From assembly GCA_902790475.1 (NCBI GenBank), contig CADASG010000030.1, positions 1 to 43,315 of the forward strand: DNA of 43,315 nucleotides, in the 5' to 3' direction. Below are positions 1-43,315 of the stretch, piece by piece (position 1 is the stretch's first letter; each line of letters begins with the position of its first letter). Position numbers and translations under genes: made by a program. Source of the DNA: an uncultured Ruminococcus sp. Lineage in GTDB: Bacteria > Bacillota > Clostridia > Oscillospirales > Acutalibacteraceae. Under the pieces are notes generated by a model that saw only the letters and a list, made by a program, of their open reading frames with translations, ran no database searches and was not told the origin of the DNA.

Positions 1-14
1 AAACTGCCTCAAAA

Positions 15-98
15 TGGTGCGAGTGACGGGACTTGAACCCGTACGTCAAAGACACACGCCCCTCAAACGTGCCTGTCTGCCTATTCCAGCACACTCGC
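15..98 (-). tRNA. tRNA-Leu (anticodon GAG)
   Basis: On the minus strand the segment folds as a class II tRNA. The acceptor arms GCGAGTG and CACTCGC pair, CCA is encoded at 15-17, the T arm contains GGGTTCAAGTCCC, and there is a long variable arm typical of Leu. The anticodon stem CACGT/GCGTG encloses the seven-base loop TTGAGGG, whose central triplet GAG reads CUC and CUU leucine codons. It is transcribed from a consensus promoter about 70 bases upstream. Confidence 0.96.
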
Positions 99-174
99 AG
101 ATGAAATTGTGTTTGTTGATAACATCGCAACTATTACATAATGTTGCATAACCGATTGTTACTCAACAGGAGTT

Positions 175-203
175 ATTATATCACCAGTCGGTTTATTTGT
201 CAA
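175..203 (-). promoter_or_regulatory. Promoter of tRNA-Leu
   Basis: On the minus strand TTGACA (198-203) is followed by a 17-base spacer and TATAAT (175-180), a perfect vegetative sigma promoter. Transcription would begin near 168, about 70 bases before the tRNA. The rest of 99-350 is AT-rich, with loose repeats of TTAGAAAA and TGCAAAAAA and no credible gene. Confidence 0.85.
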
Positions 204-353
204 GAGATAATGCAAAAAAAATTAGAAAATTAGAAAATGCAAAAAAATCAGAAAATGATGGTAAAAAATTTTTCGGTTGGTTTGTTTCGATTTTTGGTTT
301 TTGGGATGAAGATAAAGATGTTAAAAGTTTCGTCAAGAAAAAACATATTCCTA

Positions 354-382
354 TTGATAATCGGCACAAAATTTGATACAAT
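354..382 (+). promoter_or_regulatory. Promoter of pyrB
   Basis: TTGATA (354-359), 17 bases, TACAAT (377-382). The expected transcription start is about 389-390, right at the first in-frame ATG of pyrB. This argues that translation begins at the next ATG (411), and it leaves no room for a PyrR-type attenuator between promoter and gene. Confidence 0.8.
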
Positions 383-410
383 ATAGAAAATGAAAGAAAG
401 CTGTGTGCCT

Positions 411-1478
411 ATGACCAACAAGAATTTGATCGATTTAGAGGCGATGAGCGTTGAGCAGATCGCCAAGCTGGTGAGAAAAGCAAAAAAAATCATGCAAAGT
501 CCTGCCGACTACCGTCACGCCTGCGACGGAAAGATTTTGGCGACGCTGTTTTATGAGCCGAGCACACGCACGCAGATGTCGTTTCAAACCGCGATGCTCA
601 AGCTGGGCGGCAGAACCATCGGCTTTGACAATCCGATGAATTCATCTGTATCTAAGGGCGAAAACCTCAAGGACACCATCTCTGTCATCAGCGGCTACGC
701 CGACATTATTGCTATTCGTCATCCCACCGAGGGAACGGCTATGGCAGCTTCACTCTACAGCGAGGTACCGCTGATCAACTGCGGCGACGGCGGTCACCTT
801 CACCCTACTCAAACCCTGACCGATATCGTAACTCTCAGCTGTGAGAAAAACAGGCTCGACCACCTGAAGATCGGTGTGTGCGGCGATCTGCTCAACGGCA
901 GGACAGTACACTCGCTGATCAAAACGCTCGCAAAATACGAGGGCAACTCCTTTGTGCTGATTTCCACTCCCGAGCTTGGTGTACCGCTGTACATCATCGA
1001 CATTCTGGAAAAGAACGGATGCAGGTACGAGCTCTCCAACAATCTTGCCGACGCGATCTGCGATTTGGACATGCTCTATATGACGCGGATCCAGCGTGAG
1101 CGATTCAAGAGTCCCGAGGACTACGAGGCTCAGAAAAACGTATTTGTGCTTGACAAAGAAAAGCTCGGTCAGGCTCGCGAGGATATGATAATCCTGCACC
1201 CTCTCCCCCGCGTCAACGAGATAACCGTCGATATCGACGACGACCCGAGGGCTCTGTATTTTAAGCAGGCTCAGTACGGAATGTTCGGCAGGATGGCTCT
1301 GATTTTGCTTCTGCTCCAGGATGATGACTTTTTGATCCCCTCGCGCGAAACAGAACTATCGGACGCAAAATGCCGCAATCCCAAATGTATTACGCAGCAT
1401 GAGGCGTATCTGCCGCGGCGCAGCTATAAAAAGCTGGGTATGCAGATGTGCGATTACTGTGACAAACGAATTGACTGA
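411..1478 (+). CDS. pyrB: Aspartate carbamoyltransferase with C-terminal PyrI-like zinc domain
   Basis: Catalyses carbamoyl phosphate + aspartate to carbamoyl-aspartate, the first committed step of pyrimidine synthesis. Visible family motifs are STRTQMSFQ (carbamoyl phosphate loop), HPTQTLTD and HPLPRVNE. The catalytic part fills about residues 1-310. The last 40 residues then carry C321-x4-C326 and C347-x2-C350 within CRNPKC...CDYC, matching the zinc-binding half of the separate E. coli regulatory chain PyrI (C-x4-C-x23-C-x2-C). The allosteric nucleotide-binding half of PyrI is absent. An upstream in-frame ATG at 390 coincides with the predicted transcription start, so I prefer 411, giving 355 residues. 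The start choice is inference; the enzyme call is firm. The next gene follows after 11 bases. Confidence 0.95.
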   Translation: MTNKNLIDLEAMSVEQIAKLVRKAKKIMQSPADYRHACDGKILATLFYEPSTRTQMSFQTAMLKLGGRTIGFDNPMNSSVSKGENLKDTISVISGYADIIAIRHPTEGTAMAASLYSEVPLINCGDGGHLHPTQTLTDIVTLSCEKNRLDHLKIGVCGDLLNGRTVHSLIKTLAKYEGNSFVLISTPELGVPLYIIDILEKNGCRYELSNNLADAICDLDMLYMTRIQRERFKSPEDYEAQKNVFVLDKEKLGQAREDMIILHPLPRVNEITVDIDDDPRALYFKQAQYGMFGRMALILLLLQDDDFLIPSRETELSDAKCRNPKCITQHEAYLPRRSYKKLGMQMCDYCDKRID

Positions 1479-1489
1479 GGAGTGAGTTT

Positions 1490-2098
1490 ATGTTAAACAG
1501 ACATCCCGAGGACAGACCCCGTCGTAATTTGCTGGGTTCCTTTATCATCGCGTCGATAGTATACATTATTTTAGGCGTGTATATGGTAATGCATCCCGAA
1601 AAGGTTGAACACACGCTGTGCTACGCGTTCGGAATTTTGCTGACCATTTACGGCGCGATCAACATCATTTCCTTTCTAATTAACAAAGACAGCGACGAAA
1701 ACCTGTTTTTTGAACTTGTGTTCGGAGTTATAGCCGCGGCGTTCGGCGTGTTCACGCTGTTTACTCCCGACACGATCATCAACATTTTGCTGGTCATTAT
1801 CGGCGTCATAATCATTATTGACGGCGTAATGAACCTAAAGCGCTCGTTCCACCTGAGGGATTTCGGCGTAAGAAAATGGTACGTTTTCTTTATATTTGCG
1901 GCTGTGTCAGTGGCAGCAGGCTTGATCACTATCATTTTCCATGATACCCTTCGAGATGTGTTGATCATCATGCTTGGAATAAACCTGATCTATGAAGGTA
2001 TTTTAGGTTTGATCATAATGTTCCAGATCTCATGCAACAAAAGGCGCGTGGAAAGGAACCTTATGATGATCAACGCGGACTACAAAGACAGAGATTAA
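1490..2098 (+). CDS. DUF308 / HdeD-like membrane protein
   Basis: A 202-residue protein with about six hydrophobic helices arranged as repeated pairs (for example IIASIVYIILGVYMV, LLVIIGVIIIIDGVM and VLIIMLGINLIYEGILG). This matches the DUF308 short-repeat family that includes HdeD. A polar N-terminus (HPEDRPRR) and a charged C-terminal tail flank the membrane part. A good ribosome site (TGAGGAGTGAG) lies just before the ATG. It follows pyrB closely and ends at an intrinsic terminator, so the two are probably cotranscribed. The biochemical role of this family is not established, and HdeD-type acid-stress functions should not be assumed. Confidence 0.8.
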   Translation: MLNRHPEDRPRRNLLGSFIIASIVYIILGVYMVMHPEKVEHTLCYAFGILLTIYGAINIISFLINKDSDENLFFELVFGVIAAAFGVFTLFTPDTIINILLVIIGVIIIIDGVMNLKRSFHLRDFGVRKWYVFFIFAAVSVAAGLITIIFHDTLRDVLIIMLGINLIYEGILGLIIMFQISCNKRRVERNLMMINADYKDRD

Positions 2099-2103
2099 TA
2101 AAC

Positions 2104-2140
2104 GGCAGATAGGTTTTGAAATCTATCTGCCCGATTTTTT
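2104..2140 (+). terminator. Intrinsic terminator after pyrB-DUF308
   Basis: GGCAGATAG (2104-2112) pairs with CTATCTGCC (2123-2131), followed by CGATTTTTT. It ends only 12 bases before the next start codon, so some readthrough into the MBL gene may feed its expression. Confidence 0.85.
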
Positions 2141-2151
2141 GAGGGTGAAAT

Positions 2152-2928
2152 ATGAAAATCACATCTATCGTTGAAAACACATCATGCTGCGAAGAGATCG
2201 GCTGTGAGCACGGTTTGTCTCTTCTTATCGAAACAAATGAACACAAAATATTGTTTGATATGGGACAGACCGATTTATTTGCCGAAAACGCGGAAAAACT
2301 CGGTATCGACTTAAAGGATGTAGATATCGCGGTGCTGTCGCACGGTCATTACGACCACGGCGGCGGCTTGAAACGCTTTTTGGAGCTTAACCGAAAAGCA
2401 CCGGTTTTTCTTAACCGACACGCCTTTGAGCCGCATTACAACGGCACGGAAAAATACATCGGACTGAACACGGAGCTGCAGGACAGCGAACGCCTGATTT
2501 TTACCGGCGAGGAGTTTCATATCGACGATGGCTTGACGCTGTACGCCTGCAACCAAAAGCCAAAGCGGTTTGAGATCAACCCGGACAATCTGAACGTGTT
2601 AAAAGACGGAAAATTTGTCGCGGAGGATTTTTGCCACGAGCAATACCTGATGATAGAGGAAAACGGCAAAAGGGTGCTTGTCAGCGGCTGCTCGCATAAA
2701 GGCATACTAAACCTGACAGATTGGTTTCAGCCCGACGTGCTGTTGGGAGGGTTCCACTTTATGAAGATCACCGATGAAAAAATGCTGACAGACTGCGCCC
2801 GTCGGCTTGATTCTTTCCCCACGGAGTTTTACACCTTCCACTGCACGGGAACAGAACAGTTCAGACTTATGGAACCGCACATGCAGCGGCTGCATTACCT
2901 TTCCGCAGGGCAGACAGTTACTATTTGA
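2152..2928 (+). CDS. MBL-fold metallo-hydrolase (dihydropterin-type)
   Basis: A 258-residue metallo-beta-lactamase-fold protein. The metal signature H64-G-H66-Y-D68-H69 is present in LSHGHYDHGGG, and later histidines (H182 in SGCSHKG, H202 in GGFHF, H230 in TFHCTG) fit the remaining metal ligands. The overall pattern resembles the archaeal/bacterial proteins annotated as 7,8-dihydropterin-6-methyl-4-(beta-D-ribofuranosyl)-aminobenzene-5'-phosphate synthase, but the real substrate is unknown. Translation starts after GAGGGTGAAAT. It sits just downstream of a terminator and ends before a strong bidirectional terminator, so it is probably weakly expressed or has its own unrecognised promoter. 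Confidence 0.8.
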   Translation: MKITSIVENTSCCEEIGCEHGLSLLIETNEHKILFDMGQTDLFAENAEKLGIDLKDVDIAVLSHGHYDHGGGLKRFLELNRKAPVFLNRHAFEPHYNGTEKYIGLNTELQDSERLIFTGEEFHIDDGLTLYACNQKPKRFEINPDNLNVLKDGKFVAEDFCHEQYLMIEENGKRVLVSGCSHKGILNLTDWFQPDVLLGGFHFMKITDEKMLTDCARRLDSFPTEFYTFHCTGTEQFRLMEPHMQRLHYLSAGQTVTI

Positions 2929-3004
2929 TTTAAAAAATTATGTGGCTGCTGAACGAAATGTTTGTGTTATTACTATCATTCTGTAACGTTAGGGGATTCA
3001 TACC

Positions 3005-3053
3005 AAAAAGGGAGCGGCTCAAAAGTAAAAATGAGCCGATCCCTTTGTCTTTT
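3005..3053. terminator. Bidirectional terminator between convergent genes
   Basis: AAAGGGAGCGGCTCA (3007-3021) pairs with TGAGCCGATCCCTTT (3032-3046), with A and T runs on the two sides. It can end transcripts arriving from the MBL gene (plus) and from the serine hydrolase (minus). Confidence 0.9.
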
Positions 3054-3072
3054 GTTCAGTGAAGAAAAGCGG

Positions 3073-4230
3073 TTACAGGTTTTCTAAAACTCCGAGCAGA
3101 CTGAACATAGTGTTTGTCGCCATTGTTTGTCCGCCTGTGTTCATCGCCATAAACACGGTTAGTTTTTTGTCTGTGTTGAAATTCTCGGCGGAATTAAAGT
3201 GTCCGATGGAACCGAAATGTCCCATTCCCCTGCTAAGTTCGGTGAAGATACCGTATCCGTAATTATCGCTGCTGTATGAGGTCGTCATGGCTTTATAGCT
3301 GTCACGTGAGATGATTTTTCCTGAGGGAAGCATATTCATCCACTTTGTCATATCGGAGGCGGTCGATATTATATCGCCTGCTCCCTTTGCAGTTCCCGGC
3401 TCGATTCCGAAGCCGAGCTCGGACGGCTCATAGTGAAAAGCCTTTGCCCATTCGGGAGAATCCTTTAATTCAAAAATCGAACCCGTATGCTCCATGCCGA
3501 GCGGTTCAAAAAAGCTCTCACGCAAAAAATCAATATACACCTTGCCGGTAACCTTCTCAACGATGTTGCCCAAAAGGATATAATTTGTGTTGGAGTATTT
3601 ATACCTTTCACCCGGTTCACGCTCGAGAGGTTTGCCGAAAATATACTTTTTGAGCGCCGCAGTGTTTTGTTCGTCGGTATTTTCAAGCTTTATCTGCTCT
3701 CTGAGCGCCTTGACTTCCTTTTCTTTTTCGGGCAGATCGGGGATACCCGAAAGCATTGACAGCATATCGTGAAGCGTTATCCTGCCGCCCTCCTTGTATT
3801 CCGGGAAATATTTGTCGAGCTTATCGTTCACGCTCAGCTTTCCCTGCTCCTGAAGCAGCATGATCGCAGCCGAACAAAACTGCTTGGAAACGGAGCCTAT
3901 GGGCATCGGGGTTTCAAGCGTGATTGGCGTATCGTCGTATAAGGTTCCGTTTGCGTAGGAAGCGATCGGCTTGCCGTCGCGTTCGGCGTAAAAAACACCG
4001 CTGAAATCCATTTCGCCGAGAGCCTCGAGCGATGATTTGATTTTGGGATCGGCGGCTGTGATCTGAGCTTCGGCAACGGTCGTCGGAACAGCGGTCGTCG
4101 CTTCGTCAACGGAAGCGGAAGTCTCGGCAGAGCTGCCGTTATTGCCCGTCGAACAGGCGGCTGCGCAGAACACAAGCGCAGACATCAATACAGCAGATAA
4201 TGATTTTTTTAATAACCCTATATGATTCAT
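3073..4230 (-). CDS. Serine hydrolase lipoprotein, class C beta-lactamase fold
   Basis: A 385-residue exported protein. The N-terminus has a Lys-rich start, a hydrophobic core and AAAC with Cys26 as the likely lipidated residue, then a Ser/Thr/Ala-rich linker to about residue 60. The beta-lactamase/DD-peptidase family (PF00144) triads are visible: S113-V-S-K116, Y212-S-N214, and an H-F-G motif (338-340) in the position of the KTG box. Likely roles are cell-wall D,D-peptide or ester hydrolysis outside the membrane; true beta-lactam resistance cannot be inferred. It has its own promoter (4270-4298) and the ribosome site AGGAG. It lies downstream of trpA without a clear terminator between them. 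Confidence 0.85.
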   Translation of the reverse strand: MNHIGLLKKSLSAVLMSALVFCAAACSTGNNGSSAETSASVDEATTAVPTTVAEAQITAADPKIKSSLEALGEMDFSGVFYAERDGKPIASYANGTLYDDTPITLETPMPIGSVSKQFCSAAIMLLQEQGKLSVNDKLDKYFPEYKEGGRITLHDMLSMLSGIPDLPEKEKEVKALREQIKLENTDEQNTAALKKYIFGKPLEREPGERYKYSNTNYILLGNIVEKVTGKVYIDFLRESFFEPLGMEHTGSIFELKDSPEWAKAFHYEPSELGFGIEPGTAKGAGDIISTASDMTKWMNMLPSGKIISRDSYKAMTTSYSSDNYGYGIFTELSRGMGHFGSIGHFNSAENFNTDKKLTVFMAMNTGGQTMATNTMFSLLGVLENL

Positions 4231-4269
4231 TCGACTTCAACTCCTAATGATTTCGGGTAGTATGATATT

Positions 4270-4298
4270 ATTATATTATCAACAAAAGATGAAGTCAA
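4270..4298 (-). promoter_or_regulatory. Promoter of the serine hydrolase gene
   Basis: On the minus strand TTGACT (4293-4298), 17 bases, TATAAT (4270-4275). It begins only 15 bases after the trpA stop codon. I see no terminator hairpin in this gap. Confidence 0.8.
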
Positions 4299-4313
4299 TA
4301 GGCTCTCTAAATA

Positions 4314-5081
4314 TCAAAGCGCCTCTTTCATAGCTTTTACTAATTCTCCGACATACTTCGGGGCGTCTTTGCCGTGCTGCTCCAAAAGGCGGACTATCGC
4401 GGAGCCGACTATCGCGCCGTCGGAGATCGCCGCCATTTTTCCAGCCTGCTCCGGAGTGGAAATACCGAAGCCGACCGCGCAGGGAACGCTTGTGTTTTCT
4501 CTGATGATTTTCACTATCGAGCCCAGATCAGTGTTGATCTCGCTGCGCATACCCGTAACGCCGAGGCTGGACACAAGATAGATAAAGCCCTCTGCTTCCC
4601 TTGCGATCATGCCTATTCTGTTTTCAGAGGTCGGAGCGATCAGGGAGATCAGCGCTACTCCGTATTTGCGACATACAGGCAGAAACTCCTCTTTTTCCTC
4701 AAAGGGGATATCGGGCAGGATCAATCCGTCAATTCCTATCTCGGCGCAGGTCGAAATGAATTTTTCAGCGCCGTAGGAAAACACAACGTTGGCGTATGTC
4801 ATGAATACCATGGGAACGGTCACGTCAGTGCGCAGCTCTCTTACAAGGTCAAATACCTTGTCGGTTTTAACTCCGCCGCGCAGCGCCCGTAAATTTGCCC
4901 CCTGGATAACGGGACCCTCCGCAGTGGGATCGGAAAACGGGATCCCCAACTCGATAAGATCAGCTCCGTTGTCAACCGCCGCTCTGACGACCGCAGCCGT
5001 TGTTTCTAAATCGGGATCGCCGCAGGTGATGAACGGGATAAACGCCTTTCCGCTTTCAAAAGCCTTAGCTATATTACTCAC
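4314..5081 (-). CDS. trpA: Tryptophan synthase alpha chain
   Basis: Cleaves indole-3-glycerol phosphate to indole, which is channelled to TrpB. A 255-residue TIM barrel, the usual family length. The catalytic glutamate and aspartate lie in [19 protein letters not shown] near the N-terminus, and the phosphate-binding loops GFGIS and GSAIV near the C-terminus. The start codon overlaps the end of trpB by eight bases, consistent with coupled translation. It is the last gene of trpEGDCFBA. Confidence 0.97.
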
Positions 5082-6264
5082 TGATATCCTCCCCTCTGTA
5101 ACGCGCGATCGCCGCGCAGTCCTTGTCGCCTCTGCCTGAAACGGTGACGACTATGATTTGATCCTTGTCGAGCGAGGGCGCGGTCTTTATCGCGTGAGCC
5201 AGCGCGTGAGACGACTCTATTGCAGGGATTATGCCCTCTGTACGCGACAGATATTCAAAGGCGTTCACCGCTTCCTCATCGGTGATCGCGACGTATTCAG
5301 CCCTTCCGATATCGTGCAGATAAGCGTGCTCGGGACCTACGCCCGGGTAATCCAAGCCTGCCGAAATCGAATAAACGGGCGCGATCTGTCCGTCCTCATC
5401 CTGACAAAAGTACGACTTCATTCCGTGGAAAATCCCGAGCCTGCCTGTTGAGATGGTCGCCGCTGTCTCAAAGGTGTCGATACCCCTGCCTGCCGCTTCG
5501 CAGCCGATCAGACGAACTCCGCTGTCGCCGATGAAGTGATAAAAGCTGCCGATGGCGTTTGAACCGCCGCCCACACAGGCTATCACAGCGTCGGGGAGCC
5601 TGCCCTCTTTTTCAAGCATTTGCTCCCTGATCTCCTTTGAGATCACCGCCTGAAAATCGCGCACAATGGTCGGGAACGGATGAGGTCCCATGACCGAACC
5701 GAGACAGTAGTGCGTGTCGTCTATTCTTGAAGTCCACTCGCGCATAGCCTCGCTCACCGCGTCCTTGAGGGTAGCCGTGCCTGTGGTGACGGGAACAACG
5801 CTCGCGCCGAGAAGTTTCATTTTGTACACGTTGAGCGCCTGGCGCTTAGTGTCCTCCTCTCCCATGAACACCACGCATTCCATGCCCATCAGCGCGGCGG
5901 CGGTTGCTGTTGCGACTCCGTGCTGACCTGCGCCCGTTTCGGCGATCAGTCTTGTCTTGCCCATCTTTTTGGCGAGCAGCGCCTGACCGAGAACGTTGTT
6001 GATCTTGTGCGCGCCCGTGTGGTTGAGATCCTCGCGCTTTAGGTAGATTTTCGCGCCTCCAAGATCCTTTGTCATTTTTTCGGCGTAATAAAGCCGCGAG
6101 GGTCTGCCGGCGTAGTTATTGAACAACTCGGAAAGCTCCCGGTTGAAATCAGGATCGTTTTTATAGTGATCGTATGCGGATTCAAGCTCCGCTACGGCAT
6201 TCATCAGCGTTTCGGGAATATACTGTCCGCCGTGAACGCCGAATCTTCCCCTTGGATTTGTCAT
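5074..6264 (-). CDS. trpB: Tryptophan synthase beta chain
   Basis: PLP enzyme that condenses indole with serine to give tryptophan. A 396-residue protein of standard length. The PLP lysine is in HTGAHKINN and the phosphate-binding loop in [10 protein letters not shown]. The N-terminal [16 protein letters not shown] is the classic TrpB1 opening. It overlaps trpA and follows trpF directly (trpF stop at 6266, trpB start at 6264), so it is translated as part of the trp operon. Confidence 0.98.
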
Positions 6265-6265
6265 G

Positions 6266-6868
6266 TCAATCTTCCTTTCTGACAGCGGCGGCGAAAGCCG
6301 TCATTTTTTCGCTGTCCTTTTTTCCGTCCGTCTCGATACCCGTGCTCACGTCTACCGCAAAGGGCTTGAGCGTTTTTACCGCTTCGGAGGCGTTGTCGGG
6401 ATTCAAGCCGCCTGCCAAAAAATACGGGCGCTTTATGTCCTTGATAAGGCTCCAGTCAAAGCTCTTTCCCTCGCCCTTGCCGCCGTCGAGCAGAATGTAA
6501 TCGGCGGTCGAGCTTTCCGCGCGCTCCACGTCCTCCGGGGAGCGGATGATGAACGCCTTGATTATCGGCTTGTCCGTGATCTTTCTGAGCTTTTGGAGAT
6601 AATCCTCGTCCTCAGCGCCGTGAAGCTGAACCAAATCTACGATGCCGAGATTGAGCATGGCTGCCACCATGTCAAGGTCGTCGTTCAAAAACACGCCAAC
6701 CGCTTTTATATCGGGATCCAGCTTGCTTTTCAGCTCTGTGGCTTTCAGAGGAGAAACCCTCCGCTTGCTGCGTTCGGCAAACACAAAGCCAATGAAATCG
6801 GGCTTTATTGCGTTTACCGTCTCTATATCCTCCATGCGCGATAATCCGCACAGCTTTATCTTAGTCAT
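6266..6868 (-). CDS. trpF: Phosphoribosylanthranilate isomerase
   Basis: Third pathway reaction: Amadori rearrangement of N-phosphoribosylanthranilate to CdRP. A 200-residue TIM barrel beginning [12 protein letters not shown], with the catalytic cysteine in KLCG and the catalytic aspartate in AVDVSTGIE, where the conserved DVSSGVE motif is expected. It is a stand-alone protein rather than a TrpCF fusion. Its start overlaps the trpC stop. Confidence 0.96.
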
Positions 6869-7647
6869 AGCTTACCTCTCAGTTCTTCTAATTTTTGACG
6901 TTTGTTTTCCGCTCTCATCAGCGTTTCCCCTACCAATACCGCGTCCGCGCCTATTTCATGCAGCGCCCGAACGTCGGCGGCGGTTTTTACTCCGCTCTCC
7001 GAAACAAACAGGATTTCGTCCGGGATAAGGCTTCTGAGCCGACGGCTGTTTTCCGTATCGACCGAAAAATCCTTTAGGTTGCGGTTATTTACGCCGATTA
7101 TTCCTGCTCCTGCGTTTAACGCAGTTATAACCTCTGCTTCGGTGTGGGCTTCCACGAGAGCTGACAGTCCGAGCTCCGCGCAGACGGCGAGGTACTCTCT
7201 CAGTTCATTTTCCGAAAGGATAGCCGCGATCAGCAGCACCGCCGAGGCTCCTGCAAGCTTGGCTTCGTATATCATATATTCATCTACGGTGAAATCCTTG
7301 CGCAGACAGGGGATCGATACATTTGCGGCGATCTCCTTTAAATAATCAAGGCTGCCCAAAAACCACTTTGGCTCAGTCAGAACCGAAATACAGTCCGCGC
7401 CTGCCGCTTCATATTCCTTTGCGATTTGAAGATACGGAAAAGCTTCGGCGATAATACCCTTTGACGGAGACGCTTTTTTGCACTCGCAGATAAAGGAAAC
7501 CCCGTCCTTTTTCAGTGCTTTCTCAAAAGCAAGCTCGCCCTTGGGCATACTGTATGCCATCCGTTTTATTTCTTCAAGAGAAATATTTTTCTTTGCTTCC
7601 GCCACCCGTTCCCTTGCGTGAGCGGCGAGCTCGTCGAGTATCGTCAT
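6865..7647 (-). CDS. trpC: Indole-3-glycerol phosphate synthase
   Basis: Closes the indole ring from CdRP. A 260-residue TIM-barrel enzyme; the signature [13 protein letters not shown] contains the catalytic lysine and substrate-binding residues, with LRKDF, GVNNRNL and VSESGV further on. It overlaps both neighbours by four bases (ATGA type), typical of tight translational coupling in this operon. Confidence 0.97.
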
Positions 7648-8675
7648 GCTTCCACCTCGGGACGGTTGCTGTAGTCTATCAGCTTTTCAAGCGTGCGTTT
7701 CGCAGCTCCCGAGTCTATCAGCTCGGCGGCGAGGGCTACGCCGTCCTTCATACTGTCGGCTTTACCTCCGATATACAGCGCCGCGCCTGCGTTAAGCAGC
7801 ACTGCGTTGCGCTGATGTCCCTGCTTGCCGCTGAGGATATCGCGCGTTATCTTCGCGTTATCCGAGGGAGAGCCGCCCTTTAGGTCGTCCTTTTGACAGC
7901 GTTCAAAGCCGAAGTCCTCGGGACGTATTGTGTAGGATTTGAACCAGCCGTCCTTGATCTCGCAGATTTTTGTCGGCGAGCTGAGAGATATCTCGTCGAG
8001 CCTGTCGGTTCCGTAAACCACCATACCGCGCTTAACGCCGAGACTAATCAGAACCTGTGCAAGCGGCTCCACAAGATAGCTGTCATAAACGCCGAGGAGC
8101 TGCATGGAGGGCGAGGCGGGATTGGTGAGCGGTCCGAGAATGTTGAACACCGTTCTGAAGCCCAGCTCGCGGCGGATCGCGCCGACATACTTCATTGAGG
8201 AGTGGTACTGCTGTGCGAAGAAGAAGCACATGCCTGCCTTGTCGAGCAGCTCGACGCACTTTTTGGGGCTTTGGCAGATATTGACGCCGAGGGCTTCCAG
8301 ACAGTCGGCTGTGCCGCTGCTGGACGACGCGGCGCGGTTGCCGTGCTTGGCTACCTTCATTCCTCCTGCCGCCGCGATAAGCGCGGCAGTGGTGGAAATG
8401 TTAAAGCTCTGCGCATTGTCGCCGCCCGTGCCGACGATCTCAAACACATCCGTTCCTGCATCTACCTTTGTGGCGTGATCTCTCATTGCCGCTGCACAGC
8501 CCGCGATCTCATCGGTTGTTTCGGCTTTTGCGCTTTTGGTTGAAAGCGAGGCGAGAAACGCCGCGTTCTGCGTAGGCGTGGTTTCGCCGTTCATGATCTC
8601 GTTCATCACTGTGTACGCTTCCGAATAGGACAAATCTTCCTTATTTACGATTTTAACAATTGCTTCCTTTATCAT
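7644..8675 (-). CDS. trpD: Anthranilate phosphoribosyltransferase
   Basis: Transfers phosphoribose from PRPP to anthranilate. A 343-residue protein of the nucleoside-phosphorylase class II fold. The PRPP loop [15 protein letters not shown] and [15 protein letters not shown] are both intact. It is separate from the glutaminase subunit, unlike the enterobacterial TrpGD fusion. It starts 15 bases after trpG and overlaps trpC. Confidence 0.97.
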
Positions 8676-8690
8676 TTTTCGTTTTCCTTT

Positions 8691-9260
8691 CTATATCCCG
8701 TTTATAAAATTATTCAGCATCTTTTTTCCGTCGGGGGTCATGATAGATTCGGGGTGGAACTGCAGTCCGTATATCGGATATTCTTTGTGCCGAACCGCCA
8801 TGATCTCTCCGTCATCGGTTCTCGCTGTCACCGAAAGGCAGTCGGGAACGGTTGAGTCAACCGCCGCCAATGAGTGGTATCTCGCTACCTTCGCCCTGTC
8901 GGGGCAGTCCTTGAACAGCGGACAGCTTTTATCAAAGGTAACCTCGCTTTGCTTGCCGTGCATGAGCTGTTTAGCGTAGCCTATCTGAGCTCCGAACGCC
9001 GCGCAGATAGCCTGGTGACCGAGACATACGCCGAGTATCGGTATCTCGCTTCCAAGCTCTCTTACGGCTTCAATGATGATTCCTGCGTTCTCGGGTCTGC
9101 CGGGACCCGGTGAAAGGATCATCCTGTCGGGCTTTAGCGCAAGTATCTCTTCTACCGTCATTTCGTCGTTGCGGATGACCTTGATATCCGCGTTTATTTC
9201 ACCTATATACTGATACAGGTTATATGAAAAGCTGTCGTAGTTGTCGATAAGTAAAATCAT
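8691..9260 (-). CDS. trpG: Anthranilate synthase component II (glutamine amidotransferase)
   Basis: Class I glutamine amidotransferase that supplies ammonia to TrpE. A 189-residue protein of normal length. The nucleophile cysteine is in GVCLGHQAI, and the His-Glu pair is in LQFHPESI near the C-terminus. The opening ILLIDNYDSFSYNL is diagnostic of the TrpG/PabA family. The same family can also serve folate synthesis (PabA); its place inside the trp operon favours tryptophan synthesis. It overlaps trpE by four bases. Confidence 0.95.
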   Translation of the reverse strand: MILLIDNYDSFSYNLYQYIGEINADIKVIRNDEMTVEEILALKPDRMILSPGPGRPENAGIIIEAVRELGSEIPILGVCLGHQAICAAFGAQIGYAKQLMHGKQSEVTFDKSCPLFKDCPDRAKVARYHSLAAVDSTVPDCLSVTARTDDGEIMAVRHKEYPIYGLQFHPESIMTPDGKKMLNNFINGI

Positions 9261-10723
9261 AACTCAGCCTCCTGCGCCTTCTCGAGCGCTCTCAGCGAGG
9301 CTTTTGCCTTGTTGAGACATTCCTCAAATTCCTTTTCGGGGTCTGAATCGGCGACAATTCCTGCGCCGCTTCTGACAAACACCTTGCCGTTTTTCTTGTA
9401 GGCGATGCGTATCGCTATGCAGGTGTCCATATTTCCCGTAAAGTCGATGTATCCTATAGCGCCGCCGTATATGCCGCGCTTGTTGTTTTCAAGCTCTCCG
9501 ATGAGCTGACAGGCGCGTATCTTCGGCGCTCCCGAAAGCGTGCCTGCCGGAAGCACCGCCTCTATCGCGTCAAGCGCGTCTTTGTCGCCGCGTATCTCTC
9601 CGCGCACCGTTGAGCCTATGTGCATCACGTGTGAAAACCGCTCGATACTGTGGAGCTTTTCCACTTCGACAGTGCCGAATCTGCTGATTTTGCCGAGGTC
9701 ATTCCTGCCTAAATCGACCAGCATATTGTGCTCGGCAAGCTCTTTTTCGTCGGCAAGCAGCTCGCGTTCAAGCTCTGCGTCCTCCTGCTCGGTCTTTCCT
9801 CTGGGTCTGGTTCCTGCAAGCGGAAAGGTGTGGAGCACGCCGTTTTCAAGCTTGACCAGGGTTTCGGGCGAGGCTCCTGCCACCTCAACGTCTGTGCCTG
9901 AAAAATAGAACATGTAAGGAGACGGGTTCATTGTTCTAAGCACCCGGTAGGTGTTGAAAAGACTTCCCTCGAACGGAGCGCTGAGTCGGTTTGACAGCAC
10001 GATCTGAAAGATATCTCCCTCAAAAATGTGCCGCTTTGCCCTTTCGACCATTTCACAGTACTGCTCTCTGTTGAACAGCGGAGTGACCTCTCCGAGAAGC
10101 CTGCCGCCCGGTTCGTTTCGCTTGCTTCCGTTTTTGAGCAGCTCCGCCATTTGTCTGAGCTCCGTGCAGGCTTTATTGTAGCCGACCTCTACATCGTTAA
10201 GCTTCATATTTACTATGAGAATGATCTTTTGCTTTACGTTGTCAAAGGCTATGACCTTGTCAAACAGCATCAGGTCAACGTCCTTGAACGCTTCGCTGTC
10301 CTCGGTCTCGCGCTTTACGCTCGGCTCGCTGTAGCAAAGGTAATCGTAGGAAAAATAGCCTACCAAGCCGCCCGTGAACGAGGGCAAGTCCGAAAATCGC
10401 GGGCTTTTGTATTCCGACAGTATCCTGCGCAGATAAGATGAAGGATCGTTTGTATCAACGCTTACAGCACCGATTTTCATTTTGCCGTCGATGCAGGTGA
10501 TCTCCGTTACCGGGTCGTAACCGAGAAAGGTATATCGTCCCCAGCGGTCGTTTGCCTGAGCCGATTCAAGCATATAACAGTGCGTTGAAACGTTTTTAAG
10601 GATCTTCATTGTCTCAATAGGCGTGGTGAAATCAGAAAGGAGCTCGCAGCTCAGCGGAACAACGTCGTATTTGTTTTCCGACGCGATCTCTTTAACTTTT
10701 TCAAGCGATGGTGAAATTATCAT
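9257..10723 (-). CDS. trpE: Anthranilate synthase component I
   Basis: Converts chorismate and ammonia to anthranilate. A 488-residue chorismate-binding enzyme. The feedback-inhibition motif is present as MLESA, suggesting tryptophan inhibits the enzyme. The C-terminal catalytic part shows GTRPRGKT, DLGRNDLGK and SGAPKIRA. It is first in the operon and preceded by a Trp T-box, so both enzyme activity and transcription appear tryptophan-controlled. Confidence 0.97.
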   Translation of the reverse strand: MIISPSLEKVKEIASENKYDVVPLSCELLSDFTTPIETMKILKNVSTHCYMLESAQANDRWGRYTFLGYDPVTEITCIDGKMKIGAVSVDTNDPSSYLRRILSEYKSPRFSDLPSFTGGLVGYFSYDYLCYSEPSVKRETEDSEAFKDVDLMLFDKVIAFDNVKQKIILIVNMKLNDVEVGYNKACTELRQMAELLKNGSKRNEPGGRLLGEVTPLFNREQYCEMVERAKRHIFEGDIFQIVLSNRLSAPFEGSLFNTYRVLRTMNPSPYMFYFSGTDVEVAGASPETLVKLENGVLHTFPLAGTRPRGKTEQEDAELERELLADEKELAEHNMLVDLGRNDLGKISRFGTVEVEKLHSIERFSHVMHIGSTVRGEIRGDKDALDAIEAVLPAGTLSGAPKIRACQLIGELENNKRGIYGGAIGYIDFTGNMDTCIAIRIAYKKNGKVFVRSGAGIVADSDPEKEFEECLNKAKASLRALEKAQEAEL

Positions 10724-10737
10724 AATTAACCCCCTAA

Positions 10738-11032
10738 AACAAAAAACGCCCTTAACAGAGTAAATCTTCTCTGTTAAGGACGAATATAATCTATCCGCGG
10801 TGCCACCTTAATATCACGGCATGACCCGTGCTCTCAGCGGGATACCAACATATCCCCGGCAATGTAACGTCTGCCTGCAACGTCGCAGAGTACTATGGAG
10901 CAAGGCTCCGTTTGACTGCGCCCTCAGCGGTCCATTTGACAACTTGTTTCTCACCTGACTCTCAGCACCACAGGCTCTCTGTAAAGGCATGATTGCCGTT
11001 ATCTCCGCTTCAACGGTTTAGTTTATTAAATT
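10738..11032 (-). promoter_or_regulatory. Tryptophan T-box leader of the trp operon
   Basis: The minus-strand leader contains the conserved T-box GGTGGCACCGCGG (complement of 10795-10807), which pairs with the uncharged tRNA acceptor end. It is followed by a terminator with arms CCTTAACAGAG and CTCTGTTAAGG and a T run (10738-10780). Upstream, the stem I segment contains GTCAAATGGACCGCTGAGG, in which TGG (10932-10934) is in the specifier position, a match for tRNA-Trp. High uncharged tRNA-Trp should favour antitermination. This region fills the 390-base gap between trpE and aroF together with one repeat element. Confidence 0.95.
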
Positions 11033-11038
11033 ATCAGC

Positions 11039-11067
11039 ATTATAGCACGTCAAAACGCGCTTGTCAA
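11039..11067 (-). promoter_or_regulatory. Promoter of the trp operon
   Basis: On the minus strand TTGACA (11062-11067), 17 bases, TATAAT (11039-11044): full consensus. Transcription would start near 11032, at the 5' end of the T-box leader. Confidence 0.9.
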
Positions 11068-11109
11068 TATTCATATTTTCGCGTTTGTAGATTTTTATGA
11101 AAAAATTTT

Positions 11110-11223
11110 TAAGGCAATTCCGCATAATTCAGGTGTGCGGATTGCGCAGTAAGATTTTTTGGGCAAGCTGACGGAATAAGATTCAAGCAAGCCGGGCGCC
11201 TTGAATTGTGCGGTGTTGCCTTA
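11110..11223. repeat. Palindromic mosaic repeat, copy A
   Basis: Inverted termini TAAGGCAATTCCGC and GCGGTGTTGCCTTA enclose a 114-base unit. It is one of five related copies in the window (see 13211, 32833, 40159 and 42300). The right end supplies the stop codon of aroF (TTA at 11221-11223 on the plus strand). Internal modules shared with other copies include GTGCGGATTGCGCAGTAAG (with copy C) and GGGCAAGCTGACGGAATAAG (with B and D). No protein is encoded. A non-autonomous MITE-like element or a mobile palindromic unit is likely. Confidence 0.85.
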
Positions 11224-12225
11224 AAGCGCCTGTTTCAGCGAGAAAAGCTTCTTTGCTACACTGTCAAACTGCTCGGGAGTGAGCGACTGAGCGCCGTCTG
11301 ACAAAGCGTGCGGCGGATCGTTGTGGACCTCGATGATAAGTCCGTCGGCTCCTGCGGCTACAGCCGCCATAGCGAGCGGTTCCACAAGCCAGCTCTTGCC
11401 TGCGGCATGGCTGGGGTCAACTATAACGGGGAGATGCGAGAGCTTTTTGATAACGGGAATAGCAGAAATATCAAGCGTGTTTCGCGTGAAGGTCTCATAG
11501 GTTCGGATACCGCGCTCGCACAGCATGACCTTGTCGTTGCCGTTCGCCATAATGTACTCGGCGCTCATCAGCCATTCCTCTATCGTGGCGGAAAGGCCGC
11601 GCTTTAGCAGGATCGGCTTGTCTGTTTTGCCGAGCTCCTTGAGCAGCTCAAAGTTCTGCATATTGCGCGCTCCGACCTGAATGATATCGACATTCTCAAA
11701 CATGTCAATATGAGAAACGCGCATGATCTCGGTAACTATCGGCAGTCCCGTCTGCTTTCTCGCGGTTTTAAGCAGATCGAGTCCCTCGGCTCTCAGCCCC
11801 TGGAAAGCGTACGGAGAGGTTCTCGGCTTGAACGCGCCTCCTCTGAGCAAGGTCGCGCCTGAGTTTTTGACACTCTCGGCGATTTTGACGATCTGTTCCT
11901 CGGTTTCAACCGAACAGGGTCCTGCCATGATGTGCAGACTTCCGTCGCCGATAGTGACGCTGTCGGTGATCTTTATCTCGGTGTTTTCGGGATGGAACTT
12001 GCGGTTTGCTTTTTTATACGGCTCCTGAACGCGCTTGACGCTTTCAACGATGCTCTGCGCTTCAATGTACTCGATATCGACCTGAGTAGTGTCTCCAATC
12101 AGTCCGAGAACGGTGGAATGAACGCCGTCCCAGCGGTTGATAGTCACGTCGTAATCGGTTATCAGTTTTTCGGTGAAAAGACTGAGCTGTTCTGGTGTAG
12201 TGCTTGGTTTTAATACGATGATCAT
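11221..12225 (-). CDS. aroF: 3-deoxy-7-phosphoheptulonate (DAHP) synthase, type I beta
   Basis: Condenses phosphoenolpyruvate and erythrose-4-phosphate, the entry step of the shikimate pathway. A 334-residue protein. The first 70 or so residues ([17 protein letters not shown]...) form the ferredoxin-like regulatory domain known from Thermotoga-type enzymes. The TIM barrel follows, with [20 protein letters not shown] and VDPSHAAG. In that subfamily the N-terminal domain mediates feedback inhibition by Tyr or Phe. It is the gene immediately upstream of the trp operon on the same strand but has its own promoter and a Phe-rich leader peptide. Its stop codon lies inside repeat copy A. Confidence 0.96.
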
Positions 12226-12249
12226 AGCGGTTATTCCTTCCTTGAAATA

Positions 12250-12285
12250 AAATAAAGGCGCGGCACCCGGTCAAAGTGCCACGCC
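12250..12285 (-). terminator. Attenuator terminator in the aroF leader
   Basis: On the minus strand GGCGTGGCAC pairs with GTGCCGCGCC (arms at 12276-12285 and 12257-12266), followed by TTTATTTTATTT. It lies between the Phe-rich leader peptide and aroF, as expected for ribosome-mediated attenuation. Confidence 0.85.
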
Positions 12286-12320
12286 TAATGTGAATGAATT
12301 TATCCTGTTTCACACATCTT

Positions 12321-12410
12321 TCAGCACAGCAAATCGACCCTACCCGTGTTAAACCAGGTAAAGCTAAATGTAAAGCTGAAATTGTTTGTGAAAGCATGAG
12401 TCTTTTTCAT
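12321..12410 (-). CDS. Phe-rich leader peptide of aroF
   Basis: A 29-codon reading frame preceded by GAGGA and starting ATG AAA AAG ACT. The peptide carries six phenylalanines within residues 7-20 (F7, F11, F13, F15, F17, F20) and one tryptophan (W19), ending at TGA (12321-12323). It lies between a consensus promoter and the terminator at 12250-12285. This layout matches classical attenuation leaders of phenylalanine genes, where ribosome stalling at Phe codons prevents terminator formation. No protein evidence is available; the call rests on position, ribosome site and composition. Confidence 0.82.
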   Translation of the reverse strand: MKKTHAFTNNFSFTFSFTWFNTGRVDLLC

Positions 12411-12453
12411 AACGATTCCTCGGTAAAGCATTTTCGCTTCTTAAATTGACAAC

Positions 12454-12482
12454 ATTATAAAACAGAAGATTTGATTTGTCAA
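12454..12482 (-). promoter_or_regulatory. Promoter of the aroF leader transcript
   Basis: On the minus strand TTGACA (12477-12482), 17 bases, TATAAT (12454-12459): full consensus. Transcription should begin near 12447, about 37 bases before the leader peptide start. The stretch 12483-12620 to its right is AT-rich and I see nothing coding in it. Confidence 0.9.
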
Positions 12483-12624
12483 GAGCAAATTTCGGATTTT
12501 TTAAATAATAATCCAAAAGCAAACGATCCCAAATACAAAACTCTCCGTAGGAAATAACGATAAATCAAGCAAAAATATGAAATAGTTTTTTACGCAATAA
12601 TAAAGAAAATATAAAGAATATATC

Positions 12625-12652
12625 TTGTATTTTTCTTTGATTAGTGTATAAT
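12625..12652 (+). promoter_or_regulatory. Promoter of the toxin-antitoxin pair
   Basis: TTGTAT (12625-12630), 16 bases, TATAAT (12647-12652), just before the ribosome site GAAAGGAG. The short leader leaves the promoter close to the antitoxin gene, where the antitoxin would be expected to autoregulate. Confidence 0.65.
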
Positions 12653-12677
12653 ATAAGTATGAAAGGAGTGTTTGATC

Positions 12678-12941
12678 ATGGGACAAACCGTAAATGTAAA
12701 CTTTAAACTGGACGAAGACGTTAAGAGACGCATGGAAAGCGCCTGCGCGGCTATGGGTCTTTCTATGAGCGCGGCGTTTACCGTCTTTGCGATAAAAGTC
12801 GGTAACGAAAGGCGAATCCCCTTTGAGTTATCCGCAGACCCATTCTACTCGGAGGACAACATACGGTATTTAGAACGGAAAATGGCGGATTATAAAGCCG
12901 GCAGACTGAATTTTGCCGAACACGGGCTGATCGAGGAATAA
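12678..12941 (+). CDS. RelB/DinJ-family antitoxin
   Basis: An 87-residue ribbon-helix-helix antitoxin. The N-terminal strand VNVNFKLDEDVKRRMESAC and helix MGLSMSAAFTVFA match the DNA-binding RelB/DinJ domain; the acidic C-terminus (YLERKMADYKAGRLNFAEH) would wrap the toxin. I start it at the ATG 12678, nine bases after AGGAG. An alternative TTG six bases upstream is too close to that site. The toxin gene begins two bases after the stop codon. Confidence 0.88.
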   Translation: MGQTVNVNFKLDEDVKRRMESACAAMGLSMSAAFTVFAIKVGNERRIPFELSADPFYSEDNIRYLERKMADYKAGRLNFAEHGLIEE

Positions 12942-12943
12942 CC

Positions 12944-13213
12944 ATGCATAGTAAAAAACTACAGTGGGATTACGATGCGTGGAACGATTACCTCTATTGG
13001 CAGGCAAAGGATAAACAGAAAATGAAGCGCATCAATCTGCTGATCAAGGATATTATCCGCAATCCTTTTGAGGGCATCGGAAAACCCGAACCGCTAAAGG
13101 GCAGTCTCACCGGATTTTGGAGCCGCCGCATCGACGACGAACACAGAATCGTATACGCGGTTGAGACCGACGCGGTACTGATTATCGCCTGCCGCGGACA
13201 TTATGATTATTAA
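12944..13213 (+). CDS. yoeB: YoeB-family toxin (ribosome-dependent mRNA interferase)
   Basis: An 89-residue RelE/YoeB-fold protein. Features matching YoeB are the start LQWDYDAWNDYLYWQAKD, KRINLLIKDI, PFEGIGKPEPLKG, WSRRIDDEHRIVY, and the terminal CRGHYDY holding the catalytic His-Tyr pair. Known members cleave mRNA in the ribosomal A site. It is cotranscribed with the upstream antitoxin. Its TAA stop is the outer edge of repeat copy B. YoeB is usually paired with a YefM/Phd antitoxin; here the partner is RelB/DinJ-like. Confidence 0.9.
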   Translation: MHSKKLQWDYDAWNDYLYWQAKDKQKMKRINLLIKDIIRNPFEGIGKPEPLKGSLTGFWSRRIDDEHRIVYAVETDAVLIIACRGHYDY

Positions 13214-13330
13214 GGCAACACCGCACAATTCAAGGCGCACGGCTTGCTTGAATCTTATTCCGTCAGCTTGCCCAAAAAATCTCGGCAAGGCGACAGCCTT
13301 ACCTCACCTGAATTATGCGGTATTGCCTTA
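13211..13330. repeat. Palindromic mosaic repeat, copy B
   Basis: Inverted termini TAAGGCAACACCGC and GCGGTATTGCCTTA bound a 120-base unit, opposite in plus-strand orientation to copies A and C. It contains the hairpin module GGCAAGGC-GACA-GCCTTACC and the GCTTGCCCAAAAAATC module, both also in copy D. Its left end overlaps the yoeB stop codon. Confidence 0.87.
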
Positions 13331-13342
13331 ACTATTAACGCC

Positions 13343-13398
13343 AAAAAACGCCTGACGGAAAAGGTGCAGCCATGCTGCCTGTACGTCAGACGTTTTTT
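13343..13398. terminator. Bidirectional terminator between yoeB and dapL
   Basis: AAAAAACG(C)CTGACG pairs with CGTCAG(A)CGTTTTTT around an inner GCAGCCATGCTGC hairpin. It can end both the toxin-antitoxin transcript and the leftward glt-pyrG-dapL transcript. Confidence 0.88.
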
Positions 13399-13399
13399 A

Positions 13400-14578
13400 C
13401 TATGATAAAAGCTTTTTTATTCTTTCAACCGCTTCCGCTGTTTTCTCATATGAGCCGAACGAGGTCAGGCGGAAGTAGCCTTTTCCGTTTTCGCCGAAGC
13501 CCTCTCCGGGGGTGCCGACGACCGCGGCGTTTTGCAAAAGGTGATCGAAGAACTCCCAGCTTCCCATGCCGTTTGGACACTCGAGCCAGATGTAAGGGGA
13601 ATTTTTGCCGCCCGTGTAGTAGATCCCCAGCTCGTCGAGAGCAGACGATATGAGCTTCGCGTTGCGTCGGTAGTAATTGAGGTTATCACGGATCTGGAGC
13701 AGTCCTTCATCGCTGAAAACGGCTGCTGCAGCACATTGCACAGGCCACGAAACGCCGTTGAACTTGGTCGCCTGACGGCGGTACCAGAGCGCGTGCAGGC
13801 TGTGACCGTCGCGTTTTAGCTCCTTGGGGATTACGGTGTAACCGCAGCGCGTGCCTGTGAAGCCCGCTGTTTTTGACAGCGAGCAAAGCTCGATCGCGCA
13901 TTCTCTCGCGCCCTCTACGGAGAAGATAGAGCGCGGACTGTCGTCTGTGATAAACGCCTCATAAGCCGCGTCGTAGATGATCACGGCGTCGTTTTTCAAA
14001 GCGTAATCGACCCACACCTTGAGCTGTTCCGCACTGTAAGCCGCGCCCGTCGGATTGTTCGGCGAGCAGAGATAGATAATGTCAGCGCTGACCTTTTCAT
14101 CGGGTATGGCGAGGAAGTTGTTTTCTTTGTTTGACGAGGCATAGACGATCTTTCTGCCTGCCATAAGGTTCGCGTCCACATAAACGGGATATACGGGGTC
14201 GGTGACGAGCACCGTGTTGTCGGTTGAAAAGATATCGGGCAGATTGCCGCAGTCGGACTTCGCACCGTCGGAAACAAATATCTCGTCCGGCTGTACAGTC
14301 ACGCCGAAGCGCTTGTAGTAACCTGAGATAGCCTCTCTTACAAAGTCGTAGCCCTCGTACTCGGGATAACCCTTGAAGGTCTCTTTGTTTCTCAGGTCAT
14401 CGCAGCCCTTTTTCATGAAGGCGACTACAATGGGAGCGAGAGGCAGTGTCACATCGCCTATTCCTAATTTGATGATCTCCTGCTCGGGGTGCGCGGCGGC
14501 AAATTCATTTGTTTTGCGCGCCACGTCCGCAAAAAGGTAATTCGGAACTAAGCTGTCAAAATTGCTGTTGACCTTCAT
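13400..14578 (-). CDS. dapL: LL-diaminopimelate aminotransferase
   Basis: Converts tetrahydrodipicolinate directly to LL-diaminopimelate with glutamate as amino donor, for lysine and peptidoglycan. A 392-residue fold-type I PLP enzyme. The PLP lysine is K236 in [23 protein letters not shown] and CSPNNPTG are conserved family segments. The start codon overlaps the pyrG stop by four bases. DapL is typical of clostridia, chlamydiae and plants. It is last in a gltB-gltD-pyrG-dapL run, so its amino donor is made by the same transcript. Confidence 0.95.
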
Positions 14579-16185
14579 ATTGATCCTCCTTTTTTCTTTA
14601 ACGCCGCCTTGATGAATGAAGAAAACAGCGGGTGCGGCTTGTTTGGACGGCTTTTGAATTCGGGGTGGTACTGAACTCCTATGTAAAAATCACGGTCGGT
14701 TATTTCGACGGTTTCCACCAGATTGCCATCGGGCGAAAGTCCCGAAAGCGTCAAGCCTGCGCTGCTCAGGAGCTCACGGTAATCGTTGTTGAACTCATAA
14801 CGGTGGCGGTGGCGCTCGCTTATATTCTCTTTGCCGTAAGCTGATTTTATTGTTGTATTCGGCTGCAAAACGCAGGGGTACGCGCCCAGCCTGAGCGTTC
14901 CGCCCTTGTCGGTTTGGGCGCTTTGGTCGGGAAGGAAATCAATCACCTTCGGAACGTCATCCGCAAATTCGCCCGAGTGGGCGTTTTCTATTTTTGCGAC
15001 GTTTCGCGCGAATTCTATCACGGCGATCTGCATTCCCAAACAGATGCCGAAGTACGGAAGATCGTTTTCCCTTGAGTATTTCGCAGCGGAGATCATTCCG
15101 TCTATACCGCGCTTGCCGAAGCCTCCGGGGACGATGATCCCGTCTAAGCCTCCGAGAAGCTCGTCTGAGTTTTCATCGGTGATGTTTTCGGAATCTATCC
15201 ACTTTATATCTGCCTTTGCGCCGCAGTAATAGCCTGCGTGACGGAGCGCCTCGGCGACTGAAAGATAAGCGTCGTGAAGCTCGACATATTTGCCGACCAA
15301 GCCTATAGTCACGGTCTTTGTTTTTGATTTGATAAGCTCCACCATCTGCGCCCATTCCGAGAGATCCGTCTTTTTGCATTCGATTTTCAGCCGATCGCAG
15401 ACGGTTGCGGAAAAGCCTGCCTTTTCAAGCATAAGAGGCGCTTCATAGAGAATCGGAAGCGTCAGATTCTCGATAACGCAGTTTCTCTGCACATTGCAGA
15501 AATGAGCGATCTTATCATATATGCTTTCATCGGTTATCGGCTCATCCACACGCAGGATGATGATGTCCGGCGAGATACCGAAGCTCTGCATTTCCTTTAC
15601 GCTGTGCTGGGTGGGCTTGCTCTTGTGCTCGCCCGAGGCTTTCAGATAAGGCACGAGCGTGACATGGATATAAAGCCGGTTGTCCTGACCGACCTCCTGA
15701 CCGACCTGACGGATTGCCTCCAAAAACGGTTGGCTCTCGATATCGCCGATGGTGCCGCCGATCTCGGTGATAACCACGTCCGCGTCGGTCTTTTTGCCGA
15801 CGGAATAGATAAAGCGCTTTATCTCATCGGTGACGTGAGGAATGACCTGAACTGTTTTTCCGAGGTACTCTCCCCTGCGCTCCTTTTGGAGCACGTTAGA
15901 ATATACCTTGCCCGTGGTGAGGTTGGAATATTTGTTCAGATCCTCGTCAATAAATCTTTCATAATGACCGAGATCGAGGTCGGTTTCCGCACCGTCCTCG
16001 GTCACATAAACCTCGCCGTGCTGATACGGGCTCATCGTGCCCGGGTCAACGTTGATATACGGGTCGAGCTTCTGCGCGGCGACCTTTAAGCCCCTCGCTT
16101 TTAGCAGACGACCGAGCGAAGCGGCGGTGATGCCCTTGCCCAGCCCGGACACCACGCCGCCCGTTACGAAAATATATTTTGTCAT
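14575..16185 (-). CDS. pyrG: CTP synthase
   Basis: Converts UTP to CTP using glutamine-derived ammonia. A 536-residue protein of normal length. The synthetase domain opens with [16 protein letters not shown] and includes [12 protein letters not shown]. The class I glutaminase domain has the nucleophile in FGICLGMQ and the His-Glu pair in [10 protein letters not shown]. The ribosome site is weak (AGGGTG, 5-6 bases). It follows gltD with only an imperfect hairpin between, so I infer cotranscription with gltBD. Confidence 0.97.
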
Positions 16186-16199
16186 AAAAACACCCTGTG

Positions 16200-16234
16200 A
16201 GTTGAGAGCAGAGAATGACTCCCGGCTCTCAACT
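16200..16234 (-). other. Hairpin between gltD and pyrG
   Basis: Perfect ten-base arms AGTTGAGAGC and GCTCTCAACT (16200-16209 and 16225-16234). On the minus strand the T run comes only ten bases later, directly before the pyrG ATG, so it is not a standard terminator. It could moderate readthrough or mark mRNA processing. Confidence 0.55.
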
Positions 16235-16242
16235 TTATTCCT

Positions 16243-17712
16243 TTAAAGATTGCTGTATCCCATCAAATCCTCGTCCGTCTCCTTTGCGCAGTCAACGCCC
16301 TCTCTTATGGCGCGGACAACAAGGGACTGACCTGTATGCATATCGCCTGCCGTGTAAACGTTCGGGACATTTGTGCGGTGGGAGTTTTTCTCCGACGCTA
16401 CGTTGGAACGGTTGTCGGTATCGACGCCGAACGCCTTTGTAATATAGCTCTCGCTGCCGAGGAAGCCTGCTGCGATAAGTACAAGCTGAGCCTCCACCTC
16501 GGTTTCGCTGCCCTCTACGGGAGTCATCCTGCCGTTTTCGCCGCGTTCAAGCTTTATGAGTACCGCGCCGCGAAGGTTGCCGTTTTCATCCTTTAGAAAC
16601 TCCTTTACGGTTGTTTGATATACTCTCGGGTCGCTTCCGTAGACTGCCGCTGCTTCCTCCTGACCGTAATCGGTCTTGCAGACGCGCGGCCACTCCGGCC
16701 ACGGGTTGTTTTCGCTTCTTTGGTCGGGCAGCTTGGGCATCATCTCAAGCTGGAGCACGCTTTTTGCGCCGTGACGCACGCAGGTGCCCACACAGTCGTT
16801 GCCCGTGTCGCCGCCGCCTATCACGATTACCGCCTTGTCCTTTGCGGAAATGAACGTTCCGTCTTCCAAGCCGTTGTCGAGCAGGGCTTTGGTGGTCGAT
16901 TTCAGGAAATCCACCGCAAAATAAATACCCTTCGCTTCACGGCCGTTCACCTTGATATCGCGTGGATTCGACGCGCCGCAGGCGAGAATGATCCTGTCGA
17001 AATTCTCTTTTAATTCTTCTGCGGAAATATCTTTGCCCACATCGGTGTCGGTGACAAATACGACGCCTTCCTCGCTCATAACTTTTATTTTGCGTTCGAC
17101 GATCTGTTTTTCGAGCTTCATATTAGGGATCCCGTACATCAGCAAGCCGCCGATCCTGTCGCTGCGCTCAAAGACCGTGACGCTGTGTCCTCTGCGGTTG
17201 AGCAGATCCGCCGCCGCAAGTCCCGAAGGTCCCGAGCCGATGACCGCCACGCGCTTTCCCGTGCGCGTTTTCGGCGGATTGGGCACAGCCAAGCCCTCGG
17301 TGTAGGCGTTCTCGATAATGCTGTATTCATTTGCTCTGACGGTGACGGCTTCGCCGTTAGCGCCGCAGGTGCAGACTTTTTCGCATAAAGCCGGACAGAC
17401 ACGCGAGGTGAACTCAGGGAATGGATTGGTCAGCTTCAACCGGCTGTACGCCTGTTTCCACGCGCCCATGCTGACCAAATAATTCCACTCGGGAATTAAA
17501 TTATTTAACGGACAGCCTGATATCATTCCGTTGATTGCCATTCCGGACTGACAGAACGGCACTCCGCAGTTCATACATCTCTCGCCCTGTCTGCGCTGTT
17601 CAGTTTCGGAGAGAGGAGTGTGGAATTCGTCGTAGTTGGTGATTCTCTTGAACACATCATCCGCAGGCGCGTCCTGCCTTGCGTATTCCATAAATCCAAA
17701 GGGATTGTTCAT
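16243..17712 (-). CDS. gltD: Glutamate synthase small subunit
   Basis: NAD(P)H-dependent FAD subunit that passes electrons to GltB. A 489-residue protein. N-terminal cysteine clusters (RCMNCGVPFC, SGCPLNN and CPALCEKVCTCG) bind the iron-sulfur centres. The FAD loop is VIGSGPSGLAAADLL and the NAD(P)H loop is VIGGGDTGNDCVG. It begins immediately after gltB (TAAATG), so the two subunits should be made in equal amounts. Confidence 0.96.
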   Translation of the reverse strand: MNNPFGFMEYARQDAPADDVFKRITNYDEFHTPLSETEQRRQGERCMNCGVPFCQSGMAINGMISGCPLNNLIPEWNYLVSMGAWKQAYSRLKLTNPFPEFTSRVCPALCEKVCTCGANGEAVTVRANEYSIIENAYTEGLAVPNPPKTRTGKRVAVIGSGPSGLAAADLLNRRGHSVTVFERSDRIGGLLMYGIPNMKLEKQIVERKIKVMSEEGVVFVTDTDVGKDISAEELKENFDRIILACGASNPRDIKVNGREAKGIYFAVDFLKSTTKALLDNGLEDGTFISAKDKAVIVIGGGDTGNDCVGTCVRHGAKSVLQLEMMPKLPDQRSENNPWPEWPRVCKTDYGQEEAAAVYGSDPRVYQTTVKEFLKDENGNLRGAVLIKLERGENGRMTPVEGSETEVEAQLVLIAAGFLGSESYITKAFGVDTDNRSNVASEKNSHRTNVPNVYTAGDMHTGQSLVVRAIREGVDCAKETDEDLMGYSNL

Positions 17713-20700
17713 TTAGCTCTCCTCCTGTCTTAAATGAATCAGCTGATAAAATGCTTCTATGCGCGACTGCTCGGGCGTCATGCCGCGGTACTCGTTTTGC
17801 TCTATCGCTGTGGTGATTATCTTGTAATCGTGCGGAATAACCTTTTTGAACAGCCGCAGATAATCCTCAAAACGGCTGAGGATGCGCTTGCCCTTTTCGC
17901 TGCCCGTAGCGGCGACATGCTCTTCAATCATAGCCTTCAGCTCGTTGATGTCGCGCTGTTCGGTGACCTCGGCACACTCAACCAGCTCCTTGTTGAGCCG
18001 CTTGTAGAGGTGGTGATGCTCGTCAAACACATAAGCCACGCCGCCTGACATACCTGCCGCGAAGTTTTTGCCTGTGCGTCCCAAAATGACGACCTTGCCG
18101 CCTGTCATGTATTCGCAGCCGTGCTCTCCTACGCCCTCGACAACAGCGGTCGCGCCGGAGTTGCGCACGCAGAAGCGCTCGCCTGCAACGCCGTTGATAA
18201 AGGCTTTGCCGCTTGTCGCGCCGTACAGCGCCACGTTGCCGACGATAATGTTTTCCTCTGCTTTGAATCGGCTTCCCTTGGGAGGATAGACGATAAGCTT
18301 TCCGCCCGAAAGACCCTTGCCGAAATAGTCGTTTGAATCACCCTTCAATTCAAGAGTCAAACCCTTGGGGATAAACGCGCCGAAGCTCTGACCGCCCGAA
18401 CCGTCGCAGATGATCTTGTAGGTATCGTCCGCAAGGTTTTCTCCGTATTTTTTGGTGATTTCGGAGCCGAACGCGGTACCGAGCGAACGGTCGGTATTCC
18501 TGACGCTGATTTCAATGGTCTTTGCCTCTCCCGACTGAAAGGCTTTTTTCAGCTTACGCTCGATGACCTTTTCGTCAATGGTATCCGCAAGCTTGAAATC
18601 ATAGGTATTTTTATTTGTATATGAGATCTTTTCGCCTGCAAAATCAGTACTGAACAAAACCGATAAATCAATTTTGCTCTCGCGCTCGCCGCGTTTCAGC
18701 AAATCGGTTCTTCCGACCAATTCATCGACCGTGCGAACGCCTAATCTTGCCATATATTCACGCAGCTCCTGCGCGATAAAGAGCATGAAATTCACCACAT
18801 ACTCGGGCTTGCCGGCAAAGCGTTTTCTTAACTCGGGGTTCTGTGTCGCTACGCCGAAGGGACAGGAGTCCAGATTGCAAACGCGCATCATCGCGCAGCC
18901 GAGAGTCACAAGCGGAGCTGTGGCAAAGCCGAACTCCTCGGCGCCGAGGATGGCTGCGATCGCGACGTCGCGACCTGTCATCAGCTTGCCGTCGGTCTCG
19001 ATCACGACCTTGTCGCGCAGACCGTTGAGAATAAGCGTGCGGTGAGCCTCGGCAAGTCCCAGCTCCCACGGGAGTCCTGCGTTATAGATGGAGCTGCGCG
19101 GAGCCGCGCCCGTGCCGCCGTCATAGCCTGAGATCAGTATAACCTCAGCGCCTGCTTTCGCAACGCCTGCCGCTACAGTGCCTACGCCCGCTTCCGAAAC
19201 GAGCTTGACGGAGATCCTCGCCTTTTTGTTGGCGTTTTTCAGGTCGTAAATGAGCTGCGCCAAATCCTCGATAGAGTATATATCATGGTGCGGCGGCGGT
19301 GAGATCAGCGACACGCCGGGAGTGGAGTGACGGGTTTTTGCTATCCACGGATAGACCTTGTTGCCGGGCAGATGACCGCCCTCTCCGGGCTTTGCGCCCT
19401 GAGCCATTTTGATTTGAAGCTCGTCGGCGGAATTGAGATACTCAGAGGTCACGCCGAAGCGTCCCGAAGCGACCTGCTTTATCGCAGAACAACGGTTCTC
19501 GGTCTTGCCCTTTGTGGCTATTCTCTCGGGGTTTTCGCCGCCCTCGCCTGAGTTTGACTTGCCGCCGAGACGGTTCATCGCGACCGCGAGCGCCTCGTGC
19601 GCTTCCTGAGAAATCGAGCCGTAGCTCATAGCGCCGGTCTTGAATCTGCGCACGATGCTGTCAACGCTCTCTACCTCGTCGAGCGGAACGGGCTCGTCAG
19701 GGTAATTGAAATCGAGCAGTCCGCGCAGACTGACGGGATCCATTTCCTCGGTCAGCATACGGCTGTATTCCTTGAATTTTTCATAATCATTCGTTTTTGT
19801 CGCCGATTGAAGGGCGTGGATTGTCTGCGGATTATAGAGGTGCTTCTCCTTGCCGCTGCGAAGCTTATGACCGCCGCGCGAAGGCAGGTCGGAATTCACG
19901 GCAAGTCCCAGCGGATCAAACGCGGCTGTGTGAAGGTCGTCGTTGTTTTGCTCCACATCCTCAAGCGAGATGCCTCCGATGCGGCTTACAGTGCCGGTAA
20001 AGTATTCGTCGATCAGCTCCCTGCCCAAACCGATGGCTTCAAAATTCTTTGAACCCAAATATGATTGCAGGGTAGAAATGCCCATTTTGGAAGCGATCTT
20101 CACAATGCCGTGAAGCACCGCGTCATTGTAGTCGTTGACGGCGGCGTAGTAGTCCTTATCGAGCAGATCGTCGTGGATCAGCTCGTGGATGGTTTCGTGA
20201 ACCAGATACGGATTCACAGCGCTCGCGCCGTAGGCTAAGAGCGTCGCGAAATGGTGGACCTCACGCGGCTCGCCGCTCTCTAAAACTATGGAGAGCGAAG
20301 TCCTCTTTTTAGTCGCTACCAAATGCTGATGAAGTGCGGAAACCGCCAGCAGCGAGGGAACAGCCAAATGGTTTTCGTCCACTCCCCTGTCAGAGAGGAT
20401 AAGGATATTCGCGCCGTTCGCGCACGCCTTGTCCGCCTCGACGAACAGCCGCTTTACGGCTTTTGACAGCTTTGTGTTTTTATAGTAAAGGATCGGTATC
20501 TCCGCGACCTTAAAGCCCGAAAGCTTCATTTTTTTGAGCTTCAAAAGACCCGTTGAGGTAAGAATGGGATTGCGAACCTTGATCACCTTGCAGTTTTCGG
20601 GTCTTTCCTCCAAAAGATTGCCGTCGCTGCCTATATAAATAGTTGTGGAGGTCACGATCTCCTCGCGTATCGCGTCGATCGGGGGATTTGTGACCTGCGC

Positions 20701-22275
20701 AAAGCTCTGCTTGAAGTAGTCAAACAGCGGCTGAGGCTGCTTTGAAAGCACGGCAAGGGGTTTGTCGCTGCCCATCGCGGCTATCGGCTCCGCGCCGTTC
20801 TTCGCCATAGGCAGGATAGTTGTCATCACGTCCTCGTATGTGTAGCCGAAAGCTTTTTGCAGTCTGCGTTTTTCGGGGCGCGCGTGCTCCTCTACCTTGG
20901 TGTTGGGCACTTTCAGGTACTTTAGCCTCGTAAGATTCGCGTCCAGCCACTCGCCGTAGGGCTGCCGCGAAGCGTAGCTCATTTTGATTTCCTCATCGTC
21001 GATAAGCCGTCCGTGAACGGTATCGACCAAAAGCATTTTGCCGGGGTGCAGGCGCTCCTTTTTAACGATTTTTTCGGGAGGGACAGGAAGCGCACCGACC
21101 TCGGAGGACAGGATCAGATTGCCGTCGTCGGTGATATAGTATCTTGACGGTCTTAAACCGTTGCGGTCGAGCACCGCGCCCATCACATCGCCGTCGGAAA
21201 AGAGAATAGAAGCCGGACCGTCCCACGGCTCCATCATCGTAGCGTAGTACTGATAGAAATCGCGCTCCTTTTGAGGCATGGCGTGGTTGTTGTCCCACGG
21301 CTCGGGAATGGTTATCATCACGGCAAGCGGAAGATCCATTCCGCTCATCGTCAGGAATTCAAGCGTATTGTCCAGCCGCGCGGAGTCGCTTCCGTCGGGG
21401 TTCATAACGGGCAGCACCTTGTCCATATCGCCCATAAGCTGTTCGCTCGCCATGTTTTCTTCACGGGCAAGCATTTTGTCGCTGTTTCCTCTGATAGTGT
21501 TGATCTCGCCGTTGTGTACTATCATACGGTTGGGGTGAGCCTTCTGCCAGCTCGGGAAGGTATTGGTCGAAAAACGGGAGTGGATCAGCGCGATAGCCGA
21601 TTCATACGCTTCGTCCTGCAGATCGAGATAGAATTTTCTGAGGTCGCCGACAAGGAACATTCCCTTGTAAACGATAGTACGGCTCGAAAGCGAGACAACA
21701 TATGTATCCTCGTTGCTCTGCTCAAACAGGCGGCGAGCCACATAGAGCTTGCGGTCAAAATCAATGCCGCGCTGCACGCCCTCGGGTCGGTTGATGAAGC
21801 ACTGCATTATATGGGGCATACATTCGAGCGCCTTGGCGCCCAGAACCTGCGGATCACACGGTACCTCGCGCCATGCCGAAACCTTAACTCCTTCTTTTTC
21901 GGCGATTATCTCAAACATCTTTTTCGCCTGATTACGGCGCAGCTCGTTCTGCGGAAAGAAAAACATGCCCACTGCGTAATCGCGTTCGCTGCGAATGGGA
22001 ATATTTAGTGATTTTGCAGCTTTGGAAAAGAATTTATGCGAAATCTGCAACATAATGCCCACGCCGTCGCCTGTTTTTCCCTCGGCGTCTTTTCCGGCTC
22101 GGTGCTCTAAGGTTTCTACTATCGTAAGAGCGTTCTCAACAGTCGCGTGGGAGCGTATTCCCTTGATATTTACTACCGCTCCGATACCGCAGTTGTCATG
22201 CTCAAACGCGGGTGAATACAGTGAGTTTTTCATTATCTGCTCTCTTTTGCGCTCGCTGTTGTCTGCAAAAGGCAT
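17713..22275 (-). CDS. gltB: Glutamate synthase large subunit
   Basis: Transfers the glutamine amide to 2-oxoglutarate to make two glutamates. I start at 22275, with GGAAAGGA eight bases upstream, giving about 1520 residues. Longer in-frame versions would run into the promoter. The mature N-terminal nucleophile is Cys29 in HDNCGIGAV, so about 28 residues would be removed as a propeptide, as in other GltB proteins. The amidotransferase, central, FMN-binding synthase (GEGGENPER; CNLDSCPFG cysteines for the 3Fe-4S cluster) and C-terminal GXGXG beta-helix domains follow in order. An alternative start is MKNS at 22233. Confidence 0.96.
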   Translation of the reverse strand: MPFADNSERKREQIMKNSLYSPAFEHDNCGIGAVVNIKGIRSHATVENALTIVETLEHRAGKDAEGKTGDGVGIMLQISHKFFSKAAKSLNIPIRSERDYAVGMFFFPQNELRRNQAKKMFEIIAEKEGVKVSAWREVPCDPQVLGAKALECMPHIMQCFINRPEGVQRGIDFDRKLYVARRLFEQSNEDTYVVSLSSRTIVYKGMFLVGDLRKFYLDLQDEAYESAIALIHSRFSTNTFPSWQKAHPNRMIVHNGEINTIRGNSDKMLAREENMASEQLMGDMDKVLPVMNPDGSDSARLDNTLEFLTMSGMDLPLAVMITIPEPWDNNHAMPQKERDFYQYYATMMEPWDGPASILFSDGDVMGAVLDRNGLRPSRYYITDDGNLILSSEVGALPVPPEKIVKKERLHPGKMLLVDTVHGRLIDDEEIKMSYASRQPYGEWLDANLTRLKYLKVPNTKVEEHARPEKRRLQKAFGYTYEDVMTTILPMAKNGAEPIAAMGSDKPLAVLSKQPQPLFDYFKQSFAQVTNPPIDAIREEIVTSTTIYIGSDGNLLEERPENCKVIKVRNPILTSTGLLKLKKMKLSGFKVAEIPILYYKNTKLSKAVKRLFVEADKACANGANILILSDRGVDENHLAVPSLLAVSALHQHLVATKKRTSLSIVLESGEPREVHHFATLLAYGASAVNPYLVHETIHELIHDDLLDKDYYAAVNDYNDAVLHGIVKIASKMGISTLQSYLGSKNFEAIGLGRELIDEYFTGTVSRIGGISLEDVEQNNDDLHTAAFDPLGLAVNSDLPSRGGHKLRSGKEKHLYNPQTIHALQSATKTNDYEKFKEYSRMLTEEMDPVSLRGLLDFNYPDEPVPLDEVESVDSIVRRFKTGAMSYGSISQEAHEALAVAMNRLGGKSNSGEGGENPERIATKGKTENRCSAIKQVASGRFGVTSEYLNSADELQIKMAQGAKPGEGGHLPGNKVYPWIAKTRHSTPGVSLISPPPHHDIYSIEDLAQLIYDLKNANKKARISVKLVSEAGVGTVAAGVAKAGAEVILISGYDGGTGAAPRSSIYNAGLPWELGLAEAHRTLILNGLRDKVVIETDGKLMTGRDVAIAAILGAEEFGFATAPLVTLGCAMMRVCNLDSCPFGVATQNPELRKRFAGKPEYVVNFMLFIAQELREYMARLGVRTVDELVGRTDLLKRGERESKIDLSVLFSTDFAGEKISYTNKNTYDFKLADTIDEKVIERKLKKAFQSGEAKTIEISVRNTDRSLGTAFGSEITKKYGENLADDTYKIICDGSGGQSFGAFIPKGLTLELKGDSNDYFGKGLSGGKLIVYPPKGSRFKAEENIIVGNVALYGATSGKAFINGVAGERFCVRNSGATAVVEGVGEHGCEYMTGGKVVILGRTGKNFAAGMSGGVAYVFDEHHHLYKRLNKELVECAEVTEQRDINELKAMIEEHVAATGSEKGKRILSRFEDYLRLFKKVIPHDYKIITTAIEQNEYRGMTPEQSRIEAFYQLIHLRQEES

Positions 22276-22318
22276 AAAACCAATCCTTTCCGGTTTTGCA
22301 GGAATTCGTCTTTGATTC

Positions 22319-22480
22319 TGCAAATTTATTACAGCTACCATTATATAACCGAGATCCGGAGTTGTCAATAGCTAATTTGCAGTTTTTTGAACCTGATAAT
22401 TCAATTTTGCTGCAAAATTACGTTAAACAGCCGAGAAATTATTGTAAATTTTGCAAGAAACAAAAAAAATAATGCAAAAT
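22319..22480. promoter_or_regulatory. Cluster of AATTTTGCA-type motifs between gltB and glnA
   Basis: The divergent region holds a perfect inverted repeat AATTTTGC-T-GCAAAATT (22403-22419), plus TGCAAATTT (22319-22327), AATTTGCAG (22374-22382), AATTTTGCA (22447-22455) and TGCAAAAT (22473-22480). They lie around both promoters, as operators of a shared nitrogen regulator might. The regulator is unknown and the AT-rich setting makes chance matches possible. Confidence 0.45.
22340..22368 (-). promoter_or_regulatory. Promoter of gltB
   Basis: On the minus strand TTGACA (22363-22368), 17 bases, TATAAT (22340-22345): full consensus. The leader to the gltB start is about 58 bases. It is divergent from the glnA promoter, 115 bases away. 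Confidence 0.9.
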
Positions 22481-22483
22481 CAC

Positions 22484-22512
22484 TTGACAAACCTTCTTCA
22501 TTGCGCTATAAT
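22484..22512 (+). promoter_or_regulatory. Promoter of glnA
   Basis: TTGACA (22484-22489), 17 bases, TATAAT (22507-22512): full consensus. The expected start is near 22519, only about 11 bases before a terminator-like hairpin. Confidence 0.9.
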
Positions 22513-22529
22513 GACGCCAATGACACAGC

Positions 22530-22571
22530 AAAGGCGCCGGTGCAAAAAGCCATCGGTGCCTTTTGTTTTTG
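22530..22571 (+). terminator. Leader terminator upstream of glnA
   Basis: AAAGGCGCCGGTG pairs over 13 bases (two G-U pairs) with CATCGGTGCCTTT, followed by TGTTTTTG. It lies between the glnA promoter and the glnA ribosome site, so glnA transcription should be attenuated unless something prevents folding. Confidence 0.75.
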
Positions 22572-22598
22572 TCAAAAGCACACAGAGGAGAGATCATT

Positions 22599-24686
22599 AT
22601 GACAAAGGTTCCCGAATTGTTCGGCAGCATGGTATTCAGCGACAAGGTTATGCGCGAACGCCTGCCGAAGGCTACTTACAAAACTTTAAAGAAAACCGTT
22701 GAGAACGGCGAGCCGCTTGACGAGGGCGTGGCTAACGTTGTGGCGAACGCCATGAAGGATTGGGCGGTCGAGCTCGGAGCGACTCACTTTACCCACTGGT
22801 TCCAGCCGATGACCGGAGTTACCGCAGAAAAGCACGACAGCTTTATCCAGCCCTGCGGCGACGGCGTTATTATGGAATTCTCGGGCAAGGAGCTCATCAA
22901 GGGCGAGCCCGACGCGTCCAGCTTCCCGTCCGGCGGCATCCGCGCAACCTTTGAGGCTCGCGGCTACACCACCTGGGATCCGACTTCACCCGCCTTTGTA
23001 CGCGACGGTTCATTATACATCCCCACCGCATTCTGTTCCTATACGGGCGAGGTGCTCGATAAAAAAACGCCCCTGCTGCGTTCAATGGAACGGCTCAGCG
23101 CAGAGGCTGTAAAGGTTCTGCATTTGCTCGGCAAAACAGATGTGACGCGCGTATCCACCACGGTCGGTCCCGAACAGGAATACTTCTTGATCGACAAAGA
23201 TCTTTATAATCAGCGCGTTGACTTAAAGATGACAGGCAGAACACTGTTCGGCGCAAAAGCGCCTAAGGGTCAGGAGCTTGAGGATCATTACTTCGGCACC
23301 ATTAAAACACGCGTAGCCGCTTACATGAGAGATTTGGATGAGGAGCTGTGGAAGCTCGGCATCCTCGCCAAGACAAAGCACAATGAGGTCGCGCCGTCCC
23401 AGCATGAGCTGGCGCCGATCTTCTCCACCTCCAACATTGCAACGGATCACAATGAGCTTACAATGGAACTTATGCAGAGGGTCGCGGAACGCCACGATTT
23501 GGTTTGTCTGCTTCACGAAAAGCCATTTAAGGGAGTAAACGGATCGGGAAAGCACAACAACTGGTCGATCTCCACCAATACAGGCGAAAACCTGCTTGAC
23601 CCCGGAAAGAGCCCCGAGAACAACACACAGTTTTTGCTGTTCCTCGCTGCTGTTGTCAAGGCTGTTGACGAGTATCAGGATCTGCTTAGGATCACCGTGG
23701 CTTCCGCCGGCAACGACCACCGTCTCGGCGCTAACGAAGCGCCTCCGGCTATCATCTCCATGTACCTCGGCGACGATCTGGACGCGCTGGTACACTCCAT
23801 CATCAACGGAGAGGATTATCACAGCCACAAGGCTTCACGTATGCAGACCGGCGTTGACGTGCTTGCAGATTTCAAAAAGGATAATTCCGACCGCAACCGC
23901 ACCTCACCCTTTGCATTTACGGGCAACAAGTTTGAGTTCCGCGCGCTCGGTTCCTCACTGAACATCGGCTGCCCCAACTACATGCTCAACACAATGGTAG
24001 CCGAGGAGCTTTCACAGTTCTATGAAGCTCTGAAAGATGCTGAGGATTTGGACGCTGCTATCAAGGAGCTTATCAAGAAAACCCTGACCGCTCATCAGAG
24101 GATCATCTTCAACGGCGACAACTATTCGGAAGAGTGGGTAAAGGAAGCCGAAAGCAGAGGCTTGCTTAACATGAAGACCCTGCCCGAAGCATTTGACAAA
24201 TTCCTCGATAAAAAGAATATCGAGCTGTTTGTTAAAAACAATATTTATTCGGAAGAAGAGCTTCGCGCACGCTGCGAGATCGAGTTTGAGATGTACGCAA
24301 AGCAGATCAACATCGAGGGTCTGACTATGGAACAGATGGCGCGCCGTGACATCATCCCGGCAGTATCTGAGTATATCCGCGAGCTCGCCGATACCGCAGC
24401 AGTTAAGAAAGCGGTCTCACCTGCGATCCCGGTCAAGACCGAGGAAAAGCTCATCACCGAGCTTTCCGGTTTGCTGGATAAATTCTCAGTGCTGACCGAC
24501 GAGCTGACCGAAAAGGTAAAAACCGCGTCCTCGATCTCCGATACGCAGCAGGAAGCGCATTACTATCAGGAAGAGGTCATCGCGAAAATGAACGAGCTGC
24601 GCGAGATCGGCGACAAAATGGAGACCGAGACCGCAAGGAATTTCTGGCCTTATCCCAGCTACACCGACTTGTTGTTCGGCGTATAA
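22599..24686 (+). CDS. glnA: Glutamine synthetase, type III
   Basis: ATP-dependent ligation of ammonia to glutamate. At 695 residues it is far longer than type I enzymes and matches the GlnN (type III) family. Visible features are [59 protein letters not shown] (ATP site) and [13 protein letters not shown]. The start chosen is MTKVPELFG, with GAGGAGAG eight bases upstream. It heads a nitrogen-assimilation operon with the ammonium transporter. Type III enzymes are not known to be adenylylated, so control is probably at the leader and promoter. Confidence 0.96.
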
Positions 24687-24687
24687 C

Positions 24688-24741
24688 ACGGTTGCTTCGC
24701 CCGGCTGACCACAAAAACTCATTTGCCGGCGAAGAAACCGT
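24688..24741 (+). other. Long hairpin between glnA and amt
   Basis: ACGGTT-CTTCGC-CGGC pairs with GCCG-GCGAAG-AACCGT over 16 base pairs with small interruptions, starting two bases after the glnA stop codon. There is no T run after it. It may slow 3' decay of glnA mRNA or be a processing or binding site between the two cistrons. Confidence 0.6.
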
Positions 24742-24775
24742 CATCAGGCAATACGATAAATAAGGAGTAATCAAT

Positions 24776-26548
24776 ATGAGCGAATCTGTAAAAGAACTTG
24801 TCACTCAAATGACAAACGAACAGCTTTTTGCCGTGTGGTTTCTGATCGGCGCGGCGCTGGTATTCTGGATGCAGGCAGGCTTTGCAATGGTTGAAGCAGG
24901 CTTCACCCGAGCCAAAAACACAGGAAACATCATTATGAAAAACCTGATGGACTTCTGCATCGGCACCGTAACCTTTATTCTGATCGGCTTTGGACTGCTG
25001 ATGGGCGAGGACTTGGCAGGATTTATCGGACAGCCCGGCTTTGATCTGTTTACAGCCTACTCTGATTTCGATTTTTCAGCCTTTGTGTTCAACCTCGTAT
25101 TCTGCGCGACCACCGCGACTATCGTTTCGGGCGCAATGGCTGAACGCACCAAGTTCCTCTCCTACTGCGTTTATTCAGGCATCATTTCCGCTGTTGTTTA
25201 TCCAATCGAAGCGCACTGGATCTGGGGCGGCGGCTGGCTGAGCAGCCTCGGCTTCCACGATTTTGCCGGCTCCTGCGCTATCCACATGGTCGGCGGTATC
25301 TCCGCTCTGATCGGCGCTAAGCTCCTCGGAGCGCGTATCGGCAAATTCAAAAAGGACAAGAACGGCAACGTAACTGTAAGCGCTTTTCCCGGTCACAACA
25401 TCGCGCTCGGCGCGCTGGGCGTGTTCATCCTCTGGCTGGGCTGGTACGGATTCAACGGCGCGGCTGCCACGTCTGTTGATCAGCTCGGCTCTATTTTCCT
25501 GACGACCACCGTTTCTCCGGCGATCGCAACAGTAGTCTGCATGATCTTCACCTGGATCAAGTACGGTCATCCCGACGTGAGCATGTGTCTTAACGCGTCT
25601 TTGGCAGGACTGGTCGCTATCACCGCGGGCTGTGATGTCACCGACGCTTTCGGCGCTATCGTTATCGGCGCTGCTTCGGGTCTGCTGGTCTGCTTCGGCG
25701 TTTGGCTGCTCGACTATAAGCTTCATATTGACGACCCCGTAGGCGCTGTCGCAGTTCATATGATCAACGGCATCTGGGGTACTCTCGCGGTCGGTCTGTT
25801 CGCTACAGACTCCGCACCGGGCTACGCTATTGCCAATGCTTCCGGCAAAAAGCTTGTCGGTCTGTTCTACGGCGGCGGATTTGAACTCATGGGACTGCAG
25901 CTGACAGGCTTTGCAGCGGTTTCATTATGGACAGTCGCTACAATGACGGTCGTTTTCCTGGTCATCAGGGCGATATTCGGTTTGCGCGTCAGCCGCGAGG
26001 AAGAGATCACCGGACTCGACGCTACCGAGCACAACATGCCTTCAGCTTACGCGGGCTTCAGCATGATCCCCGAATATGTTGAGGAAGGCAGCGGAGCAGG
26101 CACGGCTGTTGTCGCCGTAAGCGGCGACACGCCTGTTGCCGAAGCTATCCCGGTAAAGAAAATGCCGACCTTTGACGAAGGCAAGCCAAAGATCAGCAAG
26201 GTCGAGATCGTGTGCAAGGAAGCTCGTCTGGAAGCTTTGAAAAACGCTATGATGGCTATCGGCATCACGGGCATGACAGTCACCCACGTACTCGGCTGCG
26301 GCGCTCAGAAGGGCAAGCCCGAATACTACCGCGGCGTTCAGATCGAGGCAAGCCTTCTCCCGAAGGTTCAGGTCGATATCGTTGTCTGCACCGTTCCCGT
26401 CGGCAAGGTAATTGAAGCCGCGAAAAAGACGCTGTACACGGGTCACATCGGCGACGGTAAAATCTTTGTTTACGATGTTGAGGACGTTATTAAAGTCAGA
26501 ACGGGACAAACCGGAATTGACGCAATGAAGAACTTTGATTCAATTTAA
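24776..26548 (+). CDS. amt: Ammonium transporter fused to a PII signalling domain
   Basis: Residues 1 to about 440 form an Amt/MEP channel with about 11 membrane helices. The paired pore histidines are in DFAGSCAIHMVGG and DDPVGAVAVHMINGIWG. After a linker of about 30 residues, residues 472-590 are a complete PII (GlnB/GlnK-like) domain. The T-loop is GAQKGKPEYYRGVQIEASLLPKV (positions 509-531), and the ATP B-loop is TGHIGDGKIFVYDVEDVIKVRTG. The residue aligned with the uridylylated Tyr51 of E. coli GlnB (RGAEY) is Ile here (RGVQI), so uridylylation is unlikely. Tethered PII presumably gates its own channel by ATP/ADP/2-oxoglutarate. The gene is downstream of glnA and ends at a strong terminator. 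Confidence 0.95.
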   Translation: MSESVKELVTQMTNEQLFAVWFLIGAALVFWMQAGFAMVEAGFTRAKNTGNIIMKNLMDFCIGTVTFILIGFGLLMGEDLAGFIGQPGFDLFTAYSDFDFSAFVFNLVFCATTATIVSGAMAERTKFLSYCVYSGIISAVVYPIEAHWIWGGGWLSSLGFHDFAGSCAIHMVGGISALIGAKLLGARIGKFKKDKNGNVTVSAFPGHNIALGALGVFILWLGWYGFNGAAATSVDQLGSIFLTTTVSPAIATVVCMIFTWIKYGHPDVSMCLNASLAGLVAITAGCDVTDAFGAIVIGAASGLLVCFGVWLLDYKLHIDDPVGAVAVHMINGIWGTLAVGLFATDSAPGYAIANASGKKLVGLFYGGGFELMGLQLTGFAAVSLWTVATMTVVFLVIRAIFGLRVSREEEITGLDATEHNMPSAYAGFSMIPEYVEEGSGAGTAVVAVSGDTPVAEAIPVKKMPTFDEGKPKISKVEIVCKEARLEALKNAMMAIGITGMTVTHVLGCGAQKGKPEYYRGVQIEASLLPKVQVDIVVCTVPVGKVIEAAKKTLYTGHIGDGKIFVYDVEDVIKVRTGQTGIDAMKNFDSI

Positions 26549-26570
26549 TTAATCACCAATATCCAAATAA

Positions 26571-26628
26571 AAAGGTTCGGTAACATGACGCTAAATCGTC
26601 TGTTACCGAACCTTTATTATAGGTTATT
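26571..26628. terminator. Terminator between amt and glmM
   Basis: AAAGGTTCGGTAACA (26571-26585) pairs perfectly with TGTTACCGAACCTTT (26601-26615), followed by ATTATAGGTTATTTTTTT. The A-rich left flank lets it serve the converging glmM transcript as well. Confidence 0.92.
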
Positions 26629-26646
26629 TTTTTGACCGCAGAGAGA

Positions 26647-27996
26647 TCATTCAGCAATATGTCCCTTTGCGCGGATCACGTCGATGACCTGATCAACGTA
26701 CTTTTCGCATTCTTCGTCGGAGCCTGCCTCAACCATTACGCGGAGAACAGGCTCGGTGCCGGATTCTCTGACAAGGATCCTGCCGTTGTCGCCCAGAGCC
26801 TTTTCGACCTTTTCTTTCTCAGCCTGAACGTCGGGATCGTTTTTCGCCTCGGGCTTGGAATGAACTCTGACGTTTTTGAGCACCTGGGGATACATTACCA
26901 TGGGAGCTGCGAGCTCGCTCATGGGCTTCTCCTTGGCAAGCATGACCTCCATCATTTTAAGAGAGGTCAAAATGCCGTCGCCGGTGGTAGCGTACTTTGA
27001 GAAGATGATATGACCGGACTCCTCGCCGCCGAGACGGTTGCCGGTATTTACCATGTTCTCATAGACATACTTGTCGCCTACGCTGGTTTTGTCATATTCG
27101 ATTCCTGCCTTGTCGAGAGCCTTGAACAAGCCGAAGTTGCTCATTATGGTGGCAACTACCTTGTTGTTAAGCAGCTTGCCTCTTTCTTTCATATAGCAGC
27201 CGTAGATATAGATGATGTGGTCGCCCGTGATGACGTTGCCCTTTTCATCTACCGCAAGGCAGCGGTCGGCGTCGCCGTCATAGGCAAAGCCGATATCCAG
27301 ACCTTTTTCAACAACAAACTTCTGCAGGTGCTCGATGTGAGTTGAGCCGCAGTCGGTATTGATATTGAAGCCGTCGGGGTTGTCGTTAATAACGTAGGTT
27401 TTTGCGCCCAGAGCATCAAATACGCCCTTTGCGATCTGCCATGCAGCGCCGTTGGCAACGTCAAGACCTACCTTTACATCCTTGAAGCTGTATTTGCTCA
27501 TGGAGATAAGGTAGCCGATATAGCGGTTACGGCCTGCCACATAGTCAACTGTTCTGCCGATATCTCCGCGCTGTGCTACGGGGATCTCGAGCTTATCGTC
27601 GATGTACTCCTCTACCTTGAGCAGAGTTTCCTCCTCCATCTTCTCGCCCTTGCTGTTGAGCAGCTTGATGCCGTTGTCGTAGAAGGGATTGTGAGAAGCA
27701 GAGATCATGATGCCGCAGTCAAAATCATCAATGCGTGTGATATAAGCAACTGAGGGAGTGGTTGTAACGTGCATAATATACGCGTCAGCGCCGCTTGCCA
27801 TCAAGCCTGTGCAAAGCGCGTACTCAAACATATAGGAGGAACGGCGTGTATCCTTGCCGATTACTACCTTAGCCTTTTTGTTTTGGTTTTCGCCGAAATA
27901 CCAGCCTAAAAAGCGTCCGATCTTAACGGCGTGCTCAAAGGTCAGGTTTTTGTTAGCCTCACCGCGAAATCCGTCGGTTCCGAAATATTTACCCAT
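26647..27996 (-). CDS. glmM: Phosphoglucosamine mutase
   Basis: Interconverts glucosamine-6-phosphate and glucosamine-1-phosphate for UDP-GlcNAc synthesis. A 449-residue protein, the normal length. The active-site serine is in MISASHNPFYDNG, the metal loop is YDGDADRC, the sugar-binding loop is GGEESGH, and the phosphate-binding loop is RESGTEPVLR. The opening GKYFGTDGFRGEAN is typical of GlmM. Its start overlaps the upstream acyltransferase stop at a single base, so it is the third gene of the nagB operon. Confidence 0.95.
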   Translation of the reverse strand: MGKYFGTDGFRGEANKNLTFEHAVKIGRFLGWYFGENQNKKAKVVIGKDTRRSSYMFEYALCTGLMASGADAYIMHVTTTPSVAYITRIDDFDCGIMISASHNPFYDNGIKLLNSKGEKMEEETLLKVEEYIDDKLEIPVAQRGDIGRTVDYVAGRNRYIGYLISMSKYSFKDVKVGLDVANGAAWQIAKGVFDALGAKTYVINDNPDGFNINTDCGSTHIEHLQKFVVEKGLDIGFAYDGDADRCLAVDEKGNVITGDHIIYIYGCYMKERGKLLNNKVVATIMSNFGLFKALDKAGIEYDKTSVGDKYVYENMVNTGNRLGGEESGHIIFSKYATTGDGILTSLKMMEVMLAKEKPMSELAAPMVMYPQVLKNVRVHSKPEAKNDPDVQAEKEKVEKALGDNGRILVRESGTEPVLRVMVEAGSDEECEKYVDQVIDVIRAKGHIAE

Positions 27997-28658
27997 TAGT
28001 CAGCCTTCCTTTCGATAACGGTGCCGCTGTTCTTGAAAATACAATTTTCGGGGATCACGCCGCGCACGCAGGAGGTGGGATAAACGCTGGAGTGTCTGCC
28101 GATAACAGTGCCGGGGTTGCAAACCGCGTTGCAGCCTACTTCAACATAGTCGCCCAGCATAGCGCCGAATTTTTTGATACCGGTTTCGATCTGCTCTGTA
28201 CCGTTGTGGACCACCACAAGCTTCTTGTCGGATTTAACGTTGGAGGTGATGGAACCTGCGCCCATGTGGGAGAAGTAACCCAGAATGGAGTCGCCTACAT
28301 AGTTATAGTGGGGAGTCTGAACGTGGTCGAACAGGATAACGTTTTTCAGCTCTACGGAGTTGCCCACTACGCAGTTGGCGCCTACCAGCGCCGAGCCGCG
28401 GATAAACGCGCCGTGGCGCACCTCGGTTTCGGGACCGATGATGCAGGGAGCGCCCAGATATGCGGAGGGAAATACTTTGGCGGTCTTGTGGACCCAAACA
28501 TTCTCCTCGCGCTGCTCATAGTCGTCGCCGAGTGTGGGACCCAGCTCAAGAATGAAATCCTTGATTCCCTTGAGCGCCTCCCACGGATAGGTGAACTTCA
28601 AAAGATAGTCCTTCGCCAAAGTGTGGTCAAGATCGTAAAGATCCTTGATAGTATACAT
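27996..28658 (-). CDS. Left-handed beta-helix acyltransferase (GlmU C-terminal-like)
   Basis: A 220-residue protein. After an N-terminal helical part of about 50 residues (YTIKDLYDLDHTLAKDYLL), a run of hexapeptide repeats follows (VFPSAYLGAPCIIG, AFIRGSALVGANCVVGNSVELKNVI). Family resemblance is to the acetyltransferase/beta-helix half of UDP-GlcNAc diphosphorylases; there is no N-terminal nucleotidyltransferase domain. Between nagB and glmM it is well placed to acetylate glucosamine-1-phosphate. That substrate is inferred from context. Adjacent overlapping starts and stops on both sides show it is part of the operon. Confidence 0.82.
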   Translation of the reverse strand: MYTIKDLYDLDHTLAKDYLLKFTYPWEALKGIKDFILELGPTLGDDYEQREENVWVHKTAKVFPSAYLGAPCIIGPETEVRHGAFIRGSALVGANCVVGNSVELKNVILFDHVQTPHYNYVGDSILGYFSHMGAGSITSNVKSDKKLVVVHNGTEQIETGIKKFGAMLGDYVEVGCNAVCNPGTVIGRHSSVYPTSCVRGVIPENCIFKNSGTVIERKAD

Positions 28659-29449
28659 TAAAGTCTCTCCTTCTTTTCAATATCGAGGAAGTATTTGTAG
28701 GTGTCTACGGTAAGCTCGCCGCAGGCAGCCTCGTCGCAGGCAATGATAGCGCCGTTGTGCATCTGAAGCGCGGAGCAGGTCCACTTGTGGCTTACGCTGC
28801 CTTCTACGGTTTCCGCAAGCGCTCTTGCCTTGTTGTGACCGTTGATCAGAATCAGAACTTCCTTGGAATCGGTAACGGTGCCTACGCCTACGGAAAGCGC
28901 CTGAGCGGGAACCGCCTCGGGATCGTTGCCGAAGAAACGGGAATTCACGATTCTGGTGTCTGTGGTCAGGTTTCTTACGCCCGTGCGTGACGCAAGGCTG
29001 GTGAACGGCTCGTTGAACGCGATGTGACCGTCAACGCCGATGCCGCCCATAAACAGGTCGATGCCGCCGTAGGAAGCGATCTTTTCCTCATATCTCGCGC
29101 ACTCGCCCTCGGGATCATCGGTCATGCCGTTCAAAATGTTGATGTTCTCGGGCTTCATATCCGTAAGGTGGTCAAAGAAGTTGTCGTGCATGAAGTACCA
29201 GTAGCTCTGGTCATGCTCGTGAGGCAGACCGAGGTATTCGTCCATGTTGAAGGTCACCACGTTGGCAAAGGACAGCTCGCCTGCCTGATTCATGGTGTAA
29301 AGCTCCTTATAAACGCCGATGGGTGAGGAACCTGTGGGCAGTCCCAGCACAAAAGGTCTGTCTTCCTTGTGATTCTTTATTTTCTGAGCGATATAGTTAG
29401 CCGCCCACTTGCACATCTTATCGTAATTGTCCTGAATAATAACTCTCAT
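28658..29449 (-). CDS. nagB: Glucosamine-6-phosphate deaminase/isomerase, possibly biosynthetic
   Basis: Interconverts fructose-6-phosphate plus ammonia and glucosamine-6-phosphate. A 263-residue protein from the ATG at 29449, with AAGGAG eight bases upstream. NagB signatures are LPTGSSPIGVY, FNMDEYLGLP and GGIGVDGHIAFNEP. NagB normally degrades amino sugars, but here the gene leads an operon with glmM and a GlmU-like acyltransferase and is preceded by a glmS ribozyme. That arrangement suggests ammonia-dependent synthesis of glucosamine-6-phosphate in place of GlmS. The enzyme family is certain; the direction is inference. Confidence 0.95.
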   Translation of the reverse strand: MRVIIQDNYDKMCKWAANYIAQKIKNHKEDRPFVLGLPTGSSPIGVYKELYTMNQAGELSFANVVTFNMDEYLGLPHEHDQSYWYFMHDNFFDHLTDMKPENINILNGMTDDPEGECARYEEKIASYGGIDLFMGGIGVDGHIAFNEPFTSLASRTGVRNLTTDTRIVNSRFFGNDPEAVPAQALSVGVGTVTDSKEVLILINGHNKARALAETVEGSVSHKWTCSALQMHNGAIIACDEAACGELTVDTYKYFLDIEKKERL

Positions 29450-29529
29450 AATACATGTCTCCTTAGGCATTTGCCCGAATACTGAAATAATGTCGGTTTC
29501 GGTGACAGGGGAACATTTGTTACAGTGTT

Positions 29530-29660
29530 GATTCTGCTTTTTCCTTTCCCTTTAACGACTCACTTCCGACGCCGAGAGGCGCCCAGCCGTGGCAGCATCC
29601 GCCGAGTCTTTCGATAACTGCCAATCCTCGTCAACCAATTACGGTCCTGGCGCTAATAGC
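29530..29660 (-). ncRNA. glmS-type self-cleaving ribozyme in the nagB leader
   Basis: On the minus strand, reading from 29654: A followed by GCGCCAGGACC, then GGTTGACGAGGATTGGCAG, TTATCGAAAGACTCGGCGGA, TGCTGCCACGGCTG and further helices. These match, in order, the glmS ribozyme core: the cleavage site before GCGCC, the GUUGACGAGG strand, the AUCGA...UCGGCGGAUG strand pair and the CGGCUG helix. GGCAG/CTGCC pairing is conserved. The predicted cut is between 29654 and 29653. The ribozyme uses glucosamine-6-phosphate as cofactor, so product accumulation should destroy this mRNA. The next gene is nagB, about 80 bases downstream of the ribozyme, not glmS. Confidence 0.93.
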
Positions 29661-29758
29661 TTCCTTTTCTCCTTTCACAGAGGCTATTTTATTGATTCGG
29701 GAAACGTCGTTTTGAAGGGGGATAACGCCGTCATTCTTCGGTTTCCGCAAACATAAAA

Positions 29759-29787
29759 ATTTTACCATACACACTGCTAAAAGTCAA
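29759..29787 (-). promoter_or_regulatory. Promoter of the nagB operon
   Basis: On the minus strand TTGACT (29782-29787), 17 bases, TAAAAT (29759-29764). The start is near 29752, giving a leader of about 300 bases, most of which is the ribozyme. Confidence 0.8.
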
Positions 29788-29876
29788 GATTTTTTTAATC
29801 ATCTGCTGCGTTAATATGTTAAAGCATTTGGTAGAACAAAGCGTGAGTTTTCGGGTCGAAAATTTATTCGATTTCC

Positions 29877-29905
29877 TTGATATTTTTTGTTTTTTGTGTT
29901 ATAAT
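29877..29905 (+). promoter_or_regulatory. Promoter of uvrA
   Basis: TTGATA (29877-29882), 17 bases, TATAAT (29900-29905). I see no GAAC-N4-GTTC LexA-type box overlapping it, so SOS control is not evident. It is divergent from the nagB promoter. Confidence 0.85.
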
Positions 29906-29943
29906 GACAACAGTGAAAATTCAACGATAGCCGAGGAAATAAT

Positions 29944-32766
29944 ATGGCACAGGATAAAATCATTGTCAGGGGTGCAAAAGAGCATAACCTGAAAAACATA
30001 GACGTGGAGATACCGCGCAACAAATTGGTTGTCATCACGGGATTGTCGGGCTCCGGCAAAAGCTCGCTGGCGTTTGACACCATATACGCCGAAGGACAGC
30101 GCCGCTATGTGGAGAGTCTCTCCAGCTACGCGCGCATGTTTTTGGGACAGATGGACAAGCCCGCCGTGGACAGCATTGAGGGACTTTCGCCCGCGATCTC
30201 CATTGACCAGAAAACCACATCAAAAAACCCGCGTTCCACCGTGGGTACCGTCACCGAGATATACGATTATCTGCGCCTGCTTTACGCGCGCATCGGCGTG
30301 CCGCACTGCCCGGTCTGCGGAAGAGAGATCCGTCAGCAGACGGTCGATCAGATAGCGGACAAGATCACCGCCTACCCCGAGGGCACCAGAATACAGGTTA
30401 TGGCGCCCGTGGTTCGCGGCAGAAAGGGAGAGCACGCCAAGGTGATCGAGAAGGCGTCAAAGTCGGGCTTTGTTCGCGCGCGCGTTGACGGGATCGTATA
30501 CGACCTGTCAGAAAAAATTCCTTTAGAGAAAAATAAAAAACACGATATTGAAATCATCGTCGATCGTCTGGTCATCAAGCCCGGCATATCCTCACGGCTT
30601 TCGGACAGCATCGAGACCGCATCAAAGCTGGGCGGCGGCCTTATCATGGTAAACCTCGGCGACGAGGACGTGATCTTTTCACAAAAATACGCCTGCCCCG
30701 AACACGGCGTCAGCATAGAGGATCTGTCGCCGCGTATGTTTTCGTTCAACAATCCCTTCGGCGCGTGTCCCAAATGTACGGGCTTAGGCGTTTTTTTGAA
30801 AATCGATGAAAATAAAGTCATTCCCGACCGCAAAAAAAGCATCCGCGACGGAGCGATCAAGGGCAGCGGATGGGCTATGGAGGGCAGCCAGATAGCCGCC
30901 ATGTATTTTGAGGCGCTGGCTGAAAAATATGGTTTTTCTCTTTCCGAGCCTGTGGAAAATATCCCCGAGGACGTCATTCAAAAAATCCTCTACGGCACAG
31001 GAGACGAATATCTGACCGTTCACCGCAAGACGGCGTACGGAAGCGGCACATATGAGCATCAGTTTGAGGGTATTATCAACAATCTCGAACGCCGATACCG
31101 CGAGAGCAGCAGCAACTGGATACGCGATGAGATCCGCTCATATATGGCTGAGATCCCCTGCGACGAATGCCGCGGAGACCGTCTGTCAAAGGAGAGCCTT
31201 GCCGTTACCGTGGGCGGTATCAATATCGCGGATCTGTGTAAAATGTCGGTTGTCGCGGCGCTCGATTTTATTTCTTCATTAGAATTAAGTGAAAAAGAAG
31301 CCATCATCGGCGAGGAGATCATAAAGGAGATAAAGGAGCGGCTGAACTTTCTTAAAAGCGTCGGTCTTGGATACCTGACGCTTTCGCGCAGCGCAGGTAC
31401 GCTCAGCGGCGGCGAAAGTCAGCGCATACGTCTGGCTACGCAAATCGGAAGCTCGCTGATGGGAGTGCTCTATATTCTGGACGAGCCGAGCATCGGTCTG
31501 CACCAGCGCGACAACGAAAAGTTGCTCGGCACGCTGAAACGTCTGCGCGATTTAGGCAACACCGTGATCGTGGTCGAGCACGACGAGGAAACCATGTACG
31601 CCGCAGACTGTATAGTTGACGTGGGACCCGGCGCGGGGATCCACGGCGGCAAGATCGTCTGCGTAGGCAGCATCGGCGATATAAAGGCATGCCGTCAAAG
31701 CGTCACGGGGCAGTATCTCAGCGGCGAACGCGCGGTGCCCGTTCCCTCCGAACGCCGCAAGGGAAACGGCAAATTTTTGGAAATACGCGGCGCTTCTCAA
31801 AACAACCTGAAAAACCTCAATGTTAAAATACCTTTAGGCAAGCTGGTTTGCGTAACGGGCGTGTCAGGCTCGGGCAAAAGCTCGCTGATAAACGAAATAT
31901 TGTATAAAACCTTGGCGCGCGAGCTGAACCGCGCAAAGACCATTCCGGGCAAATGCAAAGAAATCAGGGGCATGGAGCACCTCGACAAGGTGATAGAGAT
32001 CGACCAAAGCCCCATCGGAAGAACTCCGCGTTCCAATCCTGCCACATACACAGGGCTGTTCACCGATATACGCGCACTGTTTGCCGCTACCACCGATGCA
32101 AAAATCCGCGGCTACAGTCAGGGGCGTTTTTCGTTCAACGTCAAGGGAGGCAGATGTGAAGCGTGCCAGGGCGACGGTATCATCAAAATCGAGATGCACT
32201 TCCTCTCCGATGTGTACGTTCCCTGCGAGGTGTGCAAGGGCAAACGCTACAACCGCGAGACTCTTGAGGTGCGCTACAAGGGAAAAAATATCAGCGACGT
32301 GCTTGACATGAGCGTTGAGGAAGCTATGACCTTCTTTCAAAATCACGACAAGCTCTACCGCAGGCTCAAAACTCTGTACGACGTCGGTTTGGGATATATC
32401 AAGCTCGGTCAGCCTGCAACGACGCTGTCAGGCGGCGAGGCTCAGCGAGTCAAGCTCGCCACCGAGCTGAGCAAGCGCAGCACGGGAAAGACCATCTATA
32501 TTCTGGACGAACCGACCACGGGACTGCACATCGCCGATGTACACCGACTCACCGAGGTGCTGCAATTACTGGTCGAGGGCGGTAATACCGTAGTGGTCAT
32601 TGAGCATAACCTTGACCTGATCAAAACCGCCGATCACATCATTGATCTCGGTCCCGAGGGCGGCGACATGGGCGGACAGATCCTCGCCCAAGGCACTCCC
32701 GAACAGGTAGCAGAAAACGAAAGCTCATTCACCGGCAAGTATTTGAAACCGTTGCTGAAACAATAA
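29944..32766 (+). CDS. uvrA: Excinuclease ABC subunit A
   Basis: DNA damage-recognition ATPase of nucleotide excision repair. A 940-residue protein, normal length. Two ABC ATPase modules are seen: Walker [10 protein letters not shown] near residue 31 and [10 protein letters not shown] in the second half, with signatures [12 protein letters not shown] and [12 protein letters not shown]. Zinc modules CPVCG...CPEHG...CPKCTGLG and CEACQGDG...[10 protein letters not shown] are intact. The ribosome site is CCGAGGAA. It is not next to uvrB here; it stands alone and ends in its own terminator. Confidence 0.98.
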
Positions 32767-32781
32767 ACACTCCGATAAAAC

Positions 32782-32832
32782 AAAGGTCGGGCAGATGATT
32801 TTTTGATCTCTGTCCGACCTTTAATATTATTT
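32782..32832 (+). terminator. Terminator of uvrA
   Basis: AAAGGTCGGGCAGA (32782-32795) pairs with TCTGTCCGACCTTT (32809-32822; G-U allowed), followed by AATATTATTT. Repeat copy C begins directly after it. Confidence 0.88.
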
Positions 32833-32955
32833 AGGCAATACCGCATAATTCAGGTGTGCGGATTGCGCAGTAAGATTTTTCGTCAGGTTGTACAAATAAA
32901 TTGAGGTAAGGCTGTCGCCTTGCCGAGGTGCGCCTTAAATTGTGCGGTGTTGCCT
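32833..32955. repeat. Palindromic mosaic repeat, copy C
   Basis: Termini AGGCAATACCGCATAATTCA and AAATTGTGCGGTGTTGCCT bound a 123-base unit in the same orientation as copy A, with which it shares GTGTGCGGATTGCGCAGTAAG. The middle carries GGTAAGGC-TGTC-GCCTTGCC, as in B and D. Flanks read TATTATTT on both sides (32825-32832 upstream; one base after the element downstream), a possible target duplication. Confidence 0.87.
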
Positions 32956-32977
32956 TTATTATTTTGCTGATACCTGA

Positions 32978-34558
32978 TCATTTGATGCCTGCTATAAAGC
33001 GCTGAACCGAGGTAGCGTCGTCTATGTCGATTTTGTTGCTGTGGTTATAATCAGCCTCTCGGAGCGACTTTCCCGTGATCTGCTGCAACATAGCCAAATG
33101 ACGCTGAATAGCTGTAGCGTCGTTGATGTCAACCTTGCCGTCGCCGTTAGCGTCGCCGAGGATGAAATCGCCGTTGTTGACCGCAAGCGCTTTGATAACA
33201 AAGGTTCCGCCCATATCATCATCGTTGTTGCTGCTGTACCAGTCCAAAGCGTCCTCAATGGTGTTGTTTACCATGATATAGCTTTGACCGCGCTCGCTTT
33301 CATTGATGAACACATATGAATTGCTGCTTTCCAGCCATTCGTCCACGCCAATCGAAGCAGCTTTGCCGATATCGGAGCAGTCCATCCTGACCGCGATCGA
33401 GCCTTCGCTATGGATAACGGCAAAATCGCTGATATCGTCGCAGATATAGCCGTTATAGGGCACGATACCTCTTGAAAGTCTCGTCCAGTTTGACTGATCG
33501 CTGTCGGGCGCGCCGTTTTTGTCCGGCACGTAATAGAGGGTATATGAGGCGCCTGCGTTATCACACTTAAAAATCACCTTGTCGATCATGAAAAATTCAT
33601 CGGTGAAGGAAAAATGATTCATGTATGTGACGACCGGGCTGTTGATATAACCAAACTCGTAGGTAGCGCCGAAAATCTCATTTTGAATAAGCTGCTTGTT
33701 TTCGTTGATCTCCTCGATCCGTTCAATGCTGTATGAGGGCTGATAGCGGCTGTGAAGGATATATTTATCTTCGTATGAGATCCAGTAAAAACCGCCCAGG
33801 GAGTTACTGTTTCCCCAGCTTCCCTTGATCAGCCACGCGCCGTTTTTACTCGGGATCTCGGAAACACGGGGATTACTGAAATTCTCCTTTGGGTAATCGT
33901 CATCCCAGCCGACCAGCTCTATGGCGTGACCCTGTGACCAGCCGGTAAAGCTTTCAGGCATATAATACGCGGTGGAGTCGCTGTTCATGCACACAGCGGT
34001 GTGCGCGTAGGCAGTGTACACGCCGCCGTGGTCATAGATTGCGCGCTTTACTTCGGCAGGGTTATTCTTGTTCAGCACCCTTGCCGCGGTGACGCCGTAA
34101 CGCGCAAGACCAACGGGAACCTCGTCGCCGTACTGATAATCGTTGACATTAAAGCCGGGCAAATCACTGACCTGAACTCCGCCCTGCCATGAAGCGAGAT
34201 AGCCCAGCGTTGCGGAGCCGTAGTTTGTATCGCCGGTTGTGCGGATCCAGCCCTTGCCGTTTGAGCGCGTTGTAGCCCAAACGTTGACATGATCTGTTGA
34301 CATATCGCCTATTTCGTAGCCCTCGCGCAGAAGCGCGGATTCAAAGGTCGCCATGGAAGCGTACAGTGCGCAATCCTGGGTTTGCTGAGATTTGACAGGG
34401 GTAACATAACCGTTCGCCTCAGAGCTGTAGCTGCTCGGCAAGGGGTTCTGAGAAACACGGTTAAAAGCGACAGCGCCCGTGCTTGTGACGGAAGCTCCCG
34501 CAAGACAGAAAATCACAGTCATTACCGCAGAAATCCGAAGGCTTTTATTTCTTTTCAT
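32978..34558 (-). CDS. Secreted papain-like (C1) cysteine peptidase with dockerin
   Basis: A 526-residue exported protein. An N-terminal signal peptide (KRNKSLRISAVMTVIFCLAG, likely cleaved after AVA) precedes the C1A peptidase domain. The domain has its oxyanion Gln and nucleophile Cys in PVKSQQTQDCALYASMA, the catalytic His in QGHAIELVGWDDDY, and the Asn in LIKGSWGNSNS. A central region of about 170 residues resembles the lectin-like domain often found with such peptidases. The last 60 residues are a type I dockerin with duplicated calcium loops (DANGDGKVDINDA and DYNHSNKIDIDDA). The ATG at 34558 is preferred over an upstream TTG, which is too close to the ribosome site. It probably docks to a cohesin scaffold outside the cell. 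Confidence 0.9.
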   Translation of the reverse strand: MKRNKSLRISAVMTVIFCLAGASVTSTGAVAFNRVSQNPLPSSYSSEANGYVTPVKSQQTQDCALYASMATFESALLREGYEIGDMSTDHVNVWATTRSNGKGWIRTTGDTNYGSATLGYLASWQGGVQVSDLPGFNVNDYQYGDEVPVGLARYGVTAARVLNKNNPAEVKRAIYDHGGVYTAYAHTAVCMNSDSTAYYMPESFTGWSQGHAIELVGWDDDYPKENFSNPRVSEIPSKNGAWLIKGSWGNSNSLGGFYWISYEDKYILHSRYQPSYSIERIEEINENKQLIQNEIFGATYEFGYINSPVVTYMNHFSFTDEFFMIDKVIFKCDNAGASYTLYYVPDKNGAPDSDQSNWTRLSRGIVPYNGYICDDISDFAVIHSEGSIAVRMDCSDIGKAASIGVDEWLESSNSYVFINESERGQSYIMVNNTIEDALDWYSSNNDDDMGGTFVIKALAVNNGDFILGDANGDGKVDINDATAIQRHLAMLQQITGKSLREADYNHSNKIDIDDATSVQRFIAGIK

Positions 34559-34679
34559 CAGTATCAAAACCTTTCAAATCGTATCTGATTTCTCACATTA
34601 TAACACAAAGAAAACGCCAAAGTAAAGACCATTTTTCATGTCTGTAGCTGTCAATAATATTAGGGTATTTTTCCGCTTA

Positions 34680-35531
34680 TTATTTGCTTTTTCTTACAAA
34701 AAGTATTCCCAGTGTAGCGGGTCCGCAGTGACTCGTTATTGTGCAACCGGCGACGGTTTCGCTGATCTCCTCAAAGCCCGGATACAATTCGTTTATCTTG
34801 TTGCGCACCTGAGCCGGAACAAGGGAATTGCATTTGGTATGTGTAATGAAGATCCTGTGCCTGTCGATATCGTCGCGATCCTTTAGCTTATCAGCTACGT
34901 AGCTGAGGATAACCTTATCGATATTGCCGCGGTATTTTTTTCCGGATCTCATCTTGCCCTCAGTGACCTCGATCAGCGGCTTGAGCTTGAGAAGATTTGC
35001 GCCCAGCGCCGCAACGGACGAGCAGCGTCCTCCTTTGTAAAGATAGTCGATGCTGTCAACCACAAAGCTTGCCTCTACCCTGTCGGTCAGGCTGCGGCAG
35101 GACTGAGCTATCTCACGCGCGTCCGCGCCCTGAGAAGCAAGCTCGGCGCCGTGGAGCACGACCAGTCCGGAGCCTGTGGACAGATTGCGGGTATCGACGA
35201 CCTCTACGCATCCTACCTCCTGAGCCGCTGCGCAGGCGTTGTGATACGCGCTGGAAAACTCGGAACTGATGTTGAAGTGAACAACCTCGTAGCCCAAGCC
35301 GCGCCACTTGCGAAATTCCTCTAAGTAGTCGGCGAAGTTGGGAGCTGAGGTGGACGGCAGCTTACCCGTTTTTTCCACATACTCGTAAATATCCTCGGGG
35401 GTCGCGTCGATCCCGTCACGGGCGGTTTTGTCGCCAAGCACTACATAAAGCGGAACAATGGCTATATCGTATTTTTCAATCAGCTGCGGAGATAAATCAC
35501 ATGTGCTGTCGGATATGATTTTGATTTTCAC
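34680..35531 (-). CDS. DegV-family fatty-acid-binding protein
   Basis: A 283-residue DegV/FakB-fold protein. It opens IKIISDSTCDLSPQLI; the lipid-binding residues lie in STSAPNFADYLEEF and in STGSGLVVLHGAEL, and GGRCSSVAALGANLLKLKP is the conserved second-domain segment. FakB proteins present fatty acids to the kinase FakA, but many DegV paralogues have unknown ligands. Translation starts at GTG, with AGGGAAG five bases upstream. It appears monocistronic; only a -10-like TATAAT (35566-35571) is visible upstream. Confidence 0.9.
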   Translation of the reverse strand: MKIKIISDSTCDLSPQLIEKYDIAIVPLYVVLGDKTARDGIDATPEDIYEYVEKTGKLPSTSAPNFADYLEEFRKWRGLGYEVVHFNISSEFSSAYHNACAAAQEVGCVEVVDTRNLSTGSGLVVLHGAELASQGADAREIAQSCRSLTDRVEASFVVDSIDYLYKGGRCSSVAALGANLLKLKPLIEVTEGKMRSGKKYRGNIDKVILSYVADKLKDRDDIDRHRIFITHTKCNSLVPAQVRNKINELYPGFEEISETVAGCTITSHCGPATLGILFVRKSK

Positions 35532-36040
35532 GGGGACTTCCCTGCCTTTTTCATTAAATTATGCCATTATAATACCAAATTCAAAGCTGTTTGTAAAGGT
35601 GAAAAAGCAAAATGTATTTTTTCAAAAAACAATGCAAAAAAGACTGCCTGATGACAGTCTTTTTCGCGATTGTGTGTTTTATGAAAATGAATGCTTCAAA
35701 AATGAACCAATTCATTTTACTAACTGCAATAAAAGGAGAATTCTGCAATCTCCCTCAAAAGGGATACCGTGTTTTTCTCATTTACTTTATCATAATTATA
35801 CAATTTTTTGCCGCTGTTTTCAAGGAGTAAAACGGCGATTTGTCTTATCTAAACAGCCGAAATGACATTTTGCACAGAAATATCAGGTAAAGTTTGTGCA
35901 GTATTTTTTGATAATCCGTAAAAATTCATTTTTAACGAAAAATGAATTTTTGCAAAACCGACAATTAGTACAAAAAGATGATTGTCAAAGCAGTGTTTTT
36001 TTACTGCGTTATTATTCTTTTACAGAACCAAAATCACGTA
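35532..36040. other. Gene-free AT-rich interval with two hairpins
   Basis: No credible gene. One hairpin, AAAAAGACTG/CAGTCTTTTT (35636-35645 and 35655-35664), has terminator form in both directions. The second is a perfect 14-base inverted repeat AAAAATTCATTTTT/AAAAATGAATTTTT around AACG (35920-35951). The second, downstream of the transglutaminase operon on the minus strand, could end or protect its transcript. Confidence 0.6.
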
Positions 36041-38242
36041 TCAGTACAGACAAAGCCCGTAACGATACCAAAAACGCCTGATTTTTCCTATGCTGTTGTC
36101 AAGCCGTTTTTCTGCTTCGCTGACGCTGTGTCTCAAGGTCTGCCATTCTTCTTCACTGATACCCTGACGGCTGTAAGCGGCTTTTTCAGCCAGTGGCTGA
36201 ACCTGCGGCGCGAAGATGCCCAGGGAGTGCTTATCCAGCCGCCGCAGGTGGCGGTAGGCGTACACAGCGCGGCGGTTCAGGTCGGGTACGGCAAATCTCT
36301 CTGCACGTCTTTTTAAAATCAGTTTTCGGCGCATGATGACCGCAACTGCAGCCAAAGCCGCACACAGCAGTATTATCAGCATATCGACAAGCCATGTGAG
36401 GTCGGTCTTATTTCCTTTTTCGGGGATATCTTTGTTGCCGGAAGGCTTGACCTCAGCGGACGGTTCGGGAGACGTGGAGGGCTGCGGCGCGGTGGTCAGC
36501 TGAGCGGCAGCCTCCGAGGGAGGCTGAGTCGTCTCCGACGTCGGGTCGGAAACGCTCTGCGGCTCCACGGCAAGAGCGCTGCCCTGACCCGGGGTTACGT
36601 CAAGCGGAGTCCATCCGAAATACTCGTCGTAATACTCCGCCCACGCGTGGCGGTTCTGCTGAGTAACGGTTATTTCCTCCATTGGGTCGAAAAACTCCGG
36701 CACAGTGAACTTATAGCCCGAAACAAAGCGCGAGGGCACGCCCATTTGTCTCAGCAGCAAAGTGGCAGCGGTGGCGTAGTGAACGCACCAGCCCGCCTTT
36801 TTTTCGATGAACCAATGCAGATAATCCTCATTCCCGGGGAACTTCCCGTTGGTTATCTCATAGCTGCCGTCCAAAGCGTCAAAGTATTCTTTAACAGCCT
36901 CGGCGGCCTCACGCGCGTTTACCTTTCCTTTCAGGCTTTTTAAACGGTCATCGGCTCCAATGTAATCAGTGAGGTTGTCGGGAAGGGCAGAATAAGCGTT
37001 GACAATATATTTATAGTACTCGTTCTCTCCGGAGAAATCATAATACTGCCATTCCCCGGAATATTCATTAACAGGGTCGATATAGCTTTCAAGAATATCA
37101 AAATCGCTGTAATAAAAATCAAAGCTGTACGAGTCGCCGTCGCCGTTTAGAGTCAGAGACGAGTCGCCGTGCTTTTTATACTGACCCTCAAAGTTACCGG
37201 AGTCGGTTTTGACACAGTACGGATACAGCGCATGTGCTTGCTCTTTGAGCTCGCGGATGCGCAGATTGTCGTAAGGAACCTCGTTTTCGTAAGCGACCGT
37301 TTCAAAAGCTGGACAGCCGAAAACAGAGGCATCCTTAAAAGAATCGCTCCATTCCGCTTTGTCGGCGACCTGCCACGCCGTCCCCGTAAACGCGGAATAC
37401 GCGGTGTCCTTTAGATATATTTCACCGTAGCACGTGGAGTAGATTTTCAGTTCCTCCTCGTTTGTCAAATCAAGGTTATCGAGCTCGGTCAGATCAACCT
37501 CGTCCCTAAAGTCCACACCCGATTTTTCGGAGGCTGAGCCGCTGTTTATTCCGGGAACCTTATTCGCCAAATCCCGTATAGACGCAGGCGCAGCAGGCGA
37601 AACGGCGTTTATCACAAGCGCCGTTACGGTAATCAGAGCAGCCGACGGCAAGATGACCGCAGGAGTCAGCCAAACTTCGCGCCGGTGCCAAAACCGCGTC
37701 AGGAACAGCGATATCAAAATTACGGCGGATATCGTGAGCGGAATCAGGTCCGGCGGCGTGTTGTTTACCAGATAGCACGGCATGACTGCCGCAAAGCTGA
37801 TGATCGCCGCAGGAAGCACTCTGCGAAACCGCAGCAGCGAAACGGTGAGCAAAGTCGAGATCATTAACGCTGCGCAAAGCAAAAACAGATTCACGTCATA
37901 AGGAGAGACCTTTACGGGATTGATCCACGGATAAGCGGAGTGAAGCTTGATAAGTGGCGCCTGCGCCAAGGTGAACATACTGCGCCGCAGCGGCTCGCGG
38001 ACAATTACCCAAAACGTTAAATTCATCGCGGTCAGTCCCAAAACGGTAACGGCGTAAATGCCCATCCTGCGTATCAGCACCGAAGCCGCACCGAAAACCG
38101 CCGAAGTCAGCACAGTGTGAAAAATGATAGTGCCGTAATTTACGTCCTTCACGGCAAACGCAGTCATGGGACAGGCGATTAGCGAAACGGTAAGTATCGC
38201 CGCTGCAGCCATGTACAGCAGAGAGTAAAGCAGCTTTTTCAC
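36041..38242 (-). CDS. Membrane-anchored transglutaminase-like protein (TgpA type)
   Basis: A 733-residue protein. About six membrane helices occupy residues 1-230, followed by a large extracellular part with a transglutaminase-like fold. The catalytic triad is in GWCVHYATAATLL (Cys), RHAWAEYYDEYFG (His) and TPLDVTPGQG (Asp). A Pro/Ser/Thr-rich linker (PTSETTQPPSEAA) and one more membrane helix (WLVDMLIILLCAALAAVAVIM) lead to a cytosolic tail. Translation starts at GTG after GGAGG, overlapping the DUF58 stop. The substrate is unknown; with MoxR and DUF58 it forms a widespread conserved trio. Confidence 0.88.
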   Translation of the reverse strand: MKKLLYSLLYMAAAAILTVSLIACPMTAFAVKDVNYGTIIFHTVLTSAVFGAASVLIRRMGIYAVTVLGLTAMNLTFWVIVREPLRRSMFTLAQAPLIKLHSAYPWINPVKVSPYDVNLFLLCAALMISTLLTVSLLRFRRVLPAAIISFAAVMPCYLVNNTPPDLIPLTISAVILISLFLTRFWHRREVWLTPAVILPSAALITVTALVINAVSPAAPASIRDLANKVPGINSGSASEKSGVDFRDEVDLTELDNLDLTNEEELKIYSTCYGEIYLKDTAYSAFTGTAWQVADKAEWSDSFKDASVFGCPAFETVAYENEVPYDNLRIRELKEQAHALYPYCVKTDSGNFEGQYKKHGDSSLTLNGDGDSYSFDFYYSDFDILESYIDPVNEYSGEWQYYDFSGENEYYKYIVNAYSALPDNLTDYIGADDRLKSLKGKVNAREAAEAVKEYFDALDGSYEITNGKFPGNEDYLHWFIEKKAGWCVHYATAATLLLRQMGVPSRFVSGYKFTVPEFFDPMEEITVTQQNRHAWAEYYDEYFGWTPLDVTPGQGSALAVEPQSVSDPTSETTQPPSEAAAQLTTAPQPSTSPEPSAEVKPSGNKDIPEKGNKTDLTWLVDMLIILLCAALAAVAVIMRRKLILKRRAERFAVPDLNRRAVYAYRHLRRLDKHSLGIFAPQVQPLAEKAAYSRQGISEEEWQTLRHSVSEAEKRLDNSIGKIRRFWYRYGLCLY

Positions 38243-39201
38243 GAAACAGCCACCTCCTCGCCCTCCGCCGAAATCGTGTACAGATCGGCGCCGCTCAGGT
38301 CGGGAGTCCCCGACGGCTGCCTGTCATAGATCCGCCGCAAACACTCCCCTATCTCCTCACGGCTGTCCACAACGATGCAGCTGTCGGGAGTAAGGCACAA
38401 AAAATCCTTATTCGCTTCGGCTAAGTGTTCGGCGGCATAGACAAACCGCGCAAGTATATCGTCGTTCAGCCCGGGATCAGCGGTCAGCTCAAGCCGAACC
38501 GCCAAAGTTCTCAGCACGGGAAGGCTCGGCTCGCGCACCATCAGCTCGTCGTATTTTCCCGATAGCTTCCAGTGTATATTTTTAAGGCTGTCGCCGTCCT
38601 GATATGTACGAACCTCGTAATAATCCGAAAAACCGCCGCCGGGCTTGGGACGGAATCCGAGCACACGGGCATTTTCGGTTTCGGGAAGCGCAGACGGACA
38701 AACGGGATCCGGTACTATCGTGACAGACGCCGCGCCGTGCAGGCGCAGCGGAATAAAAAACATGCCCGAAAAATCACACACAAAGCACCGTCGCGGAAGG
38801 ATATCCACATTTCCGCAGTGGCGCGTTATATGCGCGTCCTCGATTTCAAACGGTTTTGCAATGCTTCCGCAGAACACCTTTGAGCAGCGAAGCTTATCGC
38901 CGGAAAAATCGTTGCGAATAATAAAACGCGTGCGAAGCATAGGCACAACAAACGCCTTCGCAGAGCGTGCGCGCAGAGTCAAAACAGCAGTCTCTCCGAG
39001 ATCAAGCCTCTCGGGAGCTGACAGTTCGATACCGCCGCGCACCGTCAATATCATAAACGGCAGGCTGAGCAGCAGCGAAGCAAGCGGAGACAGCACAAAC
39101 AGCAAAAACATGTTCCACGTCGTCTGCTCATAATCATGGTAGACCGAGAACATAAACAGCGCAGCAGCCGCTCCCAAATAAATCAACCAGTTTTTTATCA
39201 T
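38239..39201 (-). CDS. DUF58-domain protein
   Basis: A 320-residue protein with two N-terminal membrane helices (LIYLGAAAALFMFSV and MFLLFVLSPLASLLLSL). A beta-rich region follows, and then the DUF58 signature EVRTYQDGDSLKNIHWKLSGKYDELMVRE. DUF58 proteins are nearly always encoded beside MoxR ATPases; their biochemical role is not settled. It starts one base after moxR ends and overlaps the transglutaminase gene, so the three are coupled. Confidence 0.9.
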   Translation of the reverse strand: MIKNWLIYLGAAAALFMFSVYHDYEQTTWNMFLLFVLSPLASLLLSLPFMILTVRGGIELSAPERLDLGETAVLTLRARSAKAFVVPMLRTRFIIRNDFSGDKLRCSKVFCGSIAKPFEIEDAHITRHCGNVDILPRRCFVCDFSGMFFIPLRLHGAASVTIVPDPVCPSALPETENARVLGFRPKPGGGFSDYYEVRTYQDGDSLKNIHWKLSGKYDELMVREPSLPVLRTLAVRLELTADPGLNDDILARFVYAAEHLAEANKDFLCLTPDSCIVVDSREEIGECLRRIYDRQPSGTPDLSGADLYTISAEGEEVAVS

Positions 39202-39202
39202 A

Positions 39203-40129
39203 TCAAATCCCCGGAGGAGTCACCGAGCGGTACACAGATGTGAGCGCCTGCTCGGCAGTAGTGCGGTTTGTGTGCGCGGATGCGCTGAGAATGACGCGGT
39301 GGCACAGCGTAGGCAAAAAGACGTTGCCGATATCCTTCGGCACCACATAGTCGCGGTCGGAAGCAAAAGCCGCCGCCCTCGCCATCTCAGCCAGCGAAAG
39401 CGTAGCGCGAGGACTCGCGCCGCGCAGAAACATCTCGTTGTCCCGTGTCGCGGTGACAAGCGAAACGATGTAGCGCCCGAGCTTGGGATCTATGTATACA
39501 TTTTTGACACGCGATTGAAGCGTGAGAAAATCCTCTCTGCCGATCACGGGGCAGATCGAATCCATCGGGTTTCCCTGACCTCGGCTGACAAGCATTTTCA
39601 GCTCGTCGGCTTCCTTGGGATAGCCCATGGAAATACGTATCATAAAGCGGTCGGTTTGTGAATCGGGCAGAAGCTGTGTTCCCGACGCGCCCACGGGATT
39701 TTGGGTGGCTATGACCGAAAAGGGCTTTTCAAGCGGATATGACTGTCCCTCGACCGTCACCTGGCGCTCCTCCATCGCCTCGAGAAGCGCCGCCTGGGTG
39801 CGGCTTGACGCGCGGTTGAGCTCGTCGGCTAAAAACAGGTTGCAAAACACCGCGCCCTTGTTAAAGCGCATGGTTCCGGTTTCCTTATTGTAAACCGCAA
39901 AGCCCGTTATGTCCGAGGGCAGTGTGTCCGGCGAAAACTGCACCCTGCCGTAGCGCAGTCCAAGCGCTTTTGAAAACGCTATAGCCATAGTGGTTTTTCC
40001 CACGCCCGGAATATCCTCTATTAATATATTGCCGCCTGCAAGCAGGGCGAGCAGGCTTAGTACAATGGCGTTGTCCTTGCCGTTGACCGCCTTTTTTACC
40101 TCTTGTACGATTTTGTTGAACGCTTCCAT
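39203..40129 (-). CDS. MoxR-family AAA+ ATPase
   Basis: A 308-residue AAA+ ATPase. Walker A is in EDIPGVGKTT, Walker B in LFLADELNRAS, sensor 1 in VIATQNPVG, and the MoxR-typical EAMEERQVTVEG is present. I start at 40129, where AGAGG precedes the ATG by four bases. A longer in-frame version reaching 40174 would begin inside a repeat element and has no ribosome site. MoxR proteins act as chaperone-like ATPases maturing partner proteins; the partners here would be the following DUF58 and transglutaminase proteins. Confidence 0.93.
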   Translation of the reverse strand: MEAFNKIVQEVKKAVNGKDNAIVLSLLALLAGGNILIEDIPGVGKTTMAIAFSKALGLRYGRVQFSPDTLPSDITGFAVYNKETGTMRFNKGAVFCNLFLADELNRASSRTQAALLEAMEERQVTVEGQSYPLEKPFSVIATQNPVGASGTQLLPDSQTDRFMIRISMGYPKEADELKMLVSRGQGNPMDSICPVIGREDFLTLQSRVKNVYIDPKLGRYIVSLVTATRDNEMFLRGASPRATLSLAEMARAAAFASDRDYVVPKDIGNVFLPTLCHRVILSASAHTNRTTAEQALTSVYRSVTPPGI

Positions 40130-40158
40130 AATTCCTCTCGTTTCTATCTCTGCTATAT

Positions 40159-40285
40159 AGGCAACACCGCACAATTCAAGGCGCCCGGCTTGCCTTTTCT
40201 TATTCCGTCAGCTTGCCCAAAAAATCTCGGCAAGGCGACAGCCTTACCTCAATTATCCGCACACCTGAATTATGCGGTATTGCCT
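40159..40285. repeat. Palindromic mosaic repeat, copy D
   Basis: Termini AGGCAACACCGCACAATTCA and TGAATTATGCGGTATTGCCT bound the longest copy (127 bases), oriented like copy B. It contains nearly all modules seen in the other copies. It lies between the predicted moxR promoter and moxR, so it should be transcribed as 5' UTR. Confidence 0.88.
40219..40248 (-). terminator. Terminator-like hairpin within repeat copy D
   Basis: On the minus strand GGTAAGGC-TGTC-GCCTTGCC (complement of 40229-40248) is followed three bases later by ATTTTTT. It lies in the predicted moxR leader and could act as an attenuator or reduce operon expression. Confidence 0.5.
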
Positions 40286-40300
40286 ATAGTTTTTTATTCT

Positions 40301-40329
40301 ATTTTATAGTAAAACTAATGACTTTGCAA
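40301..40329 (-). promoter_or_regulatory. Promoter of the moxR operon
   Basis: On the minus strand TTGCAA (40324-40329), 17 bases, TAAAAT (40301-40306). The start is near 40294, so the leader of about 165 bases includes all of repeat copy D. Confidence 0.65.
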
Positions 40330-40366
40330 GCTTTACGCGGCGGATTTTGACTCTTTTATTCAAAAA

Positions 40367-40395
40367 TTGCATTTTTTTTAAAAGTATGTTATAAT
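40367..40395 (+). promoter_or_regulatory. Promoter of the cyclophilin gene
   Basis: TTGCAT (40367-40372), 17 bases, TATAAT (40390-40395). The start is near 40402, before the ribosome site AAAGGG. Confidence 0.78.
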
Positions 40396-40436
40396 CAGTC
40401 ATGTGTGTTTTATCATTTCGATCGAAAGGGATTATG

Positions 40437-41447
40437 ATGATGAAAAAAATATGTTCTGCGCTTATTGCGGCGCTTTGCGTGATTCCGACGGTGACCGCTG
40501 TTTTGACGGGCTGCGCGGACGGAGGATCCTCCGCTGTTAAGCAAAGCTCCGGAAGCTCCGCGAACGACAGCACCTCTGATGAAGCGCTGAAAGCGGCTAA
40601 GGAAGGCGGCATCAGAGCGCTGGGGATCGACCCTAAGTCGCTCGGCATCATACCTGTTGTTACAAAAGACACAGTCAACGACGCAGGCTACCAGCTAAAG
40701 CCGCCAAAAAAAGGCGATATGATCGCCGTAGTAAAAACCAATATGGGCAGTTTCAGCATCCGCCTTTTCCCCGACGCGGCACCCAAAACAGTTGATAATT
40801 TCACCAAGCTTGCAAAAGCAGGCAAATATAACAACACCATCTTTTACAAGGTGATACCCGGCTCTACAGCTCAGGGCGGTCATATCGGCAACGACGAGAA
40901 CCAGCCGAACGGTGAAAGCGCCTTCGGAAAGCCCTTTGAGGACGAATTCAACGATAAGCTGTTCAACCTACGCGGCGCCGTAGCTATGGCGAACAGCGGC
41001 AGGGACACAAACGGCAGTCAGTTTCTCGTCAATCAAACAGACGCCGGGAAATTCCATGAAAACAGCGGCTGGGCTTTTTATGACAGCAAATGGAAGGAAA
41101 GCCTTGCCCAGATAAAGCAGTACAAGGACAACTCGCAGTTTTTGTCTGCATACATTGAGGAAAACGGCGACCGCATGATCGACACCGACCGCGTTCCCAA
41201 AGAGGTCAAGTCGCTGTATATCGAGCACGGCGGCAACCCCAACTTAGACGGCGCCTTTAACGCAGCCGACCGTGGAAACACGGTTTTCGGTCAGGTGTTC
41301 GAAGGCATGGAGACCGTAGACAAGATCGCCGCGGTAAAGACAGACAAAAAGGACGTGCCTGTGCAAAGCGTCATTATCAAAAGTATAGAGATAACGACAC
41401 ATAAGCCAGCGACAAAGGAAACCGCAAAACCCACAGAAGCTCAGTGA
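40437..41447 (+). CDS. Cyclophilin-type peptidyl-prolyl isomerase, lipoprotein
   Basis: A roughly 336-residue protein. The signal peptide ends at the lipobox LTGC, followed by a Ser/Gly-rich linker, so it is anchored on the outer face of the membrane. The cyclophilin domain covers about residues 95-325: GSFSIRLFPDAAPKTVDNF, PFEDEF, GAVAMANSGRDTNGSQF, then GNTVFGQVFEGMETVDKI. The usual active-site phrase ending IQGGD is replaced by AQGGH. An insertion (YIEENGDRMIDTDRV) makes it longer than minimal cyclophilins. Three consecutive ATGs (40434, 40437, 40440) are possible starts; spacing from AAAGGG favours the second or third. The HAD gene follows after 13 bases. Confidence 0.92.
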   Translation: MMKKICSALIAALCVIPTVTAVLTGCADGGSSAVKQSSGSSANDSTSDEALKAAKEGGIRALGIDPKSLGIIPVVTKDTVNDAGYQLKPPKKGDMIAVVKTNMGSFSIRLFPDAAPKTVDNFTKLAKAGKYNNTIFYKVIPGSTAQGGHIGNDENQPNGESAFGKPFEDEFNDKLFNLRGAVAMANSGRDTNGSQFLVNQTDAGKFHENSGWAFYDSKWKESLAQIKQYKDNSQFLSAYIEENGDRMIDTDRVPKEVKSLYIEHGGNPNLDGAFNAADRGNTVFGQVFEGMETVDKIAAVKTDKKDVPVQSVIIKSIEITTHKPATKETAKPTEAQ

Positions 41448-41460
41448 CAAGGAGCCGCAT

Positions 41461-42303
41461 ATGAACAACCGTACTATAGCCGCAATAATGTATGACTTTG
41501 ACCGCACGCTGTGTACGCGCGATATGCAGGAGTACAGCTTTATCCCAAGCATGGGAATGACCGGGCGCGAGTTTTGGAGCTACGCCAACGAGCTCGGCTC
41601 AGCTCAGCACATGGATTCGGTGCTTGCCTATATGTACGCGATGGTCAAGCTCTCGGGCGACAAGAATATGCCTATACGACGGGACGCGCTGGTGAAAATG
41701 GGAAAAACCGTGGAGTTCTTCAAGGGCGTTGAGGATTGGTTTGACCGCATATCCGACTATGGCTCACAGCTCGGTATCCGGGTGGAGCACTATGTGATAT
41801 CCTCGGGACTCAGGGAGATAATTGAAGGTACACGCGTCAGCAGCAAGTTCAAAAGCATTTTTGCCTGCGAATTCCTGTATGACGAAAACGGCGCGGCAGT
41901 CTGGCCGAAAACCGACGTAAACTACACCAATAAAACGCAGTTCGTTTACCGTATCAACAAGGGTGTGCTTGACGTTGCTAACGACATCGACCTTAACCGC
42001 TCGATGCCCGAGGACGACAAACGCGTTCCGTTTTGCAATATGATCTACATCGGCGACGGCTTGTCCGACGTGCCGTGCATGAAGATGATGAAGGCTTACG
42101 GCGGTTTTTCGATCGCCGTATATCAAAAGCGCGACGGAAAGGTTGAAGATCTGCTGAGGCGCGACAGGGTCGATTACATCTACCCTGCCGACTACTCTGA
42201 AGGCGAAGGACTTGACCTGACCGTAAAAAACATCCTCACAAAAATAGCAGTCAACGAAGTATTATATAACGAAAGTGTTTTTCAAAAGAATAATCTGACT
42301 TAA
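41461..42303 (+). CDS. HAD-superfamily hydrolase
   Basis: A 280-residue phosphatase-like protein. HAD motif I is D12-F-D14-R-T16 (MYDFDRTLC), motif II is SSG in YVISSGLREII, and motif IV is the GDGLSDVPCMK acidic loop. The cap insertion between motifs I and II is helical (MTGREFWSYANELG). The substrate is not evident; the PSPase-like layout suggests small phosphomonoesters. The ribosome site is AAGGAG. It is cotranscribed with the cyclophilin gene, and its stop codon TAA is part of repeat copy E. Confidence 0.9.
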   Translation: MNNRTIAAIMYDFDRTLCTRDMQEYSFIPSMGMTGREFWSYANELGSAQHMDSVLAYMYAMVKLSGDKNMPIRRDALVKMGKTVEFFKGVEDWFDRISDYGSQLGIRVEHYVISSGLREIIEGTRVSSKFKSIFACEFLYDENGAAVWPKTDVNYTNKTQFVYRINKGVLDVANDIDLNRSMPEDDKRVPFCNMIYIGDGLSDVPCMKMMKAYGGFSIAVYQKRDGKVEDLLRRDRVDYIYPADYSEGEGLDLTVKNILTKIAVNEVLYNESVFQKNNLT

Positions 42304-42342
42304 GGCAATACCGCACATATGAATTGTGCGGTATTGCCTTAA
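42300..42342. repeat. Palindromic repeat, minimal copy E
   Basis: A perfect inverted repeat TTAAGGCAATACCGCACA and TGTGCGGTATTGCCTTAA around TATGAAT, 43 bases. It consists of the terminal sequences of the other four copies with no interior. It overlaps the HAD gene stop codon and abuts a truncated gene on its right. Confidence 0.9.
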
Positions 42343-43176
42343 ATTATTAAAACAAATATTCAAAAAAACGTCCACCATCCGCTGCGCGGCTTCCGTGTCG
42401 CCGCTCTCCACGGCTGCCATGTACTCACGGTCATCCGCGATCGTATCATCCATAGACTTTTTCCCGTCCGGGGTATTGCTTTTTTCGGTCGTTAAAAGTC
42501 GGGCATCCTTCCGTTTGCTATGATATTCGCTGCTTGCATCACTTCCTCCAGCGTTGAATTGACTTTGTTGTTCTCCATTTTTGACTTCACCCAATCCGAA
42601 AACATTTTGATTCTCTTGGGAGTATTCAGATACATCATCATGATTATCTGATCCTCTTTTTTGATGTGAAGCTGTTTCCCTATGGAGATTATTAGCCTCG
42701 TTGATGTAACTTGCCACTGCTTCTTCGTCGCTTCGTCCATACTGTTCCTCCCATAATTTATAATATCTTTGTTCTTGATTTTTCGGAATCAAATTTCTGA
42801 CAATATAACCATAACCATTATTGTCTTCTTTAAAAATAGTATAACATCTATTGCGATAAGTTGCAATCCTCCAATCACCTTGTTTTGTTTTTGGGTTTCT
42901 TGCCCAAAACTCCGCTTGTGTATTGGCGTCGCTTAATCCTTCGTCATACTGAGGAAAAGTATTATAATTTGTTAATCCTGTTATCCATTTGCGTTTCTTC
43001 GCATACCTCACCACCCGGGTGTTATTTTTTTGCCCTGTTTCCTCCATATTCGTTCTTGCTTCATCCAGCGCGTCGCTGTATTTTTTCGCAAGTTCCATCA
43101 GAGCGTCATAGTCCTTCACCCACGGCTGCGCCTGCGCGTTGTGCCTGTTCTGCGACTTGCCGCTTTTATCAAATTC
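42343..43176 (-). pseudogene. Fragment of a phage/mobile-element-type protein
   Basis: A minus-strand frame open from 43176 (after a TAA at 43177-43179) down into repeat E. Protein-like sequence begins before any ATG (SGKSQNRHNAQAQPWVKDYD), and the earliest usual start is a GTG at 43119 or 43122, so the N-terminus seems missing. The charged, Gln/Asn/Ser-rich middle ends with DDREYMAAVESGDTEAAQRM. That segment resembles, from memory, a linker seen before toxin or ADP-ribosyltransferase domains in phage head-morphogenesis and large polyvalent proteins. Beyond it the frame reads the repeat, then the antisense of the HAD gene, so the C-terminal domain is lost. I read it as a decayed fragment; family identity is tentative. 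Confidence 0.55.
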
Positions 43177-43315
43177 TTACAAGATAGCGTTTGGCGCCGC
43201 ACCAAAGCCTTCTCTTGGGAGAAGGTGGCACGGCACCTTGAATATAAGGTTATAATTAAATAAATGTTTTAGAATAGTATCAACATCAGTAAATAACATA
43301 CTTCTGAGGTGACGT
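43123..43315. other. Non-coding right edge with a small hairpin
   Basis: Apart from the end of the gene fragment, no gene is visible. CCTTCTCTTGGGAGAAGG (43211-43228) is a short palindrome followed by TGGCACGGCACC, similar to dispersed repeats I recall from gut clostridia. The last 80 bases are AT-rich. Confidence 0.4.

Follow-up and report, generated by a model that had tools for sequence, protein, structure and literature searches.

A glmS ribozyme stands directly before nagB, not glmS, in a 43,315-nucleotide stretch of DNA from an uncultured Ruminococcus sp. (contig CADASG010000030.1, referred to here as the window), at the head of what is probably one transcript of nagB, an acetyltransferase gene and glmM. 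The reading we consider likely is that NagB works here in the aminating direction, opening the route to UDP-GlcNAc, and that cleavage triggered by glucosamine-6-phosphate (GlcN6P) shuts the ribozyme-headed operon off.

The ribozyme and the gene row behind it

The features on which the argument rests follow one another along the minus strand:

29759–29787, minus strand: promoter-like sequence TTGACT-17-TAAAAT, agreeing with the consensus at 10 of 12 positions and with TG preceding the second hexamer
29655–29688, minus strand: extra 5′ hairpin, P0 (our own name), in which AATAGC at 29688–29683 pairs with GCTATT at 29660–29655
29653–29654, minus strand: predicted scissile bond between A29654 and G29653 (A/GCGCC), from the Rfam match and the sequence
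29497–29665, minus strand: full-length glmS ribozyme, RF00234, from the Rfam match, covariation and a reciprocal model
29459–29464, minus strand: AAGGAG, taken from the sequence as the probable ribosome-binding site of nagB
28658–29449, minus strand: nagB, glucosamine-6-phosphate deaminase family (open reading frame listed from 29470, likely start ATG at 29449)
27996–28658, minus strand: acetyltransferase with hexapeptide repeats, resembling the C-terminal half of GlmU, from profile matches
26647–27996, minus strand: glmM, phosphoglucosamine mutase (540 bits, cut-off 448)

The Rfam glmS model (RF00234, gathering score 37 bits) matches the minus strand at 29665–29497 with 62.5 bits and an E value of 3.5e-12, which is the sole Rfam match of the window at the gathering threshold; RF00234 has no second match in the 2.74-Mb assembly. 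A preliminary description of this DNA, which proposed this covariance search, had seen an "almost complete" glmS core in the nagB leader; the ribozyme proved to be real, while the match spans model positions 1–167 of 167 and is thus full-length instead of partial. The cleavage site that it had placed before GCGCC at 29654/29653 is borne out by the sequence at the predicted cut, ...GCTATTA/GCGCC, where positions 29654 and 29653 are A and G. This site and the core (A/GCGCC, the GAGG of GACGAGG, ATCG and TCGGCGG) are present and invariant across 39 compared sequences (27 nagB-linked, 11 glmS-linked and one behind glmM), core bases hardly varying among the glmS ribozymes compared. Of the 35 ribozymes that the model detected, a regular expression for the core missed 15, and it also produced one false match inside glmS.

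Covariation backs the nested helices, in a test for which the structure was named after inspection of the same sequences and of Rfam's line: among 18 copies from the genus, 29 nested pairs are standard in 97.5% of cells, compared with 33–52% when slid by 1–3 columns, and changes on both sides occur at 11 of these 29 pairs. A model trained solely on nagB-linked copies recovered, in a reciprocal test, all 11 glmS-linked ribozymes from other genera of the family sample (25.7–73.8 bits), and the Rfam threshold was passed by 14 of 15 other nagB-linked loci submitted, L181 falling below it. A chance match is ruled out by the E value, the covariation and the reciprocal model, and the window RNA is, as judged from these comparisons, a genuine glmS ribozyme under selection. 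Its usual place before glmS is not the one found in the window, where nagB comes next and glmS lies on another contig. Upstream, the promoter-like site is one of 10 such sites found in 26400–30000, against 3.8 expected by shuffling.

The three genes lie on the same strand with a one-base overlap between neighbours and are probably co-transcribed. The start of nagB had been put at 29470, which gives way to the likelier ATG at 29449, read from the sequence behind AAGGAG at 29464–29459. Its product scores 378 bits on the NCBIfam nagB model (TIGR00502, cut-off 237), and the motifs FNMDEY and DGH[IVL][AG]FNEP occur in 79 of 79 proteins; the SRTRxKT stretch of several solved NagBs, which we take to be the GlcNAc6P site, is SRTGxR in 78 of the 79 NagBs compared. 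A nucleotidyltransferase domain was sought in the acetyltransferase by profile match, and none matched. NagB, GlmM and the acetyltransferase would together cover the chemistry from fructose-6-phosphate to GlcNAc-1-phosphate, and the gene row suggests, on sequence grounds, a UDP-GlcNAc pathway with NagB in place of GlmS.

Distribution of the ribozyme–nagB arrangement

The survey of related genomes that had been proposed confirmed the linkage. Among 61 genomes of the genus, 26 carry the ribozyme (25 over threshold), and exactly the same 26 have a NagB match longer than 100 residues with 92–100% identity; wherever the contigs extend far enough, nagB immediately follows a ribozyme in all 26 carriers. 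No ribozyme match accompanies a NagB piece of 45 residues in G153, where the contig ends inside nagB and an acetyltransferase and glmM lie behind, or one of 22 residues in G201. In G155 (L151, 2326–3062) the nagB that follows the ribozyme is divided between two reading frames.

In the wider family, sampled with stricter filters, RF00234 was found in 13 of 150 genomes, 11 times directly before glmS, once before nagB (the window genome, G000) and once behind glmM (G110). The model finds the ribozyme in 82 genomes of the 394 sampled from the order, and the 30 loci inspected divide into 22 before glmS, four before nagB and four before neither; two of the four before nagB belong to this genus and two to another family (G465 and G563).

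A set of named genomes, mostly ruminant-gut assemblies by title, was considered through its best 80 NagB loci, 35 of which have the ribozyme (110–164 bits); this count and that from the genus are not independent, since some of the named loci are the same sequences as genus genomes. At 25 of these 35 ribozyme loci nagB, the acetyltransferase gene and glmM occur together, in three gene orders, and the other 10 consist of nagB–glmM (two), glmM–nagB–glmS (one), nagB–acetyltransferase near a contig end (one) and nagB alone (six), with 2–6 kb of sequence behind nagB at the nagB-alone loci L083, L094, L104 and L106. Whichever gene comes first, the ribozyme heads the cluster at 34 of the 35, the exception being L098, where glmS precedes it; glmS belongs to the cluster at four of the 35, behind the ribozyme at L089, L113 and L126 and in front of it at L098. 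The 45 ribozyme-less loci among the best 80 include 18 with glmM or the acetyltransferase gene beside nagB and 27 with none of glmM, acetyltransferase and glmS near it, and, where catabolic neighbours were looked for, nagA was absent among the eight neighbour genes scanned in five ribozyme-less loci. The ribozyme label is scattered over a tree of 79 NagBs, requiring 13 changes, at least three of them by well-supported branches; gain, loss or transfer of the ribozyme has therefore been repeated. This scatter and the ribozyme-less loci tell against the reading that we favour.

These arrangements bear on an explanation that we regard as unlikely, in which NagB is an ordinary deaminase carried along as a passenger and the ribozyme either serves glmM and the acetyltransferase gene or is left over from a glmS since lost. 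Sequence comparison groups the window NagB with NagBs of solved structure that are named as deaminases, and G110 has its ribozyme 3′ of glmM with no glmS behind it, both of which would suit a passenger. However, nagB survives the reshuffling of gene order, at six of the 35 ribozyme loci nagB was found without either glmM or the acetyltransferase gene, and ribozyme and NagB share the same 26 genus genomes, all of which speaks against a passenger.

Several observations lie beside this comparison. At L111, a Clostridiales-1 RNA (RF01699, 99.5 bits; 2342–2508, plus strand) is located upstream of a ribozyme–acetyltransferase–glmM–nagB cluster. Next to the operon, positions 16243–26548 of the window hold gltB, gltD, a gene for a glutamine-synthetase-like protein (weak family matches) and one for an ammonium transporter with a P-II-like tail; these nitrogen genes were dropped as parts of the system, as only gltD recurs, at one of the best 80 loci (L094).

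Aside from glmS and nagB, some ribozymes precede neither gene. Apparently free-standing copies occur on the minus strand in another family of the order (L211 5776–5930, L212 5477–5637 and L213 5635–5802, in G265, G293 and G226), each laid out as a shared, strong promoter-like TTGACA-17-TATACT, GGAGG, ribozyme and strong hairpin, with a U-rich tail clear only in L211. No glmS or nagB was found in the 11 kb spanning each of these three loci, each genome has a glmS over cut-off elsewhere and one ribozyme-model match, and by their sequence the three look like stand-alone GlcN6P-cut RNAs. In G280 (L214, 5353–5513, minus strand) a terminator-like hairpin and U run follow the ribozyme within about 70 bases, and the 581-residue open reading frame after the hairpin gave no glmS match. 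The ribozyme of G110 (L046, 6039–6190, plus strand) lies behind acetyltransferase–glmM; the next gene-sized open reading frame is on the other strand, same-strand frames past the ribozyme are small or overlap this opposite-strand frame until 7097, and glmS is on another contig, the ribozyme perhaps having been left behind by a moved glmS.

glmS, nagA and the direction of NagB

Gene content indicates that NagB is probably biosynthetic in these bacteria, making GlcN6P. nagA is over cut-off in none of the 61 genus genomes, 31 of which show partial matches far below it; seven of 14 control genomes were over this cut-off. The window genome retains an intact glmS (775 bits, on another contig, without a ribozyme), by which the absence of glmS from this organism is ruled out and because of which NagB is not needed to explain its GlcN6P. 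The preliminary wording "nagB instead of glmS" consequently stands for the gene headed by the ribozyme and falls for the genome, which keeps both. By eye, the neighbours of this glmS resemble nadE and guaA, and near it lies a second glutamine-synthetase-like gene, 76% identical to that of the window.

Other genomes differ in this respect. G465, rated 100% complete and from another family, has ribozyme–nagB and gave no glmS match; G563, the second carrier outside this family, has glmS (601 bits, profile positions 110–607). In G182 (100% complete, with ribozyme–nagB) the only glmS sequence consists of fragments in three different frames, interrupted by a stop (L221, 776–2487, contig 34), which may be a decaying gene or an assembly error, and in G206 (80% complete) the glmS matches are partial and under cut-off. 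A second NagB type, 38% identical, is present in four genus genomes (G165, G174, G189 and G204, 66–99% complete); it lies directly after glmM in each, and glmS does not reach the cut-off in any of them.

A link between the two genes also appears across the family. Where nagA is lacking, nagB occurs in 16 of 18 genomes without glmS versus 11 of 53 with it (p 4e-7), whereas no such association appears in genomes with nagA (26 of 29 versus 40 of 50, p 0.35), both p values being weakened by kinship between genomes and by incomplete assemblies; full-length nagB matches just under cut-off, in G145 and G059, were scored as present. Full-length nagB is missing in five of the 47 glmS-less family genomes, a point against the biosynthetic reading. 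In G035 (93% complete) and G099 (83%), both of the family sample, none of glmS, nagB and nagA is over cut-off.

The passenger explanation meets these data on both sides: GlmS is intact in the window genome, but nagA is over cut-off nowhere in the genus sample and G465 makes do with no glmS match. It also draws on Akkermansia muciniphila, which resembles the glmS-less carriers in having NagB and lacking GlmS; its NagB formed no GlcN6P at physiological conditions (Km 41 mM for NH4 and 5.5 mM for Fru6P), the cell needs GlcNAc, and the part of that report drawn on here mentions no ribozyme (PMC5902328). The Akkermansia result and the intact glmS of the window genome both weigh against an aminating NagB. 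The earlier argument, that the sign of control is sensible if NagB makes GlcN6P, finds support in the gene row, in the glmS of four clusters, in the lack of nagA over cut-off in the genus sample and in G465.

A further possibility, which we hold to be quite improbable, is that NagB runs in both directions close to equilibrium and acts as a buffer while GlmS supplies most of the GlcN6P; the ribozyme would then trim NagB against a drain of GlcN6P or a waste of ammonia. This would accord with the 51 of 61 genus genomes, the window genome included, that have glmS over cut-off, with the 26 that have ribozyme–nagB, and with the ribozyme-less state of the window organism's glmS, yet it leaves unexplained the glmS-less carrier G465 and the broken-looking glmS of G182. 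An aminating NagB under product control remains the reading that we prefer.

The extra 5′ hairpin and the proposed working of the switch

In the window, the 3′ arm of P0 ends one base before the predicted scissile bond, and a Shine–Dalgarno (SD)-like AAAGGAG lies between its arms at 29675–29669. The nagB-linked leaders share the pattern TAAAAYAG...CTRTTA/GCGCC, likewise with the 3′ arm one base short of the cut. This hairpin was noticed in the sequences first and tested afterwards, with the 5′ arm anchored at an AAA motif, in 58 of 59 distinct leaders (L126 lacks the motif). Standard pairs fill 83% of the cells of the eight-pair hairpin, versus 41–43% when slid by 1–3 in the one direction tried, the paired cells number 384, whereas 1000 partner shuffles never gave more than 354, and pair 3 is UA in 28 leaders and CG in 24. 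Minimum-energy folds contain the hairpin in 47 of 61 nagB-linked leaders (19% in shuffles), in seven of 31 glmS-linked leaders (18% in shuffles) and in none of five others. RNAalifold predicted no pairs when 19 hairpin regions were aligned with MAFFT, we think because stem length varies, and an unanchored stem search was weak, with six or more pairs in 33 of 62 leaders versus 36% in shuffles.

Between the arms, GGAGG occurs in 44 of the 59 distinct leaders, where 3.9 would be expected; the window copy is the weaker form GGAG. Downstream of the SD-like core an ATG lies at starting distance in six of 63 leaders, and ATG, GTG or TTG in 13 of 63. The nagB-linked leaders thus have an upstream SD-like sequence that does not start translation, as is the mark of a STAB-SD. 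Since GGAGG also falls within the final 46 bases of the leader in 11 of 31 glmS-linked copies and in four of five others, it is the hairpin and not the SD-like sequence that marks the nagB-linked group. The STAB-SD of Bacillus thuringiensis cry3A is described as binding 30S subunits and blocking RNase J1 (PMC4113751). By analogy, cleavage in nagB-linked leaders would also sever a stabiliser.

Briefly, the favoured mechanism would run as follows. NagB would aminate fructose-6-phosphate with ammonia to GlcN6P, at the entry to UDP-GlcNAc synthesis; this product would then be taken further by GlmM and the acetyltransferase. The equilibrium of NagB favours deamination and would have to be overcome by rumen ammonia, at 5–20 mM, and by GlmM drawing off the product. 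Surplus GlcN6P, as the ribozyme cofactor, would make the leader cut itself before GCGCC, and the cut message with its 5′-OH end would be destroyed, so that the whole operon would be off under feedback by its product. In Bacillus subtilis, the cut glmS mRNA is removed by RNase J1 (PMC3997798). NagB would serve the window organism as an ammonia-using, glutamine-saving partner beside the glutamine-using GlmS, whereas some relatives would make GlcN6P through NagB alone.

That cleavage instead works as an ON switch, freeing or stabilising the message by removal of the 5′ hairpin so that surplus GlcN6P induces NagB as an overflow valve, is very hard to credit: the nagB-linked hairpin footed at the cut would be removed, and glmS-linked leaders show none above chance, but glmM, the acetyltransferase gene and at some loci glmS would be induced too, senselessly for overflow, the sequence between the arms resembles a stabiliser rather than an inhibitor, the nagB start of the window lies about 200 bases downstream of the hairpin, and the glmS ribozyme of B. 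subtilis destabilises its own mRNA (PMC3997798). A more elaborate form of the product-control reading is put forward only tentatively, the odds being rather against it: a ribozyme subfamily with a cleavage-footed hairpin and a 30S-binding-like sequence would govern an ammonia-dependent NagB route that replaces or backs up GlmS; cleavage would both open a 5′-OH for RNase J and remove a stabiliser; and the module would have spread among families of ammonia-rich gut bacteria, letting some lose glmS.

With the RF00234 ribozymes of B. subtilis and other Bacillota the window copy shares core, helices, cleavage motif, 5′ leader position and, by homology, the cofactor; it differs from the B. subtilis type in heading nagB–acetyltransferase–glmM and not glmS, and the nagB-linked leaders add the 5′ hairpin. 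Catabolic NagBs (Escherichia coli, Bacillus, Streptococcus mutans) have the same family and motifs, whereas here the gene row is biosynthetic, no nagA is over cut-off in the genus sample, and NagB is predicted to fall and not rise with amino sugar; S. mutans NagB goes up with GlcNAc (PMC3306399). A deaminase run backwards has likewise been described for GlmD-type GlcN6P deaminase in engineered yeast, where it yielded GlcN6P for glucosamine, but that system is engineered, the enzyme is another one, and the extract considered mentions no ribozyme (PMC13073038).

The ribozyme class and the enzyme are known already; their pairing, the operon-wide control and the extra hairpin appear to be new, and a search with partial coverage of the literature turned up no report of a glmS ribozyme on nagB, of operon-wide control or of the extra hairpin. 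The 2011 survey of McCown et al. reportedly placed all but two of 463 glmS ribozyme copies in glmS mRNAs, and those two exceptions may or may not be of the nagB kind. The direction of the reversible NagB has been called ambiguous (PMC5902328). The ribozyme offers a natural label for the direction of such a reversible enzyme, because the same sensor marks NagB as a probable maker of GlcN6P. The targets of glmS-ribozyme activators would widen, and the idea that NagB is the sole entry to peptidoglycan in some bacteria of ammonia-rich guts becomes testable.
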